The notes under the pieces: generated by a model
What the model saw: the letters and a program-made list of their open reading frames with translations, nothing else
Database searches by the model: none
What the model was told of the DNA's origin: nothing
Made by a program: the position numbers and the translations under genes
Shown here: in pieces, positions 1-64,000 of the stretch
Numbering within the stretch: the first letter of the stretch is position 1
Layout of the letters: the number at the start of each line of letters is the position of its first letter
Assembly: GCF_900101435.1 (NCBI RefSeq)
Contig: NZ_FMZH01000004.1
Span: 250,615 to 314,614 of the forward strand
DNA from: Pedobacter soli
GTDB taxonomy: Bacteria > Bacteroidota > Bacteroidia > Sphingobacteriales > Sphingobacteriaceae
Reading direction: 5' to 3'
Length of the DNA: 64,000 nt

Positions 1-1
1 T

Positions 2-1402
2 TTAGATGTACGTCGCGAGGGTTGGTCTAACCGCTTATCTTACAATTATATGCAGCGTTATTTTCTGGATCTAACTGCTGCTTATGCCGGTTCAGAGAAT
101 TTTGCACCAGGTTCGCGTTATGGTTTCTTCCCCGCTGCATCGGCAGGTTGGATCATTTCCGACGAAGACTTTATGAAAGGTTCGACAAATTTTCTCGATT
201 TCTTAAAAATCAGGGGTTCTTACGGGCTGGTAGGTAACGATGCCATTGGCTCGGCTAGAAGGTTTGCTTACAACGATTTCTTTACCAGAAGTGCTGCAGG
301 TTATACCTTTGGTACGGGTTATACCGGTGTAAGCGGCTCGGGCCAGCTGGCTTTGGCTAACCCTTTCTTAACCTGGGAAAAAGCTTATAAAACCAGTGTA
401 GGTTTCGATGCTAAACTGTTTAAACAGGCGCTATCTATCAGTGCCGATTATTTTTACGAAGACCGCAAAGATTTAACCACTGCATCGCTGCTGCCAAGTT
501 TGTTGGGCCAGTCGTTAATTTATGTTAACGAGGGTGAGGCATCTTACAAAGGTTTCGAAACCGGTATCAATTTCAATAAAAAACTAGGTGGCGTAAACCT
601 GAACGTATTTGGTAACATCACTTACAATACCAGTAAAATATTGGCCATTAACGAAGGTGCCGGATTACCTGATTACCAAAAGCAGCTGGGGCATCCCATT
701 TCTAGTGTAATTTCTCCGGCAGCTACTGCCAATACAGCTGCGGGTTACGTGAGTATGATGCTCATTTCTGATGGTATTTTCCAGAATCAGGCGCAAATTG
801 ATGCATCGGCGAAGCAGATTTTATCTAAAGATGTTAAGCCTGGCGATATTAAATATGTAGATCAGAATGGTGACGGTGTAATTAACGATCTTGACCGCGT
901 AAGAACCGATTTCAATTTCGTTCCAAAAGCCTATTTCGGTTTTGGTGCTTCAGTCTCTTATGCCAATTTTGATGCTAACTTCCTGTTTCAGGGCACCAGC
1001 GGCCGCTCCATTACTATACAGCAACTCGTAAATGCAGGCAATACCAATAATGGCTTTTTAAACCAGTTCAGTGTAGATCGCTGGACACCGGATAATCCCG
1101 GAGCGCCTTATCCAAGATTGTTGTTAACCGATAGGGGTAACAATACCGCTGCTTCCGATTTCTGGATCAGATCAGGCGATTATATCCGCTTAAAAAATGT
1201 TGAAATTGGTTATTCCTTATCACCTTCATTTGTCAAAAAGTTAAAAATCAAACAGCTGCGTTTTTATGCCAGTGGCTTAAACCTGCTCACTTTCGATAAA
1301 CTGGGCGATTTGCCAATCGATCCTGAATTACCGGAGTCGGGTTACAATTCATCTTATCCATACATGAAAATATATTCGTTCGGTGTGAATTTGAAATTTT
1401 AA
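2..1402 (+). CDS. SusC/RagA TonB-dependent outer-membrane receptor, C-terminal part (5' end outside window)
   Basis: This is the last ~466 codons of a SusC-type receptor, which imports oligosaccharides across the outer membrane with TonB energy. The frame is open from base 2, so no start is visible. What remains is beta-barrel only; the plug and carboxypeptidase-like domains lie upstream of the window. Hallmarks are the RYGFFPAASAGW segment near residue 40, the late N-Q-x-S-V-D-R-W-T-P-D-N-P-x-A-P-Y-P-R block, and the terminal aromatic strand ending in F-G-V-N-L-K-F. SusD follows after 67 bp. The pair heads the polysaccharide locus that runs to 17336. Family assignment is firm; the substrate cannot be read from this fragment. 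Confidence 0.95.
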   Translation, partial: LDVRREGWSNRLSYNYMQRYFLDLTAAYAGSENFAPGSRYGFFPAASAGWIISDEDFMKGSTNFLDFLKIRGSYGLVGNDAIGSARRFAYNDFFTRSAAGYTFGTGYTGVSGSGQLALANPFLTWEKAYKTSVGFDAKLFKQALSISADYFYEDRKDLTTASLLPSLLGQSLIYVNEGEASYKGFETGINFNKKLGGVNLNVFGNITYNTSKILAINEGAGLPDYQKQLGHPISSVISPAATANTAAGYVSMMLISDGIFQNQAQIDASAKQILSKDVKPGDIKYVDQNGDGVINDLDRVRTDFNFVPKAYFGFGASVSYANFDANFLFQGTSGRSITIQQLVNAGNTNNGFLNQFSVDRWTPDNPGAPYPRLLLTDRGNNTAASDFWIRSGDYIRLKNVEIGYSLSPSFVKKLKIKQLRFYASGLNLLTFDKLGDLPIDPELPESGYNSSYPYMKIYSFGVNLKF

Positions 1403-1469
1403 CAGCTAAGACCGTGAAGCCGATCGGGATGCAAATTCTGGCAGGCTTCACCTTAAAAAACTAAAAGAG

Positions 1470-3188
1470 ATGAAAAAAAATATATTTTATTCAATCCTGA
1501 TTCTGGCCATAAGCTGCTCTGCAGGATGTAAAAAAAGCGGATTTCTTCAGGACGGCGAGTTTAGCGGGGGGAACGACATTACCCAGGCGCAGTTGTGGGC
1601 CAATCCGGATTATGCCCGTAATTTCCTGAACAATGTTTATGCATCACTTTCTGATCGCTATGACCTTGACGATGGCGCATTGCTGGCTTCAGCTTCTGAT
1701 GAGGCCGTAAATTCCAACCAAAACTCATCGGTTAACATTTTAAACAACGGCACCTGGAGCCCCGTTAAAACTTTTGATGATGTGTATTTTGCCATGTATT
1801 CGGGTATCCGCAAAGCCAATATGTTTCTCGAAAATATAGATGGAGCGGTAATTGTGCCTGCCGACGAAACTTTTCCGTTAAATAATGCGGCAAATCAGGG
1901 TTTGGCTCCGCAAATTGCCCGTTTAAAAGGTCAGGCATATTTCCTGCGCGCGTTTTTCCAGTTCGAACTGCTTAAACGTTATGGTAGTTTTGCCATTGTA
2001 ACGCGTACTTTAACAGTAACCGATGATCTGGATTTACCCAGAAATTCTTTTGATGATTGCGTAAAGCAAATTTCTTCTGATTGTGAGGAAGCCATTTTGC
2101 GTCTGCCTTTATCGCCAACCGAATGGAATACCCCTTTGCGTGGAAGAGCTACTCAAACCGCTGCAATGGCACTTAAAGCCCGTTTGTTGCTATACGCGGC
2201 TAGTCCGCAATATAACCCTGGTGGTGATGTGGCTAAATGGCAGGCTGCTGCAGATGCGGCAAAGCGGATTATCGATACCGGTAAGCATGGTATTTATACT
2301 TCTTATCCCAATATCTGGTTATGGAATAATGGTGCCTTTAATAATGAAACCATTTTTGCTACCGCAACCTTAAACACCAATACCATTGAGCAGAACAACG
2401 CACCAGTGAGTTACGATGCCGCTAATGGCCGTACTAACCCCACACAAGAGCTTGTTGATGCTTTTGAAATGAAAACTACCGGCAGAATGATTAGCGATGC
2501 TGCTTCCGGGTATTCGGCAACAGCACCTTATACCAACCGCGATCCGCGTTTAAACTTTGCCATCATGTACAATGGTTCTACTTTTAAAAGCAAACCCGTT
2601 GAGACCTTTGTTGGTGGTAAAGATGGTTTGGGTTTGAACGTAAATGCGACCAAAACCGGTTATTATATGCGTAAATACCTGAGCGAAAGTGCATCATGGG
2701 CCGGTAACAGTGCTACCGTACGTCGTCCGTGGATTTTCTTCCGCTATGCAGAAGTACTTTTAAATTACGCTGAAGCCTTAAACGAGGCGCAAGGTACCGG
2801 TGCATTAACGCAGATTTTAACAAGTTTAAATGCTATAAGAGCTAGAACTGGTGTGGCGATGCCTGCTTTGCAAACCACCAATCCAGCTGCAAACGGTTAT
2901 GTGGCACCAACCAAAGAAGAGTTGCGTAAACGCATCCGTAACGAGCGCAGGGTAGAGCTTTGTTTCGAAGAGCAACGTTTTTACGATGTGCGCAGGTGGA
3001 AAGAAGGTGAAATTACATTTAACAAAGCTGTTACAGGAATGCGGATTACCCAGGTAAGTCCGGGCACCTTTACCTATGCGCCTTTTACCGTAGAAAACAG
3101 GGTTTTTACTGCTAAAAACTACTTATATCCCATTTCTCAGAACGAATTAAATAAGGCACCAAAGCTGGGACAGAACCCCGGTTATTAA
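1470..3188 (+). CDS. SusD/RagB family outer-membrane glycan-binding lipoprotein
   Basis: A 572-residue SusD-like surface lipoprotein that forms the lid of the SusC channel and delivers oligosaccharides to it. The signal peptide ends at a lipobox S-A-G-C with the lipidated Cys at residue 20, followed by K-K. An N-terminal SusD-like domain is followed by the C-terminal RagB block, with family signatures W-I-F-F-R-Y-A-E-V-L-L-N-Y-A-E-A-L-N-E-A and R-N-E-R-R-V-E-L-C-F-E-E-Q-R-F-Y-D-V-R-R-W-K. The length is typical. It follows SusC directly and precedes a hairpin and the first glycoside hydrolase. The glycan it binds is inferred only from the enzymes downstream. Confidence 0.96.
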   Translation: MKKNIFYSILILAISCSAGCKKSGFLQDGEFSGGNDITQAQLWANPDYARNFLNNVYASLSDRYDLDDGALLASASDEAVNSNQNSSVNILNNGTWSPVKTFDDVYFAMYSGIRKANMFLENIDGAVIVPADETFPLNNAANQGLAPQIARLKGQAYFLRAFFQFELLKRYGSFAIVTRTLTVTDDLDLPRNSFDDCVKQISSDCEEAILRLPLSPTEWNTPLRGRATQTAAMALKARLLLYAASPQYNPGGDVAKWQAAADAAKRIIDTGKHGIYTSYPNIWLWNNGAFNNETIFATATLNTNTIEQNNAPVSYDAANGRTNPTQELVDAFEMKTTGRMISDAASGYSATAPYTNRDPRLNFAIMYNGSTFKSKPVETFVGGKDGLGLNVNATKTGYYMRKYLSESASWAGNSATVRRPWIFFRYAEVLLNYAEALNEAQGTGALTQILTSLNAIRARTGVAMPALQTTNPAANGYVAPTKEELRKRIRNERRVELCFEEQRFYDVRRWKEGEITFNKAVTGMRITQVSPGTFTYAPFTVENRVFTAKNYLYPISQNELNKAPKLGQNPGY

Positions 3189-3216
3189 AAAAAACCAGAT
3201 TTTGCTCAAATTTAGG

Positions 3217-3238
3217 CGGACGGTGGAAACACCGTCCG
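3217..3238 (+). terminator. GC-rich hairpin with GAAA loop after susD
   Basis: A perfect 9-bp stem (CGGACGGTG, 3217-3225; CACCGTCCG, 3230-3238) closed by a GAAA tetraloop lies in the 102-bp gap between susD and the GH2 gene. No strong T-run follows (TTAATTAATTG), so it is a weak terminator or, more likely, an mRNA-stabilising or processing hairpin. It could let SusC/SusD be made in excess over the enzymes. The stem is seen directly; the role is inferred. Confidence 0.6.
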
Positions 3239-3290
3239 TTAATTAATTGTTAGTTTTGGGATAATCAAATAATTAATAAAAACTTAAGTT

Positions 3291-5120
3291 ATGCTAAAAA
3301 GAACCTATAGCGTATTTATAATCTGCTTTTCGCTTCTTTCATCAATCAGTTACGGTCAGGTTACGGCTATACAAAATATTCAGGCACGTAAAATCCAGAG
3401 CCTGAATGGAAAATGGAACTACATTGTAGATCCTTATGAAAACGGTTATTACGATTACCGTCACGAACCATTCGATCAGTCTAAAACCGGAACCGGTGGC
3501 TATTTTGATGATAAAGTACAAAAAGATAAGTCAGAACTGATTGAGTATGATTTCGACCATTCGCCGCAAATGAATGTTCCCGGCGACTGGAATTCGCAAT
3601 CAGAAAAATTAGAACTTTACGAAGGCAATGTTTGGCTGCGCAAAAAGTTTGATGCAAAACCCGAAAAAGGAAAAAGATATTTTGTGTATTTCGGTGCGGT
3701 AAATTACGAGGCACACGTGTACCTGAACGGTAAGAAACTCGGTGTACATAAAGGTGGTTTTACACCTTTCCAGTTCGATGTTACCGGTAATTTAAAAGCA
3801 GGCGAAAATTCAATCGTGCTTAAGGTTGATAATATCCGCAAGCAAGATGAAATTCCGACGGTAAATACCGACTGGTGGAATTATGGCGGCATTACCCGCG
3901 ATGTTTTCCTGGCCGAATTTCCGGAACATTTCATCAGCGATTATAAACTTCAGCTGGTAAAAGGCAACAATAACCTGTTAAATTTCTCGGTAAAACTGGC
4001 CGATGCCACTTCGGGTCAGGAGGTTACTTTGTCTATTCCCGAACTTAAGTTAGAGAAAAAATATAAAACCGATAGTGAAGGTAAAATTACCGATGAATTT
4101 ACCTGGAACAACCTCAGTTTGTGGTCGCCCGAAAGCCCTAAGCTTTATGGCGTAAACATCAAAACCGATAAGGAAGACATTAACGATAAAATTGGTTTCA
4201 GAACCATTCAGGTAGATGGCGATAGCATTTTGTTAAATGGCAAATCGGTGTTTTTAAGAGGTATTTCATTGCACGATGAAAACCCGCTTTTGGCCGGCCG
4301 TTTACGCTCAGAAGGCGATATGCGCATGATGTTGCAGTGGGCAAAAGATATGAACTGTAACTATGTACGTTTGGCACATTATCCGCACAACGAAGAAATG
4401 ATCCGTTTGGCTGATGAGATGGGCTTGCTGGTTTGGGCAGAGGTTCCGGTTTACTGGACCATCAGCTGGACAAATCCCGCTACTTACGCCAATGCCAAAC
4501 AGCAGCTTACCGATTTAATTGTACGCGATAAAAACCGCGCCAGTGTAATCGTATGGTCGATAGGAAATGAAACTCCTTTAAGCAGTGCACGGTTAAGCTT
4601 TATGAGCAACCTGGCCGAAACTGCCCGCACGCTTGATGATACCCGTTTGGTTGCAGCGGCGTTAGAAGTACACCGTGACGGAAATAACATCATTTTAAAC
4701 GATCCACTCGGTGAGAAAATAGATTTGGTGAGCTTTAATGAGTATGCAGGCTGGTATTGGGGAGGCAATCCTTCCGAAATTACCAAATACAATTTCGATA
4801 TCAAGTACAAAAAACCAGTGGTTATTACAGAGTTTGGCGGCGATGCCTTAGGTGGTTTCCATGCCGATGAAAATACACGCTGGAGTGAAGAATACCAGGA
4901 AGCCTTATACAAAAACCAGATTACCCTGTTAAGTAAAATTGGTGCCTTACGCGGCATGACACCATGGATTTTAACCGATTTCCGATCGCCCAGAAGACAG
5001 CATCCTATTTACCAGAACTTCTGGAACCGCAAAGGTTTAATTAGCGAAACCGGCAAGAAAAAGAAAGCTTTTTACGTACTCAAAGATTTTTACGGCCAAA
5101 TGCAGGCCAAATACAAATAA
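3291..5120 (+). CDS. Glycoside hydrolase family 2, probable beta-glucuronidase (uronidase)
   Basis: A 609-residue secreted GH2 enzyme with a signal peptide of about 22 residues, then sugar-binding (about 35-210), immunoglobulin-like (about 215-305) and TIM-barrel domains. The acid/base is E427 in W-S-I-G-N-E-T and the nucleophile is E514 in V-I-T-E-F-G-G. Near the C-terminus, N579-R580-K581-G aligns with the N-x-K-G motif that in beta-glucuronidases (UidA, human GUSB) contacts the substrate carboxylate, and the length matches UidA (about 603). This points to release of non-reducing beta-uronic acid, fitting the GH88, lyase and uronate genes downstream. The GH10 gene starts 3 bp after the stop, so the two are co-transcribed. 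A beta-galactosidase role is the alternative. Confidence 0.88.
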   Translation: MLKRTYSVFIICFSLLSSISYGQVTAIQNIQARKIQSLNGKWNYIVDPYENGYYDYRHEPFDQSKTGTGGYFDDKVQKDKSELIEYDFDHSPQMNVPGDWNSQSEKLELYEGNVWLRKKFDAKPEKGKRYFVYFGAVNYEAHVYLNGKKLGVHKGGFTPFQFDVTGNLKAGENSIVLKVDNIRKQDEIPTVNTDWWNYGGITRDVFLAEFPEHFISDYKLQLVKGNNNLLNFSVKLADATSGQEVTLSIPELKLEKKYKTDSEGKITDEFTWNNLSLWSPESPKLYGVNIKTDKEDINDKIGFRTIQVDGDSILLNGKSVFLRGISLHDENPLLAGRLRSEGDMRMMLQWAKDMNCNYVRLAHYPHNEEMIRLADEMGLLVWAEVPVYWTISWTNPATYANAKQQLTDLIVRDKNRASVIVWSIGNETPLSSARLSFMSNLAETARTLDDTRLVAAALEVHRDGNNIILNDPLGEKIDLVSFNEYAGWYWGGNPSEITKYNFDIKYKKPVVITEFGGDALGGFHADENTRWSEEYQEALYKNQITLLSKIGALRGMTPWILTDFRSPRRQHPIYQNFWNRKGLISETGKKKKAFYVLKDFYGQMQAKYK

Positions 5121-5123
5121 ACA

Positions 5124-6197
5124 ATGAACAGATTTACGACAATTGGTTTTGCTACGAAATTGATGCTTTCGGCATCGTTGTTAACCATTTCTTGTGCCAA
5201 GAGTACCGCTATCGATACTCCAATAATAAAGGCAGAAGAAAGCTTGCAGAAAAATATGCCTTTTCCGATGGGAGCGGCCTTAAATGTAAGTTTGTTAAAG
5301 AGCAATTCCAGTTATCGTAATCTGATAATTAAAGAATTCAATAGCTTTACCGCCGAAAATGCAATGAAATTTGCTTCGGTACATCCTGCTAAAGATACCT
5401 ACACCTGGGCCGATGCCGATTATCTGGTCGATTTTGCCCTGGCCAATGGCAAACGTGTGCACGGGCATACCTTAAACTGGTACCAGTCGCTGCCAGATTG
5501 GGTTAAAAACTTTCAGGGAACCACAGCCGACTGGGAAAATTTATTGAAAACCCATATCCAGACTGTGGTTGGGCATTTCAAAGGTAAAGTCGCTTCGTGG
5601 GATGTGGTAAACGAAGCGGTTAACGAAGATGGCACCCTGCGCAGCACCATCTGGCTGGAGAAACTGGGCGCCGACTATATCAGCAGGGCATTTCAATACG
5701 CACATGAGGCAGATCCCAATGCCCTGCTTTTTTACAACGATTACGGGCATGAGTACAGTACTACCAAGCGTACCGCCATCATCAATCTGGTTAACGATTT
5801 AAAAAGTAAAGGCATCCCGATTGACGGGATTGGCCTGCAAATGCATACCAACATAACCCAAACCGATGCTAATTTAACTGCCGCAATTACAACCGCTGCG
5901 GCAACCGGACTAAAAGTCCATATTTCTGAAATTGATATCTCGCTTAATCCGGCCAATACACCAGGGGCAACTTATACTGATGCTTTAGCCGAACAACAGG
6001 CTGCCAAATATAAAACCATTGTTAAAGCTTATAATGTCATACCCAAAAATCAGCAGTTTGGCATTACGCAATGGAATGTTACCGATGGTGATAGCTGGAT
6101 TTTATCATTTTATAAACGTGCCGACTGGCCTTTACCATTCGATGCACAATACCAGCGTAAAGCAGCTTATCAGGGAATTTTAGACGGCGTTAAATAG
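5124..6197 (+). CDS. Glycoside hydrolase family 10 endo-1,4-beta-xylanase, lipoprotein
   Basis: A 357-residue GH10 enzyme that cleaves internal beta-1,4-xylosidic bonds in xylan or glucuronoxylan. The lipoprotein signal ends in L-L-T-I-S-C with Cys24. Family motifs run in order: S-F-T-A-E-N-A-M-K-F near 74-83, H-G-H-T-L-N-W near 113-119, the acid/base E164 in W-D-V-V-N-E-A-V, G-L-Q-M-H near 237-241, and the nucleophile E269 in H-I-S-E-I-D-I-S. It is a catalytic domain only, with no binding module. The lipid anchor suggests surface or periplasmic display. It is the one xylan-specific gene in the locus and the main argument for a glucuronoxylan target. Confidence 0.95.
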   Translation: MNRFTTIGFATKLMLSASLLTISCAKSTAIDTPIIKAEESLQKNMPFPMGAALNVSLLKSNSSYRNLIIKEFNSFTAENAMKFASVHPAKDTYTWADADYLVDFALANGKRVHGHTLNWYQSLPDWVKNFQGTTADWENLLKTHIQTVVGHFKGKVASWDVVNEAVNEDGTLRSTIWLEKLGADYISRAFQYAHEADPNALLFYNDYGHEYSTTKRTAIINLVNDLKSKGIPIDGIGLQMHTNITQTDANLTAAITTAAATGLKVHISEIDISLNPANTPGATYTDALAEQQAAKYKTIVKAYNVIPKNQQFGITQWNVTDGDSWILSFYKRADWPLPFDAQYQRKAAYQGILDGVK

Positions 6198-6209
6198 CAA
6201 AATATATCC

Positions 6210-6365
6210 ATGAAAAAACATCTTTCACTGGCCTTAATTTTAGGCCTTTCTGCCACCGCTGCAGTCGCGCAGGATGGTACAGCTGGTTGGTGGGCCACCA
6301 ACCATTGGAGCAACCGTCACCCTGAATTTATTTCAGGGTCTCTGGTTGAGAAAGAGTGGCTTTAG
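6210..6365 (+). pseudogene. Decayed secreted-protein gene: signal peptide fused to repeat sequence
   Basis: An ATG 12 bases after the GH10 stop opens a 51-codon frame. Its first 20 residues form a clean signal peptide (MKKHLSLALILGLSATAAVA, then Q-D). The rest is simply read-through of the palindromic repeat at 6283 and the REP-like element at 6315, ending at TAG. This looks like the 5' end of a former PUL enzyme gene whose body was lost and replaced by repeat DNA. No downstream remnant of a catalytic domain is recognisable up to 6615. Expression of a 51-residue peptide is possible but probably meaningless. Confidence 0.65.
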
Positions 6366-6544
6366 TTGAGAGGTGCTGAAATAAATCCGATAACTATCGG
6401 ATCAGCATGACGATATAGTTTAGAAGGACTAAATAGGATAAATGAAATACACCCTGCCTTCCGTGTTTCCGTGGCAAAAAAGTTAGCCACTTATGCGTGA
6501 AAAACAAGATGAGCCTAATCTGGTTGGTGAGCCACCAACCATTG
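6283..6544. repeat. Pair of 25-bp palindromic direct repeats flanking about 210 bp
   Basis: The 25-bp units at 6283-6307 and 6520-6544 are identical except for one base (G at 6293, A at 6530). The first contains the near-perfect palindrome GGTTGGTGGGCCACCAACC. Between them lie the REP-like element and AT-rich filler with stop codons. The arrangement may be a duplicated or target-site-like boundary of the inserted segment, or two copies of the same short palindrome family. Confidence 0.75.
6315..6412. repeat. REP/MITE-like inverted-repeat element
   Basis: The ends are CGTCACCCTGA (6315) and TCAGCATGACG (ending 6412), which are inverted with two mismatches. The left arm, CGTCAnnCTGAATTTATTTCAG, is matched by the reverse complement of the right arm once a 15-bp palindromic insertion (6387-6401, stem CCGATA/TATCGG) is removed. 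There is no coding capacity, so it would be mobilised in trans if at all. The structure is seen directly; classification as a REP-type element is inference. Confidence 0.7.
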
Positions 6545-6615
6545 AATAGAAATAATTTGCTTTGTGCAGATAGTGCCTTTGTGGTTAAATAAAAAAATAC
6601 TAATTCCTAAATAAC

Positions 6616-7791
6616 ATGAGCCAACTACCGCTCCGTATTTTATCGATCGATGTTTTAAGGGCCATCACCATGTTGCTGATGATCTTTGTAAACGACGTGG
6701 CTGGCGTGTCGCATATCCCCGAATGGATTAAACATACCGATGCCAATGTAGATGGATTGGGTTTTTCTGACCTGATTTTCCCTGCGTTTTTGTTCATTGT
6801 AGGGCTTTCACTGCCTTTTGCTTTGGCAAACAGAAAGAAAAAGGGCGATAACGTTTGGCAACTCATCGGCTACATTGCCTTAAGGTCGCTGGCGCTCATT
6901 GTGATGGGCTTTTTTCATGTTAATTTAGAAAATTACAATCAGGCATTGGCCTTATTACCATACCCGGTGTATACGCTTTTGGTTACGCTGGCTTTTTTTC
7001 TTATCTGGTTAGATTATGCCGGTGATATTTCGAGAGCAAAAAAATATAGCTTTATTGCTTTGGGGATTGTTTTATTGGCTGCCATGGCCTTGCTCTACAA
7101 AGGTGGTACTGCCGAAGATTCGCAGGGTTTAAAGCCACATTGGTGGGGTATTTTGGGCATTATTGGCTGGGCTTATCTCGTTTCGGCCCTGGTATTTTTA
7201 TTATGCCGTTCCAGTTTGCTGGCACTCATGGCTGCCTTTACGGTTTTTGCAGCCATTAATGTAAGTAGCCATTTGGGCTTGCTAAAGCTGCATATTCCAA
7301 TTGTTGGCGATGCTTCTTCCATTACATTAATGCTTGCAGGTGCTTTGCTCGCTACCTTATATACGAAAACCACAGGAGCGGGCAAATCAGCCGATTTTTG
7401 GTTTTTAACTGCCTTTTACGGCTTGCTGGCTTTTTGCTTCGGTATGTTTATCAGGCCTTATGCCGGTGGTATTTCTAAAATTTATGCCACGCCCGCCTGG
7501 GTATTTGTGTGTCTTGGCATCTCTATCCTGGTGTTCGAATTTTTGATTTTTCTGGTAGATGTGAAAGGTAAAAAAGATTGGTTTAAATGGATCAAGCCTG
7601 CCGGAACAAGTACTTTAACCTGTTACCTAATTCCATATCTGCTATATGCCCTGATGGGGATTGTGCATTTCCATTACCCACATTTCTTAAATACCGGTGT
7701 AGGTGGAATCCTCAGGTCGGTTTTCATTTCCTTTCTGGTAATTGGTATTGTGGCCTTTTTGGAAAAGAAAAAATTGCGTTTAAAAGTTTAA
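6616..7791 (+). CDS. DUF5009/heparan-alpha-glucosaminide N-acetyltransferase-like membrane protein
   Basis: A 391-residue polytopic inner-membrane protein with about ten hydrophobic segments. The N-terminus (R-I-L-S-I-D-V-L-R-A-I-T-M, then a conserved S-D-L-I-F-P-A-F-L-F-I-V-G-L-S) is the signature of the DUF5009/NagX/YeiB-like acyltransferase group, related to lysosomal HGSNAT, which moves acetyl from cytosolic acetyl-CoA onto glucosamine across the membrane. In PULs these genes commonly accompany uronic-acid or amino-sugar glycans. The next GH2 starts 12 bp downstream, so it is in the operon. Activity is unproven; it could act on a released sugar or on an envelope polymer. Confidence 0.82.
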   Translation: MSQLPLRILSIDVLRAITMLLMIFVNDVAGVSHIPEWIKHTDANVDGLGFSDLIFPAFLFIVGLSLPFALANRKKKGDNVWQLIGYIALRSLALIVMGFFHVNLENYNQALALLPYPVYTLLVTLAFFLIWLDYAGDISRAKKYSFIALGIVLLAAMALLYKGGTAEDSQGLKPHWWGILGIIGWAYLVSALVFLLCRSSLLALMAAFTVFAAINVSSHLGLLKLHIPIVGDASSITLMLAGALLATLYTKTTGAGKSADFWFLTAFYGLLAFCFGMFIRPYAGGISKIYATPAWVFVCLGISILVFEFLIFLVDVKGKKDWFKWIKPAGTSTLTCYLIPYLLYALMGIVHFHYPHFLNTGVGGILRSVFISFLVIGIVAFLEKKKLRLKV

Positions 7792-7803
7792 TTTTTAAAA
7801 TAG

Positions 7804-10266
7804 ATGTTAAAACAAATTAAGTATATAGGTTCGTTTATTTTGTTGTTATTCAGTAATTTATTGTTTGCCCAGCAATCGGTAAGGTTAAATAACAACTGGG
7901 AATTTTTAAAGCAGGATTTAGGTGGTGTTTGGGAGGCTGTGCGGCCTGTGGGTTTAGGTAATCCCGAATCTGTTCCGCTGTGGCAGAAGGTAAGCCTGCC
8001 ACATTGTGTAAATGCCGAAGATGCCGTAGATCCCGATGTAAATTATTACCAGGGGCCAGCCTGGTACCGTACCAACCTCAAGATCGAAAACCCATACCAA
8101 AACGGACGTACCATTTTGCATTTCGAAGGTGCCGGACAGAAAACCGAAGTATATGTGTACACCACAAAAGTAGCCACGCATGTAGGGGGCTACGACGAAT
8201 GGACGGCTGACATTACCGACGCAGTTGTGGCTTTCCAAAAAACAGAAGTTTACCAGAAGCAGTTTAAAGGAAAGGTGCCGGTTGCCGTACGTACAGATAA
8301 TTCACGCGACCTCGAAATGATCCCTTCCGATCTCTCTGATTTTAACGTTTACGGCGGCATTTATCGTTACCTTAATCTGGTTTATGCGCCAGCTCTATCG
8401 GTCGATAAGATGTTTGCTAAGGCCGAGGTTGATGCACAGGGGAAAATGGGTAAACTGAACGTAAAAACGCGTTTGTATAATCCTTCAGGCTTAAATAATG
8501 CCACTATTGAATTAAAGTTGATTGATCCCGCAGGTAAAATCGTGGCAAAAACATTGCAGAAGCCTGGGGATTTAACCGGCGATTTAGATTTGTGGACAGT
8601 CGAAGTAAAGAAACCGCAATTGTGGTCAACAGATAAACCTGCACAATATACCCTGCAATATGAAATCATTTCAACTAGTGGAAATTACAAGCGCGAAGAG
8701 AAGATCGGTTTCCGCAATATCGAATTCGTAGAAAAGGGCCCTTTTAAACTAAACGGACAACGTTTGTTGTTGCGTGGTACCCATCGTCACGAAGACCATG
8801 CGGGTGTAGCTGCTGCCATGACCGAGGGCATGATCCGCCAGGAAATGCAAATGATGAAAGATATGGGCGTTAATTTCATCCGACTGGGGCATTACCAGCA
8901 ATCGCGCATTGTTTTAAACCTTTGCGATAGTTTGGGGATTATGGTGTGGGAAGAAATTCCCTGGTGCCGCGGCGGTTTAGGTGGCCCGGTGTACCAGCAA
9001 CAAGCCAAAAGGATGCTCACCAATATGGTAGAACAACATTACAACCACCCCGCCATTATTATCTGGGGAATAGGTAATGAAAACGACTGGCCAGGCGATT
9101 TTCCGGAGTTCGACAAAGAAAAAATCCGGGCTTTTATGAAAGAACTAAACGATTTATCGCATAAACTGGATAAATCGCGCTATACGGCCATTCGCCGTTG
9201 CGATTTTTGCAGCGATATTGTGGATGTATATTCGCCCTCGATCTGGGCGGGTTGGTACCGCGGTGCTTTTACCGATTATAAAAAAGCATCAGAAGATGAA
9301 TTTGCCAAAGTTAAGCGCTTTTTGCACGTAGAGTGGGGTGGAGATAGTCATGCTTTACGCCATTCAGAGAATCCTGATAAAGCTTTAGGTAAAATTAAAA
9401 CAGGCGGCGCAACCGATGAGCGTGCAGGCGATGCTTCATTATACGGTGGTGCAGCCCGGATTTCTAAAGATGGCGATTGGAGCGAATCTTATATCACCAA
9501 CTTAATCGACTGGCATTTAAAAGAGCAGGAAAATATGCCCTGGTTAAGTGGTACAGCCTACTGGCCTTTTAAAGATTTTTCTACACCGGTGCGTCCCGAT
9601 AACCCGGTACCTTACATGAACCAGAAAGGGGTGGTTGAACGCGATTTTACCAAAAAAGAAGCCTATTATGTTTTTCAGTCATATTGGACAAGTCAGCCTA
9701 TGGCCCACATTTACGGACATAGTTGGCCGGTACGCTGGGGCGATGAAGGCGAAGAAAAAATGGTAAAGGTGTATTCGAATTGTACCGAAGCCGAAATTTT
9801 CCTGAACGGAAAAAGCTTTGGTACTAAAAAGAGAAATAGTCAGGATTACCCTGCAGCTGGCCTGCGCTGGAACCTGCCATTTGTAAAAGGCGAAAACACC
9901 GTAAAAGTGATTGCTAAAAAAGGGAAGGAAACGGTAACTGATGAAATTAAATTTACCTATCAGACCGAAAAATGGGCCAAACCAAGTCAGCTGGAGTTAA
10001 AGAAAATCGATCAGCAGGGCGATATCGCTACGGTAGAAGTAAAGCTGCTGGATAACCGGAATGTACTTTGTTTAGATGCCATCAACTGGATTAGTTTTGG
10101 TTTAACCGGAGATGGTAAATTAATTGACAATCAGGGTACTTCTTCTGGTTCACGTAAAGTGCAGGCTTACAACGGCAGGGCAATTATTAAAGTTAAATTA
10201 AACAAGGGGCAAAGCATGGTTTCGGTTGCTTCCGAAGGTTTAAAAACAGTATTCACCACACTATAA
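7804..10266 (+). CDS. Glycoside hydrolase family 2, candidate uronidase/beta-galactosidase
   Basis: An 820-residue secreted GH2 (signal peptide to about A22). It has the jelly-roll, Ig-like and barrel domains followed by about 200 C-terminal residues that look like the DUF4982 and Ig-like extensions of Bacteroidota GH2 enzymes. The acid/base is E426 in W-G-I-G-N-E-N-D and the nucleophile is E510 in L-H-V-E-W-G-G. A segment M-N-Q-K-G-V-V-E-R-D-F sits where N-x-K-G lies in beta-glucuronidases (N606-x-K608), so a uronic acid substrate is plausible. It follows the DUF5009 gene by 12 bp and precedes the lyase by 6 bp. Specificity between glucuronide, galacturonide and galactoside is open. Confidence 0.88.
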   Translation: MLKQIKYIGSFILLLFSNLLFAQQSVRLNNNWEFLKQDLGGVWEAVRPVGLGNPESVPLWQKVSLPHCVNAEDAVDPDVNYYQGPAWYRTNLKIENPYQNGRTILHFEGAGQKTEVYVYTTKVATHVGGYDEWTADITDAVVAFQKTEVYQKQFKGKVPVAVRTDNSRDLEMIPSDLSDFNVYGGIYRYLNLVYAPALSVDKMFAKAEVDAQGKMGKLNVKTRLYNPSGLNNATIELKLIDPAGKIVAKTLQKPGDLTGDLDLWTVEVKKPQLWSTDKPAQYTLQYEIISTSGNYKREEKIGFRNIEFVEKGPFKLNGQRLLLRGTHRHEDHAGVAAAMTEGMIRQEMQMMKDMGVNFIRLGHYQQSRIVLNLCDSLGIMVWEEIPWCRGGLGGPVYQQQAKRMLTNMVEQHYNHPAIIIWGIGNENDWPGDFPEFDKEKIRAFMKELNDLSHKLDKSRYTAIRRCDFCSDIVDVYSPSIWAGWYRGAFTDYKKASEDEFAKVKRFLHVEWGGDSHALRHSENPDKALGKIKTGGATDERAGDASLYGGAARISKDGDWSESYITNLIDWHLKEQENMPWLSGTAYWPFKDFSTPVRPDNPVPYMNQKGVVERDFTKKEAYYVFQSYWTSQPMAHIYGHSWPVRWGDEGEEKMVKVYSNCTEAEIFLNGKSFGTKKRNSQDYPAAGLRWNLPFVKGENTVKVIAKKGKETVTDEIKFTYQTEKWAKPSQLELKKIDQQGDIATVEVKLLDNRNVLCLDAINWISFGLTGDGKLIDNQGTSSGSRKVQAYNGRAIIKVKLNKGQSMVSVASEGLKTVFTTL

Positions 10267-10272
10267 TTTAGC

Positions 10273-11463
10273 ATGAAAAGAATTATTTCAACCGTATTTC
10301 TTGTTGCTTGTTGCTGGGTTGCAACAACTTTTAATTCAGCCGCTCAGCAAACTACAAAGGCAGGTAGTTTAGAAAAAGAAGCTACAGCTTTATTAAAAAA
10401 GCAGATCCTGACTGAAGCTGCCTGGGCTATGAAACAAACCCCGGTTACGATTACCGATTCCTCATCGCCAAGAAGTACAGGAGGTAAGCACGATTTTTTC
10501 TCCGAAGCCGATTATTTCTGGCCTGATCCTCAAAATCCTGACGGACCATACATTAACCGCGATGGGATGACCAATCCCGATAACTTTGTAGCGCACCGCA
10601 AAGCCATGATCCGTTTCAGCAAGATCATAGGTGCCTTGGCATCGGCTTATAAAATTACCGGCGATGAAAAATATGTGCAGCAAGCCGTTAAACACTTTCA
10701 AGCCTGGTTTATCAATTCAGCAACGCTGATGAACCCAAACCTGCTTTTCGCACAGGCCGTAAAAGGCCGGTTCACCGGGCGTAATTACGGCATTATCGAT
10801 ACTATACATCTAATGGAAGTGGCACAGGGAGCGCTGGTGATGCAAAAAGCAAAAGCTTTCGATCCTGAAACCGCAAAAAGAATAAAAAAATGGTTCAGCG
10901 ATTATACCTTATGGCTAAACACCAGCAAGCCCGGTATTCAGGAAAAAACCGTAAAAAATAATCACGCCACTTGCTGGGCCATGCAGGTTGCATCCTTTGC
11001 TAAATTATGTGGCGACGAAAGCATGCTTGATTCGCTGCGCAACAGTTATAAAACCATTCTTTTGCCTAACCAAATGGGAAACGATGGCAGTTTTCCGCTT
11101 GAAATAGCCCGCACCAAACCTTACGGCTATTCGATTTTTAACCTCGATGCCATGACCATGCTTTGCCAGATCCTGTCAACCCCTAAAGATAATCTTTGGA
11201 ATTTCGAAACTGCCGATGGCAAATCCATTAAAAAAGGGCTTAGTTATTTATACCCTTTTATTGCTGACAAAAGCAAATGGACGCTAACGCCAGATGTAAT
11301 GTACTGGGAAAACTGGCCGGTGGCCCAACCCTTTTTGCTGTTTGGCGCTGTACAATTCAATCAAGGCAACTGGTATACCACCTGGGCCAAATTAGACCAT
11401 CAGCCTCAGGTAGAAGAAGTAATTAGAAATTTACCTATCCGTAACCCTTTAATCTGGTTATAA
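10273..11463 (+). CDS. Alginate-lyase-fold polysaccharide lyase (PF05426-like, PL38/PL5-like)
   Basis: A 396-residue secreted (alpha/alpha)-barrel lyase that would cut uronic-acid polymers by beta-elimination, leaving 4,5-unsaturated ends. The signal peptide ends near A-A-Q-Q at residues 23-26. The active-site pattern of the Alginate_lyase family is visible: N229-N230-H231 in N-N-H-A-T-C-W-A-M, and the Tyr-rich Y-G-Y-S-I-F-N-L-D-A-M at 284-294. The entry region W-P-D-P-Q-N-P-D-G-P-Y-I-N-R-D-G lies at 83-98. The GH88 gene starts 1 bp after its stop, a functional pairing since GH88 needs lyase products. Glucuronan is as likely a substrate as alginate. The family is solid, the CAZy number is not. 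Confidence 0.85.
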   Translation: MKRIISTVFLVACCWVATTFNSAAQQTTKAGSLEKEATALLKKQILTEAAWAMKQTPVTITDSSSPRSTGGKHDFFSEADYFWPDPQNPDGPYINRDGMTNPDNFVAHRKAMIRFSKIIGALASAYKITGDEKYVQQAVKHFQAWFINSATLMNPNLLFAQAVKGRFTGRNYGIIDTIHLMEVAQGALVMQKAKAFDPETAKRIKKWFSDYTLWLNTSKPGIQEKTVKNNHATCWAMQVASFAKLCGDESMLDSLRNSYKTILLPNQMGNDGSFPLEIARTKPYGYSIFNLDAMTMLCQILSTPKDNLWNFETADGKSIKKGLSYLYPFIADKSKWTLTPDVMYWENWPVAQPFLLFGAVQFNQGNWYTTWAKLDHQPQVEEVIRNLPIRNPLIWL

Positions 11464-11464
11464 T

Positions 11465-12637
11465 ATGAACATGAAAATAACGCTAACGGCACTAAGTATG
11501 CTGTTTATCACCACAGTAAAAGCACAAAAAACCGATGTGAAGAAGGCATTTGCTGCAGCAGCCAAACAAACCGATGTATTGGTTAAAAATGTAGATTCGG
11601 CACGCAAAATAAAGCCTAATCTTGTTTCACCCCGCACCGTAGAAAATGGCGAGTTTAAAATGGTCATTTCTAAAGACTGGACCAGTGGTTTCTTTCCGGC
11701 AGAGCTCTGGTATTTCTATCAATACACCCAAGATAAAAAGTGGCTCGATCTGGCCCGGAAATATACTGAGGATATTAAAAAGGAACAGTTTAATAAAGGA
11801 ACACACGATTTAGGTTTCATGGTTTATTGTCCCTTTGGCAATGGCTACCGCTTAACTAACGATCCGGCCTACCGCGCAGTAATTATCCAGGCAGCAAAAT
11901 CGCTTTCTACCCGTTTTAATGCTAAAACAGGAGTTTTAAAATCTTGGGACCATAGTGGTACCAAATGGAAATTTCCGGTAATTATCGATAACATGATGAA
12001 CCTGGAGCTGCTTTTCGAAACCACTAAGTTAACGGGCGACTCATCTTTCTATAAAATTGCTGTTTCGCATGCCAATACCACACTTAAAAATCATTTCCGT
12101 CCCGATTTTAGTTCTTACCATGTAATTGACTATGATACATTAACTGGTAATGTGCGGAAGAAAGAAACGGCGCAGGGCTATGCAAACGAATCGGCATGGG
12201 CCCGCGGGCAGGCATGGGCACTGTATGGCTATACCATGTGCTACCGCGAAACTAAAAACAAAGCATATCTGGCTCAGGCCGATGGTGTTGCAGGTTTTAT
12301 CTTAAATAGTAAAATTACCCCGGCCGATGGCATTCCATACTGGGATTATAACGATCCTAAAATCCCGGAGGTATCCAGAGATGCTTCTGCAGCAGCAATT
12401 ACTGCTTCAGCACTTTACGAGCTGGCCAAATACAGCAGCAATGCAAAAAAATACAAAGCAGCTGCCGATAAGATTTTATACAGCTTGAGCACCAAGTACA
12501 CCAGCAAACTTGGCGATAATTATGGTTTTATCCTTGAGCACAGCACAGGTCACCGCCCGGCTAAATCGGAGATAGATGTGCCGATTAACTATGCTGATTA
12601 TTACTATCTGGAAGCTTTATTGAGAAGTAAAAACTAA
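11465..12637 (+). CDS. Glycoside hydrolase family 88 unsaturated glucuronyl hydrolase
   Basis: A 390-residue enzyme with a signal peptide (about 1-20), so probably periplasmic. GH88 hydrates the 4,5-double bond of an unsaturated uronic acid at the non-reducing end, which releases it. The two catalytic aspartates of the family are visible as D115 in T-H-D-L-G-F-M and D175 in I-I-D-N-M-M-N-L-E. Other marks are D-W-T-S-G-F-F-P near 71 and A-R-G-Q-A-W-A-L-Y-G near 245. The start could be M1 or M3 two codons on. It is tightly coupled to the lyase upstream and followed 4 bp later by a GH18 gene. Confidence 0.95.
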   Translation: MNMKITLTALSMLFITTVKAQKTDVKKAFAAAAKQTDVLVKNVDSARKIKPNLVSPRTVENGEFKMVISKDWTSGFFPAELWYFYQYTQDKKWLDLARKYTEDIKKEQFNKGTHDLGFMVYCPFGNGYRLTNDPAYRAVIIQAAKSLSTRFNAKTGVLKSWDHSGTKWKFPVIIDNMMNLELLFETTKLTGDSSFYKIAVSHANTTLKNHFRPDFSSYHVIDYDTLTGNVRKKETAQGYANESAWARGQAWALYGYTMCYRETKNKAYLAQADGVAGFILNSKITPADGIPYWDYNDPKIPEVSRDASAAAITASALYELAKYSSNAKKYKAAADKILYSLSTKYTSKLGDNYGFILEHSTGHRPAKSEIDVPINYADYYYLEALLRSKN

Positions 12638-12641
12638 GAAG

Positions 12642-13763
12642 ATGAAAACTGTAAAGCTATTTATTTTTGCGTTTGCAGTAACCGGCATTTTGCTGGCCAT
12701 GCGTACCGACCGCGCCCCCAAAAATAAGGTAGTGATCGGCTACGTTGGTGGTTATAAAGGCCTGGTTGATGTGAGTAAAATTTCGGCTGAGCAACTCACA
12801 CACATTAATTATGCTTTTGTTGATGTAAAAAATAACTGCGCTTACTTACACCGTGAAGCCACCGATACCACTAATCTGCAGCGGCTAAACCTGCTTAAAC
12901 GTAAAAATCCGGCACTTAAAATCCTGATTTCGATTGGAGGATGGGCCTGGAGCGAAAATTTCTCAGATGCCGCACTTACGGATACTTCGCGCAAGGCTTT
13001 TGCTGCCAGTGCCGTTAAAATTATCGAAAAATATAAGCTGGATGGGGTAGACATTGATTGGGAATATCCCGCAATTGCCGGTGAAGAAGGTAATGTTTTC
13101 AGGCCTGAAGATAAGCAGAATTTTACCCTCTTGCTTAAAGAATTACGTTTGGAGCTTGATACACTTGAAAAACAGGAACGAACCAAAAAGCTCTTAACCA
13201 TAGCCGTAGGTGGTTTTACCAATTTCATCAACCATACCGAAATGGATAAAGCCCAGCAATACCTGGATTTTGTGAACCTGATGACTTACGATTTTTATCA
13301 TGGCAAATTAGCAGGGCACCATACCAATTTGTACAATTCTAAAACCCATCCGGCAGAAAATTATGCGGATAAAACCTTTCGCGAGTTTGTGGCCGCAGGT
13401 GTTCCGCCGGCAAAACTGGTAATGGGGATTGCTTTTTACAGCAGGGCATTTACCCTTAGCCCCGGCGCCACAAAAGGATTAGGTGATACTGTGTTAAGCA
13501 GCAGGTACGGAAAGGGTTATACTTTTATTAAAGATAGCCTCGTGAACCAAAAAGGTTTTACCAAATACTACGATAAAGCGGCCAAAGCGCCATATATCTA
13601 CAACGCTGCTACACAAGAATACATGACATTCGATGATGAGCAATCGGTAAAAGAAAAATGTGCTTATGTGCTCAAAAACGGAATGGGTGGGGTAATGTTC
13701 TGGGAGTATGACTCAGATTTAAATGGTTATTTGCTCAACCAGATCAATAAAAGTTTAAAGTAA
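12642..13763 (+). CDS. Glycoside hydrolase family 18 (chitinase-like)
   Basis: A 373-residue GH18 with an N-terminal hydrophobic export segment (about 4-20) and one TIM barrel. It has S-I-G-G-W near 97-101 and the catalytic D-x-x-D-x-D-x-E as D134-G-V-D-I-D-W-E141. M-T-Y-D-F-Y-H follows as the substrate-binding Y-D segment, and the W of V-M-F-W-E-Y-D-S-D closes the barrel. It cleaves beta-1,4 bonds next to N-acetylglucosamine (chitin, chito-oligosaccharide or N-glycan core) by substrate-assisted catalysis. It has no chitin-binding module. Its presence in a uronate-oriented operon implies that the glycan contains GlcNAc or is met together with chitin. Confidence 0.93.
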   Translation: MKTVKLFIFAFAVTGILLAMRTDRAPKNKVVIGYVGGYKGLVDVSKISAEQLTHINYAFVDVKNNCAYLHREATDTTNLQRLNLLKRKNPALKILISIGGWAWSENFSDAALTDTSRKAFAASAVKIIEKYKLDGVDIDWEYPAIAGEEGNVFRPEDKQNFTLLLKELRLELDTLEKQERTKKLLTIAVGGFTNFINHTEMDKAQQYLDFVNLMTYDFYHGKLAGHHTNLYNSKTHPAENYADKTFREFVAAGVPPAKLVMGIAFYSRAFTLSPGATKGLGDTVLSSRYGKGYTFIKDSLVNQKGFTKYYDKAAKAPYIYNAATQEYMTFDDEQSVKEKCAYVLKNGMGGVMFWEYDSDLNGYLLNQINKSLK

Positions 13764-13817
13764 TAAAGCATTCAGTGCTATTGAACATGGTGTCGCATCC
13801 ATAAATATTTAATTAAG

Positions 13818-15284
13818 ATGAAACATAATTTAAGCCTCCTGTTAATATTAGCTACAGCATTTAATGTTGCTGCTCAAAACAAAAAAACAGTTAAACCGGC
13901 AGCCGTTTACAGTGTTGCCAATAAAAAAGTAACGGTTTTCACCACTGCCGAAAAAACTGAATACCGCATCAGCAAAACCGAAACGCTAAATTTCGTAGCC
14001 AATAAGCAGCCTTTTGAAACAGAGCCTTGCATTTTTGTCGACCCGACTATAAAATACCAAAGCCTTGTGGGGATTGGCGGAGCTTTAACCGATGCCTCTG
14101 CCGAAACATTTGCCAAACTCTCTAAAAAGAATCAGCAGGAATTGCTTCAGGCCTATTATAACCCGGATAAAGGCATTGGTTATACTTTGGCCCGTACCAA
14201 TATTGCCAGTTGCGATTTCTCGAGCGGAAGTTATACCTATGTGCAGGATAATGATAAAGATTTGAAAACCTTTAGTGTAGCGCACGATCAGGATTATAAA
14301 ATCCCCTTAATTAAACAAGCTATTACAGCTGCCGGAGGCAAACTGCCTTTGTTCGTGAGTCCATGGTCGCCACCCGCCTGGATGAAAGATAATAACAGTT
14401 TACTGCAAGGTGGTCATTTATTGCCGGCATTTCGCCAAAGCTGGGCCAACCACTACGTAAAGTTTATTAAAACTTACGAGGGGATGGGCATTCCAATCTG
14501 GGGTTTAAGTGTGCAAAATGAGCCTATGGCCAAACAAAAATGGGAATCATGCTTGTTTACTGCTGAGGAAGAACGCGATTTTATCAAAAACTTTTTGGGA
14601 CCTACGCTTCAAAAATCGGGCTTAGCTACTAAAAAGCTCATTGCCTGGGACCATAACCGCGATCAGATTTTTCAGCGCGCCAGCACCATTTTAAACGATA
14701 AAGATGCTGCTAAATACGTTTGGGGCATTGGTTTTCACTGGTACGAAACCTGGACAGGTAGCGCTATGCAGTTTGGAAACGTAAAACAAACTCATGAAGC
14801 TTATCCCGATAAAGCTTTGATTTTTACCGAGGGTTGTAAAGAGAAATACGATGTAAACAAACTCGACGACTGGACTTTAGGCGAGCGTTATGGTTATTCG
14901 ATGATTAACGATTTCAACTCCGGGACAGCCGCCTGGACAGATTGGAACATTCTTTTAGATGAAAAAGGTGGGCCGAACCATGTAGGGAATTTCTGTTTTG
15001 CACTGGTACATGCCGATACCAAAAACGATAAATTGATTTACACAAATGCCTACTATTATATGGGACATTTTTCTAAATTTATCCGCCCGGGCGCTAAACG
15101 AATTGGATCGGCTTCCAGCCGCGATAAACTGCAAACCACCGCTTTCTTAAATACCGATGGAAAGCTGGTTGTAGTCGTAATGAATCAAACGGACGATAAA
15201 TTAAAATACAGTTTATGGATTAAAGGCGAGGCTGCAACCACAACAAGTCTGCCGCACTCCATAACCACATTAGTAGTAGAATAA
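13818..15284 (+). CDS. Glycoside hydrolase family 30 (glucosylceramidase/beta-1,6-glucanase type)
   Basis: A 488-residue secreted GH30 (signal peptide ends near A-A-Q at 18-20) with the family's TIM barrel plus side beta-domain. Motifs are G-I-G-G-A-L-T-D-A near 85-93, S-P-W-S-P-P-A-W-M-K at 181-190, the acid/base E235 in S-V-Q-N-E-P, and the nucleophile E338 in I-F-T-E-G-C. The length and the V-G-I-G-G-A-L-T-D-A-S-A start resemble subfamilies 1-3 (glucosylceramidase, beta-xylosidase, beta-1,6-glucanase) rather than the shorter GH30_8 glucuronoxylanases. The subfamily decides whether the target is a fungal beta-1,6-glucan or a xylan and cannot be settled by eye. It lies 54 bp after GH18. Confidence 0.9.
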   Translation: MKHNLSLLLILATAFNVAAQNKKTVKPAAVYSVANKKVTVFTTAEKTEYRISKTETLNFVANKQPFETEPCIFVDPTIKYQSLVGIGGALTDASAETFAKLSKKNQQELLQAYYNPDKGIGYTLARTNIASCDFSSGSYTYVQDNDKDLKTFSVAHDQDYKIPLIKQAITAAGGKLPLFVSPWSPPAWMKDNNSLLQGGHLLPAFRQSWANHYVKFIKTYEGMGIPIWGLSVQNEPMAKQKWESCLFTAEEERDFIKNFLGPTLQKSGLATKKLIAWDHNRDQIFQRASTILNDKDAAKYVWGIGFHWYETWTGSAMQFGNVKQTHEAYPDKALIFTEGCKEKYDVNKLDDWTLGERYGYSMINDFNSGTAAWTDWNILLDEKGGPNHVGNFCFALVHADTKNDKLIYTNAYYYMGHFSKFIRPGAKRIGSASSRDKLQTTAFLNTDGKLVVVVMNQTDDKLKYSLWIKGEAATTTSLPHSITTLVVE

Positions 15285-15301
15285 ACTAAAAAACTAAACA
15301 A

Positions 15302-16126
15302 ATGACGAAAGAAGTGGAAAGCCCCTTTTCCCTAAAAAACAAGGTTGTAGTAGTTACAGGTGCCACAGGCGTTTTAGGAGAGGCTTTTGTTAATGGATTG
15401 AATAATGCCGGTGCAAGCATTGTAGTGCTCGGCAGAAACGAAGAAATTGCCAAGCTCAGGACTGAAGAGGTAGTTAATGCCGGTGGAAAAGCAATTTATA
15501 TCATAGCTGACGTATTGAATGAAGCGGATTTGGTAGCTGCCAATACCCGGATTATGGAAACTTATGGCCGTATAGATGGGCTGGTAAATGCAGCAGGTGG
15601 CAATGTGGCCGAAGCTGTTATACAACCCGGTAGCGATATATTCGATTTGAATGTTACCGCCCTAAAACAAGCTTTCGACTTAAATTTATTTGGAACCATT
15701 TTGCCAACCCAGGTTTTCGGTAAAGAAATTGCCAAAAATGGCGGCAGCATTGTTAATATTTCTTCGGCTTCGGCTGTGCAGGCCATTACCCGCGTTTTGG
15801 GTTATTCGCTGGCTAAATCATCTATAGAAAGTTATACCAAATGGATGGCTGTAGAACTGGCCAACCGTTATGGCGATAAAATCAGAATGAATGCGCTTGT
15901 ACCCGGCTTTTTCATCACCCATCAAAACCGGGCTTTGTTAACCAATCCGGATGGATCTTTAACCGCAAGAGGACATGCCATTATCGCTAAAACGCCATTT
16001 AAACGTTTCGGTGAGCCCGAAGAATTAATTGGTGGCCTGGTATATTTGCTTAGCGATGCCTCGAAATTTGTAAACGGCGAAAATATTAAAATAGACGGTG
16101 GATTCAGTGCTTTTTCAGGCGTTTAA
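15302..16126 (+). CDS. uxuB: SDR oxidoreductase, probable D-mannonate oxidoreductase (fructuronate reductase)
   Basis: A 274-residue cytosolic short-chain dehydrogenase. The nucleotide-binding T-G-A-T-G-V-L-G is at 19-26, N-A-A-G-G at 96-100, and the catalytic set is S155, Y168 and K172 (Y-S-L-A-K). The C-terminal substrate loop F-F-I-T-H-Q-N-R-A-L-L-T-N-P-D-G and F-K-R-F-G-E-P-E-E-L match the SDR-type fructuronate reductases (Bacillus YjmF type) rather than the long-chain E. coli UxuB. It would reduce D-fructuronate to D-mannonate, the substrate of UxuA 46 bp downstream. KduD (2-deoxygluconate dehydrogenase) is the main alternative, but pairing with UxuA favours UxuB. The symbol is used functionally. 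Confidence 0.85.
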   Translation: MTKEVESPFSLKNKVVVVTGATGVLGEAFVNGLNNAGASIVVLGRNEEIAKLRTEEVVNAGGKAIYIIADVLNEADLVAANTRIMETYGRIDGLVNAAGGNVAEAVIQPGSDIFDLNVTALKQAFDLNLFGTILPTQVFGKEIAKNGGSIVNISSASAVQAITRVLGYSLAKSSIESYTKWMAVELANRYGDKIRMNALVPGFFITHQNRALLTNPDGSLTARGHAIIAKTPFKRFGEPEELIGGLVYLLSDASKFVNGENIKIDGGFSAFSGV

Positions 16127-16172
16127 AAACCAAAAATCGGTGTAATCTTATAAATCAGTGTAATTATATATA

Positions 16173-17336
16173 ATGAAGAAATTAGAACAAACCTGGCGTT
16201 GGTACGGACCAAATGATCCGGTTAGCTTACAGGATGTTAAACAGGCAGGTGCAACAGGTATTGTATCGGCATTACATCACATTGCCCACGGCGAAGTATG
16301 GCCGCTGGAAGATATTAAAGCAAGAAAAGCCATTATCGAAGCCGCTGGCTTAACCTGGTCGGTGGTAGAAAGTGTGCCTGTGCACGAAGCCATTAAAACA
16401 CGCAGGGCAGATGCAGGTCAGTATATCGAAAATTATAAAACTTCGCTGCGCAATTTAGCTGCCTGCGGACTTAAAACCGTATGCTATAATTTTATGCCGG
16501 TACTCGATTGGACCCGCACGCAACTAGATCTCGAAATGACTGATGGATCAAAAGCCTTGTATTTTAACTGGATTGATCTGGCGATTTTCGATCTTTACAT
16601 TTTAAAGCGTGAAGGAGCAGAGGCCGATTATTCTGCTTCAATTTTAACAAGGGCCAAAGATAAATATGCTACGCTTAATGAGCAGGAGCTGGTTGATTTG
16701 CGCATTAATGTGTTAATGGGCATCCCGAATGAGAAAGAAATCGAACTCGAAACCCTGCGCGAGAGCATTAACGAGTATAAAGCCATTGGTACGCAGGGCT
16801 TGAAAGAAAATTTAAAGTTTTTCCTTTCATCAATTGCTGAAGTATGTACCGAAGAAGGTATTAAAATGACCATTCACCCCGATGATCCGCCTTACCCGAT
16901 TTTAGGATTGCCGCGAATTGCCAGTACACTGGAAGATTTTAACTATATCATTAAAGAAGTAGACCAGCCTTTTAACGGAGTTTGTTTCTGTACCGGTTCG
17001 CTAGGCGCTGGTGTTGATAATAATGCTTTAGAAATCTTTAATGCGGTTAAGGAAAGGGTTTATTTTGCGCATTTGCGTAATGTGACCAAAGATGAAGATG
17101 GCAGTTTCTACGAGGCCGATCATTTAGGTGGCGACGTAAATATGTATGAAATTATGAAAGCCCTGACAGAAGAAAATGCAAGCCGCGAAGTGGCCATTCC
17201 TTTCCGCCCAGATCACGGGCACCAGATGCTTGATGATTTAGCTAAGGTAACTAACCCGGGTTATTCTGCCATTGGCCGCCTTAGGGGGCTTGCAGAATTA
17301 AGAGGTTTAGAAATCGGGGTAACCGGCAATTACTAG
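16173..17336 (+). CDS. uxuA: Mannonate dehydratase
   Basis: A 387-residue cytosolic enzyme that dehydrates D-mannonate to 2-keto-3-deoxy-D-gluconate, using a divalent metal in a TIM barrel. UxuA signatures are W-R-W-Y-G-P-N-D-P-V at the start, C-Y-N-F-M-P-V-L-D-W-T-R-T at 104-116, H-P-D-D-P-P at 235-240, the metal-ligand C273 in C-F-C-T-G-S-L-G, H300 in F-A-H-L-R-N, and F-R-P-D-H-G-H at 344-350. The length is typical. It is the last gene of the PUL and is followed by a strong terminator. Uronate isomerase, KDG kinase and KDPG aldolase are not in the window and must lie elsewhere. Confidence 0.97.
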   Translation: MKKLEQTWRWYGPNDPVSLQDVKQAGATGIVSALHHIAHGEVWPLEDIKARKAIIEAAGLTWSVVESVPVHEAIKTRRADAGQYIENYKTSLRNLAACGLKTVCYNFMPVLDWTRTQLDLEMTDGSKALYFNWIDLAIFDLYILKREGAEADYSASILTRAKDKYATLNEQELVDLRINVLMGIPNEKEIELETLRESINEYKAIGTQGLKENLKFFLSSIAEVCTEEGIKMTIHPDDPPYPILGLPRIASTLEDFNYIIKEVDQPFNGVCFCTGSLGAGVDNNALEIFNAVKERVYFAHLRNVTKDEDGSFYEADHLGGDVNMYEIMKALTEENASREVAIPFRPDHGHQMLDDLAKVTNPGYSAIGRLRGLAELRGLEIGVTGNY

Positions 17337-17349
17337 CACATAAAAAACT

Positions 17350-17382
17350 AATGCGCACAGTATTTAATTGTGCGCATTTTTT
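17350..17382 (+). terminator. Rho-independent terminator of the PUL operon
   Basis: A perfect 10-bp stem (AATGCGCACA, 17350-17359; TGTGCGCATT, 17369-17378) with a 9-nt loop runs into a T-run, 14 bases after the uxuA stop. Confidence 0.9.
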
Positions 17383-17399
17383 GCTTACGCTTAGAATTA

Positions 17400-17525
17400 A
17401 CCATATAAGAAATATAAGGCCTTGTAAGCATGGATTTGCTGATAAGAAACATAAGCTTAAATGTGCTGATATGCCTTATGCGGTAGAAAAATATACCTTA
17501 AATGTTCTAACATGACTTATATGGT
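17400..17525. repeat. Large imperfect inverted-repeat element with CTTATATGGT ends
   Basis: The 10-bp arms ACCATATAAG (17400-17409) and CTTATATGGT (17516-17525) are exact reverse complements enclosing about 106 AT-rich bases with further ATAAG/CTTAT motifs. It is non-coding and looks like a folded REP-type unit between the PUL terminator and the next gene. Confidence 0.6.
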
Positions 17526-17560
17526 AAGCGTTATGGCCTGAAATTTGATTAACTTTAACC

Positions 17561-17788
17561 ATGGAAAATAGCAATCATCCCCTAAAAACCATCTTAAAGC
17601 CCTCAGTTATTCATGATGATTTACCTGAGGTTAAAAAACCAGAGCATTTGCGTAAAGTGCCCCTTGAACACGATAATGCCTTACCCGAAAATCCTGAAAG
17701 AAATTACCACCATGATGATCCGGCAAGCTACAGTCACGACGAATTAAGGCAGGCCGATGATGATATCTGGAATGGGGAAGACGCTTAA
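17561..17788 (+). CDS. Small acidic hydrophilic protein of unknown function
   Basis: A 75-residue protein with no signal peptide and no membrane segment. It is rich in D, E, H, P and N, and appears disordered apart from a possible C-terminal helix around H-D-E-L-R-Q-A-D-D-D-I-W. No known domain is recognised. The codon use looks like that of the neighbours and the frame is clean, and a hairpin follows the stop, so it is probably a real gene. Confidence 0.6.
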   Translation: MENSNHPLKTILKPSVIHDDLPEVKKPEHLRKVPLEHDNALPENPERNYHHDDPASYSHDELRQADDDIWNGEDA

Positions 17789-17794
17789 AGGCTT

Positions 17795-17821
17795 TTTTTT
17801 GCTGAAATAACCAGCAAAAAA
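17795..17821. terminator. Hairpin after the small acidic protein gene
   Basis: The stem TTTTTTGCTG (17795-17804) pairs with CAGCAAAAAA (17812-17821) over a 7-nt loop, 6 bases after the stop. The T-run lies in the 5' arm and the A-run in the 3' arm, so it could terminate in either direction but is not a canonical form. Confidence 0.5.
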
Positions 17822-17960
17822 TACGGTTTAAGGTGAGGGTAAGATATTTTTTAAGTGCTGAAGTTAATTTTAATTGCTTCTCTTTTAAATACTTATTTCA
17901 AAACTGAAAACAGCCTTCCAAATAGTTTAAAATATATTTTTACTTATTCAATAGAACTCC

Positions 17961-17968
17961 TATATTTG
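17961..17968 (+). promoter_or_regulatory. -7 promoter element for tRNA-Arg
   Basis: TATATTTG fits the Bacteroidota -7 consensus TAnnTTTG and lies 18 bases before the tRNA. No clear -33 TTTG is seen at the expected spacing, which is common for this class. Confidence 0.6.
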
Positions 17969-17986
17969 CAGCTCATTAAAAAATGA

Positions 17987-18060
17987 GCCTCGGTAGCTCA
18001 GTTGGATAGAGCAACGGTTTTCTAAACCGTGGGTCAGGGGTTCGAATCCCTTCCGGGGTA
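17987..18060 (+). tRNA. tRNA-Arg (anticodon TCT)
   Basis: A 74-nt cloverleaf. The 5' acceptor strand GCCTCGG pairs with CCGGGGT (two G-U type pairs) and A is the discriminator. The D-arm contains AGCTCAGTTGGATAGAGC. The anticodon stem ACGGT/ACCGT holds the loop TTTCTAA, giving anticodon TCT (reads AGA/AGG). The T-arm has the standard GTTCGAATC loop. CCA is not encoded. A terminator follows at 18065. Confidence 0.97.
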
Positions 18061-18064
18061 CTTA

Positions 18065-18094
18065 AAGGGGAGATTGAAAAATCTTCCCTTTTTT
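18065..18094 (+). terminator. Terminator after tRNA-Arg
   Basis: The stem AAGGGGAGATT/AATCTTCCCTT (one G-T pair) closes a short A-rich loop and runs into TTTTTT, 5 bases after the tRNA. Confidence 0.85.
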
Positions 18095-18456
18095 ATTGCC
18101 CATAATTTTCTCTGTTACTGATCTTGATTTAAACCTTAACCTATTTTTCTTCATTCGCATAAATAGATTTCTCCGGCGATTGAAAGATCGGATTCTTGAT
18201 TAATCAGCGTTTTTCTTGTTGCTGACCTGAATACAAAATCGATTTAAATCCATGCTAATTAGGTTTTATTCCACAGTAAAAGGAAAGCTTTTGCAAGGAG
18301 GTTAGAAGATTTTTTTACAACCTAAGGTTTTGAAAACTAGTCTTTTGTCAAAAAGATGATACTTGCTGTGCCACTTTATATATTATGGCTAACTTAGGCA
18401 CGTCGGTCGTCCCCAATTTGATTTAATTACTTTTTTTCTAAAAATTAATTAGCTCA
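18095..18456. other. Intergenic stretch without recognisable feature
   Basis: About 360 AT-rich bases between the tRNA terminator and the HTH gene. No ORF, no consensus -7 element and no strong hairpin was found; it presumably contains the promoter of the HTH gene. Confidence 0.5.
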
Positions 18457-18870
18457 ATGACAACACATTTGAAACAAGGAGAAATTCTCGAGCGCCTGGT
18501 ACGTAGAGACCGCATGGGAATTAGCGAACTTTCAAGAAAACTTAAAGTAAGTCGCAGGACTATTTACAACTGGTTTGCCCAGGAACGGATTGATCAGGAG
18601 ATTATCTGGCAGGTGGGTAGGCTATTAGGTCAGGATCTTTCTATCGATTTTCCAGATGCTTTCCCCGTACCCTTATCCGGGCAGCTTAAAAGCCAGGCAA
18701 TTGATCAGGTTAAACCAGATCATTCGAATGCCAATGCAGTACACTTCTGGATGAATAAATATATCAGCTTGCTCGAAAAGTATAATGATTTGCTGTCTGC
18801 AAAAGATCAGGCTGATCATATCGAGCTTAGAAAACGACTCTTGTTTGGTAATGAAAGGACTATGATTTAA
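18457..18870 (+). CDS. Helix-turn-helix DNA-binding protein
   Basis: A 137-residue protein with an N-terminal HTH (about residues 8-55). The segment I-S-E-L-S-R-K-L-K-V-S-R-R-T-I-Y-N-W-F is a classical helix-turn-helix with an R-R-T-I-Y-N-W recognition helix, like XRE/homeodomain-type modules. The rest (about 60-137) is polar with a helical W-M-N-K-Y-I-S-L-L-E-K-Y-N-D-L-L segment that may dimerise. It stands alone, so its targets are unknown. Phage or transposase relatives share this HTH, but no such genes are nearby. Confidence 0.75.
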   Translation: MTTHLKQGEILERLVRRDRMGISELSRKLKVSRRTIYNWFAQERIDQEIIWQVGRLLGQDLSIDFPDAFPVPLSGQLKSQAIDQVKPDHSNANAVHFWMNKYISLLEKYNDLLSAKDQADHIELRKRLLFGNERTMI

Positions 18871-19067
18871 TCCTTCAAAATAGGCTGTTATCCTGGTAGC
18901 AATCTTGTGGTTGAATATTAGCGTCATTGTGCGGCACAGTATGAATCGATCAAAAGGCCAGATTTTACCATATTGACAATGGTACAGGATGCTTTTGCTG
19001 AAGTTTTATTTTGCTTTGGATTAATAATTTTTATGCAATTTGCGTAAATATTCAGACAGAGATTTAA

Positions 19068-19361
19068 ATGGAAACGATAGCAGATTTTAAGCGTAGTTTA
19101 GCGAACGAAAAGCCAGATGATAGTTTTACAGTTCAGCTTAAAGCATTGTGGTACGATGGAAAAGGCAACTGGGATAAAGCCCATGGACTAATTGACCAGC
19201 TAAACGACCGCCAATCGGCCCATGTGCACGCTTATCTGCATCGCAAAGAGGGCGACCAGTTTAACGCAGGTTACTGGTATAGAAAAGCAGGGCAGGTGTT
19301 TCCGGAACAATCTTTGGAGAAAGAGTGGGAAGAACTTGTTTTTAAGTTCCTAAAGAAATAA
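19068..19361 (+). CDS. Conserved-looking small soluble protein, unknown function
   Basis: A 97-residue protein without signal or membrane segment. Helical, aromatic-rich text such as A-L-W-Y-D-G-K-G-N-W-D-K-A-H and A-G-Y-W-Y-R-K-A-G suggests a short tetratricopeptide-like helical pair. No catalytic motif is visible. It converges with the Lrp gene, with 25 bp between the two stops. Confidence 0.7.
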   Translation: METIADFKRSLANEKPDDSFTVQLKALWYDGKGNWDKAHGLIDQLNDRQSAHVHAYLHRKEGDQFNAGYWYRKAGQVFPEQSLEKEWEELVFKFLKK

Positions 19362-19386
19362 TATTTTTTTAGGGAAGCCAGGGTAA

Positions 19387-19863
19387 CTACCTCGATTCAA
19401 GCGGATAGGCCAGATCGCGTTTAACTTCGTTTACCACAAAACTACTGTGCGATTTGAGTACATTTTCCTGCGTCATCAGGTCGCGGGTAATAAAACGGGT
19501 GTATTCCTGCATATCTCTAACCACAATTTTAAGCAGAAAATCGTAATCGCCAGTGGTATGGTAGCATTCGAGCACCTGCGGAAATACAGCAACTTTTTCC
19601 TGGAAATTGGTAAGCGCATTGCTGCTATGGTCGCGAAGGGTTACATGCGTGTAAGAAACCAATAGTTCTTTAAACTTTTCGCGGTTAATGATGGTAATGT
19701 TACCGGCTATAAAACCACGTTCGCGCATGCGGTTAATGCGCTCAAATATGGTGCTTGGCGATTTGTGGAGCTTATAGGCGAGTTCTTTATAATTTAAATC
19801 GCCTTGCGTTTGCAGCAGCGATAAAATCTCATAATCCAGCTTATCCAAAATATCGTCGTGCAT
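19387..19863 (-). CDS. Lrp/AsnC family transcriptional regulator
   Basis: A 158-residue regulator with an N-terminal winged HTH (about 8-60: L-D-Y-E-I-L-S-L-L-Q and Y-K-E-L-A-Y-K-L-H-K-S-P-S-T-I-F-E-R-I) and a C-terminal RAM amino-acid-binding domain (about 68-145: V-L-E-C-Y-H-T-T-G-D-Y-D-F-L-L-K). Such proteins form octamers and respond to amino acids. It is divergent from the L-threonine dehydrogenase gene, so it probably controls that gene in response to an amino acid. Confidence 0.93.
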   Translation of the reverse strand: MHDDILDKLDYEILSLLQTQGDLNYKELAYKLHKSPSTIFERINRMRERGFIAGNITIINREKFKELLVSYTHVTLRDHSSNALTNFQEKVAVFPQVLECYHTTGDYDFLLKIVVRDMQEYTRFITRDLMTQENVLKSHSSFVVNEVKRDLAYPLESR

Positions 19864-19941
19864 GGCGCAGGTCTTCTTAGCTATTTAATTTGCGGTAAAT
19901 AATCAGGTAAATTGATTTGCCGGTTTGAGCTTCCGGCATTG

Positions 19942-19972
19942 CAAACATAATAAGTTTATTTTTAACTCCCAA
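19942..19972 (-). promoter_or_regulatory. Promoter of the Lrp gene
   Basis: Read on the minus strand, TATGTTTG (19949-19942) fits TAnnTTTG, with TTG (19972-19970) 20 bases upstream as a partial -33. It lies about 80 bases before the lrp start, in the 324-bp divergent region shared with the threonine dehydrogenase gene. Confidence 0.55.
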
Positions 19973-20187
19973 TTCCGGAAACATTATTTGGAATTCGCTT
20001 TAGCGCATATCTGGGCTCAAAATTATGTTTGGCTTTTAATGTCACTTCTCGAATAATCTTCGAACTAAAATCAATCGCAAGGATTTCTCTTCCGGTCTTT
20101 CCAAATTTGCGTTGTCAAAAACTAAAATAAACGCGTTTGCAGCAGATTAATAATCAGATATGCACTCCCGGAATTTCAAAAAAATAT

Positions 20188-21144
20188 ATGAACAAAGAAA
20201 CAATATTAGTGATCGGAGCCTGTGGGCAGATTGGGAAAGAGTTGTTGGTTGCCCTGAGAGAAAAAAACGGACATGATAACGTAATTGCTGCAGATATCCA
20301 CGCGCAAGAAAGTTTGCCGGCCGAAACCGCACCTTATGTTAAGCTTAATGTTTTAGATGCGCAGGCACTCGAAGCTTTAATTGTTGATCAGAAAATAACC
20401 CAGATTTACCACCTTGCAGCAGTGCTTTCTGCTAAAGGAGAAAGCAATCCAACATTGGCCTGGGACCTTAACATGAACAGCCTGTTAAGTATATTGGATC
20501 TTTCGGTAAAACATAAAATAAATAAAGTATTCTGGCCAAGCAGTATTGCCATTTTCGGGCCAGATTCAGAGAAGATTAACTGCCCTCAGCAAGGTGTTAC
20601 CGAGCCATCTACTGTGTATGGAATCAGTAAAGCTGCAGGAGAGCATTGGTGCAAATATTATTTTGAAAAACACGGTTTAGATGTGCGTAGCTTGCGTTAT
20701 CCCGGATTAATTAGCTATACGGGTGCTCCGGGTGGTGGTACTACCGATTATGCTGTTGATATTTTCCACCATGCAGTACAGGGTAAGCCATACACCTGCT
20801 TTTTAAGCGAAGAAACGGCATTGCCAATGATGTTTATGGAAGATGCCATTCATGCTACGCTCCAGTTGATGGATGCACCGGCAGAAAATGTTCACATCCG
20901 TACGGCTTATAACCTGGGTGCTTTAAGTTTTACTCCTCAGGAATTGGCGGCAGAAATTAAAAGCCAGGTACCTGAGTTTGTAGTAAACTATGCGCCCGAT
21001 TTCCGCCAGGCCATTGCCGATAGCTGGCCATCAAGCATCGATGATAGTGCCGCGAGAAAAGATTGGGGCTGGAAACCTGCTTATGATTTAAAAGCAATGA
21101 CTGCCGAAATGCTGGAGAACCTTTTGGTACTACAGGCAAATTAA
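20188..21144 (+). CDS. L-threonine 3-dehydrogenase, epimerase-like (SDR) type
   Basis: A 318-residue NAD-dependent extended SDR. The Rossmann motif G-A-C-G-Q-I-G is at 10-16 and the catalytic Y-G-I-S-K follows. The T-D-H-type signature L-R-Y-P-G-L-I-S-Y-T-G-A-P-G-G-G-T-T-D-Y separates this group from true UDP-galactose epimerases. It oxidises L-threonine to 2-amino-3-ketobutyrate. The longer frame opens at 20137, but the 17 extra residues are not family-like and the Rossmann strand starts right after the 20188 ATG, so that start is chosen. The usual partner, 2-amino-3-ketobutyrate CoA ligase, is not in the window. Confidence 0.9.
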   Translation: MNKETILVIGACGQIGKELLVALREKNGHDNVIAADIHAQESLPAETAPYVKLNVLDAQALEALIVDQKITQIYHLAAVLSAKGESNPTLAWDLNMNSLLSILDLSVKHKINKVFWPSSIAIFGPDSEKINCPQQGVTEPSTVYGISKAAGEHWCKYYFEKHGLDVRSLRYPGLISYTGAPGGGTTDYAVDIFHHAVQGKPYTCFLSEETALPMMFMEDAIHATLQLMDAPAENVHIRTAYNLGALSFTPQELAAEIKSQVPEFVVNYAPDFRQAIADSWPSSIDDSAARKDWGWKPAYDLKAMTAEMLENLLVLQAN

Positions 21145-21170
21145 TGTGACAAAAAAGTATTAAAAATAAT

Positions 21171-21217
21171 TAACCCGAAAGGGTTAGTATCTAGGGAAGA
21201 ACCCTATTTGTTTTTTT
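21171..21217 (+). terminator. Double hairpin ending in T-run after threonine dehydrogenase
   Basis: Hairpin 1 is TAACCC-GAAA-GGGTTA (21171-21186). Hairpin 2 is TAGGG (21192-21196) with CCCTA (21202-21206), followed by TTTGTTTTTTT. The second is a canonical terminator. GGGTTA of hairpin 1 could partly compete with CCC of hairpin 2. Confidence 0.75.
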
Positions 21218-21332
21218 GTAAGTCATTTAAGGTGACTGAAATAGGTTTTAGTTAATAAGCGGTTGTTTCCGGATGGTAACAATCGCTTTTTGTTTTTTTA
21301 CAGCTTTCACAAATGAAGAACAGGAAAAGCAG

Positions 21333-21340
21333 TACCTTTG
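21333..21340 (+). promoter_or_regulatory. -7 element inside the predicted EamA N-terminus
   Basis: TACCTTTG fits TAnnTTTG and lies 29 bases before the ATG at 21370. If used, transcription would begin near 21347 and an upstream ATG at 21313 could not be the start. Confidence 0.45.
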
Positions 21341-21369
21341 CGCGGTTTAAATTTTTAGTCGTTAATGCT

Positions 21370-22269
21370 ATGGATGCTGTGAAGATAAAAGGATATGTAT
21401 GTGCGTTGATTTCGGCAGTAACCTATGGTTTAATACCACTTTTTATCCTGCCGCTAAAAGCCATTCACTTTTCGATGGATGTAACCCTCTTTTACCGATT
21501 TTTCATTTCTGCAGGTATTATGCTCATCCTGTTGCGGTATAAAAAAGAACATTTGAAGTTAAAAACGAAAGAAATAGGGGTGTTTTTGGCGCTTGGTATA
21601 TTGTTTAGCCTCAGCTCCGATTTACTTTTCCTGGCTTATGACCGCTTATCGGCCGGAATTGCTTCCACTATTTTGTTTGTATTTCCGGTTATTGTAGCCA
21701 TTATTATGGCTGTTTTTTTCAGGGAAAGGATAAGCACCATCATGGTTATTTCGATGGCTATAACCCTTTCAGGTATATATGTGCTAAGTGGTGCATCAAC
21801 CGCCAGCATTAATTTTAACGGACTTGCACTGGCGCTTGGCAGTGCACTTGCTTATGCACTTTATATCGTAACGGTAAATAAATCGAATATTAAAGCTTCG
21901 GGGGTTAAAACAACTTTTTACTCCTTGCTTTTTTCGGCTTTGTATTACTTCATTAAGTCGCTGATTGGCAGAGAATCGCTGGCAGTCCCCGATTTACACA
22001 TCCTGTTGCATATTACGCTTTTCGGGCTCATCACTTCAGTTGTTTCCATTACTACACTGGTATATGCCATAGGTTATATTGGTTCTACACCAACGGCTAT
22101 ACTGGGCGCGCTTGAGCCTGTAGTAGCAGTAATCATTAGCGTAATGCTTTTCGGCGAAAAATTAACTTTTGCCTTGCTACTTGGTGTATTGTTAATTGTT
22201 GGCGGCGTTTTGGTGAGTATTGTGTTTTCGAAGGCCAGGACTGCTGAAGAAGAGGTTTCAGCGGCATAA
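21370..22269 (+). CDS. EamA/DMT family inner-membrane transporter
   Basis: A 299-residue polytopic protein with ten hydrophobic segments arranged as two EamA repeats, typical of the drug/metabolite transporter superfamily. Repeat 1 runs about 5-140, with S-A-V-T-Y-G-L-I-P-L-F near its start; repeat 2 runs about 150-290, with P-T-A-I-L-G-A-L-E-P-V-V-A-V-I-I near its end. The open frame begins at 21313, but those 19 residues are basic, not hydrophobic, and overlap a consensus -7 element, so 21370 is preferred. The substrate is unknown; amino acids or small metabolites are usual. Confidence 0.88.
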   Translation: MDAVKIKGYVCALISAVTYGLIPLFILPLKAIHFSMDVTLFYRFFISAGIMLILLRYKKEHLKLKTKEIGVFLALGILFSLSSDLLFLAYDRLSAGIASTILFVFPVIVAIIMAVFFRERISTIMVISMAITLSGIYVLSGASTASINFNGLALALGSALAYALYIVTVNKSNIKASGVKTTFYSLLFSALYYFIKSLIGRESLAVPDLHILLHITLFGLITSVVSITTLVYAIGYIGSTPTAILGALEPVVAVIISVMLFGEKLTFALLLGVLLIVGGVLVSIVFSKARTAEEEVSAA

Positions 22270-22395
22270 GGGAATCTTTACATTGCCATTCTAACTAGCT
22301 GAAATAACTATTTTTAAACTTACATTTTACTTATAAATCCTTAATTTTAGCTAATCTTATCACAGATTATTGTCTCAAATAATAAAAGTATAGAA

Positions 22396-22803
22396 ATGGA
22401 AATTACAAGGATAGGATCGAAGGCCTCGGTTAAAGGACCTGAAGATTGGTTTACGGGAGCGGTAAGGGTCGATTCGTTATTTGATGCTAACAGTTCGAGG
22501 CGGGCTGTTGCAGCAAGCGTAACTTTTGAGCCTGGAGCAAGAACGGCCTGGCATACACATCCGCTGGGGCAGACCTTAATTGTTACTGCTGGTTGTGGCT
22601 GGGTTCAGCGTGAGGGAGGGCCTGTAGAAACCATCTATCCAGGCGACATAGTTTGGTTTGAAGCAAACGAAAAGCATTGGCACGGCGCATCGGCAAACAT
22701 GGGAATGACACATATTGCCATTCAGGAAAACCTGGACGGAAAAGTGGTTGATTGGCTGGAAAAGGTTACCGATGAACAGTATAACGGACAAATTGGAGGA
22801 TAA
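22396..22803 (+). CDS. Cupin-domain protein (small beta-barrel metal protein)
   Basis: A 135-residue single-domain cupin. Motif 1 is [10 protein letters not shown] near 53-62, with two metal-ligand histidines. Motif 2 is [16 protein letters not shown] near 84-99. It resembles the (R)-mandelonitrile-lyase-like and carboxymuconolactone-associated cupins found widely in Bacteroidota, usually of unknown substrate. It is monocistronic and convergent with the reductase gene. Confidence 0.88.
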
Positions 22804-22823
22804 TCTACCAATAAATTAGAAAT

Positions 22824-22863
22824 AATCGATTCTATCCCGGCACATGAAGAGATAGAATCGATT
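22824..22863. terminator. 13-bp perfect inverted repeat between convergent genes
   Basis: AATCGATTCTATC (22824-22836) and GATAGAATCGATT (22851-22863) are exact reverse complements around a 14-nt loop, between the stops of the cupin (+) and the reductase (-). There is no T-run, so this may be a bidirectional transcription barrier or a protein site. Confidence 0.6.
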
Positions 22864-22889
22864 GTGCAGTATTGCAGAATGGCTAAAAG

Positions 22890-23477
22890 CTAGGATATGG
22901 TTAAAGGTGATGCTGTTTTGGTATAATTGGCCAGAATAATGCCTTTAGTAGTGGTTTTACTTTCGGTTAATGTAAATTCTGCAGGAAATGCACCATTATC
23001 AAATAGTTTTTTGCCTTCACCGAGCATTAAAGGGTATATTTTCAGACGTAGTTCATCAACCAGATCATGTTTAAACAGCAATTGTACAAGTTTGCTGCTA
23101 CCCCAGACCTGAATATCGGCACCCGTAGAATTTTTGATTTTGCTGATGTCTTCGACGGTTTCGAGAAACTCAGTATTTTCCCAGTTTGTTGTTTTTCGGG
23201 TTGTACTGAGTACATATTTAGTACCGCTATTAATCCCTGGCCAGAAATCGCCATGCGCTGGCCAGTAATTTTCCCAGATATCGAATGTTTTTCGGCCTAA
23301 AAGATAAGCTGCCGGTTGTTCAAGCTCCTTCTTAACTTCGGTACCACTGATCTCATCATTGTAGCCCATGGCCCAGCCGCCATATTTAAAACCGTTTGAG
23401 GTATCTTCTTCCTGTCCTCCGGGGCCCTGTATTACACCATCAAGGCTCATCATGGCCAGCACAATTATTTTTCTCAT
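22890..23477 (-). CDS. RibD C-terminal/dihydrofolate-reductase-like family protein
   Basis: A 195-residue cytosolic protein with the RibD_C fold. It has M-M-S-L-D-G-V-I-Q-G-P-G-G near residues 8-20, L-L-G-R-K-T-F-D-I-W near 58-67, I-Q-V-W-G-S-S-K-L-V near 121-130, and D-E-L-R-L-K-I-Y-P-L-M-L-G-E-G-K near 139-154. This YwjB/YyaP-type group uses NADPH-like cofactors but its physiological substrate is unknown. True folate reductase and full RibD are excluded by size and motifs. Confidence 0.9.
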   Translation of the reverse strand: MRKIIVLAMMSLDGVIQGPGGQEEDTSNGFKYGGWAMGYNDEISGTEVKKELEQPAAYLLGRKTFDIWENYWPAHGDFWPGINSGTKYVLSTTRKTTNWENTEFLETVEDISKIKNSTGADIQVWGSSKLVQLLFKHDLVDELRLKIYPLMLGEGKKLFDNGAFPAEFTLTESKTTTKGIILANYTKTASPLTIS

Positions 23478-23646
23478 AAGTTCTGCTTTTTATCGAATAT
23501 AAATTTCGGAATAAAAATGCAGGCTTAACCACTACAATTGTGACAAGTTTAATGGGCGGATGCGACAAGCTGGATGGACAATATACTCAATCAGGAAAAG
23601 TATCTTCGGCCTTTAATCTGAGCAATAGCCGTGATTTTAAAGTGAT

Positions 23647-23835
23647 TTAGTTTTCGTTAGTGGCGGCAACAAGACTAAAATCATAACGTACGCGCTCGTA
23701 TTCAGATGCCTGGGCGCGAAGGATTCTGATCTCTGACATTTCTTCGCAGCTAATGCGTTGACTGCCTTTATTCATCAGCATATTAATCCTTAAAAGAACC
23801 TTACGATATTGCTCTACTGTAGTGATTGCGTCCAT
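23647..23835 (-). CDS. Small helical protein resembling a HigA-type N-terminal segment
   Basis: A 62-residue soluble helical protein. The sequence T-T-V-E-Q-Y-R-K-V-L-L-R-I-N-M-L-M-N followed by an E-E-M-S-E-I-R-I-L-R-A-Q-A-S-E-Y-E stretch resembles the helical N-terminal part of HigA antitoxins, but no HTH follows and no toxin gene is adjacent. It may be an orphan remnant or a free-standing small protein. The resemblance is by eye only. Confidence 0.45.
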   Translation of the reverse strand: MDAITTVEQYRKVLLRINMLMNKGSQRISCEEMSEIRILRAQASEYERVRYDFSLVAATNEN

Positions 23836-23998
23836 AATGATAGATTTAAAAGCTAAGGTAAGCTGCGGCGAATTACCAAAAACAAATAATTTATAAACAG
23901 GCTGTGGAAAAGATTGAGGAGGCTGATTATGACCTGTTTATTTTTTCAGCTACACAAAGGATTAATAAATTAACTTTGATATATCCGGGATCTATATT

Positions 23999-24715
23999 TT
24001 AATGCGCTTTAATAAATTTCTCCAGTTCTTCGCGAAAGTTACGGCCTATGGGTACCTGATGACCATTTAAAAAAATACTGTTTCGATCGAGTTGCTGAAC
24101 TTTTTGGAGGTTAATGATAAAAGATTTATGCACACGTAAAAAACGATCGGCCGGAAAAAGGTCTTGCATAGCTTTGATTGATCCTTTAAGCAGGATCTTT
24201 TTTGCCGGCGTATGAATGATGGCATAATCTTTCAAACCCTGAATATGGCTTACTTCGCTGAATTGGAGTTTGATGCGTTGCACCCCGCTTTTAACGAAAA
24301 TAAAATCGTCGATATTGGCCTGGTTTTCTTCCAGATGGCTGTGTTCTTTAAGCGCCAGAAGCTCCCTGGCTTTGGTTATGGCTTGTTCAAAGCGGTTAAA
24401 GGCAATGGGTTTCAGTAAAAAATCGATCACACCCAATTCATAGCCTTCAAATGCATAGTTGCGGTAAGCGGTGGTAAAAATGGTCAATGGTGGTTCAGCT
24501 AATCGTTTCAGAAACTCAATTCCACTCATTTCGGGCATTTCTATATCCAGGAGCAAAAGCTGGGTTCTGCTATCTTTTAATCCGGCTAAAGCAGCCATCG
24601 CATTGGGGAAAAGCAAAATTTGTCCTATGCCAGATAGCCTTTTTAAATAACCTTCCAATACCTCCCGGGCTAATGGTTCATCGTCAATTACAGCAACATT
24701 TAACAGCGTTTCCAT
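23999..24715 (-). CDS. LytTR family response regulator
   Basis: A 238-residue regulator with an N-terminal receiver domain (about 5-120: acidic D-D-E near 11-13, phospho-acceptor D in L-L-L-D-I-E-M-P, and L-L-K-P-I with the conserved Lys) and a C-terminal LytTR DNA-binding domain (about 135-235: F-L-R-V-H-K-S-F-I-I-N-L and P-I-G-R-N-F-R). It overlaps the kinase gene by one base (TAATG), so the two are translationally coupled. It likely regulates nearby genes, the best candidate being the divergent secreted-protein gene at 25912. Confidence 0.95.
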   Translation of the reverse strand: METLLNVAVIDDEPLAREVLEGYLKRLSGIGQILLFPNAMAALAGLKDSRTQLLLLDIEMPEMSGIEFLKRLAEPPLTIFTTAYRNYAFEGYELGVIDFLLKPIAFNRFEQAITKARELLALKEHSHLEENQANIDDFIFVKSGVQRIKLQFSEVSHIQGLKDYAIIHTPAKKILLKGSIKAMQDLFPADRFLRVHKSFIINLQKVQQLDRNSIFLNGHQVPIGRNFREELEKFIKAH

Positions 24716-25743
24716 TACAATTCAATTATTAATAGCGCACTAAAACGGCCTGGCTCGTCCTTTAGTTGTAAATCATGTTTGCCCCGATATAGCAATGCGA
24801 GGCGTTTGCGTAGGTTGCTCAGCCCAATGCCACCTTTTAAAGGTTCTGCCGGCGCAAGCGGCCTGGTGTTTTCTACCTTTACAGTTAAAACACCATCATT
24901 AAAGGCTATATCAATATTTAGCTCACTATTAGCTGTTTGTCTGCTCAATCCGTGTTTAAAAGCGTTTTCTACCAAAGGTAATAAGAGGAGTGGAGCAATG
25001 GTTAATCCCGATGGCACGTTGGCAATATTAAATGTTATCACCGCTTCATTGCCAAAACGCAAGCGTTCCAATGCTACATAATTTTGCAAATATTCCAGTT
25101 CTTTGTCCAGCAGAACTTTATCATCATTGCTATCGTACAGCATGTATTCCATCATCGATGATAGCTTCAGTACCACATCTGGCGCCTGTTCCGATTTTTT
25201 AAGGGTGAGGGCGTAAAGATTATTGAGGATATTGAACAGGAAATGCGGGTTTACCTGGGCCCGTAAGAAATCTACTTCGGCGTTAAGTTTTTCAACCGTA
25301 ATGCGTTGGATCAATAACTGCTGACTATACCAATCAATACTCAGTTTAAGCGAAAGCATAAGCCCCAGATACCATAAAGTACTGAAAAAATTGTAGTAGA
25401 GCGATTCGTACATGTTGCTTCGGTAAAGCGGGCCAACAATATAGCCGTATAAATACCAATCGTACAGGCTTTGGATAACGAGGTAGGCCATAACCGAAAG
25501 TAAAATGGAGGCTGCATAGGAACCATATCTCTTTTTTATGAGATATTTCGGTAAAAAAATGTGTAAATTAAGGTAAGCAATCACCATCAGTAAGATTACC
25601 CGAACACTTACACAGGCCAAAAAGTAGGGCATGTTGGCTTTATAGAGCAGATATTTTTTCTCGTAAAGAAAAAAGCCGGTTACCAATATCCAGTAAGCGG
25701 TGTAAATCAGTGTTTTTTTGTTGAAAAATCTGCTCATGGTCAA
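24715..25743 (-). CDS. LytS-type sensor histidine kinase
   Basis: A 342-residue membrane kinase with four N-terminal transmembrane segments (to about residue 140), then the His_kinase domain with the phospho-acceptor in L-R-A-Q-V-N-P-H-F-L-F-N-I-L-N-N, and an HATPase with P-L-V-E-N-A-F-K-H-G and G-G-I-G-L-S-N-L-R-K-R-L. It has no large extracellular sensor, so it senses within the membrane. It forms a pair with the LytTR regulator downstream. The start may be M1 or M3. Confidence 0.95.
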   Translation of the reverse strand: MTMSRFFNKKTLIYTAYWILVTGFFLYEKKYLLYKANMPYFLACVSVRVILLMVIAYLNLHIFLPKYLIKKRYGSYAASILLSVMAYLVIQSLYDWYLYGYIVGPLYRSNMYESLYYNFFSTLWYLGLMLSLKLSIDWYSQQLLIQRITVEKLNAEVDFLRAQVNPHFLFNILNNLYALTLKKSEQAPDVVLKLSSMMEYMLYDSNDDKVLLDKELEYLQNYVALERLRFGNEAVITFNIANVPSGLTIAPLLLLPLVENAFKHGLSRQTANSELNIDIAFNDGVLTVKVENTRPLAPAEPLKGGIGLSNLRKRLALLYRGKHDLQLKDEPGRFSALLIIEL

Positions 25744-25911
25744 AGGAACTTAAAAAGGCCGGGCCAACAAAGAAATGTCGACAAACGACATAAATAATAG
25801 AGGAAGATACGCATAAAAATACGCTTGTCGATTAGATTGGTTGTTACTCTACTATTTTTTAGCTGTATTTGCTGAAGCGCTAACTTGGTACTAAATCAAA
25901 AAATAAACAAT

Positions 25912-26340
25912 ATGAAAAAGTTATTAGTTTGTGCTTTCCTGGTTGTAACACTGGGAAGTTTAAGTTTTACCACCAGGTTTGGACTTGATGGTTATGAGAT
26001 TTTTCTCAATAACAAATCGGTGCTGAAACAGTACATTAACCAACCACTAAATTTAAGGGTATTGAATTTAGATCAGGCCAAAGAAAGTGATCAGTTGCGC
26101 ATTGTTTATAAACATTGCCGCCTGGATAACGGCACGGGCACTGGTCGTGGGCTGGCACTTAAAGATCAAAGCGGGACTACTTTGCACCAATGGAGCTTTA
26201 GCAATGAAGGCCAGATGACCATTTTGGTGAAAGAATTGCGCCTGGCCGAAAAGAAAAGTGGTAAAAACAAACTCAGCCTGTATTATACTGCGCGTGAACT
26301 CGAAAAAGGAGAGATGCTGGCCATGATTAGCCTGAAATAA
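25912..26340 (+). CDS. Small secreted/periplasmic protein of unknown function
   Basis: A 142-residue protein with a signal peptide (M-K-K-L-L-V-C-A-F-L-V-V-T-L then S-L-S-F). The mature part is a probable beta-sandwich with no recognised domain; it contains G-Y-E-I-F-L-N-N-K-S-V-L and L-Y-Y-T-A-R-E-L-E. The open frame extends to 25885 but those 9 residues precede the signal peptide and are discarded. It is transcribed divergently from the LytS/LytTR pair, an arrangement that suggests it is their target. Confidence 0.8.
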   Translation: MKKLLVCAFLVVTLGSLSFTTRFGLDGYEIFLNNKSVLKQYINQPLNLRVLNLDQAKESDQLRIVYKHCRLDNGTGTGRGLALKDQSGTTLHQWSFSNEGQMTILVKELRLAEKKSGKNKLSLYYTARELEKGEMLAMISLK

Positions 26341-26447
26341 AAAATATCGGGTAACAGCTTATGTATAAGTATGCACATTGCCTCTACAAACAGCTGTATA
26401 AAGTTGTGTTTGTTTATACATTATGAGTCACAATGTAACTACAAACG

Positions 26448-26477
26448 TTTGAAATCAGCAAAGAGCCACTATCTTTG
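26448..26477 (+). promoter_or_regulatory. Full Bacteroidota promoter (TTTG - 18 bp - TATCTTTG)
   Basis: TTTG at 26448-26451, an 18-bp spacer and TATCTTTG at 26470-26477 match both the -33 and -7 consensus. No protein gene starts downstream on this strand; the transcript would run into the terminator at 26518. Confidence 0.75.
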
Positions 26478-26482
26478 AAACA

Positions 26483-26549
26483 CAATCGCCTCACTCGATT
26501 GAAACAAATTTTGTCTGCTCCAGTGAATTTTCACTGGAGTGGTTTTTTT
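26483..26549 (+). ncRNA. Candidate ~67-nt small RNA
   Basis: It begins about 6 bases after a perfect -7 element. The first hairpin, CAATCG (26483-26488) with CGATTG (26496-26501) and loop CCTCACT, is followed by a short AAACAAATTTTG linker and the terminator hairpin. It has no ORF. It lies between the secreted-protein gene (+) and the retropepsin-like gene (-). The loop CCUCACU would be the natural pairing region. The elements are seen; expression is inferred. Confidence 0.6.
26518..26549 (+). terminator. Strong terminator of the small RNA
   Basis: CTCCAGTGAA (26518-26527) pairs with TTCACTGGAG (26530-26539), effectively an 8-bp stem with a 6-nt loop, followed by TGG and TTTTTTT. Confidence 0.85.
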
Positions 26550-26568
26550 ATGGCTGGTTGATCACCGC

Positions 26569-27498
26569 TTAACTTGCCGGATAAGGCAAGTTGAAAAGGC
26601 CATTGGGCTTAAGGTACACCACCTTGCGATCGGCACTGATTACGATATTGAATCGTTTAAGTAGCTCACCACCAATAATGCTCATCTTTTGACGACCAAT
26701 TGCACCTTTAAAAAAGCCAGCCGGAACTTCATTCAGTTTGTTTTCGCCCATTATCAAAGCAGGTAATACCGCCCTTTTTACGGTAAGCACGTTTCCGAAA
26801 GAATCTTTGAGGTTTTTTTCGCTAACGATTTTAAGTTTTTGATCCAGTTGATTGTTATTGGTAAAGGTGTCATCAAAAAGCACAGCTCCTGCATATCCCG
26901 AATGGATTAGAAAGGGTAGGCTAAGTTGTTCGGTGCCAATTTCACAGCCGGCATTAATGAATAACATATCGTCTTTATATTCAGCTTCGAGTTTGGTATA
27001 AGCTTTTGCTTTTGCAGGTAAATCGTTGCTGATGGTCATGATTTTCTTGTCAAAATCAATATCGATAAACTGACCTTCAAAAAGTTCAGGGCCAAATTTG
27101 CCACCCGTTCCCGGACCGGAATTCAGGTTTTCCCATAGCGGAATATGATCCCACTTCTTTTTTCCGATTTGAAGCAGATTGTTTTTACTGTAACGTGAAC
27201 TGTTTTCGCCACCGCCCCAGCTTTTTACTGTATCGGCACCTTCAAAACGCGGGCTTTTCATCTTCGAAATGGCTTCAGTAGTGAGTGTTAACGAATTTGC
27301 TGCCGTATGGAACATGAGCGAAACGGTATCCTGACCGTTAATAAGCGCACGAATGGCAATATTATTCTGGCTGGTTAATTTGAATGGAATGCTATAGGTT
27401 TTGGCTGAAGATTGTGCAATGACCTGATTGTTGTAAATAACCCAAATACATAAGGTTAAGAGGAGTTGTAAGGCATTTTTACTGATTAGCGTTTTCAT
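26569..27498 (-). CDS. Retropepsin-like protein with both catalytic Asp replaced by His
   Basis: A 309-residue exported protein (signal peptide to about A29). It has the two-lobed layout of the aspartyl-protease-like family of Bacteroidota. The first active-site strand reads L-M-F-H-T-A-A-N-S-L (H64 where F-D-T-G-A is expected), and the second L-I-H-S-G-Y-A-G-A-V (H199 where L-D-T-G is expected). The late I-I-G-G-E-L-L-K-R-F-N-I-V-I-S strand and the V-V-Y-L-K-P end are family-typical. Loss of both aspartates implies a binding or structural protein, or a metal site, not a protease. Confidence 0.75.
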   Translation of the reverse strand: MKTLISKNALQLLLTLCIWVIYNNQVIAQSSAKTYSIPFKLTSQNNIAIRALINGQDTVSLMFHTAANSLTLTTEAISKMKSPRFEGADTVKSWGGGENSSRYSKNNLLQIGKKKWDHIPLWENLNSGPGTGGKFGPELFEGQFIDIDFDKKIMTISNDLPAKAKAYTKLEAEYKDDMLFINAGCEIGTEQLSLPFLIHSGYAGAVLFDDTFTNNNQLDQKLKIVSEKNLKDSFGNVLTVKRAVLPALIMGENKLNEVPAGFFKGAIGRQKMSIIGGELLKRFNIVISADRKVVYLKPNGLFNLPYPAS

Positions 27499-27546
27499 TT
27501 GGCTAATGTAATCATTTCAGCTTTATAGTTTAAAAACCTGAAAAAC

Positions 27547-27592
27547 AAAGAGGCTGTTTCATAAATGTCATATTTAAGAAACAGCCTCTTTT
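27547..27592 (-). terminator. Terminator of the SusC-SusD-phosphatase operon
   Basis: AAAGAGGCTGTTTC (27547-27560) pairs with GAAACAGCCTCTTT (27578-27591) around a 17-nt loop. On the minus strand it is followed by GTTTTT, 21 bases after the phosphatase stop. Confidence 0.85.
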
Positions 27593-27612
27593 AAAAGTCT
27601 GAATAAATTAGC

Positions 27613-28452
27613 TTATTTCAATGTCACTTCTGCTAAAACCGGAAAATGATCTGAAGGGAATTTACCATAGTACGTATCTGTTAAAATGCCCCATTTGCTG
27701 GCGCTGAACTGATTACTCATAAAAATATGGTCGATAACCGATGTGCCGCGTGGGATTCTAAAACCGTTGGATGATGAATTATTGGCGTAAGGGAATTTAA
27801 CCTTGCTGTGCACATCAACCAGTTGATTAGAAGTAGCTATAGTTTTATACCATTCGCTATCTCTGCCACCGTTAAAATCGCCGGTTAGCAAAACCGGTTT
27901 ATTGCCGGCAATTTCACTTATCTTTTTCAAAATCAGCTTACTGCTTTCGCGACGGGCAATTACGCCCTGGTGGTCATAGTGTACGTTGAAAGCATAGAAT
28001 TGTTTTTTCGTTTTTACATCTTCGAGATAGACCCAGCTACAAATGCGGTTACAACAGGTTACATCCCAGCCTTTACCAGGTACATCTGGTGTTTCTGAAA
28101 GCCAGAAATCGCCACTTTTTAATAGTTTGAACCTGTCTTTTTTGTAATAAATGGCTGAGTGTTCTCCGGCATCTTTTCCATCATCGCGACCTTTACCATA
28201 GCGCGCGTATTCGGGCAAAGCAGCACTCATATCGTCGAGCTGGTTTTTTAAACCTTCCTGTATGCCCAATATATCAAAGCCGTGGAAACGGATTAAGTTG
28301 GAAACAATGGGGGCACGGTCTACCCAAAGGTTACCCGAATCGCGTGGATTATCGTAACGGATATTAAAAGTGCCAATGGTTATTTGTTGTGCTTTAAGCC
28401 CCATTGATACTAAAGAAAACATGGTGGCCAGAAGCCAGATTTTAATTTTCAT
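27613..28452 (-). CDS. Secreted endonuclease/exonuclease/phosphatase family protein
   Basis: A 279-residue EEP-fold enzyme with a signal peptide (about 1-21). The metal and phosphate site is complete: F-N-I-R-Y-D-N near 29-35, G-I-Q-E-G with the metal-ligand Glu near 60-64, the Y-D-H-Q-G segment near 157-161, L-L-T-G-D-F-N-G-G near 187-195, and the terminal S-D-H-F-P-V with the general-base His. It cleaves a phosphoester: nucleic acid, nucleotide, inositol phosphate or a phospholipid head group. As the last gene of a SusC/SusD operon it should process what that pair binds or imports. Confidence 0.92.
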   Translation of the reverse strand: MKIKIWLLATMFSLVSMGLKAQQITIGTFNIRYDNPRDSGNLWVDRAPIVSNLIRFHGFDILGIQEGLKNQLDDMSAALPEYARYGKGRDDGKDAGEHSAIYYKKDRFKLLKSGDFWLSETPDVPGKGWDVTCCNRICSWVYLEDVKTKKQFYAFNVHYDHQGVIARRESSKLILKKISEIAGNKPVLLTGDFNGGRDSEWYKTIATSNQLVDVHSKVKFPYANNSSSNGFRIPRGTSVIDHIFMSNQFSASKWGILTDTYYGKFPSDHFPVLAEVTLK

Positions 28453-28479
28453 CTGTATTTTATTTAAGATTAAACTTGT

Positions 28480-30255
28480 TTATTCCCAGCCTTTGTTTTG
28501 TTTAAGATTAGGGTTTTTTTGGATATCTGCTAAAGGAATAGGGTAGTAGTAATTACGCTCGTTCCACTTACGCGGGATCTCTTTCATCCAGGTTAACTCA
28601 CCCGAATTATCATTTTTTAGTAACTGAGAGTTAACGGCTGCACCAATGTTAGCCGAAACATCAACATAAGTTACACCGGCAACCGGCGAAGGACGTGTGC
28701 CCTGATAAAAAGCTACATCCAGAATGCCATCTTCATTCAAATCCATAGGCGTATTTAAAGTGGGCACGTAAAAACCATTCCATTCCTGCTCCATTAAAGG
28801 CCCGCGTTTCCAGCGCAACAGATCGGCAAAACGTAAACCTTCCAAACTAAGTTCAATACCACGTTCTCTTCTGATTTCGAGCAAAGTTGCATCCGATATA
28901 CCCGGGAAATAGTTGGTTACCAGATAAGGGTCGGCAGTAAGGGGTTTAGTGCTTAAGCCACCTGTAATACCTGCCCTGGCCCTTAATGCACCGATGGTGA
29001 GGGCCCAGTCTGCATCGCTCAAGGTGCCCAGTTCGGCTTTTGCTTCGGCATAGTTGAGTAATACTTCTGCATAACGGAATAAAGAAATGGCATTGGTATT
29101 TAAAGCTCCTGCATCAAAATAGGTATCATCCAAGGTCCATTTAATAGGTTGATAACCGGTAAAGGTATAAGAAAAAACGGGTGGGGCAGGTACTTGCTGA
29201 CCACTGGTAATGCGTTTATAATCGCCCAAACGGATGGTTTGTTTCAACCTCAGATCCCTGTTTTTAACTTCATCTTTAAATAACATGGTTTTATAAGCCG
29301 GATCATTGGTGTAAGGCGTTCCGTCAAGCTTTAAATAAGTATTAATAAAGGTACGGGTAAAACTTGCTTTTGCACCGTAAGTGCCACTGGTCCACCACCA
29401 GTTGGCTTCGTTCAATACGCCAAGATTGATATCGGCCACTGCAGCCTGTAATACTTCGTTTGCCATTGGGGTATTACTGGTAAACACCTGGCGATAAGAA
29501 ACACCAGGACCACCGGCTGTATTTAGTGAGTAACCTCCTTTTTTAATAATTTCATCAGCAGCAGAAGCAGCATCTTCCAGCCATTTGCCGGCAGTTGATG
29601 CAAGGTTTAAATCGGTGTGGTATTTACGGAAAGTACCTTCAAAAAGACATAACCTCGATTTAAAAGCATAAGCTACCCATTTGGTAATGGTGGTGCGGCT
29701 GGCGTCGTTAGTAGAACTAATGTTTGCACAGGCAAAATTAATGTCGGCCAGTACCGAATCCATAACCAGTTCGCGTTTGTCTCTGCCAGCGTTTAGCGCC
29801 GGGTCATCGATATTTAATGGTTTTCCGATCCAGGGCACATCTCCAAAACGTTTCACCTTTTCCATATAGAAGTAAGCCCTGAAATAACGGGCAATACCCA
29901 GGTAATTGTTACGCGTTGCTGCCGGAACAGCCGGATTCGTACAATTTTCTATAAAATAATTGATATTTCTAAGGTCTCTCCAGCTCCAGCCAGAGCTGTT
30001 ATTAGCCGCAAAGCCGCCTTCGCGGATAAAATCCGGAACAGATTTTACGGCAAGGTAATCAGACATGGCATCCTGACTGGTTGAATTCTTTGGCAGAAAA
30101 TCCATGCCGTAAAATGAATTGGTGTAGAGTTTTAACCCGTTTTCGGTACCAAAAACCGCATCTTTTGTTGCGCTCGATTGAGGCTTTTGATCGAGTTTTT
30201 TACAGGCTGCCAAAGCCAGGCAAGCCAGTAAGATATAGATATAATGTTTTTTCAT
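28480..30255 (-). CDS. SusD/RagB family lipoprotein
   Basis: A 591-residue SusD-like lipoprotein with lipobox L-A-A-C (Cys18) followed by K-K. Family marks are Y-L-G-I-A-R-Y-F-R-A-Y-F-Y-M near 120, L-F-R-Y-A-E-V-L-L-N-Y-A-E-A-K-A-E, and R-R-E-R-G-I-E-L-S-L-E-G-L-R-F-A-D-L-L-R. It lies 18 bp after the SusC gene and 27 bp before the phosphatase. Its ligand is unknown; the neighbour suggests a phosphorylated compound. Confidence 0.96.
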   Translation of the reverse strand: MKKHYIYILLACLALAACKKLDQKPQSSATKDAVFGTENGLKLYTNSFYGMDFLPKNSTSQDAMSDYLAVKSVPDFIREGGFAANNSSGWSWRDLRNINYFIENCTNPAVPAATRNNYLGIARYFRAYFYMEKVKRFGDVPWIGKPLNIDDPALNAGRDKRELVMDSVLADINFACANISSTNDASRTTITKWVAYAFKSRLCLFEGTFRKYHTDLNLASTAGKWLEDAASAADEIIKKGGYSLNTAGGPGVSYRQVFTSNTPMANEVLQAAVADINLGVLNEANWWWTSGTYGAKASFTRTFINTYLKLDGTPYTNDPAYKTMLFKDEVKNRDLRLKQTIRLGDYKRITSGQQVPAPPVFSYTFTGYQPIKWTLDDTYFDAGALNTNAISLFRYAEVLLNYAEAKAELGTLSDADWALTIGALRARAGITGGLSTKPLTADPYLVTNYFPGISDATLLEIRRERGIELSLEGLRFADLLRWKRGPLMEQEWNGFYVPTLNTPMDLNEDGILDVAFYQGTRPSPVAGVTYVDVSANIGAAVNSQLLKNDNSGELTWMKEIPRKWNERNYYYPIPLADIQKNPNLKQNKGWE

Positions 30256-30273
30256 CTTCTTTTATTCAGCTAA

Positions 30274-33200
30274 TTATAATCCAATGTTCAATCCCAAAGA
30301 GTAGCTCTTCATTAAAGGATAATTGTACCCATCTCCGTTTGTACTGCCGGCATTTAAATCCTGATCAGATGGCACAGCATTTTCCACATCGATAGTATGT
30401 TTAACTATTTTATACATTGGCGAATAGGTAAACAGGTTCTCTCCTGAGAAGAAAATTTTGGCACTGCGCACCCCAATACGGTTTATCCATTTGCCGGGAA
30501 GGGAGTAACCAACCTGCAGGTTTTTCATGCGGAGGTAGGCCACATTTTGCAGATAACGGGTTTGCGCCACACCCAATGTACGGTTGGTATTGCTTGATGC
30601 AGCCCGCGACATGGTTCTCGGGAAATAGGCATCAGTGTTATCCGGTGTCCACATGTTACCCAAATGGAAGGTTGGAATATTGTTGTATGGCCTGTTGTAC
30701 TGGCCCCAGAACATTTCTGTTTCGGTGCTTGGGTACCATTGTTGCTTACCAACACCCTGGAAGAAAACAGAGAATGAAAAATTATGCCAGTCGGCACCAA
30801 GGCTTACCCCATAAAGGTATCTTGGAGCTGAATTACCTATAATTCTGCGGTCTCCTGATTTGCCTACTTTATTTTCGCCTACATTGATAAAACCATCACC
30901 GTTAAGGTCTTTTAGTTTAATGTCGCCTGGGAACCATTTGCCGGTAGGTGAGGCCCTCATTTGCGGATCTTGCTTGGCATGCGAAGCGATGTCTGCATCA
31001 TCAATAAAAAATCCTTCGGTTTCATAACCCCAGATCTCGCCAAGGGTTTGACCTTCGTAATAATCGCTCAGTAATTTATCCGGATTATTGTATTTATCTA
31101 TTTTCGTTTTGCTATCCGACAAGGTTAACCTTACGTTGTAATTGAAAGGTTTTTCTTTCCCGATTTTATCGTTCCAGGTTAACGAAAGTTCCCAGCCACG
31201 GGTGGTTAGGTTGGCATAGTTTCCTTTAGGTACATCTGCACCAAATACAGCAGGAGGCGTAAGCCCGAAAGTAAACATATCAGTTGTTTTACGGATATAA
31301 GCATCGCCTGTAAAACTTAATCTGCCCGAAAGCATGGTTAAATCGAGACCAAAGTTGGTTGTGGTCGAAGTTTCCCAGGTTAAACCATCAGGAAGTACAT
31401 TCGGGATACGCGTGGTTTGTGGCCTTACACCATTTAAAATAACACCCGACTGGCTGATATTGAAGATTTCCTGAAAAGCATAGGAAGCGATGTTCCCGTT
31501 TCCAAGTGAGCCATAAGAAGCCCTTAATTTTAAATCAGAGATTAACCTGTCAGAAACACCCCAGAAAGGTTCCTTGTTAATTCTCCAACCGGCCGAAACA
31601 GAAGGGAAGAAACCATAACGCTGATCGGCAGGGAATTTAGAAGAACCATCGTAACGTGCATTAACCTCTAAAAGGTAACGGTCTTTAAAAGCATAATTTA
31701 ATCGTGAGAAACCACCCAGAATAGCCCATTGCTCATAACCTCCACCTGTAGTAATGGATTGGCCAAGTGCCAGGTTTAAATCGGTTGCATCCTCAAAAAT
31801 AATTCCGTTGCGTTGCACTGCAATGCGGTTATAGGTAGATTGCTCGTAATTGTAACCGGCCATCGCTTTGAGGTAATGATCGGTTCCAAACCGGTTTTCG
31901 TATTCGGCATAAATATTGGTAGCCAGGTACTGGGTTTCGCGCTGATCGAACAAAAGATCGTTGGTTGTGGTACCCACAAATGCCGTAACGCCCTTTGTAT
32001 TGCTGTATGGCACCTGAACCCTTTTCTGCTCAACGTTATTATTGGTGTTGCGGAAGGTAAAATCAGCATTTACCCTAAACTTGTTGTTAAAGAAATTGGT
32101 TTTTAACCCGGTTATATTTCTAAAAACCTGCCGACGGGTATCGATACCGTTTTTGCCGTAAATAAAATCACCTACTGTGTAGGCTGCAGCAAAAGTTAAT
32201 GAACCATCAGGGTTAAAAATGGGCATAGTAGGTTTACCTTCATCGGCAATATTCCGCCAGATACCACCGCCTTCACCCACGTTGATCGGATTGTGGTAGT
32301 TCATTACCGAGTAATCGGCATTATTCTCGATGCTTAACCACGGGAAAACCTGAACCGAACCCCTGGCGCGGATGTTTTTCATGTCGTAATCGTCGCTGTT
32401 GTACTTAAATAAACCATCTTGGTTAAGGAAACGCCCTGATACCAGGAAAGATGCTTTATCGCTGCCACCACTTACCGAAAGGTTATTTTCTGTAGCTGCT
32501 GTATTTTTCTTGTACAGTTCGCCATAGTAATCGGTACTTCCATAATAAGTGTACTCACCAGTCGTTGGGTTTACCTCTATCTGGTTGTATGGCTGACCTG
32601 ATTCTGATCTTTTCTTGAATTCATCGAGATAAGCCTGCGAAAATTTCTGTGTTTTATTGGCATTCTGCGGAAAAGCACCATCCCCGTTTACAAAAGCCTC
32701 TGCAAACATTTTGGCCCAGGTATACCCGTCGGTTACAAAATCAGGAACCTGTAATGGGCTTTTAATGGCGTAATTGGTTGAGTAAGCTACGCTGGTACGG
32801 CCTTTTTCGGCTTTTTTAGTCGTAATAAGCACCACGCCAAATACCCCTCTGGCACCATAAATAGCTGCTGATGCGGCATCTTTAAGGATCGAAACACTTT
32901 CCACATCATTGGGGTTAAGCAAGCTTGGATCGCCCTCAAAACCGTCAATCAGGATTAATGCGCTACCGCCCTGGCCAATAGAAGTAGTACCACGAATGTT
33001 AAAACTTGGCGATTGCGTAGGCTTTCCATCCATCATTTTCAAATTCAGGTTGGGTAATAAGCCTTGCAGTCCTTGCGTAAGATTGGTAATTGGCCTGTTT
33101 TCGAGTTTTTTTGCATTGATTTGGTCTACAGCACCGGTTGCGTTTTCCCTTTTTTGGGTACCGTAACCTACCACAAGCACCTCATTCAAACTTCCCGATT

Positions 33201-33579
33201 CGCCTTTTAAGGTTACATTTAACGGGGCGTTTTCAGTTGCTTTTACCTGCACTTTGCCTAAAGTGACCGTGGTGTAGGAGATAAAGCTGATCTGTACCGT
33301 ATAAGTGCCGGTAGGAACACTTAGTTTAAAGCTTCCATCCGGATTGCTTTGTGCAACTTTGTTGAGCTCTTTTACCAAAATACTCGCACCGGGAAGGGGA
33401 TCGCCCTTTTCATCAATCACCTTTCCAATAATTGTTCCCTGTTCTTGCGTTTTTAAAGCAGCAGGAAGATTGGGTAGATTCGCCATGGCCATGGCAGCTG
33501 AGCCCGGTGCTGCTGTAAGCCATGCAGTTGCAGAAGCAAACAGCACAGACCTCAGCAAGGCCGTTAAATTTTTTTTCAT
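30274..33579 (-). CDS. SusC/RagA TonB-dependent outer-membrane receptor, complete
   Basis: A 1101-residue receptor. After the signal region (about 1-35) comes a carboxypeptidase-like Ig domain (G-T-I-I-G-K-V-I-D-E-K-G-D-P-L-P-G-A near 48-65), the SusC linker V-V-G-Y-G-T-Q-K-R near 136-144, the plug domain (about 145-260, with F-N-I-R-G-T-T-S-I-G and S-I-L-K-D-A-A-S-A-A-I-Y-G-A-R), and a 22-strand barrel ending in L-G-L-N-I-G-L. Length is typical. No anti-sigma-interacting N-terminal extension is seen, so control is not of the FecI/FecR type. Confidence 0.97.
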   Translation of the reverse strand: MKKNLTALLRSVLFASATAWLTAAPGSAAMAMANLPNLPAALKTQEQGTIIGKVIDEKGDPLPGASILVKELNKVAQSNPDGSFKLSVPTGTYTVQISFISYTTVTLGKVQVKATENAPLNVTLKGESGSLNEVLVVGYGTQKRENATGAVDQINAKKLENRPITNLTQGLQGLLPNLNLKMMDGKPTQSPSFNIRGTTSIGQGGSALILIDGFEGDPSLLNPNDVESVSILKDAASAAIYGARGVFGVVLITTKKAEKGRTSVAYSTNYAIKSPLQVPDFVTDGYTWAKMFAEAFVNGDGAFPQNANKTQKFSQAYLDEFKKRSESGQPYNQIEVNPTTGEYTYYGSTDYYGELYKKNTAATENNLSVSGGSDKASFLVSGRFLNQDGLFKYNSDDYDMKNIRARGSVQVFPWLSIENNADYSVMNYHNPINVGEGGGIWRNIADEGKPTMPIFNPDGSLTFAAAYTVGDFIYGKNGIDTRRQVFRNITGLKTNFFNNKFRVNADFTFRNTNNNVEQKRVQVPYSNTKGVTAFVGTTTNDLLFDQRETQYLATNIYAEYENRFGTDHYLKAMAGYNYEQSTYNRIAVQRNGIIFEDATDLNLALGQSITTGGGYEQWAILGGFSRLNYAFKDRYLLEVNARYDGSSKFPADQRYGFFPSVSAGWRINKEPFWGVSDRLISDLKLRASYGSLGNGNIASYAFQEIFNISQSGVILNGVRPQTTRIPNVLPDGLTWETSTTTNFGLDLTMLSGRLSFTGDAYIRKTTDMFTFGLTPPAVFGADVPKGNYANLTTRGWELSLTWNDKIGKEKPFNYNVRLTLSDSKTKIDKYNNPDKLLSDYYEGQTLGEIWGYETEGFFIDDADIASHAKQDPQMRASPTGKWFPGDIKLKDLNGDGFINVGENKVGKSGDRRIIGNSAPRYLYGVSLGADWHNFSFSVFFQGVGKQQWYPSTETEMFWGQYNRPYNNIPTFHLGNMWTPDNTDAYFPRTMSRAASSNTNRTLGVAQTRYLQNVAYLRMKNLQVGYSLPGKWINRIGVRSAKIFFSGENLFTYSPMYKIVKHTIDVENAVPSDQDLNAGSTNGDGYNYPLMKSYSLGLNIGL

Positions 33580-33645
33580 TAGTTTAATAATTAGTTTTTG
33601 AACCTAAACCGTTTTAGTTTATTTTCAGGATTCCTTAGATTGCTG

Positions 33646-33673
33646 CAAAGCTAGGGGGCGCATATAAACCCAA
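33646..33673 (-). promoter_or_regulatory. Promoter of the SusC-SusD-phosphatase operon
   Basis: On the minus strand TAGCTTTG (33653-33646) fits TAnnTTTG, with TTG (33673-33671) 17 bases upstream. It leaves a leader of about 60 nt before the susC ATG at 33579. The remaining bases to 33886 show no gene. Confidence 0.6.
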
Positions 33674-33886
33674 TATTAACTTACTTTAAATTTGAAGACT
33701 GCTTTTAGCTTACTTTTGACCTTTGTCTGCAACATAGGGTGAAGTTTGATGCAGAAGAAAGCAAATTTTGTGTTTATCGTTTAAAAAAGGTGAAAATAAG
33801 CAAGTTAAAGAGGTGTATTTTAAGCGTAAGATTAAATTAGATGTCTTGTTGAGAATGATTTCGTGAGCAAAACAATCTTATTTTGC

Positions 33887-34528
33887 TTAAATAACTTGTT
33901 TAAGTTTGCAAACCAATACCAGATCGCTAATGTTTACACCGTTTTGATCAGGTGCGCTGTAGCGTTTTATACATAGTGTTTCAAAGCCACTTTGGCTGAG
34001 TGCCTGAGCTAAAGTGTCTTCCCGGTGATAATGCACATAAACACGGTCGCCGGTACTCGATATTTGGTATCGCGATTGATTATTGGCATCTTCTTCCATG
34101 GTGCTCAGATAAAACATGCCTGCAGGTTTTAACAATTTAGCTACGTCACTGATCATTGCTGCAGCTTCTTCGGGAGTTAAATAGGGAAGACAAAAACCAC
34201 AGGTAATGCCATTAAAATGTTGTTCAATTTTGTTGATCTCACGACAATCCATCAACTGAAATTGAGCAGTTGGATTATTGATTTGGGCAAGGTCGAGCAT
34301 ATTGGGCGAAAGGTCGATCCCTAAAATGCGGTAATCGGGTTGCCTGTCAAGTAAATATTTAACAATGTTTCCAGGACCGCAGGCGATATCTAAAATGCTG
34401 GGATTATTGACTTGTATGTGATCACAAAATACCTGAAAAGGCTCAGCATATAAACTCACATTCATAAACTTTTGCTGATAGAGCTTTGCCGATTTGTTAA
34501 ATGCTTCAGCAGGTTTTACTGTTTTCAT
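33887..34528 (-). CDS. SAM-dependent class I methyltransferase
   Basis: A 213-residue methyltransferase. Motif I is I-L-D-I-A-C-G-P-G-N-I near 45-55, the acidic loop is G-I-D-L-S-P-N-M near 70-77, and L-L-K-P-A-G-M-F-Y-L-S-T is the post-motif strand. The open frame extends to 34678, but the 50 extra residues are unlike the family and the domain begins at M-K-T-V-K-P, so 34528 is chosen. The substrate is unknown (UbiE/biotin-type fold). Confidence 0.85.
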   Translation of the reverse strand: MKTVKPAEAFNKSAKLYQQKFMNVSLYAEPFQVFCDHIQVNNPSILDIACGPGNIVKYLLDRQPDYRILGIDLSPNMLDLAQINNPTAQFQLMDCREINKIEQHFNGITCGFCLPYLTPEEAAAMISDVAKLLKPAGMFYLSTMEEDANNQSRYQISSTGDRVYVHYHREDTLAQALSQSGFETLCIKRYSAPDQNGVNISDLVLVCKLKQVI

Positions 34529-34713
34529 AAGTTCATTAATTATAATTGCCTTTAATGTACCCGAATTCCCAATCGTTAGCATAAAGTTATGAAAAATAGC
34601 AGGATAACTGTTTTTTATTATCTGGATTACTATCTTAGCTAAAACGTTAAACCTTAGTAAATGCAGGCAATAATCCACCTGGCATTTATCGAAACATAAT
34701 CTTTTAGCAGCTC

Positions 34714-36366
34714 ATGATCAGAAAATTTTTAGCCGGTTTATTTGCACTTCATTTTAGCTTATTTACGCTCGCACAACAGAAAAAGCAGGAATATAAAGCC
34801 GATATCATTGTTTATGGGGGCACTTCGGCCGGAGTTATGGCTGCAGTGCAGGCTGCAAAATTAGGGAAAAGTGTATTGGTGGTTTCACCAGATCAACACC
34901 TCGGGGGGCTTTCTTCATCGGGTTTGGGTTTTACCGATACTGGCGATAAATCGGTGATTGGAGGTTTAGCCAGAACATTTTATGCGCGGGTTTATCAGCA
35001 TTATCAAAAAGCCAGTGCCTGGAACTGGCAGGCGCAGGCTTCCTATGGCAATAAGGGACAAGGCACCCCGGCAATGGATGGTAACGAACGCACGATGTGG
35101 GTTTTTGAGCCCCATGTTGCTGAGCAGATTATGGAAGAAATGGTGAAAGAAAATCACCTTAAAATTTACCGTGGCGAGTGGCTTAATAGAGAATCTGGAC
35201 TGGAGTTGGAAGCAGGAAAGATTATCCGGCTGACTACGCTGTCAGGTAAAAAATTCTCTGGAAAAATATTTATAGATGCCAGTTATGAAGGTGATTTGAT
35301 GGCAGCAGCTAAAGTAAGTTATCATGTAGGAAGAGAGGCCAATAGCACTTATTCAGAACAGTGGAACGGAGTGCAGGCTTTGGTTTTTCAGCATGGCCAT
35401 CATTTTAAGAATAAAATAGATCCTTATCGTATTGCGGGCGATAAAAACAGTGGACTTTTAACAGGTATTTCAGCAGAACAACCTGGCAAGAATGGCACTG
35501 CAGATGATAAAATTCAGGCCTATTGTTACCGCATGTGTTTAACAGATAAACCCGAAAACAGGATTGCTTTTCCCAAGCCAGATCATTACAATCCGAATGA
35601 TTATGAACTCTTGCTCAGGGTTTTCAATTCAGGCTGGAACGAACTTTTTAATAAATACGATCCCATTCCCAACCGCAAAACAGATACCAATAACCATGGC
35701 CCCTTCAGTACCGATTTTATCGGAATGAATTATGATTACCCTGAAGCTTCGTACGAAAAGCGAAGAGAGATTATTAAAGCGCATGAAAATTACCAGAAAG
35801 GCCTGATGTATTTCATGGCTAATGATCCGCGAATGCCCCGGCAGGTTAGTGCACAATTAAAAAACTGGGGACTGGCAAAAGATGAATTTAAAGATAATGG
35901 CAACTGGCCATATCAGCTCTATGTGCGCGAAGCGAGAAGAATGATTAGCGATTTTGTGATGACCGAAAATGAAGTATTGGGTAAAAAAGCTGTGCCTAAC
36001 CCGGTAGGTATGGGATCCTATTCGCTCGATTCGCATAATGTTCAGCGTTATGTTACAGCCGAAGGATTTGTTCAGAATGAGGGCGATATCGGTGTAAAGG
36101 CGCCAAAACCTTACAGTATTGCCTATCAGTCTATTGTGCCACGTAAACAGGAATGCCAGAATCTTTTGGTTCCGGTGTGTTTATCAGCTTCGCACATTGC
36201 CTATGGTTCGGTGCGCATGGAACCTGTATTTATGATATTGGGTGAATCGGCGGCTACAGCAGCGGTTTTGGCGATAGAGGGTAATCAAGCCGTACAGGAT
36301 ATCGATTACAATGCATTAAAAAAGATGCTGCTCAGCCAGAAACAACATTTGGTTTTGGGTGATTAA
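34714..36366 (+). CDS. Secreted FAD-dependent oxidoreductase (PF12831-like)
   Basis: A 550-residue protein with a signal peptide (to about A20-Q22) and an N-terminal FAD site: D-I-I-V-Y-G-G-T-S-A-G-V-M-A-A-V-Q-A-A near 29-47, then L-G-G-L-S-S-S-G-L-G near 64-73. This is the FAD_oxidored family often labelled xanthan lyase or glucose-inhibited-division-like in Bacteroidota PULs. The late segment S-A-S-H-I-A-Y-G-S-V-R-M-E-P-V-F-M-I-L-G-E-S is family-typical. Its role on sugars or phenolics is unknown. It converges on the kinase gene with 16 bp between stops. Confidence 0.85.
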   Translation: MIRKFLAGLFALHFSLFTLAQQKKQEYKADIIVYGGTSAGVMAAVQAAKLGKSVLVVSPDQHLGGLSSSGLGFTDTGDKSVIGGLARTFYARVYQHYQKASAWNWQAQASYGNKGQGTPAMDGNERTMWVFEPHVAEQIMEEMVKENHLKIYRGEWLNRESGLELEAGKIIRLTTLSGKKFSGKIFIDASYEGDLMAAAKVSYHVGREANSTYSEQWNGVQALVFQHGHHFKNKIDPYRIAGDKNSGLLTGISAEQPGKNGTADDKIQAYCYRMCLTDKPENRIAFPKPDHYNPNDYELLLRVFNSGWNELFNKYDPIPNRKTDTNNHGPFSTDFIGMNYDYPEASYEKRREIIKAHENYQKGLMYFMANDPRMPRQVSAQLKNWGLAKDEFKDNGNWPYQLYVREARRMISDFVMTENEVLGKKAVPNPVGMGSYSLDSHNVQRYVTAEGFVQNEGDIGVKAPKPYSIAYQSIVPRKQECQNLLVPVCLSASHIAYGSVRMEPVFMILGESAATAAVLAIEGNQAVQDIDYNALKKMLLSQKQHLVLGD

Positions 36367-36382
36367 CTTTCTGCTTCGCAGA

Positions 36383-37708
36383 TTAAACAGAGCGGTCATT
36401 AGTGCTGAAACGGATGTTGAAATTCGTTTCCTGTTCAGCTACAGAAGTTACTGTAATGTTTAAGTTTAAATAACTGGCAATGCTTTTTACAATCGCAAGT
36501 CCCAGGCCATAACCCGTATTTTCTGCTTGTCCGGTTTTTTTAAAACGATCAAAAATATGGGGAATTTCTGTTGCGGGTATGCCTTGCCCGCTATTGATTA
36601 CCTGGATGCTATATTTACCCTTGTCAAAATGATCAGTAATGCGAATATATCCGTTTTCCCGGTTAAACTTAATTGCGTTATTGATGAGGTTATAAAACAG
36701 CTGAAAAAGCAGATCATGATTCATCTGAGCCTGTTTGTTATTGTATTTAAGGTCAATATTCAGACGGATGTTTTTTTCTTCTAACCTGTGACCGATTTCT
36801 TCTACAACTTCGTTAATCAGGCTAAGGGGTTCTACTTGTTCCTGTTTCGAAAACTGTTCGTTTTCTATTCGTGAAATTAACAGCAGTGCACGGGAAATTT
36901 TCTTTAACCTTTCCAGTGTCCGCATCATTTCCACAATGTGTTCCTGCAGGCTTTCCGGCTCAACTTCTTCTGTAAGCAGGTTTTCCATCTTATTTTGTAA
37001 GATACTGATCGGGGTCATAAACTCATGCGAGGCATTGGCTGTAAACTCGCGTTCTTTTTCAAAAGCTTCATTGATCTGGTTCATTAACGAAATGAGCGAT
37101 TGATCGAGGTATTTAAAATCGTAGGTATTGGTTTTAATCGGCTGCTGGTTTCTTTTAAAAGGAAAACGGGTATTGCCCAGCCGCAGTTTAATAATTTGGC
37201 CCAATGGTTTAATTAATCGGCGGGTAAATATCAGGTCGATGATTATACTTAAAGCAATAAGAATAATCAGCACATACAAGGCAAAGCGTTGCAGCGCATC
37301 ATTATACTGGTTAATACTGGTGGTAGTTTTGCCAATTTCGAGCAGGTAATTCTTTTGGTTCCTGGTAAAAGTAAAACTTAATACACGGTAGGCAAGCGTA
37401 TCCTGTTCAACAATCCTTTTGGTGTCTCTGATGGTATCGAGTTTCAGATCGGGAGCAGCAATTTCGAGCGCGATGTACTCATCTTTAAGCATGGTATAAC
37501 TGCCATAGCTATCCTGGCCTTCGAGGTAGTAGTCCATACCTTTATTGTTGATGTTCCGGATGACTTTCTTTCGCTGGTTTTTGAGCGAAAAATTAGTGTA
37601 ATTGGAAGCAACCTGCCCGATTAAAAAAGGAAGCAATAGAATAAACAGTCCTACAATTGCAAGTTTAGAACCAGTAATAAATAAAGTAAGTTTAGTAGAA
37701 AGTTTCAA
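36383..37708 (-). CDS. Sensor histidine kinase with TTG start
   Basis: A 441-residue kinase: a membrane segment at about 10-32, a periplasmic sensor domain of about 110 residues, a second membrane segment at about 143-163, a short linker, then HisKA with the phospho-acceptor in A-N-A-S-H-E-F-M-T-P-I, and an HATPase (N-L-I-N-N-A-I-K-F-N, I-N-S-G-Q-G-I, G-Y-G-L-G-L-A-I-V). The start codon is TTG, directly abutting the regulator's TAA (TAATTG). No ATG upstream of the first membrane segment exists, so TTG is the only start that keeps it. It phosphorylates the adjacent OmpR-type regulator. Confidence 0.93.
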   Translation of the reverse strand: MKLSTKLTLFITGSKLAIVGLFILLLPFLIGQVASNYTNFSLKNQRKKVIRNINNKGMDYYLEGQDSYGSYTMLKDEYIALEIAAPDLKLDTIRDTKRIVEQDTLAYRVLSFTFTRNQKNYLLEIGKTTTSINQYNDALQRFALYVLIILIALSIIIDLIFTRRLIKPLGQIIKLRLGNTRFPFKRNQQPIKTNTYDFKYLDQSLISLMNQINEAFEKEREFTANASHEFMTPISILQNKMENLLTEEVEPESLQEHIVEMMRTLERLKKISRALLLISRIENEQFSKQEQVEPLSLINEVVEEIGHRLEEKNIRLNIDLKYNNKQAQMNHDLLFQLFYNLINNAIKFNRENGYIRITDHFDKGKYSIQVINSGQGIPATEIPHIFDRFKKTGQAENTGYGLGLAIVKSIASYLNLNITVTSVAEQETNFNIRFSTNDRSV

Positions 37709-38383
37709 TTACTTTTTAATTCTATAGCCAACACCCCTTACGGTTTCGAGCCATTCGGTAGGGGCATACATGTTCAACTTTTTTCTGATGTTTTTAATAT
37801 GGGCATCTATATAATTGGAATCATAATCACCATCGGTAAAATTTCCCCAGATATGCTCGCTCAGCTGGATGCGGGTAAGCACCCTGTTTTTATGAAGCAA
37901 CAAATAACTTAACAAGTCGAATTCTTTGCGCGAGAGTTCAATCTGTTCATCCTCAAAGAAAACAAAGCGTTTCTGAAGGTCGATATTAAAATTGCCCAGC
38001 GGGAGCAGTTCATCAGCAACTTTAAATTTTCTCCTGGCAATGGCCTGCATGCGCGATTGGAGCTCGGGCAGAAAAAAGGGTTTGGCTAAATAATCATCAG
38101 CACCCATGTCAAGTCCGGCCACACGGTCTTCCAGTTTGCCCCTGGCAGTTAAGATCATATAGGCCGCATCTGGATTGCTTTTTTTTGCTTTTTGCAAAAG
38201 ATCGAAACCATCCCCATCAGGTAAGCCCAAATCAATCAGGATATAATCGTACTGGTTGAGTTCGAGCTTCTCTACAGCTTGTTTAAAGCCATGGGCAAGA
38301 TCGCAAAGGAAAAAGGCCTTTTTGAGGAATTTTTCCATCTCAAAGGCAAGTGTTTTTTCGTCTTCTACGATTAATACTTTCAT
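37709..38383 (-). CDS. OmpR-family response regulator
   Basis: A 224-residue regulator with a receiver domain (about 1-115: E-D-E at 7-9, phospho-acceptor D in L-I-D-L-G-L-P-D-G-D-G, and Y-L-A-K-P-F with the conserved Lys) and a C-terminal winged helix (about 130-224: L-S-R-K-E-F-D-L-L-S-Y-L-L, Y-I-D-A-H-I-K-N-I-R-K-K-L, R-G-V-G-Y-R). OmpR/PhoB-type proteins bind tandem direct repeats with 11-bp period; two such repeats lie in the divergent region at 39645-39702, 1.3 kb upstream at the head of this operon. Confidence 0.96.
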   Translation of the reverse strand: MKVLIVEDEKTLAFEMEKFLKKAFFLCDLAHGFKQAVEKLELNQYDYILIDLGLPDGDGFDLLQKAKKSNPDAAYMILTARGKLEDRVAGLDMGADDYLAKPFFLPELQSRMQAIARRKFKVADELLPLGNFNIDLQKRFVFFEDEQIELSRKEFDLLSYLLLHKNRVLTRIQLSEHIWGNFTDGDYDSNYIDAHIKNIRKKLNMYAPTEWLETVRGVGYRIKK

Positions 38384-38386
38384 GTT

Positions 38387-39232
38387 TTAAAACTGATAGT
38401 AAAGGGCAAGGCCAAAGAAAGATTGCTGATGTTTTACTTCTTCTTCTTTTTTGTTTCCTAAGATAGAAAATTGATAGCTGGCTTCGGCCAGGAAATTTCC
38501 GGTACTAAAGTTTAGTGGAAATTTAAAGTTATAGGCCAGTAATTTAAACTGATTGACAGTATTTTCGACAATTTCGGTGGTATTGCCGTTACTAATACCC
38601 GGGGCCGAAGCACTTTTCCCGTGGCCGTTAGCATTTTGTCTTTTACTTTTTTCGATAATGTAGCTCTCGTAAAAGCGCGTGGTACCAGCTGTAATTTCAA
38701 TGGCTGGAGTAATTGAAATTGAACTCTTTCCGTTGAAAATGGTGCCAAGTTCAATTTCCTTTGAGTTTTCAAAACTTAGAAATACATCGCGCTGCTTTCC
38801 AAATGCAAAATCGATACTTAGGCCGGTTTTAAACCAGGGCCAGGTGTAAGCGGAAGATGCATTGATATTATTGCTGTTTGAAGCTTGCAATAAAGGTGAG
38901 TTGGAAGGGAAAAAAGAGTGTGTATAGGCTAAACCCGCGGTAAGTTTTTCGTTAAAATCGTGGTCGAAACCAATACCTAAATCTGTTTCCGATATTCCGG
39001 AACCAAAGCTTAAAAGCTTATAGCCACCACCTGTAAAGTATAAACCATTTGGGAACCTTAATGTGGCATTAAATAATGCATAAGGATATTTTTCGGCCGT
39101 TACTTGTCCATAATAGTTTATGTTGCTGTTGTATAAGGCGGCAAGGGTAAGCGTAGCTTTAGCAGAGTCTTGCTGGGCGTAAACTTTAGCGGTAAGTAAA
39201 AACAAGCAGAAAATTAAGAGACGGATGTTCAT
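38387..39232 (-). CDS. Probable outer-membrane beta-barrel protein
   Basis: A 281-residue protein with a signal peptide (ends A-Q near 19-20) and alternating strands throughout, ending in the F-F-G-L-A-L-Y-Y-Q-F motif with a terminal aromatic, the signature for outer-membrane insertion. About ten to twelve strands can be drawn. The family is not recognised. It lies 3 bp before the regulator gene and 11 bp after the Lys/Pro-rich gene, so it belongs to the same operon and may be the sensed or sensing envelope component. Confidence 0.75.
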   Translation of the reverse strand: MNIRLLIFCLFLLTAKVYAQQDSAKATLTLAALYNSNINYYGQVTAEKYPYALFNATLRFPNGLYFTGGGYKLLSFGSGISETDLGIGFDHDFNEKLTAGLAYTHSFFPSNSPLLQASNSNNINASSAYTWPWFKTGLSIDFAFGKQRDVFLSFENSKEIELGTIFNGKSSISITPAIEITAGTTRFYESYIIEKSKRQNANGHGKSASAPGISNGNTTEIVENTVNQFKLLAYNFKFPLNFSTGNFLAEASYQFSILGNKKEEEVKHQQSFFGLALYYQF

Positions 39233-39243
39233 ATACTTATCCT

Positions 39244-39552
39244 TTAAGGTCTTTTAATTTTTGGTTTAATAATTTTAATAGGCTTAACTTTTACATTAGG
39301 TTTAACTGCCATGGGTTTGAGCTGTCGTCTGGCCTTGGGCACTTCTTTAATTTGTACTTCTTTAATTTGAGGCTGTTCCGGCTGCTGTTGCTTTTCGGCT
39401 TTTTTATGGTCTTGCTTTACTTTCTCTTGCTGTGACTCTTGTTTAATGTATCTGATTGACAATAAGCTTGCCGATAGTGCATCGTTTTGCAGCGCAAACG
39501 AATTGGCACAAATCAAAAAAGTCAGAGAGAAAAAGGCGGTAAATCGCTTCAT
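39244..39552 (-). CDS. Secreted Lys/Pro-rich small protein
   Basis: A 102-residue protein with a signal peptide (to about A20). The mature part is low-complexity: a Q/E/K-rich stretch (about 39-70) with the repeated I-K-E-V motif, then an extremely basic tail of K-P, V-K and I-K repeats (about 75-102, ending K-P-K-I-K-R-P). No fold is expected. A role in bridging or binding anionic envelope polymers is possible, by analogy with periplasm-spanning Pro/Lys segments. It is the first gene of the two-component operon, which makes it the most strongly controlled product. Confidence 0.7.
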   Translation of the reverse strand: MKRFTAFFSLTFLICANSFALQNDALSASLLSIRYIKQESQQEKVKQDHKKAEKQQQPEQPQIKEVQIKEVPKARRQLKPMAVKPNVKVKPIKIIKPKIKRP

Positions 39553-39568
39553 TTTATAAATATAAAAA

Positions 39569-39593
39569 AGTTTACCCTACCTGAGGGTAAACT
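39569..39593 (-). terminator. Intrinsic terminator in the leader of the two-component operon
   Basis: AGTTTACCCT (39569-39578) and AGGGTAAACT (39584-39593) form a perfect 10-bp stem with a 5-nt loop. On the minus strand the hairpin is followed by TTTTTATA, a canonical terminator, only 16 bases before the ATG at 39552 and downstream of the candidate start site near 39625. It could attenuate the operon. Confidence 0.7.
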
Positions 39594-39630
39594 CTTACCA
39601 AAAACCATCATTACAATGGCAATATATCTT

Positions 39631-39666
39631 CAAATGTAAATGGGCAACATGAAAATAAGATGAAAA
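39631..39666 (-). promoter_or_regulatory. Promoter plus tandem-repeat operator of the two-component operon
   Basis: The minus-strand -7 element is TACATTTG (39638-39631). Directly upstream, replacing a recognisable -33, are two TTTCAT half-sites at 39665-39660 and 39654-39649, spaced 11 bp. This is the layout expected for activation by the OmpR-type regulator. Confidence 0.65.
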
Positions 39667-39680
39667 AAATAATTTTTAAA

Positions 39681-39715
39681 TTTCATGTTGGTTTCATCTT
39701 CGGCCTTCAAATTTG
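39681..39715 (+). promoter_or_regulatory. Promoter plus tandem-repeat operator of the DUF4382 gene
   Basis: Two TTTCAT half-sites at 39681-39686 and 39692-39697, spaced 11 bp, lie 5 bases before CAAATTTG (39708-39715), one mismatch from TAnnTTTG. The arrangement mirrors the operator of the opposite promoter. Confidence 0.6.
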
Positions 39716-39747
39716 AGCTATAAAACATGGAATAAAATCTAAACATT

Positions 39748-40545
39748 ATGAAAACAAAATTTGTAAATAGTATAGGTATGGCGCTCGTAATAGCGGGTAT
39801 ATTTGCTTTTACCGGCTGTAAGAAAAATGAATCGGGCGAAGGAACCACGAAGGTTCAGATCAAAATGACCGATGCTCCCGGTAATTTCGATAAGATTAAT
39901 TTAAGTGTAAAGGAAATTGTTCTGGTATCGGGAGATAAACCTTATGTTTTTGCCGCGAGTACCGGAATATTTGATATCCTCGATTTCAGAATCGGTACCA
40001 GTAATCCGGATATTTTGGTGGCTTCTGGCGAAATGCCCAGCGGCGAAATTACTGAAATCAGGTTAGTGCTGAATGAAACCGGAAATACTATTGTGGTTAA
40101 TGGTATTCAGCAGGAACTTAAAACACCAAGTGCCCAAACTTCGGGCTGGAAGGTGAAGTTAACTGCAAATCCTGAATTGGTTGAGGGAGCTGCTTACACG
40201 CTGCTTTTAGATTTTGATGCGGCGAAATCAATTGTAGGCACCGGAAATGGTAAGTATTTATTGAAACCGGTAGTACGTGGTGTAACCGCTGCCACTACAG
40301 GTTTAATATCTGGTACTGTTTTACCTTTAGCCAGTCACCCTGAAGTATTGGTAATTGCGGGTACTGATACTGTAGGTACTGTTGCAGATCCGTTAAGTGG
40401 TAAATTTACTGTAGGAGGTTTAGCTGCAGGTACTTATTCGGTAAAGTTTGTCCCAATTGCGGGTTACAAAGATAGTACTGTTACTGCTGTTAAGGTTGCC
40501 CTTGGTCAAAACACAGCATTGGGTACTATTACATTAAAGCAGTAA
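39748..40545 (+). CDS. DUF4382-domain lipoprotein
   Basis: A 265-residue lipoprotein (lipobox F-T-G-C, Cys24, then K-K). Residues about 35-180 form the DUF4382 domain (V-Q-I-K-M-T-D-A-P-G, I-N-L-S-V-K-E-I, G-E-I-T-E-I-R-L-V-L). Residues about 185-265 look like a carboxypeptidase-regulatory/Ig-like beta domain (G-T-Y-S-V-K-F-V-P). The function of DUF4382 is not known; such proteins are cell-surface or periplasmic. It is transcribed divergently from the two-component operon and shares a mirrored operator with it, so it is probably a member of that regulon. Confidence 0.88.
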   Translation: MKTKFVNSIGMALVIAGIFAFTGCKKNESGEGTTKVQIKMTDAPGNFDKINLSVKEIVLVSGDKPYVFAASTGIFDILDFRIGTSNPDILVASGEMPSGEITEIRLVLNETGNTIVVNGIQQELKTPSAQTSGWKVKLTANPELVEGAAYTLLLDFDAAKSIVGTGNGKYLLKPVVRGVTAATTGLISGTVLPLASHPEVLVIAGTDTVGTVADPLSGKFTVGGLAAGTYSVKFVPIAGYKDSTVTAVKVALGQNTALGTITLKQ

Positions 40546-40603
40546 AGTATATATCCTTAAAAGCAAAGACTAATAGTGAAAATTAGTTGTTTGTGTTATC
40601 TAA

Positions 40604-40636
40604 AAGAAACCCTCCAGTTGGAGGGTTTCCTTTTTA
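40604..40636 (+). terminator. Terminator of the DUF4382 gene
   Basis: GAAACCCTCC/GGAGGGTTTC (40606-40629) forms a strong stem with a 4-nt loop and runs into CTTTTTATTTTT. Confidence 0.9.
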
Positions 40637-40680
40637 TTTTTGATAAGCCTATCATTATAGTCGGTTAAAATCATGTTTTG

Positions 40681-41757
40681 TTACATGCCATCAGAGCGCA
40701 TGGCATAAACTAATTTTACGTGCCTGAATGCGTTTGTTTCGCTCCATTCATTATCATAATTTAAGCCATAAGGCCAGAAATGTCCACCTCCGGTATGTAT
40801 TGCGCCACTGGTGCCATCAAATATTTTAACCAAAGCAACCGTATTAGTCCCCAGAAAATCGCCTGTAGACGTATTGGTTCCCCATCCGCCGCTAAGGCCT
40901 ACACCATAGGTATGCGCAATTTCGTGCATGGCTGTACGCACGTTCTGGTAGCTGGTATTGGCACCAAAACGGATATTTCCATTCGTACTGCCATCAGCTG
41001 TTGCCACACCTGTATTATATTCAACAGTAAGGGTACGCGCAGGCCAGTTGGCGCCAGCATTATACCTGGCGCAGGCGTCGTTCATGGCATTGGTAATGCG
41101 GGTTAACACATCGGCCGGTACGCCGGTGCTGGTAAGCGTCCAGCCTAATTGACCACTGGCATTAACCGTAAGTAGTGACCATTGCTGGTTTTCGCCTCCC
41201 CAGTAAGTCCATTGGTCTACATTGGCGCTGTTATCTATCGATTGCCCGGCAACATCAAGGTCTTTGCCACTATTGCGGTTAATAATGCGGTAGTAACCGT
41301 TGCCAATAGAAGTAAATTGCCATTGCTGGTTGGTGGCGCCGGTATTGGTCGAAATATTTACATTATCGCCATCGGCAGTACCCGCCTGATCTACCTGAAG
41401 CGCTTTTGCGCTATGTACACCAATAACCGAATAATAACCGCCCGAAACTGCAGTTAAAGTCCATTTTTGGTTGGTACCGCCAGTACCGGCATATTGCGCT
41501 ACATTAGCACCATCGGCAGTTTGAAAGGCTGCCACATCAAGTACCTTTCCGCTTTTGCGGTTTACAATGTAAAATGTGCCGTTTGCGACGGTAAGTTGTG
41601 CCTCGTTGGGCGGTATGGCGCCCAGTTTTCCCTTTATCGAAAGCGATTCGGTAGTTGTGGTATCTGAAAGTTTGTCTTTTTTACAGCTGCTCGAAAACAG
41701 GACGATGCCGAGCATGACTGCGCCGATTGAACGTAAGATAGAAGGTTTAGTTTTCAT
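40681..41757 (-). CDS. Lipoprotein with ricin-type beta-trefoil and HExxH metallopeptidase-like domain
   Basis: A 358-residue lipoprotein (S-S-S-C with Cys25, then K-K). Residues about 58-197 form one ricin-B beta-trefoil with three Q-x-W repeats (97-99, 144-146, 191-193), a carbohydrate-binding module. Residues about 205-358 hold H278-E-I-A-H282 followed by T-Y-G, a zinc-peptidase-like motif; the position of a metzincin third His is Leu, so the third ligand must be elsewhere. The C-terminal part has H-T-G-G-G-H-F-W-P-Y-G. The frame opens at 41784, but the signal peptide begins at 41757. It may be a glycoprotein-directed protease. Confidence 0.8.
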   Translation of the reverse strand: MKTKPSILRSIGAVMLGIVLFSSSCKKDKLSDTTTTESLSIKGKLGAIPPNEAQLTVANGTFYIVNRKSGKVLDVAAFQTADGANVAQYAGTGGTNQKWTLTAVSGGYYSVIGVHSAKALQVDQAGTADGDNVNISTNTGATNQQWQFTSIGNGYYRIINRNSGKDLDVAGQSIDNSANVDQWTYWGGENQQWSLLTVNASGQLGWTLTSTGVPADVLTRITNAMNDACARYNAGANWPARTLTVEYNTGVATADGSTNGNIRFGANTSYQNVRTAMHEIAHTYGVGLSGGWGTNTSTGDFLGTNTVALVKIFDGTSGAIHTGGGHFWPYGLNYDNEWSETNAFRHVKLVYAMRSDGM

Positions 41758-42071
41758 AATGTTGAGTAGGGATTTAGTGATCATTGCATAATAAATGGTC
41801 GTTTGGTTAATTAAAAAGAAGGCCTATGCACACCATTAGTACGGTGTCCTTCTGCGCTTATCAATAAGACTATAATGACAGTTTAAGTTGTTAGGTTATG
41901 TGCAAGAGTAATGAAACACCAGAAGTGCTTAAATCCGTTTTGCATTTTTTATTATACTTGGTTCGAACAAATTAACTACAAAAAAGATGCGCAGCAGAGG
42001 GGGAATCTGATCAAAATAAGGGGGCAAACTCTTATTTTTTATGCTACAAGAAAAGAAATTACAATGAAAGC

Positions 42072-42350
42072 GGTAAAATGGAAATGATAGGGAAGATGTA
42101 AACTGGAAATAGAACAGGTATTAAAGCATGATTACTTAATGTACTTAACTCCTTAATGATGAAAATGCCTGTAAAATAGAAAAGGTAAAATGGAAATGAT
42201 AGGGAAGATGTAAACTGGAAATAGAACAGGTATTAAAGCATGATTACTTAATGTACTTAACTCCTTAATGATGAAAATGCCGTAAAATGAAAATAGGCCA
42301 GTTATTAAAATAACAGGACTTAATTTGCTTAATTCGTTAATGATGTAAAT
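42072..42350. repeat. 112-bp tandem repeat, 2.6 copies
   Basis: The 98 bases 42072-42169 are repeated exactly at 42184-42281 (period 112). A third, degenerate, truncated copy occupies about 42282-42350, sharing the T-T-A-A-T-G-A-T-G end. No ORF runs through the unit. It lies in the 605-bp gap between the double-PAS kinase (3' end) and the ricin/HExxH lipoprotein (5' end), so it is in the leader of the latter or in its promoter region. The rest of the gap has no recognisable gene. Confidence 0.9.
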
Positions 42351-42362
42351 AACAAGCCAATC

Positions 42363-43889
42363 TTAATCAGCCGTTTTAAGCTTAAACAAAAATGTTGATC
42401 CTGATCCTGCAGTGCTTTCAACCTCAATGCTGCTGCCGTGGAGTTCGAGTATGGCGTAAACAAGGTAAAGCCCAATTCCAAATCCGCTGATGCTTCTGGT
42501 TTCTTCCGACTGTATCCGGTAAAACTTCCTGAACAGGAGTTTTTGATCTTCTTTCGGAATACCGATGCCCTGGTCTTTCACCGCGACAGTCAGATAGTTA
42601 TCCTGCCTTTCGCAGGTTACTGTAATTTCTCCACCATCAGGCGAATATTTTATCGCATTGCTGATCAGGTTAATCAGCACCAGCGAAATTTTTTCTGCAT
42701 CGCCAATGGCCAATGCATTTTGTTCGCCAATATAGTTGAAATGATGTTTCGAAGTGGTTATAGAAGCATCTGATATACAGTTGTTAATCAGTGCTGATAA
42801 ATCGAATTGGCTTAAGTTTAACTTTAAATGTCCATCTTCCATTCGTGAGATATTCAGGAAATCCCTGATCATGGCCTCCATTTTTTTGGTCTGCAGCTCA
42901 GCTCTGGAAAGCGCTTTATCAATAAAATCGTTTTCTTCCTTTCTGGCTTTAAACAACGCCACCTGCACATACGAACGGAGTGAGGTTAAAGGCGTTTTTA
43001 ACTCATGGCTCACCAAACCAATAAACTCTTCTTTTTTCTTATCGGCTTGCTTCCTTTCGGTAATATCTCTGGCAATTTTTGAAAGCCCGATTACGCGTCC
43101 TGCACTATCTTTAATGGGCGAAATGGTTAACGATACATCAATCAGCCTGCCATCTTTGCGGCGTCTTATGGTTTCGAAATGATCTACCCTGATGCCCTGG
43201 CTAAGTTGTGAGAGGATTTTGGGTTCTTCATCATGCCGGTCGTTCGGAATGATCTTAAGAATCGATTGCCCAATCATCTCTTCGGCGTTGTAGCCAAATA
43301 TGCGTACAGCCGAATCGTTCCAGCTGGTTACAATACTGTTCAGGTCTTTACTGATAATGGCATCGTCTGATGATTCGATGATCGCGCTCAGCCGTTTGCT
43401 GTTCACCTCAGCCGATAGGCGATCGGTAATATCACGTGCAATTTTAGATACGCCAATAATTACGCCTTTAGAATTCAGAACAGGAGATATGGTAAGCGAT
43501 AAATCTACCAACGTGCCGTCTTTACGTCTGCGTTTGGTTTCGAAATGATTGATTGCGATGCCGCGTTGCAACTTAGCAATGATTTCAGTTTCTTCGTAAT
43601 GGAGATCTTCAGGGATAAGGGTGAGGATCGAAACACCAATCATTTCTTCGGCAGTGTAACCAAAAATACGCGATGCAGCCTTATTCCAACTTGTAATAAT
43701 GCCATCAAGGTTTTTGCTGATGATGGCATCATCAGTAGATTGGTTAATAGCATGAAGTATGGCATTTTTTTCTTCAGCAATTTTGAGTACTGCATTTAAA
43801 CGTTGCAATTTATCCTCATCAAGATTGAGGTTTAATGCAAGTTTTTCCAGTTCATTTATTACTTCGGCAATATCATTAGACGTTATCAT
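42363..43889 (-). CDS. Soluble double-PAS sensor histidine kinase
   Basis: A 508-residue kinase without membrane segments. Residues about 43-157 and 165-279 are two PAS/PAC domains so alike (S-K-N-L-D-G-I-I-T-S-W versus S-K-D-L-N-S-I-V-T-S-W; both with R-R-R-K-D-G and S-K-I-A-R-D-I-T) that they come from an internal duplication of about 122 residues. HisKA has the phospho-acceptor H295 in V-S-H-E-L-K-T-P-L, and the HATPase has N-L-I-S-N-A-I-K-Y-S and G-I-G-L-Y-L-V. No response regulator is adjacent, so its partner is elsewhere. The PAS ligand is unknown. Confidence 0.93.
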   Translation of the reverse strand: MITSNDIAEVINELEKLALNLNLDEDKLQRLNAVLKIAEEKNAILHAINQSTDDAIISKNLDGIITSWNKAASRIFGYTAEEMIGVSILTLIPEDLHYEETEIIAKLQRGIAINHFETKRRRKDGTLVDLSLTISPVLNSKGVIIGVSKIARDITDRLSAEVNSKRLSAIIESSDDAIISKDLNSIVTSWNDSAVRIFGYNAEEMIGQSILKIIPNDRHDEEPKILSQLSQGIRVDHFETIRRRKDGRLIDVSLTISPIKDSAGRVIGLSKIARDITERKQADKKKEEFIGLVSHELKTPLTSLRSYVQVALFKARKEENDFIDKALSRAELQTKKMEAMIRDFLNISRMEDGHLKLNLSQFDLSALINNCISDASITTSKHHFNYIGEQNALAIGDAEKISLVLINLISNAIKYSPDGGEITVTCERQDNYLTVAVKDQGIGIPKEDQKLLFRKFYRIQSEETRSISGFGIGLYLVYAILELHGSSIEVESTAGSGSTFLFKLKTAD

Positions 43890-44064
43890 GTTTTATAATG
43901 AATAAACAATATCGGAATATTTATCTGATCGCTTTTCTGTTTTAGTAATTGCCCGTATAAATTCGGGTGATTTCACCCCTTTGTAATGAAATTGCTACTG
44001 TTGAAGGCGCTTTTGAGTGCTATTTAAACCCAAAATCGATAATTTTGCTGTTTTAATCCGCGGT

Positions 44065-44766
44065 TTAATTTTTCTGGTTATCTGCGGCTACAGTTTCCTG
44101 TAAAAAAGGTGTATCAAGGATACTGATCCGCTTGCCTTGTGCCGAAATTTTACCTGTTTTACTAAATTCGGTAAAAATCTTGAAAAGTGTTTCGTAAGTA
44201 GTTCCTGAATAAGAAGCTACGTCCTGGCGCGAAATATCCAGATCAATTGCGCCTGAAACATCGGTGCCAAATTGTGCCTGTAAAGCTAAAATCGCATTGG
44301 CAATCCGCCCTTTTACAGACATGTGCGCAAGATTACGCATCCGCTCGTGCGATTCCTGCAGTTCGGCAGCGAAGAAATCCATGAGTTGGTAGGTAAAATC
44401 AGGATTCACCCGCAAACTTGATCTAAAGAATTGCAGATCAATAAAACACACCGTTGCCTCCTCAAGTGCTGTCGCTGAAACCGGATAAACCGGGTTTTTA
44501 CCCAGCCCAAGGTGACCAATTACATCGCCTTTGCGGGCAAAACGGATAATCAGCTCTTTCTCATTATCCCATTTCTTGTGCACCTTAATCGTGCCCGAAT
44601 AAACAAAATAAATCCCATTTACAGGGTCTCCCTCAGCAAAGAGCTGCTCGCCTTTTTTAAGCTGAAAGTTTTTTTTCTGCTGTGCAACCGCAGGGAGCCA
44701 GTCGGTAAGCACACGACTGCACAGATAGCAGCTTTTCAGGTCGCAGGTATTGTTGCTTTCTTTCAT
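44065..44766 (-). CDS. Crp/Fnr regulator with four cysteines placed as in FNR
   Basis: A 233-residue regulator. N-terminal C8-x4-C13-x2-C16, then a cyclic-nucleotide-binding-like barrel (about 25-140) with a fourth Cys at 107, and a C-terminal HTH (about 165-225: I-S-R-Q-D-V-A-S-Y-S-G-T-T-Y-E-T-L). The distance C16 to C107 (91) is close to C29 to C122 in E. coli FNR (93), so an oxygen-labile Fe-S cluster is plausible. The recognition helix keeps E but has F and K where FNR has S and R, so the DNA site will differ. Nearby candidates for control are the ClC and cytochrome/sulfite-oxidase genes. Confidence 0.9.
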   Translation of the reverse strand: MKESNNTCDLKSCYLCSRVLTDWLPAVAQQKKNFQLKKGEQLFAEGDPVNGIYFVYSGTIKVHKKWDNEKELIIRFARKGDVIGHLGLGKNPVYPVSATALEEATVCFIDLQFFRSSLRVNPDFTYQLMDFFAAELQESHERMRNLAHMSVKGRIANAILALQAQFGTDVSGAIDLDISRQDVASYSGTTYETLFKIFTEFSKTGKISAQGKRISILDTPFLQETVAADNQKN

Positions 44767-44928
44767 CTTCAGGTTGTTGCTGCTGGCAAAAATACAATTA
44801 TTAATTTATTCGCAATCCAAATCTTAAAATATATCTTAAAATATATTTTAATGTATTGTTTATGTTTTATTAATTGTTATAATATTGTTTAGAATATATT
44901 TTATGCAATGTTTCTGATTTTTTATTTC

Positions 44929-44936
44929 TACTTTTG
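44929..44936 (+). promoter_or_regulatory. -7 element for the ClC gene
   Basis: TACTTTTG fits TAnnTTTG. It is 20 bases before the ATG, giving a very short leader. The 190-bp divergent region to the FNR-like gene is extremely AT-rich, with repeated TTAAAATATAT motifs at about 44824-44852. Confidence 0.5.
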
Positions 44937-44956
44937 TCTCATGCTCAAATAATAAA

Positions 44957-46828
44957 ATGAATAAGACAAAAAATATCATACCAATTTCCCCGGCGCTGGG
45001 TATTTTCGGTAAGTTTAAAAGAAGTAAAAACAAAGAAAAAAGTTCTAAAAAGCGCCTGTTATTTATTTCAATGCTCTCAATTGGAGTAGCAATCGGCATT
45101 TCTTTCATCGCAAAAGTGCTGGTATCGTTAATTAACCTGGTAACCAATATTTCTTTTTACCAGGAGTTCGATTTCAGTTTCCATAGTCCAGCAGATAACC
45201 ATCTTGGTCTGTTGGTTATTATTGTACCCGTTATTGGCGGGGTAATAGTAGGTTTTATGGCATTTTATGGTTCAAAAGCGATTAGGGGGCACGGTATTCC
45301 CGAAGCCATGGAACAGGTGCTTACCAATCAGAGTAAAATAAAACCAGCTATAGCCATTTTGAAACCGGTTTCTTCTGCTATTGCCATTGGTACGGGTGGG
45401 CCATTTGGTGCAGAGGGACCAATTATAGCCACCGGAGGTGCATTGGGCTCTACACTTGGGCAGTTGTTTACTGTGAGCCCGGTTGAACGTAAAATTATCC
45501 TTGCTGCCGGGGCAACTGCGGGTATGTCGGCCATATTTGGTACACCGCTGGCTGCGGTATTTCTTGCCATCGAACTCTTGTTGTTCGAATTTTCTCCGAG
45601 GGCAATTATACCGGTGGCACTGGCCTGTATTACAGGAGCGGCAGGACATCATCTGCTTTTCGAAGCAGGGCCTGTGTTCCCCATGCCGGTGCTTTCGGCA
45701 CCGTCAAATGCGGCATTGGGTATTTATAGTCTCATCGGGATTCTGGTAGGGCTCGCATCACTGGGGCTTACTAAAGTGGTTTATTTTATCGAAGATGCCT
45801 TTGAGCACCTGCCTTTGCACTGGACATGGTGGCCTGCAATTGGCGGGCTTGCCGTAGGCGTTGTTGGTTATTTTGCACCGCGAACTTTAGGTGTAGGTTA
45901 CGATAATATCATCTCCCTTTTAAGCGGCCAGCTTTCCATTTCTGTCATTCTTTCGCTTTGCCTGTTTAAATTTATTTCCTGGGCCATTGCGCTGGGCAGC
46001 GGAACTTCGGGTGGAACGCTTGCACCTTTAATGACTATTGGTGGTGCAACGGGTGCTGCATTAGGTTATCTGTTGCATTCGGTTTTTCCCGGCTTAGATA
46101 TCAGTATTCCAATGTCGGCACTTGTAGGTATGTCGGCCATGTTTGCCGGTGCTTCGAGGGCTTACTTAACCAGTATTCTTTTTGCGCTCGAAGCTACCCA
46201 GCAGGTGCAGGGGCTATTGCCTTTGCTTGGTGCCTGCTCTGGTGCCTACCTCATTTCGGTGTTTTTAATGAAAAATACAATCATGACCGAAAAAATTGCC
46301 CGTAGAGGCATTCATACGCCAGATAGTTATGAACCGGATTTGCTGTTAAAATTACGTGTTGCGGAGGTGATGGATCGCAATCCGGTTTTTATCAGTTCGT
46401 ACAATACCATTGCCGAGGTGCGGAAATATTTTGCGGCCAATCCGCCTAAAGAAAACCGGTATGCTGTGCGCGATGCTGAAGGTGATTATTTGGGTACTAT
46501 CTCCGTACTGGATATTTTCCAATGGGTAAAAGAAGATATGGCCAGCATTACGGCTATAATCAAATCAGGAGATGAGCAGATTAAAGGAAACGAACCGGTA
46601 AGAAAAGCACTGGAGTTGATGCATACTTCCGGAAACGACTTTGTAGCGGTAGTAAGCGGCAGAGATGAAACATCATTCGAAGGTTTGTTAAGCTACAAAG
46701 ATATTGTTAGGGCCTATAGTGTAAACCAGGAAAAGGAGAGTAGTGTAGGTAGAAACCTTTCGATGGAAAGGCAAGCGAAAAAGATGATTGTGAAAGGGAA
46801 AAAAATGATGGCCGACAGAAGAGTTTAA
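44957..46828 (+). CDS. ClC family chloride channel/transporter with C-terminal CBS pair
   Basis: A 623-residue membrane protein. The core (about 35-440) has ClC motifs: G-H-G-I-P (111-115, usually G-S-G-I-P), G-A-E-G-P (151-155, with the gating Glu E153), and G-x-S-G-G. In the helix where E. coli ClC has the internal proton Glu (E202-E203), this protein has E206-L207, so coupled H+ exchange may be absent. Residues about 465-590 form two CBS domains (V-A-E-V-M-D-R-N-P-V near the start) that could bind nucleotides. The tail is basic. Confidence 0.92.
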   Translation: MNKTKNIIPISPALGIFGKFKRSKNKEKSSKKRLLFISMLSIGVAIGISFIAKVLVSLINLVTNISFYQEFDFSFHSPADNHLGLLVIIVPVIGGVIVGFMAFYGSKAIRGHGIPEAMEQVLTNQSKIKPAIAILKPVSSAIAIGTGGPFGAEGPIIATGGALGSTLGQLFTVSPVERKIILAAGATAGMSAIFGTPLAAVFLAIELLLFEFSPRAIIPVALACITGAAGHHLLFEAGPVFPMPVLSAPSNAALGIYSLIGILVGLASLGLTKVVYFIEDAFEHLPLHWTWWPAIGGLAVGVVGYFAPRTLGVGYDNIISLLSGQLSISVILSLCLFKFISWAIALGSGTSGGTLAPLMTIGGATGAALGYLLHSVFPGLDISIPMSALVGMSAMFAGASRAYLTSILFALEATQQVQGLLPLLGACSGAYLISVFLMKNTIMTEKIARRGIHTPDSYEPDLLLKLRVAEVMDRNPVFISSYNTIAEVRKYFAANPPKENRYAVRDAEGDYLGTISVLDIFQWVKEDMASITAIIKSGDEQIKGNEPVRKALELMHTSGNDFVAVVSGRDETSFEGLLSYKDIVRAYSVNQEKESSVGRNLSMERQAKKMIVKGKKMMADRRV

Positions 46829-46854
46829 TTGTAAATGTTATTTAATTAAAGGTT

Positions 46855-47088
46855 ATGAAAAAAACAAGTTATTACCTGATGGTTGGTGGATTAGTATTAC
46901 TGGTTGCGGCATTATTAACCGGCGGACAGCTAAATGCGGTAAATCCGGTAGATTCGCACCCCTGGACGATCAATATCAATGGCATCCGTTCATTTGCCTG
47001 GCCTGAGTTTACTGGCGGTTTGTTGATTGCATTGGGCGTTATTTTTAATATCGCTACCTGGCAACAGAAAAAATCGAGGATAGCCTGA
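46855..47088 (+). CDS. Small two-TM membrane protein
   Basis: A 77-residue protein with hydrophobic segments at about 6-25 and 52-70, separated by a polar loop with a Trp (S-H-P-W-T-I-N-I-N-G-I-R). No known domain. It follows the ClC gene by 26 bp and may be its co-transcribed accessory. Confidence 0.7.
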   Translation: MKKTSYYLMVGGLVLLVAALLTGGQLNAVNPVDSHPWTININGIRSFAWPEFTGGLLIALGVIFNIATWQQKKSRIA

Positions 47089-47119
47089 TTGTTGAAACAT
47101 TAAGTTTCCTTTTAATTAC

Positions 47120-47470
47120 ATGGTAACGGAAAATAATGCACTTGAGGAGGCCATCGCGCAACTCAAAGCCAAAGGATATACCTTAACGTTTAGTCCCGAT
47201 GATACCGATAATGCAGCCTGGGGGGTAAGTGGCCCATGGCCGGTTGATATTGAATATCACATTGATGAGGAGTTGCCTTGTACGGTTTACAACGATGGCG
47301 AAGAAACCCGAATGAAGGTGTTGGCCATCACTACCAAACCCTTTGGTTTAAAGGGTATTCAACTGGTAAATGCAGAACAGCAACGTTATTGGACAGTTGA
47401 TGAAATTTTAGTTAGCTTTTCGAAAATGCTTAAAGCTACCAAAACATTTCTTTTTGGTCCCAAAGGATAA
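47120..47470 (+). CDS. Small soluble protein of unknown function
   Basis: A 116-residue protein without signal peptide or membrane segment. It is acidic in the first half (F-S-P-D-D-T-D-N-A-A-W-G) with beta-rich text and an amphipathic C-terminus. No known family recognised. It lies 31 bp after the two-TM gene on the same strand. Confidence 0.6.
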   Translation: MVTENNALEEAIAQLKAKGYTLTFSPDDTDNAAWGVSGPWPVDIEYHIDEELPCTVYNDGEETRMKVLAITTKPFGLKGIQLVNAEQQRYWTVDEILVSFSKMLKATKTFLFGPKG

Positions 47471-47540
47471 TTAAATCCTGTTTATTTACACATAGTTACT
47501 TAGGCTTATCTATCCCGTCGCTGGTTAAGGTGTTTTCGGA

Positions 47541-47798
47541 TTACTCCGGAAGCACCTCTAGCTTTGCTGCGATTTCGGTAATAATGGTCATGCTAAAGGT
47601 ATGTCTGCCGGTTAGCCATCTTTTAATTTCATCAGGATTAACATCCAGAGCGATAGCCAGATCTTGTTCAGTTAGCTCATTATTGGCAATTGCAGCGGCA
47701 GCTTTTGCGGCAATAGCAAGGTTTAGTTGCGACAGGCGTTCGATAGCAGGGTTGCCGGTTTCTTCCAGCCAGATGGCAACAAAATCGTTTTCTTCCAT
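47541..47798 (-). CDS. Small HTH (XRE-type) DNA-binding protein
   Basis: An 85-residue protein. Residues about 42-85 form an HTH (L-T-E-Q-D-L-A-I-A-L-D-V-N-P-D-E-I-K-R-W-L-T-G), preceded by an Ala-rich helical segment (A-A-K-A-A-A-A-I-A). It resembles antitoxin-like regulators, but no toxin ORF lies next to it. It is convergent with the 47120 gene. Confidence 0.7.
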   Translation of the reverse strand: MEENDFVAIWLEETGNPAIERLSQLNLAIAAKAAAAIANNELTEQDLAIALDVNPDEIKRWLTGRHTFSMTIITEIAAKLEVLPE

Positions 47799-48040
47799 TT
47801 ATATATGTATTGGTATTTCAGCCAATTGAGGCTGCTTTATTCGGGGGGCAAATTTAACGATCCTACATCAATCAACACCATGCTTTTTGGTTTTTTGGCA
47901 GGTAAACCCTGAGATTTCTGGATTTATTTAGCTAATTTCAGGTTTGTAAACCTGCTGGCAATTAAAAAATGGTGAAATATCCGGTTAAGTCAGGAAGTTT
48001 ATCATTCATAAAAAACGTTCATCTTCCTTAAAATTGCGCC

Positions 48041-49708
48041 ATGATCCCGAATTTTTCCGCTGCAGAACAAGCCGTTCACTACCCCGCCGATCGAAGAACT
48101 TTTATTGGATTAAAACCACAGGTGTGGTATGTTTTAGCTATTTTACTGATCGCTACAATGGGTGTTGCCTGGTTGCAGTACTTAATCTGGGGTTTACCGG
48201 CCGATCCGGGGCTCATCCCTGTGCCTAAGGAAAAGCTGGCTATTGGTTTTCCGTGGTGGCTAAGGTTAAGCCATTGGGTAAATTTCTTTTTCCTAATTAC
48301 CATTATCAGGAGTGGCCTTTCTATACTGGCCGATCATCCGCGCTTATATTTTAACAACAGTTGTACCCCGGGTTCTGAATGGGCCAAATTTACCCCCTTA
48401 AATATTCCGGAAGGGAAGGTGTGGACAGCAAAAGAAGATGCACGTTACATTAGTCCGGTATTGGGTTTGCCCGGGTACAGGCACACCGTAGGCCTGGCGC
48501 GTTGCTGGCACTTTATCAATGTGCCGTTTTTCTTGCTCAACGGGGTTATTTTTATTGTCTTACTGTTTTCGACTGATCAGTGGCGTAAACTGGTACCTAC
48601 CTCGTGGAGCATTATTCCTGATTCGTGGAGTGTGTTTGTACATTATGCCACTTTCAATATGCCTATAGAACCGAATGGCTTTTACCAATACAATGCCCTG
48701 CAGCAATTATCGTATTTCGCCGTGGTTTTTTTGTTGGCACCCATTGCCATGTTGAGTGGTATGGCCATGTCGCCGGCAATTGAAAACCGTTTCCACTGGT
48801 TTCCTAAAATTTTTATTAACCGGCAAGGTGCCCGTTCTGTTCACTTTCTGGTGATGCTGGCTTATCTGGCTTTTCTGGTGGTCCATGTAGCAATGGTAGT
48901 AGCAACGGGTTTGGTTAGAAATATGAACCACATTGTTAATGGAACGGATAGCGAAACCGACCAAACCGGCTTGTACTTTGGTATTGGTTTTCTTATTTTT
49001 CTGGTTTTGTTTGCAGTGTTTGCGCATTGGTTCTCCTGGCATCGGCCAAGGCGATTGCAACGGTTGCAGGCTTTAATTAACGGTACGCTTTGGGAGAAAA
49101 CCATTAACAAGCTTAAGCCTAAATTGGTCTATAGCAAAGAAGATATTACACCTCACTTTTGGGCCAACGGCAAAGTGCCCGAATCGAGTGAATGGAAAGC
49201 ACTTGCCGCCAATAACTTTCAGGATTTTAAACTTAAGGTAGGCGGTTTGGTAGAAAATCCAATGGAGTTTTCGCTGGCTGAGTTAAAAAAACTAGGGCAG
49301 GATGAAAATATCACCATGCATCATTGTATTCAGGGTTGGTCGGGTATAGCCGAATGGGGTGGTTTACCTATGCGTAAACTCATTGAAGTGGTAAGACCTC
49401 ATTCATCAGTTAAAACGGTTGTATTTTATTCTTTTGGTGAAGGGCTTTATGGTGGCGATTATTACGATACCCATACGCTCGATAACTGCATGAAACCAGG
49501 GGCCTTGCTCGCCTGGGAAATGAATTACGAGCCCTTAACCGAACTTTATGGTGCGCCTTTACGCTTGCGGGTAGAAAACCAACTGGGATATAAAATGGTG
49601 AAGTGGATTGCGCGAATTGAGTTTGTTACCTCTCACACCACGGTAGGTAAGGGCTATGGAGGCAAAAACGAAGATGATGAATATTTCGATTTACTGGCCA
49701 ATACCTAA
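48041..49708 (+). CDS. Cytochrome b - sulfite oxidase-like molybdopterin fusion protein
   Basis: A 555-residue fusion. The N-terminal half (about 25-345) has about five membrane segments with paired histidines (H78, H157, H268, H282, H329 are candidate heme ligands), like the cytochrome b of Ni/Fe hydrogenases or formate dehydrogenase. The C-terminal part (about 395-545) is an oxidoreductase molybdopterin-binding domain (PF00174-like) with the Mo-coordinating Cys candidate C429 in M-H-H-C-I-Q-G-W-S-G. The two parts are usually separate proteins (YedY/YedZ-like), so the fusion couples the Mo centre directly to the quinone pool. The TDT gene follows after 11 bp. Confidence 0.85.
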   Translation: MIPNFSAAEQAVHYPADRRTFIGLKPQVWYVLAILLIATMGVAWLQYLIWGLPADPGLIPVPKEKLAIGFPWWLRLSHWVNFFFLITIIRSGLSILADHPRLYFNNSCTPGSEWAKFTPLNIPEGKVWTAKEDARYISPVLGLPGYRHTVGLARCWHFINVPFFLLNGVIFIVLLFSTDQWRKLVPTSWSIIPDSWSVFVHYATFNMPIEPNGFYQYNALQQLSYFAVVFLLAPIAMLSGMAMSPAIENRFHWFPKIFINRQGARSVHFLVMLAYLAFLVVHVAMVVATGLVRNMNHIVNGTDSETDQTGLYFGIGFLIFLVLFAVFAHWFSWHRPRRLQRLQALINGTLWEKTINKLKPKLVYSKEDITPHFWANGKVPESSEWKALAANNFQDFKLKVGGLVENPMEFSLAELKKLGQDENITMHHCIQGWSGIAEWGGLPMRKLIEVVRPHSSVKTVVFYSFGEGLYGGDYYDTHTLDNCMKPGALLAWEMNYEPLTELYGAPLRLRVENQLGYKMVKWIARIEFVTSHTTVGKGYGGKNEDDEYFDLLANT

Positions 49709-49719
49709 ATCTGTACAAC

Positions 49720-50772
49720 ATGAGCTTAGCACAGCGGATAAAAGAAATGCCACCAGCTTATTTTTCGATGGTCATGGCTACGGGAATTATCGGCATAGGC
49801 TTTTCTTTACATGGCTGGCCTTTGCTGGCTAAAGTTTTCCTGTTTTTTAATCTGGCAATTTTCTGCACATTAATTGTCGCGAACCTATACCGTTTGGTTC
49901 GGTTTTATGCAGACATTAAGGCCGATTTTCATAGTTACGAGCGTGGCCCTGGTTTTTTAACGATTATTGCCGCCTGTTGTATTGTTGGAAACCAGTTTGT
50001 GTTAGCTGGCTTTAATTCGGTTATTGCAATCGCTTTTCTGGTTTTTGCAGGCATAGTCTGGCTGTTTCTGGCTTACGGTTTGTTTTTTAGCCTTACCGTG
50101 GCCCACCATAAAAAAAGCTTAAAAGATGGAATAAACGGTGGTTGGTTGTTATTTGTAGTAACGTTGCAGGCCATATCGGGTTTAACCACCTTAATTGCTG
50201 GCGGAGATGAAAACCTGATTTTCATTTCACTCTGTTTTTTCTCGCTGGGCGCATTGTTCTATCTGTACATCATGTCGCTGATTATTTACCGGATGTCTTT
50301 CTTCGAGCTTCATGCGGCCGAGCTGGGTGCACCTTACTGGATTAACATGGGCGCCACTGCCATAACTGTACTGGCAGGTTGCATGCTGATGCATGTTGCA
50401 GGAACATTACCAATTATTGCTGCAATTATTCCTTTCTTAAAAGGTATTGTGGTACTTTTTTGGGCCGCAGGCACCTGGTGGATTCCCTTATTGCTTTTGC
50501 TCGGTATTTGGAAACACGTAATTAAAAAAGTTAAAGTTCCAATTACAGCCAAAGGTTACGATCCCAGCTTCTGGTCGTTCGTTTTTCCCATTGGTATGTA
50601 TTCGGTAAGCACTTTCAGGTTAAATGAAGTGCTGCACATTAGTTTCCTGCCTGTGGTTTCTACTTGTTTTTGCCTGTTTGCCGTAATTGCCTGGTGTGTG
50701 GTGATGATAGGTTTCTGGGCTAAACTATTTACCAGACCGAATTCTGATCGCGCTAAAACAAATGACAATTAA
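49720..50772 (+). CDS. TDT/SLAC1-TehA family transporter
   Basis: A 350-residue membrane protein with about ten hydrophobic segments. It belongs to the tellurite-resistance/dicarboxylate (TDT) family, whose members export tellurite, sulfite (Ssu1), C4-dicarboxylates or anions. The N-terminal P-P-A-Y-F-S-M-V-M-A-T-G-I is the family signature. It is 11 bp after the sulfite-oxidase-like gene; sulfite or another oxyanion is the likely substrate. Confidence 0.88.
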   Translation: MSLAQRIKEMPPAYFSMVMATGIIGIGFSLHGWPLLAKVFLFFNLAIFCTLIVANLYRLVRFYADIKADFHSYERGPGFLTIIAACCIVGNQFVLAGFNSVIAIAFLVFAGIVWLFLAYGLFFSLTVAHHKKSLKDGINGGWLLFVVTLQAISGLTTLIAGGDENLIFISLCFFSLGALFYLYIMSLIIYRMSFFELHAAELGAPYWINMGATAITVLAGCMLMHVAGTLPIIAAIIPFLKGIVVLFWAAGTWWIPLLLLLGIWKHVIKKVKVPITAKGYDPSFWSFVFPIGMYSVSTFRLNEVLHISFLPVVSTCFCLFAVIAWCVVMIGFWAKLFTRPNSDRAKTNDN

Positions 50773-50800
50773 AATGGGAAGATTTATCCCATTTTAATTG
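50766..50800. terminator. Bidirectional terminator between TDT and efflux operon
   Basis: CAATTAAAATGGGA (50766-50779) and TCCCATTTTAATTG (50787-50800) form a perfect 14-bp stem with a 7-nt loop. The stem includes the TDT stop codon and lies 10 bases from the stop of the convergent outer-membrane gene. Confidence 0.85.
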
Positions 50801-50810
50801 AACCATTTGG

Positions 50811-52223
50811 TTATTCTATTCCGCCACCCAGTGCCCGGTACAGATCAGTTAGGGCGCTAAGCTTTTCCTGTTTTATTGAAATGGCTTCCAGATCGTTTTG
50901 CAAGGCATTATTTTGTGCTGTAATAACCTCGAGATAGGTGGCCATGCCACTTTTATAAAGCAATAAGGCATCTTTATTAGCCCTGTTTAAAGAGGCAGAT
51001 TTAGCATCAATCAAAGCCAGCCTTTCGTCTGCATGTACCGATTGGCTCATGGCATCAGAAACTTCAGCAACAGCTGTTAACATGGTTTGTTTAAATGTTA
51101 TAACCGATTTTTGCTGTTCAAGGAGCGCAGTTTGATAAGCTGTTTTTAATTCTGCTTTCTGAAAAACAGGTTGAGCCAGGTTCGCAGCAAGAGTATTGAA
51201 TATTGAACCCGGAATATTAAACCAGTTTTTGATATTGAACGCATTTAATCCCGATTGTGCTGAAAGGCTTATTGCCGGATACATGGCTGCTTTGGCTAAT
51301 CTGGTTTTAGCATTTGCCGACCTTACCAGCAATTCGGCTGCTTTTAAATCAGGCCTGCGCGATAAAAGCATGGCCGGAACACCTGTTGCAAAAATGGCAT
51401 TCGGAGCCACACTGGCTAATGTACCCGAGCGTTTTACCGCATCGGGATATTCTCCACACAATATGCTAAGCGCATGCTCCTGCATCTCTATATTTTTTTG
51501 CACAAGTGGGACTAAAAGTTCAGCTGTTTTTTGCTGTGCTTTAACCTGCTCAACTGCCAGCGAGTTTACCTGCCCGACACGGTATTGCAGGTTTAGCATG
51601 CTAAGCGTACTGTCGCTTAATTGTACATTTCTTTTCGCTATGCGTAATTGCTCATCAAGGCCAATCAGGTTATAATAAGCCTTGGCAACCTGTGCTATAA
51701 TTTTGGTTTTTACTGCGGCAATATTTTCTTTTTGAGCCAGGTACTCTGCCATTGCACCACTTTTGCGCATCGCAGCCTTTCCCCAAATGTCGGCTTCCCA
51801 GGCCAATTGTAAATTGGCATTGTAATCATCGATATAACTGGTGCTTACAAACTGGCCTGAAAGTGAACCATTGAGTGAGTTTTTAGATTGAAAACTGCGG
51901 TTTGCACTTACTGCGAGGTTAAGTGTTGGCAATATAGATAGTTTGGCTTGTTTAAAAGCCAGATCAAGTTGTTCCATAGTTAACAAGGCAGTAGCCACTT
52001 CGCTGTTTTTATTAAGGGCGTTTTCAATAAGCAGATTGAGTTGGGGCTCCTTAAAAAAAGATTTCCACGGAAGCAGCACTGTATCGCCGGTTAAGCTAAT
52101 CTGATTCCGGTATTGCGCTGGCGTTGAAAGCGTTTGTCGGCTATATTTGCCACCTACGGCACATGATGCCAGTAAAGTAACAATAACCAGTGCAGGTATA
52201 AGATGTTTTAATGTTGTTTTCAT
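50811..52223 (-). CDS. Outer-membrane efflux lipoprotein (NodT/TolC family)
   Basis: A 470-residue lipoprotein (lipobox L-A-S-C, Cys21) with the two OEP repeats (about 60-245 and 270-465) forming the coiled-coil and beta-barrel of an efflux exit duct. The end of the barrel is marked by T-Y-L-E-V-I-T-A-Q-N-N-A-L near 430. It overlaps the RND gene by 4 bp (ATGA), as part of one tripartite pump. Confidence 0.95.
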   Translation of the reverse strand: MKTTLKHLIPALVIVTLLASCAVGGKYSRQTLSTPAQYRNQISLTGDTVLLPWKSFFKEPQLNLLIENALNKNSEVATALLTMEQLDLAFKQAKLSILPTLNLAVSANRSFQSKNSLNGSLSGQFVSTSYIDDYNANLQLAWEADIWGKAAMRKSGAMAEYLAQKENIAAVKTKIIAQVAKAYYNLIGLDEQLRIAKRNVQLSDSTLSMLNLQYRVGQVNSLAVEQVKAQQKTAELLVPLVQKNIEMQEHALSILCGEYPDAVKRSGTLASVAPNAIFATGVPAMLLSRRPDLKAAELLVRSANAKTRLAKAAMYPAISLSAQSGLNAFNIKNWFNIPGSIFNTLAANLAQPVFQKAELKTAYQTALLEQQKSVITFKQTMLTAVAEVSDAMSQSVHADERLALIDAKSASLNRANKDALLLYKSGMATYLEVITAQNNALQNDLEAISIKQEKLSALTDLYRALGGGIE

Positions 52224-55200
52224 GATACGATGTCTGCTTTTTGTATTTGAGTTTTGCGCGAAACTTTCTCCTGAAGGAACTGGAAGAGCATAAACAGCAT
52301 AGGGATGATGAATAATCCTAAAATTACCCCGCTAAACATACCGAATGCCGCACCAAAACTGATTGATTTATTTCCGGTAGCAGTTCCTCCGGTAGCAGTC
52401 ATCAGGGGAATCATTCCCGCGATAAAAGCTAATGAAGTCATGATAATCGGGCGCAATCTTTCTTTTGCACCTTCATAAGCAGCTTCAACTATAGAAAGGC
52501 CTGACTGACGGCGTTGTACTGCAAATTCGACGATTAAGATTGCATTTTTTGCCAGCAAACCAACCAGCATAATTAAACCAACCTGCACATAAATATTATT
52601 GTCTAAACCAGCCAGTTTTATACCGGCAAAAGCACCAATTACACCTGTTGGTATAGATAGTAATACCGCCAATGGCAACAGATAACTTTCATATTGGGCA
52701 GCCAGCAGGAAGTAGACAAACAATAAACACAGGCCAAATATCATTACGGTTTGGTTGCCTGATGCTTTTTCTTCCAAACTCAGTCCTGTCCATTCGTAGC
52801 TGTAATCGGATGGGAGCTTATTTAATACTTTCTCCAGTGTTTCCATAATCTGGCCATTACTGAAACCCGGGGCAGCACTTACGTTAATGGTAACGGCATT
52901 GTACAGGTTGTACCTGTTTACCGATTCCGGACCATACACTTTTTGTAAGGAAAGCAAAGCTTTTGCAGCAACCATTTCGCCCTGGTCATTCTTAACAAAT
53001 ATTTCGTTAAAAGCATCTTCATCTGTCCTGAAAATACCATCCGCTTTAATACTTACCCGGTAAAATTTTCCAAATCTCGAAAAATCTGCAGATTGATCGC
53101 CTGCAAAGTAAACCTGCACAGCATCCAGCAATCCGGCAATGCTAACACCCATTTGTTTGGCTTTATCTTCATCAACCTCAAGTTCCAGTTGCGGGTAATC
53201 GGCCCTGAATGTGGTGTAAGCATACTGAACACCCGGTTGCTGCATAATCTGACCGATTAATTTATCGGCCTGCGATTTTAAGGAAGCCATATTGCGGCCA
53301 AGTCTATCCTGCAGCACAATTTCTGCACCAGCGGTTGTTCCAAAACCTTCAACAGGAGGCATACGGAAGGCCATAACCTGTCCGTCTTTTACCGAGGCCA
53401 GCTTACCTGTAATAATTCCCATTACGGCATCAATATCCTTAACGGCACCACGGTTTTTAGGCGCTTTAAGCTTTACAAAACCCATGGCGTATGATGGACC
53501 TGCACTATTGCTCAGGATGTTAAAACCAGTAATATTGGTATTATTGTCAACAGCTTCTACCTCTTTTAACAGCTTGTCGATTTTAGCAACTGTGGCTGTT
53601 GTACGGTTTAACGCTGTTCCGGCAGGCATGCTTAAACTATATACAATAAAGCTATCATCTTCCATCGGTACAAAACTTTTAGGGGTCGTCATCATCATCC
53701 AGCCTGCAAGAGCGATAATTGCCAGGGTTAATCCGCCAGCAAACCACTTATATCTCGTCAGGAATTTTAAACCATCGGTGTACCGGTTTGTTAACCGGTT
53801 AAAAGCTGAATTGAAACCAGTAAAGAAGCGTTGCGAAAAATTTTGTTTTTGCTTTTTATGCTGGTCATGCCCATTATGATTGTTCTTTAAAAAAAGTGCA
53901 CAAAGGGCAGGGGTTAGCGTTAACGCGTTAACTGCCGAAATAATGATAGAAATGGCCAGCGTATAAGCAAATTGCTTGTAAAATATTCCGGCAGATCCGG
54001 TCATAAAGCCAATGGGAATAAATACTGCCGACATAACCAGGGTGATGGATATTACGGCACCCGTAATTTCGCTCATGGCCGAACGTGTGGCTTCGCGCCC
54101 GGTCATATCCGAACCCTCCATCTTTTTATGTACTGCCTCTACCACCACAATGGCATCATCTACAACAATACCTATGGCCAGCACCAGTGCAAAAAGGGTT
54201 AGAATATTAATGGTAAAGCCAAATACAAGCAGGAAGAAAAAAGTACCAATAATGGCCACCGGAACCGCAATGGCTGGTATAATGGTCGATCTACAGTCCT
54301 GAAGGAAAAGAAATACAACAATAAATACCAATATAAATGCTTCTATCAATGTCGATTTAACCTGACCTGTAGCTTCATCTAAACGTTCTTTGGTGCTCAT
54401 TAAGGTATAATATTTAATACCCGGAGGAAAAGATTTCGATAATCGCTCAAGCTCAGCCCTTACACCAATTTCTATTTCGTTGGCATTAGAACCGGTAGTT
54501 TGTAAAATGGCCAGTGTAACCGCGTTTTTTCCGTTCGATTTATTATCTCCACTGTAAGAAATGGAACCAAATTCTACCCTGGCTACTTCTTTTAAACGCA
54601 GTACATTGCCTTTTTGGTTTTTTATCACCATGTTTTCGTACTGTTCGGGCAGGTTTTTCTTGCCTTTGTAACGCATCACATATTCAAGTGCAGCGTCTGA
54701 TTCTTCTCCCAGTTTTCCTGGGGCTGCTTCTAAGCTCTGATCGGCAATTGCTGCTTTAATATCAGCCGGAACCAGGCCTGCATTCGCCATTTTCTGCGGA
54801 TTTAACCAAATTCTCATCGAATAATCTTTCGCTCCGAAAACCTGTGCCTGGCCTACACCTGGTACACGTTTAATTTGCGGAATAAGGTTAATGTTGGCAT
54901 AATTCTGCAAAAACAATTCATCATATTTTGCATGGTCTTCGCTATACAGGTTGAAGATCATAATCATGCTGTTTTGTTGCTTAGAAGTGGTAAGCCCCAT
55001 CCTGATTACTTCCTGAGGAAGCTTTGGCGTAGCCTGCTGTACCCTGTTTTGTACATTTACAGCGGCCTGATCAACATTTACACCTTGCTTAAAAATAATG
55101 CTTATGGAAAATGACCCATCGTTACTTGCAGTAGATTTGATATACTGCATGTCTTCTACACCGTTAATCTGTTCTTCTAAAGGTGTTACCACCGATCTGA

Positions 55201-55372
55201 TTACCGCTTCGCTATTGCCGCCAGGATAAGAGCCACTTACCGAAACCGTAGGAGGCGAAATATCCGGAAAACGGGTTACCGATAATCTGGTCAAACCAAT
55301 TATACCCAAAATAACGAGCACAATAGAGATTACGGTAGCCATTACTGGTCTATCGATTATATTCTTTAACAT
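52220..55372 (-). CDS. RND efflux transporter (AcrB/MexB-type, HAE1)
   Basis: A 1050-residue proton-driven pump with the two-fold repeat of six membrane segments and a large periplasmic loop each. Marks are the N-terminus F-x-x-R-P-V like block (I-D-R-P-V-M-A-T near 6-13), the proton-relay D-D in V-L-A-I-G-I-V-V-D-D-A-I-V-V-V-E near 397-412, and G-x-x-x-K-N-A-I-L-I-V-E near 940. It is of the hydrophobe/drug type (HAE1), not heavy-metal. Membrane fusion and outer-membrane partners flank it. Confidence 0.97.
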   Translation of the reverse strand: MLKNIIDRPVMATVISIVLVILGIIGLTRLSVTRFPDISPPTVSVSGSYPGGNSEAVIRSVVTPLEEQINGVEDMQYIKSTASNDGSFSISIIFKQGVNVDQAAVNVQNRVQQATPKLPQEVIRMGLTTSKQQNSMIMIFNLYSEDHAKYDELFLQNYANINLIPQIKRVPGVGQAQVFGAKDYSMRIWLNPQKMANAGLVPADIKAAIADQSLEAAPGKLGEESDAALEYVMRYKGKKNLPEQYENMVIKNQKGNVLRLKEVARVEFGSISYSGDNKSNGKNAVTLAILQTTGSNANEIEIGVRAELERLSKSFPPGIKYYTLMSTKERLDEATGQVKSTLIEAFILVFIVVFLFLQDCRSTIIPAIAVPVAIIGTFFFLLVFGFTINILTLFALVLAIGIVVDDAIVVVEAVHKKMEGSDMTGREATRSAMSEITGAVISITLVMSAVFIPIGFMTGSAGIFYKQFAYTLAISIIISAVNALTLTPALCALFLKNNHNGHDQHKKQKQNFSQRFFTGFNSAFNRLTNRYTDGLKFLTRYKWFAGGLTLAIIALAGWMMMTTPKSFVPMEDDSFIVYSLSMPAGTALNRTTATVAKIDKLLKEVEAVDNNTNITGFNILSNSAGPSYAMGFVKLKAPKNRGAVKDIDAVMGIITGKLASVKDGQVMAFRMPPVEGFGTTAGAEIVLQDRLGRNMASLKSQADKLIGQIMQQPGVQYAYTTFRADYPQLELEVDEDKAKQMGVSIAGLLDAVQVYFAGDQSADFSRFGKFYRVSIKADGIFRTDEDAFNEIFVKNDQGEMVAAKALLSLQKVYGPESVNRYNLYNAVTINVSAAPGFSNGQIMETLEKVLNKLPSDYSYEWTGLSLEEKASGNQTVMIFGLCLLFVYFLLAAQYESYLLPLAVLLSIPTGVIGAFAGIKLAGLDNNIYVQVGLIMLVGLLAKNAILIVEFAVQRRQSGLSIVEAAYEGAKERLRPIIMTSLAFIAGMIPLMTATGGTATGNKSISFGAAFGMFSGVILGLFIIPMLFMLFQFLQEKVSRKTQIQKADIVS

Positions 55373-55410
55373 AAAATAAATTCTAAAATTTAATATTGGA
55401 TATGATTGCG

Positions 55411-56547
55411 CTAGGGCCTGGCAACTTTTGGCTTAACAACCATTCCCTGCGCCAGGATTTCGATATTGTTTGTTGCAATCCGATCGCCCGATTTTAGTCC
55501 GCTTTTAACCAGGTAATTTTGACCTGATTTGCCGGCAATTTCCATGGGCTGCATGTTCACTTTATTGCTATCGCCGAGGGTGTATACAAAAAACTTATCC
55601 TGTATATCTTTAACACTGGCCATTGGGATAGTCATAACCGAGCTGAGTGCGGTATTAATTACTACGCGTACCGAGCCACCTGAGCGTAGAAATTTATCTG
55701 GATTAGGGAAAATAGCTTTCATAGAAATGGTTCCGGTCGTTCTGTCGATATTTCCACTTGCGGTTTCTAATTTTCCTTTTATCCCATATAAAGTTCCATC
55801 AGAAAGAATAAGGTCAACCCCGGTTATTTTTTCGCTATTGCTTTTACCCGCTTTAAGTATGCGCAGATAATCGGCATCGCTCATGGCAAAATAAACATAT
55901 ACTTCATCGATTTCAGAAAGCGTTGTCATTGGATTTGTATCAGCAGGGGTCACCAAATTACCAATCCGGTTAGGAATACGGCCAATATAACCGCTAACAG
56001 GTGCTTTTATTACCGAAAAATCGGCATTAATTTGAGCAGCTTTAAGGGCTGCCTTAGCCTGCGCAACAGCGGCTACAGTGGCTTTAAAGTTCGATTCGGC
56101 AGTTTGCAGCTGTATATCGGTAACTACTTTGCCTGCTACTAAAGGTTTTGTTTTTTCAACCTCTAGTTTTGCCGTCGCCTGATTGGCCAGAGCCGCACTC
56201 AAAGCAGCCTCGCTATTGCTTATTTGTGCATTTAGTGCATCACCTTTAATGCGGAAAAGCGTTTGTCCGCTTTTAACGTAATCGCCTTCTTTTACATATA
56301 TAGCAGCCAGATACCCTGTAGCCTGTGCTTTAATGTCAACATTTACTTTGCCTTCAATAGTACCGGGATATTTTTTTTCTATACCCGCATTTCCTGTACT
56401 TAAAGTAATAAATTCTACTTCGGGGCTGGCTTCCTGTTGCATTACATTATCGTTTGCGCTAGTGCCACAGGCGGCCACTAAAGCAATGGTGCTTATTGCT
56501 AAAATGTTGTACAGGCTAGCTTTTATTTGCTTATAAGTTATTGCCAT
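55411..56547 (-). CDS. Membrane fusion protein of RND efflux pump (AcrA/MexA-type lipoprotein)
   Basis: A 378-residue lipoprotein (V-A-A-C, Cys27) that links the RND pump to the outer-membrane channel. It has the biotinyl-lipoyl halves around A-T-G-Y-L-A-A-I-Y-V-K-E-G-D near 76-89 and I-K-A-P-V-S-G-Y-I-G-R near 181-191, with a helical hairpin between. The beta-barrel and membrane-proximal domains follow. It lies 38 bp upstream of the RND gene and is the first gene of the pump operon. Confidence 0.96.
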   Translation of the reverse strand: MAITYKQIKASLYNILAISTIALVAACGTSANDNVMQQEASPEVEFITLSTGNAGIEKKYPGTIEGKVNVDIKAQATGYLAAIYVKEGDYVKSGQTLFRIKGDALNAQISNSEAALSAALANQATAKLEVEKTKPLVAGKVVTDIQLQTAESNFKATVAAVAQAKAALKAAQINADFSVIKAPVSGYIGRIPNRIGNLVTPADTNPMTTLSEIDEVYVYFAMSDADYLRILKAGKSNSEKITGVDLILSDGTLYGIKGKLETASGNIDRTTGTISMKAIFPNPDKFLRSGGSVRVVINTALSSVMTIPMASVKDIQDKFFVYTLGDSNKVNMQPMEIAGKSGQNYLVKSGLKSGDRIATNNIEILAQGMVVKPKVARP

Positions 56548-56747
56548 TCTTTTTTAAGATTTGATTATATGGCAAAAAGACAAAGAAATTAAACGCGCGA
56601 GGCTGAATAATTGACCGAAACGGAAGAATTTGCTGCTGAATCGTAGGAAACAATGGCTGAAACTATGCGGCAGGATCGGGCAATTGGCTAATAGTACGAA
56701 GCGCGGTTTTTGGTTAAAAGAAAGTCCTTTGTGTGGTTATTCTTTAA

Positions 56748-57503
56748 TTAATAATCCATCCAGTTTCTAAATTGCTGCGCCTTTTCGCGGCTAACAATTA
56801 CCTCGGCTTCCGGATTGTGCTTTAGCTTAATTTTTAGTTTGCCATTAAAATAATTGTGGATGTTTTGTACCGCATCAATGTTGATGATAAACTGGCGGTT
56901 AGCCCTGAAAAATTGTTTAGGATCGAGCTGTTGTTCCAGCTCTTCCAGAGTTTGGCCCAGGTTTTCTTCAGTAGAATTATTCAAAAACGCCCTTGTAATT
57001 TTTAATTCAACATAAAAATAAGCAACCTCATTTACCAAAAGCGTTTTAAAACCATCACGATAGGGAAGAAGAAAACGACTTCTATAAGCCTTGCGATCTA
57101 AATGGTTAAGCAGATTTTGAACTGCAATCATCGGGTCTGGTAAATTTCGCTCCTCCACTTTCTCAATAGCCAATGCCAGTTCATCCTGATCAATCGGTTT
57201 CAGAATGTAATCGACACTGTTGAATTTAAATGCCCTCACCGCATATTCATCATAGGCCGTGGTGAAAATAATCGGACATTTAAGATTAGTTTGCTCTAAA
57301 ATTTCAAAACTCAAGCCGTCTGATAGTCGGATATCCATCATAATCAGGTCTGGACAATCATTTTTTAATAACCAGGCCATACTTTCAGATACGCTCCCCA
57401 ATACGTCCAAAATAGCAATATCTGGACGTACAATGCCAATCAATCTTTTTAAACGATCGGCATTTGGTTTTTCATCTTCAACGATTAGAATATTTTTAAT
57501 CAT
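56748..57503 (-). CDS. LytTR family response regulator upstream of the efflux operon
   Basis: A 251-residue regulator with a receiver domain (about 3-120: E-D-E at 8-10, phospho-acceptor D in L-I-M-M-D-I-R-L, and Y-I-L-K-P-I with the conserved Lys) and a LytTR domain (about 145-245: F-F-R-A-N-R-Q-F-I-I-N-I and V-I-V-S-R-E-K-A). It overlaps its kinase gene by 4 bp and lies 200 bp before the membrane fusion gene, so it is probably its regulator. Confidence 0.95.
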   Translation of the reverse strand: MIKNILIVEDEKPNADRLKRLIGIVRPDIAILDVLGSVSESMAWLLKNDCPDLIMMDIRLSDGLSFEILEQTNLKCPIIFTTAYDEYAVRAFKFNSVDYILKPIDQDELALAIEKVEERNLPDPMIAVQNLLNHLDRKAYRSRFLLPYRDGFKTLLVNEVAYFYVELKITRAFLNNSTEENLGQTLEELEQQLDPKQFFRANRQFIINIDAVQNIHNYFNGKLKIKLKHNPEAEVIVSREKAQQFRNWMDY

Positions 57504-58594
57504 AATTTAATAAGTGGAACAATTACCGTAAACTGCTGCGAATCTTGTACAATTGTGGGTAAGGCTTTCCCCAGTAACCGATATCTCTTTTTAATATTAT
57601 CCAGACCAATACCCGCTGAAACTGGTTTCCTGTCCAGTGCTTTAATTCCATTACTAACCGTTAATTCTTCAGAATCGGTACCTTTTATTGAAATTTTTAA
57701 AGGGTCGTCTTTCAGTAATTTATTGTGTTTTAACGCATTTTCAATCAGCAGCTGTAAAGTTAATGGTGGTATACGCAGGTGGTTCAATGCCGGATCAATT
57801 TCAATATTAAACTGAACACCTGTGCCAGCTCTTTGCTGTAGCAGGAAAATATAGGCATGGATGAATTTAATCTCGTCGGCCAGGCTAATAAGATCTTTTT
57901 TGGCATTGAGTAAGAGGTAGCGATACACTTTGGAGAAGTTTTCGGCATATTCATAACCCAGTTGCTGGTCTTCAAGTATCAATTCGGAAAGTACGCTCAG
58001 GTTATTAAAAACAAAATGAGGGTCGATTTGCAGTTTCAAGGCCAGTAGTTCGGCTTCGGCAGCAGCTTGTTCGTGCTGTGCTGCTTTTACTTTATTTTCA
58101 AGTGCTTCCATCGCCGAACTTTTCCAGTTCATGATCAGGAAATTGCCTGTATTGATTCCGCTAATCATTAATCCAATGAGTATGCTTACCACAATAAACT
58201 GGGCAAAATCAGTGAGGTCTTGCGGAGACATTTCCCTTTTCTCTTCACCACTTAAGGCAATATGGATTAAAACCTGAAAAAAAATAAGAATCAGTACCAA
58301 TATAATATTGGCAATGGTTTCTATCGAAAGTCGTTTAAGCGGAGCCTGGGTCCAGGGAAAGCGTTTATTTAGCAGCTTATGCATAAAAATGCTCGATTCT
58401 GACATAATCACACAGAATAAGAAGGTGATAGTCATTTCGCCCAGAATTTCATAGTATGATGAATTGATATATTCTACCCACCACCTCGAATAGGGATTGA
58501 GTACATAAGATACCAGGTAAAACATAATAAAAGCAAAAATCACGATCATGATTCGTTTGCCTTTATTACTAAAATAGATGTCAATTATCTTCAT
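57500..58594 (-). CDS. LytS-type sensor histidine kinase
   Basis: A 364-residue kinase with four membrane segments in the first 155 residues, a coiled-coil (about 158-190) and the His_kinase domain with phospho-acceptor in L-Q-I-D-P-H-F-V-F-N-N-L, then an HATPase with L-L-I-E-N-A-L-K-H-N and G-I-G-L-D-N-I-K-K-R-Y. It pairs with the LytTR regulator 4 bp downstream (ATGA overlap). The signal is unknown but efflux-pump control is likely. Confidence 0.94.
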   Translation of the reverse strand: MKIIDIYFSNKGKRIMIVIFAFIMFYLVSYVLNPYSRWWVEYINSSYYEILGEMTITFLFCVIMSESSIFMHKLLNKRFPWTQAPLKRLSIETIANIILVLILIFFQVLIHIALSGEEKREMSPQDLTDFAQFIVVSILIGLMISGINTGNFLIMNWKSSAMEALENKVKAAQHEQAAAEAELLALKLQIDPHFVFNNLSVLSELILEDQQLGYEYAENFSKVYRYLLLNAKKDLISLADEIKFIHAYIFLLQQRAGTGVQFNIEIDPALNHLRIPPLTLQLLIENALKHNKLLKDDPLKISIKGTDSEELTVSNGIKALDRKPVSAGIGLDNIKKRYRLLGKALPTIVQDSQQFTVIVPLIKL

Positions 58595-58808
58595 AATGAT
58601 GCCGATATCAGTTCATTACCACAACTGATAATTGCAGGATACCTCAATTACCGATTGGCAAATCATTTATCTGAATCCAAATTTCGTTTTTTTTGGCTGA
58701 TATCTGCTTTTTTTTCTGCTCTGGTGGTTTTCTTTACCGCTGAAGCGTAGATATAGCTTACTGAGGCAGATTGCTCCATGTTGCTTATAAAAAGATAATG
58801 GCAATGAT

Positions 58809-59177
58809 CTAACAACCCGCAGTTTGTGTTACATACCGGCTTACCAGTTTGGTTAGCTGCGCTATATCAAAAGGTTTGCGTAAATAGGTGTCGAAACCCA
58901 TTTTACGGTAAGTCAAATCTATATCCGGATTACAGCTTGTGGCAATAAGGCCGGTTTGAGGACATAAAACGCTGATTAATCTACATAATCTGGCCGGCCG
59001 GAGCAAGTCTTGAAAACAATCCATTATTACCAAATCTGGTGTATAGCTTACCACCGCAGTAGTTAAATCGCTATCCCAGTAAGGAAGATTTTTTACCTGA
59101 CAGCCCTCTTCGGTTAATATCAGACTAATAATTTCGAAAATAGCCACGTCGGGCTCATATAGAAATATCTTTTTCAT
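58809..59177 (-). CDS. Stand-alone receiver-domain protein
   Basis: A 122-residue protein consisting only of a REC domain: acidic residues near E8-D10, phospho-acceptor D in V-I-M-D-C-F-Q-D, and the conserved Lys in L-R-K-P-F-D. It has five cysteines, unusual for the family. A phosphorelay intermediate or competitor role is possible. It has a good Shine-Dalgarno (GGAGGA) 6 bases before its ATG, uncommon in Bacteroidota, which fixes the start. It lies 214 bp upstream of the LytS gene on the same strand. Confidence 0.85.
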   Translation of the reverse strand: MKKIFLYEPDVAIFEIISLILTEEGCQVKNLPYWDSDLTTAVVSYTPDLVIMDCFQDLLRPARLCRLISVLCPQTGLIATSCNPDIDLTYRKMGFDTYLRKPFDIAQLTKLVSRYVTQTAGC

Positions 59178-59183
59178 GCGTAG

Positions 59184-59214
59184 TCCTCCGAAAAAGATAA
59201 ATCCTCCGCCTCCG
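59184..59214 (-). promoter_or_regulatory. Triple CGGAGG leader motifs with Shine-Dalgarno
   Basis: Read on the minus strand, CGGAGG occurs at 59214-59209, 59208-59203 and 59190-59185. The last (GGAGGA, 59189-59184) is a proper Shine-Dalgarno for the receiver-protein ATG at 59177. The other two lie in tandem 13 bases further up. Confidence 0.6.
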
Positions 59215-59311
59215 GGGGGAATATTTTAAGGATATTACAATATAGTCAAAATTAATTTACAAAACGAATTTATGGGGTATTATAAGTGTTACTGTTGAAG
59301 CTTTGATATGC

Positions 59312-61756
59312 TCATTTGATACTTTTACGAATAGAAGTTAGATCTAAAAATGCATCCGGAAGTCCTGGCGAACTCACCTGCATCTTAATATTTCCGGTAA
59401 TGTGCGTGCTCTTTACAATAGCCAAAGCCCGACCATTCCAGGCCTTTCTGATATTCGAAGGATAAGGTGTAATATCTTTCAGATTGGCATTATCTGTGGC
59501 TGCCAGGCTTGCTGCCCCCGTTAATTTAAAAGTCAGCGTATTGCTTGCATCAGGTTTTATATTTCCATCCTTATCTACTATTTCTGCAGTGATAAAAGAA
59601 AGGTCTTGTCCGGTGGCCCATAATTTAATTCTGTCAGCCTTTAACCTGATTTTATAAGCCGCTGCTGAAGTTTTCAAAATTGAGGCTGTTGTTTCTTTTC
59701 CGTTAACTACACCTACAGCTTTTAGCTCGCCAGATTGATATGGAACCGAAAATACAGCCTTAAACTCCTGTTTTGCGGTAGTTTCCTTTTCGCCGATTAG
59801 CTTGTTGTTGAGGTAAAGGCGTACAGCGGGGTATTTGGCATAAATTTCTACCTGTATTGCTTTGCCTTCGTAACCCGGCCAGGTCCAGCTTTCCCAGGTG
59901 GGCCAAACCGACCACATGGTTTCTTTAATTGCACCTCCATTAAGTGGATTTGGCTCTTTTACTGCTAGGTAAATTTGTTCATTATCATTGTACAGCATGC
60001 TCCGGTAGTGCGAAATGGGTTTTCGCCAGCCCGTTAAGTCAATATCGCCACAGTAGGCGCCATGCCACGGAAAAAGATCGCGTTCCCAATGTTGCCCTTC
60101 TAATTCTCCGGGGTAAAAATAGCGTCCAATACCCGATTCGCCCAAATAATCCATAGCCGTCCAAACAAAATCGCCGATAATGTAGCTGTTTTGCTGTACC
60201 AGCGCCCAGTTGGCAAAGGCATCTCTGGGATAAGATTCTGTTTGTACAATAATGCGTGAGGGAACCCGCTCATGATCTGCCTTTGCATGATGCAATTGGT
60301 AATTGTATCCGGCTACATCGTGCGCTGCCATCAGGGGATCAAACATGGCCCAATCTTTATCCCAGGTGGTCATGGCCGAAGTTACCGGTCTTGTGCTGTC
60401 ATGTTTTTTTACATAGCCTGAAAGGAGTTTGGCAGTTTCAATAGCCTGCGGTTCTTTTCGCTCTATGATTTCATTACCAATGCTCCACATAATGATTGAG
60501 GGATGGTTACGATCGCGTTTAACCATTGCGGCTACATCGCGTTCTGCCCAATCGTTAAAATATAAAGCATAATCATATTTGTTTTTGCCCGTACGCCAGC
60601 CATCAAAGGCTTCATCAATTACCAGGAGCCCCAGTTTATCACAGGCTGCTAAAAATGCTTCTGATGGTGGATTATGTGAAGTACGAACGGCATTAAATCC
60701 TGCGGATTTTAACAGCTCAGCTTTTCTTTCCTCGGCACGATCAAAGGCTGCTGCACCCAAACTGCCATTATCGTGATGTACACAACCACCATTTAGTTTG
60801 ATGTTTTGGCCATTCAGTTCAAATCCTTTGGTAGCACTGAAATGTATGGAGCGGATGCCAAAGGGTTGAGTTATCTTGTCGAGTACGTTTTTGGCTGCCC
60901 TGATCTCAACCTGCGCCTGATATAAATCTGGTGTTTGAATAGCCCATAAGTCTGGATTTTTCACTTCAATTTGTTCAGTTACCTCCTTAAAACTATTGGG
61001 CTCAATGTTAACCTGAACAATCTTTGTAGCTGCTTTTTTGTGGGTTTTATCAAAGAGCGAAATAGATAAGGCAACATTTTTAGGCATATCGGTATCATTT
61101 TTAAGTTTAGCTGCTACCTGAACGGTGGCTTTGTTGCTGCTTACCTTTGGTGTAGTAATAAAAACGCCCCATTGATCGATGTGAACCGGATCTTTACTCA
61201 CCAGCCACACATGACGGTAAATTCCTGATCCGCTATACCAGCGTGAGTTTTTCTGCTGAGCATTATCCACCCTAACGGCGATGGTATTTTTAGCGCCATA
61301 TTTCAAGTAAGGACTCAAATCGTAACTGAAAGCTGAATAACCGTAAGGATAAACGCCCAGCGATTTGCCATTGATGAAAACTTCGGCATTCATATAAACC
61401 CCTTCAAAATAAACAGATAAGCGTTTATTTTTTGCACTGGCGGGTAAAGAAAATGTTTTACGGTACCAGCCAATCCCCGCCGGGAAATAACCACCATCGT
61501 TGCCCATTGGATTTTTGGCTTCCATTTTACCCTCAATGCTCCAGTCGTGGGGCAAATCGAGCCCGCGCCAGTTTCGATCGTCAAAAGCAGGGGCACTGTA
61601 ATTGTCTGATTGATTTGCCAGGGTAAATTTCCAACCGTAATCAAATAGTTGTTTATCGGCATTAAAGTTTTGTTGCGCACCCGAACTGTGTGTTAAAAAA
61701 ATAAGGAGCACAATTAGCGTTACATAATTAAAACCAGAACGGAAAGATTTTTTCAT
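59312..61756 (-). CDS. Glycoside hydrolase family 2 beta-galactosidase
   Basis: An 814-residue secreted GH2 (signal peptide to about A27). Jelly-roll (about 35-190: S-R-W-Y-S-G-S-G-I-Y-R near 171-181), Ig-like (about 195-300) and barrel domains, then C-terminal Ig-like domains. The acid/base is E429 in W-S-I-G-N-E-I and the nucleophile is E507 in V-Q-T-E-S-Y. The position of N-x-K in uronidases reads D-L-T-G-W-R-K-P, so this is a neutral-sugar enzyme (beta-galactosidase-like), unlike the two GH2 of the PUL. It stands alone. Confidence 0.9.
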   Translation of the reverse strand: MKKSFRSGFNYVTLIVLLIFLTHSSGAQQNFNADKQLFDYGWKFTLANQSDNYSAPAFDDRNWRGLDLPHDWSIEGKMEAKNPMGNDGGYFPAGIGWYRKTFSLPASAKNKRLSVYFEGVYMNAEVFINGKSLGVYPYGYSAFSYDLSPYLKYGAKNTIAVRVDNAQQKNSRWYSGSGIYRHVWLVSKDPVHIDQWGVFITTPKVSSNKATVQVAAKLKNDTDMPKNVALSISLFDKTHKKAATKIVQVNIEPNSFKEVTEQIEVKNPDLWAIQTPDLYQAQVEIRAAKNVLDKITQPFGIRSIHFSATKGFELNGQNIKLNGGCVHHDNGSLGAAAFDRAEERKAELLKSAGFNAVRTSHNPPSEAFLAACDKLGLLVIDEAFDGWRTGKNKYDYALYFNDWAERDVAAMVKRDRNHPSIIMWSIGNEIIERKEPQAIETAKLLSGYVKKHDSTRPVTSAMTTWDKDWAMFDPLMAAHDVAGYNYQLHHAKADHERVPSRIIVQTESYPRDAFANWALVQQNSYIIGDFVWTAMDYLGESGIGRYFYPGELEGQHWERDLFPWHGAYCGDIDLTGWRKPISHYRSMLYNDNEQIYLAVKEPNPLNGGAIKETMWSVWPTWESWTWPGYEGKAIQVEIYAKYPAVRLYLNNKLIGEKETTAKQEFKAVFSVPYQSGELKAVGVVNGKETTASILKTSAAAYKIRLKADRIKLWATGQDLSFITAEIVDKDGNIKPDASNTLTFKLTGAASLAATDNANLKDITPYPSNIRKAWNGRALAIVKSTHITGNIKMQVSSPGLPDAFLDLTSIRKSIK

Positions 61757-61799
61757 GGCGAGGTTGATTTATACTTGGTTGCCATGAAGATATAAATAA

Positions 61800-61820
61800 T
61801 AAACGTTATATGTACGTTTA
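61800..61820 (-). promoter_or_regulatory. Inverted-repeat operator candidate before the GH2 gene
   Basis: TAAACGT (61800-61806) and ACGTTTA (61814-61820) form a perfect 7-bp inverted repeat with a 7-bp spacer, 44 bases before the ATG. A near -7 element, AATATTTG on the minus strand (61842-61835), lies just upstream. The site would cover the transcription start, so a repressor is the simplest reading. Confidence 0.5.
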
Positions 61821-61978
61821 AAAAATTATAAAATCAAATATTGACTAAACCATTACGCCTTAGGAGGATTAGGATTGTTTCTTTAAACTATAGGAAATGG
61901 GTGTTGTGATATGGATTTGGAGGAGAGGAGCAGAAAATGGATGAAACTTAATCAGACGAAGAATAAAGTGTTTTTGGA

Positions 61979-62002
61979 GCCGAATAAACTAATCTATTCG
62001 GC
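61979..62002. terminator. Hairpin between the small membrane peptide and the GH2 region
   Basis: GCCGAATA (61979-61986) pairs with TATTCGGC (61995-62002), with an 8-nt loop, 10 bases after the stop of the small gene. No T-run follows on that strand; on the plus strand TTT precedes it. Confidence 0.45.
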
Positions 62003-62011
62003 CCTTTAAAC

Positions 62012-62116
62012 TTAAAACCGCCTTTCTCGGCCTTTGTTACGAAGTAATTCGATCAAAATACCGAAACCAGAAAGTAGTGAGAATACGCCGATGATTAGGT
62101 TGGTTCTGTCATCCAT
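62012..62116 (-). CDS. 34-residue single-membrane-segment peptide
   Basis: The ATG at 62116 opens a 34-codon frame ending in TAA. The sequence has M-D-D-R-T-N, a hydrophobic helix (L-I-I-G-V-F-S-L-L-S-G-F-G-I-L-I, about 7-22), then a basic tail (L-L-R-N-K-G-R-E-R-R-F), so positive-inside topology places the C-terminus in the cytoplasm. It is too short for standard gene finders. A hairpin follows at 61979. It is likely a real small membrane protein of unknown role. Confidence 0.55.
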   Translation of the reverse strand: MDDRTNLIIGVFSLLSGFGILIELLRNKGRERRF

Positions 62117-62342
62117 GAAGTTTTAGTTTAGATTTTCAAGATATAAACTTCAAATGACATTAAAAAGACAATTAGTGAAAAAAGAGCAAAAAAGAGTAAA
62201 AAAATAGTAAATAGTCATTTTTTACCAGTTTAAATAATCAGCTCACACTGCTCAGAAAATTGAATTATAACATTTTAAAAACCAATATCTGCTCACAAAG
62301 GTTTCTTTAGCAGGTATTTCGGCCAGTTTAAAATATACGATA

Positions 62343-64000
62343 ATGAGTTTACAGGCATACAATCAAAAACGCGATTTTAAAAAGACCACCGAACCTAAGG
62401 CTGGTATAAGTAAAGACAGCAAAAGGTTAATGTTTGTGGTTCAGAAGCACGATGCTTCGAGACTCCATTACGATTTCCGTTTGGAAATGGGTGGTGTTTT
62501 AAAAAGCTGGGCGGTACCCAAAGGGCCTTCGCTCGATCCTAAAATTAAACACCTGGCCATGATGGTAGAAGATCATCCTTTCGATTACCGCAATTTCGAA
62601 GGCATTATTCCAAAAGGAGAATATGGTGGTGGAACCGTAATTGTTTGGGATCAGGGTTGGTACGAAACGATAGAAGATATAAAAGGAAAAAAAGCACAGG
62701 AAAATAATTTGCTTAAAGAATTGGCTAAAGGCTCCGTTAAAGTACGTTTACACGGGCAAAAATTAAACGGGGAATTTGCATTGGTAAAAACCAATGGCAT
62801 GGGCGAAAATGCCTGGCTGCTGATTAAACATGATGATGAATTTGCCACTAAAAAGGATGTAACCAAACTGGATGAATCGGTGCTTTCGGGAAAAACCATT
62901 GCGGTGATGGAGAAAACCAGTCAAAAGGTATGGAAATCGGGTAAAGCACAAACTATTAGTGATGAAAAGCTGGCCAAAGCCGTAAAGACTAAAAAAAAAG
63001 TTAAAAGTGATCCGGAATTGGCTGATCTGCAGGACGAAAATCCCGATCCGGCTAAACTGCTTAAAGAAGCACCTAAAACGGCCATTTTTAAAGCGGTAAA
63101 ACCGATGCTGGCCACTTTGGTTGATAGTCCTTTTGATGATGCAGACTGGCAGTATGAAGTGAAGTGGGATGGTTATCGCGCCCTTGCTTTCTTGAATAAA
63201 AATGAAGTGGAACTCCTTTCGAGAAACAAAAAATCATTTAACGAAAAGTTTTATCCTGTTCATGAACTCTTAAAATCGCTGAAACTAAACGCCGTTTTGG
63301 ATGGAGAGGTGTTGGTACTGAATGAAAAAGGCATTTCGAATTTTGGTCAACTGCAGAACTGGCGGAGTGAAGCCGATGGCGCATTAACTTATTGCGTTTT
63401 CGATATTTTGTGGTATAAAGGGAAAGACCTTACCGGCCTTACGCTGGTTGAAAGACAGGCGATATTGAATGAAATATTACCTCAAAATAACGATCGCATC
63501 CGCATTTCCAAAGTTTTTGATACCAACGGAACAGAATTTTTTGAGGCCGCTAAGAAGATCGGGCTGGAAGGAATCATGGCCAAGCGTAAATCTTCCGTTT
63601 ATAGCATAAACAGCAGATCAAAAGACTGGCTAAAAATAAAAATCAATAAAAGGCAGGAAGTCGTGATTGCTGGTTTTACCAAAAACAAAGACACTTCCAA
63701 ATCTTTCAGTTCGCTCATATTGGCAGTGTATAAAAAAGGTAAATTAACATTTGCCGGCAAGGTGGGTACTGGCTTTTCTAATCAGGATCAAAAAGAGATG
63801 ATGAAATTGTTTGAACCTTATATTACGAGGAAGAGTCCTTTTGAAGTTATTCCGGACGTAAATAAGCGTTCGCGATTTCAATACATGCAACCCGATGCAG
63901 AAATTACCTGGATGAAACCGGTATTGGTTGCGGAGGTTGAGTTTACCGAAATTACAAGCGATGGCGTGTTCAGGCATCCTTCGTTCAAAGGGATGCGCGA
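62343..64000 (+). CDS. ligD: DNA ligase D, N-terminal part (3' end outside window)
   Basis: At least 552 codons of a multidomain non-homologous end-joining ligase. The phosphoesterase domain is at about 30-160, with H-D-A-S-R-L-H-Y-D-F-R-L near 36-47 and F-E-G-I-I-P-K-G-E-Y-G near 85-95. The ATP-dependent ligase domain begins about 250, with nucleophile K274 in V-K-W-D-G-Y-R, L-D-G-E-V-L-V-L and E-G-I-M-A-K-R. An OB-fold part starts about 440. The polymerase domain expected after it is outside the window. It repairs double-strand breaks together with Ku, which is not in the window. The frame is open to the last base. Confidence 0.95.
   Translation, partial: MSLQAYNQKRDFKKTTEPKAGISKDSKRLMFVVQKHDASRLHYDFRLEMGGVLKSWAVPKGPSLDPKIKHLAMMVEDHPFDYRNFEGIIPKGEYGGGTVIVWDQGWYETIEDIKGKKAQENNLLKELAKGSVKVRLHGQKLNGEFALVKTNGMGENAWLLIKHDDEFATKKDVTKLDESVLSGKTIAVMEKTSQKVWKSGKAQTISDEKLAKAVKTKKKVKSDPELADLQDENPDPAKLLKEAPKTAIFKAVKPMLATLVDSPFDDADWQYEVKWDGYRALAFLNKNEVELLSRNKKSFNEKFYPVHELLKSLKLNAVLDGEVLVLNEKGISNFGQLQNWRSEADGALTYCVFDILWYKGKDLTGLTLVERQAILNEILPQNNDRIRISKVFDTNGTEFFEAAKKIGLEGIMAKRKSSVYSINSRSKDWLKIKINKRQEVVIAGFTKNKDTSKSFSSLILAVYKKGKLTFAGKVGTGFSNQDQKEMMKLFEPYITRKSPFEVIPDVNKRSRFQYMQPDAEITWMKPVLVAEVEFTEITSDGVFRHPSFKGMR

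Follow-up and report, generated by a model that had tools for sequence, protein, structure and literature searches.

The window analysed here is a 64,000-nucleotide stretch (G000:C16:250615-314614) of a 6.0-Mb Pedobacter genome (G000). It contains a minus-strand four-gene operon and a plus-strand DUF4382 lipoprotein gene separated by a divergent promoter region in which paired operators are located. The operon encodes, in order, a small secreted protein, an outer-membrane barrel, an OmpR-type response regulator and a histidine kinase:

39748..40545, plus strand: divergent gene encoding a DUF4382 lipoprotein, the predicted target (PF14321, E 1.4e-28)
39244..39552, minus strand: operon gene 1, secreted K/Q/P-rich small protein, 102 aa (from sequence)
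38387..39232, minus strand: operon gene 2, predicted outer-membrane beta-barrel, 281 aa (orthologues, AlphaFold)
37709..38383, minus strand: operon gene 3, OmpR-type response regulator with receiver and winged helix, the proposed binder (PF00072, PF00486)
36383..37708, minus strand: operon gene 4, sensor histidine kinase (PF00512, PF02518)

The response regulator matched the receiver (PF00072, 1.3e-22) and Trans_reg_C winged-helix (PF00486, 2.5e-23) families, both above cut-off, and inspection of the DUF4382 protein revealed a lipobox ending in C. AlphaFold modelling of the 281-aa barrel candidate gave a mainly beta structure of modest confidence (pLDDT 58); the model of the DUF4382 protein was set aside (pLDDT 52). 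Pfam and NCBIfam searches with the 102-aa protein returned no match.

Between the operon and the DUF4382 gene, the sequence TTTCAT-N5-TTTCAT occurs exactly once per strand, at 39665-39649 (minus) and 39681-39697 (plus). The first-pass annotation had described twin TTTCAT half-sites 11 bp apart on each strand, and all four were confirmed as exact; their first bases are 39665 and 39654 on the minus strand and 39681 and 39692 on the plus strand. The promoter region is composed of the following elements:

39631..39638, minus strand: -7 element TACATTTG of the operon promoter, 10 bp past the second TTTCAT core
39644..39665, minus strand: operator of the regulator operon, 11-bp direct repeats TTTCATCTTAT (39665-39655) and TTTCATGTTGC (39654-39644)
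39666..39680, no strand: A/T-only spacer of 15 bp between the divergent operators (from sequence)
39681..39702, plus strand: operator of the DUF4382 promoter, TTTCATGTTGG (39681-39691) and TTTCATCTTCG (39692-39702)
39708..39715, plus strand: -7 element CAAATTTG of the DUF4382 promoter, 10 bp past the second TTTCAT core

The gap between the TTTCAT core and the -7 element was thus 10 bp at both promoters. The gaps of 6 and 5 bases given earlier do not hold when measured from the core and fit only if whole 11-bp units are counted, which leaves 5 bp on both sides. Transcription would start near 39626 for the operon and near 39720 for the DUF4382 gene. The first base of the plus-strand -7 element does not match TAnnTTTG, which is also the case in most promoters of the set, and the offset of this element from the operator is common to the genus. 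The spacer between the operators is longer in other clades, indicating that the two operators are independent.

Alignment of 42 sites from 23 Pedobacter loci defined the full element as two copies of TTTCATSTTNN followed by 5 bp and a -7 octamer (NANNTTTG), so that the conserved unit is longer than the TTTCAT originally noticed. Because the -7 element had been part of the pattern that yielded the 42 sites, a search for the repeats only (at most one mismatch) was run on the same loci, and it revealed TTTG at an identical offset in 39 of 40 repeat pairs. The -12 base of the -7 element was T in 12 of the 42 sites. In nine close relatives, both operators and both -7 elements stood out as conserved islands within the intergenic region. 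With at most one mismatch the full element was present in 59 of 145 Pedobacter genomes, approximately 36 of which had contributed to the definition of the pattern, and a control search with the reversed pattern gave 0 matches across all 145.

In 60 simulated windows of matched dinucleotide content (Markov), the exact TTTCAT-N5-TTTCAT motif was expected 0.05 times per window, with a maximum of 1; the real window holds 2, both within a span of 50 bp. The 6.0-Mb genome contains 4 exact copies, 2 of them at the divergent promoter; the other two, one of which lies inside a 982-aa open reading frame, do not fit the extended element and were discarded. The proposal that TTTCAT-N5-TTTCAT is itself a regulon motif fell at the genome scan, as the bare core with one mismatch gave 145 matches, barely above the 123 of the reversed control. 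The scan, which combined pattern searches with a sequence-only model of the sites, scored the operator of the DUF4382 promoter at 39.8 bits, the top score in the genome, and that of the regulator operon, which is kept in orthologous promoters, at 34.4 bits; the next match reached 16.1 bits. The full element with the -7 in register was found only at the two window sites. Strong sites are thus confined to the divergent promoter, suggesting that the regulon in this genome is local and limited to the divergon, as far as strong sites show. Matches of approximately 16 bits were rejected as additional targets, since one of them, together with related matches in close relatives, belongs to a second operator class described below.

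Of the 145 Pedobacter genomes, 59 encode a regulator orthologue (68-100% identity, E up to 1e-90). The element was present in 58 of these 59 and in 1 of the 86 genomes without the orthologue (Fisher p ~2e-38, ignoring relatedness), a co-occurrence that inside one genus is partly shared ancestry. The regulator-bearing genome in which no recognisable operator was found (G124) is an 81%-complete assembly of 970 contigs, and in the genome having the element without the orthologue (G001) the element precedes a related barrel system whose contig is truncated. Three loci (L151-L153) lack the barrel gene and have, in the divergent position, a gene for an unrelated secreted protein of 205 aa; the operator pair is retained there all the same. 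Judged by these genomes, the element tracks the regulator and not its present neighbour genes. Outside the genus, Niabella encodes a regulator of 62% identity and has the DUF4382 gene relocated behind the kinase gene; both its operon and its DUF4382 gene are preceded by degenerate operators at the right distance from a -7 element (2 observed, 0.01 expected). The recognition helix SNYIDAHIKNIRKKL was identical in all orthologues read, except for one K-to-R change. The first-pass annotation had named the encoded regulator as the binder of the tandem operators, acting on both promoters. The co-occurrence and the persistence of the operators amid changed neighbours strengthen that assignment. The sequences show the sites, their geometry and the association with the regulator, from which we infer binding, phosphorylation of the regulator and the direction of control.

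The 205-aa secreted family recurs elsewhere in the genus behind the operator, either alone or behind DUF4382 (L151:7146-7763; L205:7037-7741; L206:6224-6835; L207:4234-4827 and 5278-5829), and is therein a recurrent additional predicted target. Its members have no Pfam match and carry SINVNIGSQPLWGPVGYDYVDYYYLPD near the N terminus. One genome (G067) has two copies of the gene, each with its own operator. In two others (G166 and G133) the operator pair precedes a gene of this family, but neither a regulator gene nor a kinase gene lies close by; such pairs could be left over from a once complete locus and are no more than suggestive. Three tandem homologues of the family, one with an in-frame stop, occur without an operator at G000:C14:190552-192334, and they were dismissed as further targets in G000 because the site model has no match there.

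Comparison with known regulators placed the protein in the OmpR/PhoB kind, on the strength of its receiver and winged-helix domains, the 11-bp direct-repeat operator and the fixed register of that operator overlapping the upstream promoter element, but below every equivalog cut-off examined. The scores were 184.5 bits for PmrA (NF007928, cut-off 330), 161.3 for PhoB (TIGR02154, cut-off 296.2), 133 for Bacteroidetes PhoB (NF053854, cut-off 270) and 124.8 for RprY (NF051850, cut-off 370), and the protein was also below the PhoP equivalog cut-off. The best NCBIfam match of the kinase, PorY (NF052314), reached 239.8 bits against a subfamily cut-off of 350. PmrA/BasR, which provides the closest curated NCBIfam model and, as a near relative, solved structures (4s04, 8jo2), differs in its operator sequence and accessory genes. 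Another parallel is the E. coli pho box (phoA, pstS, phoB), where a winged-helix OmpR/PhoB regulator likewise acts through a box overlapping the -35 and regulates its own gene, as we propose here. At phoA, whose promoter sequence as used for the comparison was found in 4653 E. coli genomes and whose -10 we take to be TATAGT, the gap from core to -10 is 10 bp, the same as the gap from core to -7 here. The pho box, too, is built of direct repeats of 11 bp, and its core resembles TTTCAT/TGTCAT, as in the phoB site TTTCATAAATCTGTCATA (PMC10294691). Unlike the pho box, the Pedobacter element has other bases after the core (STTNN) and a Bacteroidota TAnnTTTG -7, and unlike the PhoB system it shows no sign of a phosphate regulon and has a predicted regulon of two promoters. 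The Salmonella PhoP box of architecture I (PMC3335776) differs in its hexamer, (T/G)GTTTA instead of TTTCAT, and in its large regulon. In the literature searched, coverage of which was partial, we found neither the motif TTTCAT-N5-TTTCAT as first written nor an OmpR-type operator described for Pedobacter.

When the -7 octamer is placed at -12 to -5, the position of the Bacteroidota sigma-A element TAnnTTTG (PMC9723704), the operator extends from about -39 to -18, across the -33 region. PhoB is known to bind direct repeats overlapping the -35 and to contact sigma (PMC3348028), and Salmonella PhoP boxes are hexamer repeats with a 5-nt separation that form class II sites when located approximately 12 nt upstream of the -10 (PMC3335776). 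The -12 base, so often non-consensus, fits activator-dependent promoters; taken together with a geometry like that at phoA and PhoP promoters, it points to head-to-tail binding, class II activation and autoactivation. In the proposed mechanism, two phosphorylated regulator monomers would bind head to tail on one helix face and, by analogy with PhoB and PhoP promoters, would recruit RNA polymerase through a contact with the sigma factor. The system would thereby activate its own operon, a positive autoregulation, and would also activate the DUF4382 lipoprotein gene. We assign a probability of roughly 0.85 to this reading, in which the divergent promoter carries two operators of the encoded regulator, activating its own operon and the DUF4382 gene, and the regulon is the divergon. 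Judging by the geometry, class II activators may work at TAnnTTTG promoters with the same spacing as at E. coli -10 promoters.

Binding by the encoded regulator might instead repress, if occupation of the -33 region blocked polymerase and resulted in negative autoregulation. The operator does cover the -33 region, where a bound protein can block polymerase too, and PhoB is described as an activator or a repressor, depending on site position (PMC10294691). We nevertheless consider repression unlikely: the fixed 10-bp gap from core to -7 is the one seen at E. coli phoA, an activated promoter, and is near that of class II PhoP promoters, many of the -7 elements have a base other than the consensus T at -12, and so strict a register would be unnecessary for a repressor. 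Far less credible still is the notion that the repeats are no operator and reflect chance or core-promoter sequence (AT-rich DNA, -33 elements). The one-mismatch core is indeed common in this AT-rich genome, as its narrow excess over the reversed control shows, and the plus promoter has a TTG in the -33 register (17-bp spacer), where part of the TT conservation could reflect a -33 element. The absence of reversed-control matches to the full element in 145 genomes, the fixed -7 offset (39/40) and the association with one regulator refute this explanation in the main.

The genome encodes 11 Trans_reg_C proteins, one of which (G000:C24) is 52% identical to the regulator, and another OmpR-type protein could in principle be the main binder. 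We regard this as very improbable, as the 52% paralogue is found in most Pedobacter genomes examined, including those without the element, and tracks a different unit, CTTCATNNAAW, whose sites occurred in 24 of the 25 genomes that have the paralogue and in 0 of the 11 that lack it (36 Pedobacter genomes; p 2e-8; an unplanned comparison, with the units defined on the same data). Activation by the encoded regulator remains our preferred reading, and it provides a concrete, strongly conserved predicted OmpR-type operator for Pedobacter, fixed in place relative to the -7 element, that is predicted to control orphan secreted proteins (DUF4382, the 205-aa family and the barrel).

The second operator class emerged from weak site-model matches in relatives that had a different unit in common. 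It consists of tandem 11-bp CTTCATNNAAW units at the same distance to the -7 as in the first class. A search with TTCATCNAAWCTTCATNTT-N8-ANNTTTG (at most two mismatches) gave matches in 102 of 145 genomes, against 2 matches in total for the reversed control; some were first-class sites, which were removed by hand before the paralogue comparison. The 52%-identical regulator appears to own this class. Class-2 sites are located at G000:C12:147423, C12:270424 and C18:450607 and at loci L279-L285. In G000, one of these sites precedes a gene for a DegP-type trypsin/PDZ protease, hinting at a Cpx-like role in envelope stress, and one precedes a large chitinase/deacetylase/glycosyltransferase gene. 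Four genomes have a class-2 site directly behind the kinase gene of the paralogue; there the operator and -7 (L282:6046, L283:4971, L284:5418, L285:5417) point away from the kinase, and mostly no clear gene follows at once, so the product of these promoters is perhaps a small RNA, or else a secreted peptide of very small size. We think it somewhat probable that the paralogous envelope two-component systems of Pedobacter share one rigid geometry (11-bp tandem units, 10 bp to the -7) and differ in the unit that each reads (TTTCATSTTNN in the case of this regulator, CTTCATNNAAW in that of the 52% paralogue), and that units and recognition helices (SNYIDAHIKNIRKKL/SNFVDVHVKNLRKKL) make up a natural code for the specificity of OmpR-type regulators in Bacteroidota. 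If true, specificity in the two paralogous systems would be directly testable by swapping units (TTTCATSTTNN to CTTCATNNAAT) or recognition helices. Separately, a paralogous barrel-linked system with a 52%-identical regulator was observed at L156, L208, L212 and L155, where the operator units have T or A after TTTCAT, not C or G, and the recognition helix SNYIDVHIKNIRKKL has V in place of A.

The leader of the regulator operon contains one further feature, between the promoter and the first gene:

39566..39596, minus strand: terminator-like hairpin followed by a T run

An Rfam search with the hairpin gave no credible match, and the structure is absent in several clades. Among relatives that have it, one stem pair occurs in A-T, G-T and G-C versions, that is, with compensatory changes, and the hairpin may be an attenuator limiting readthrough into the regulator genes.
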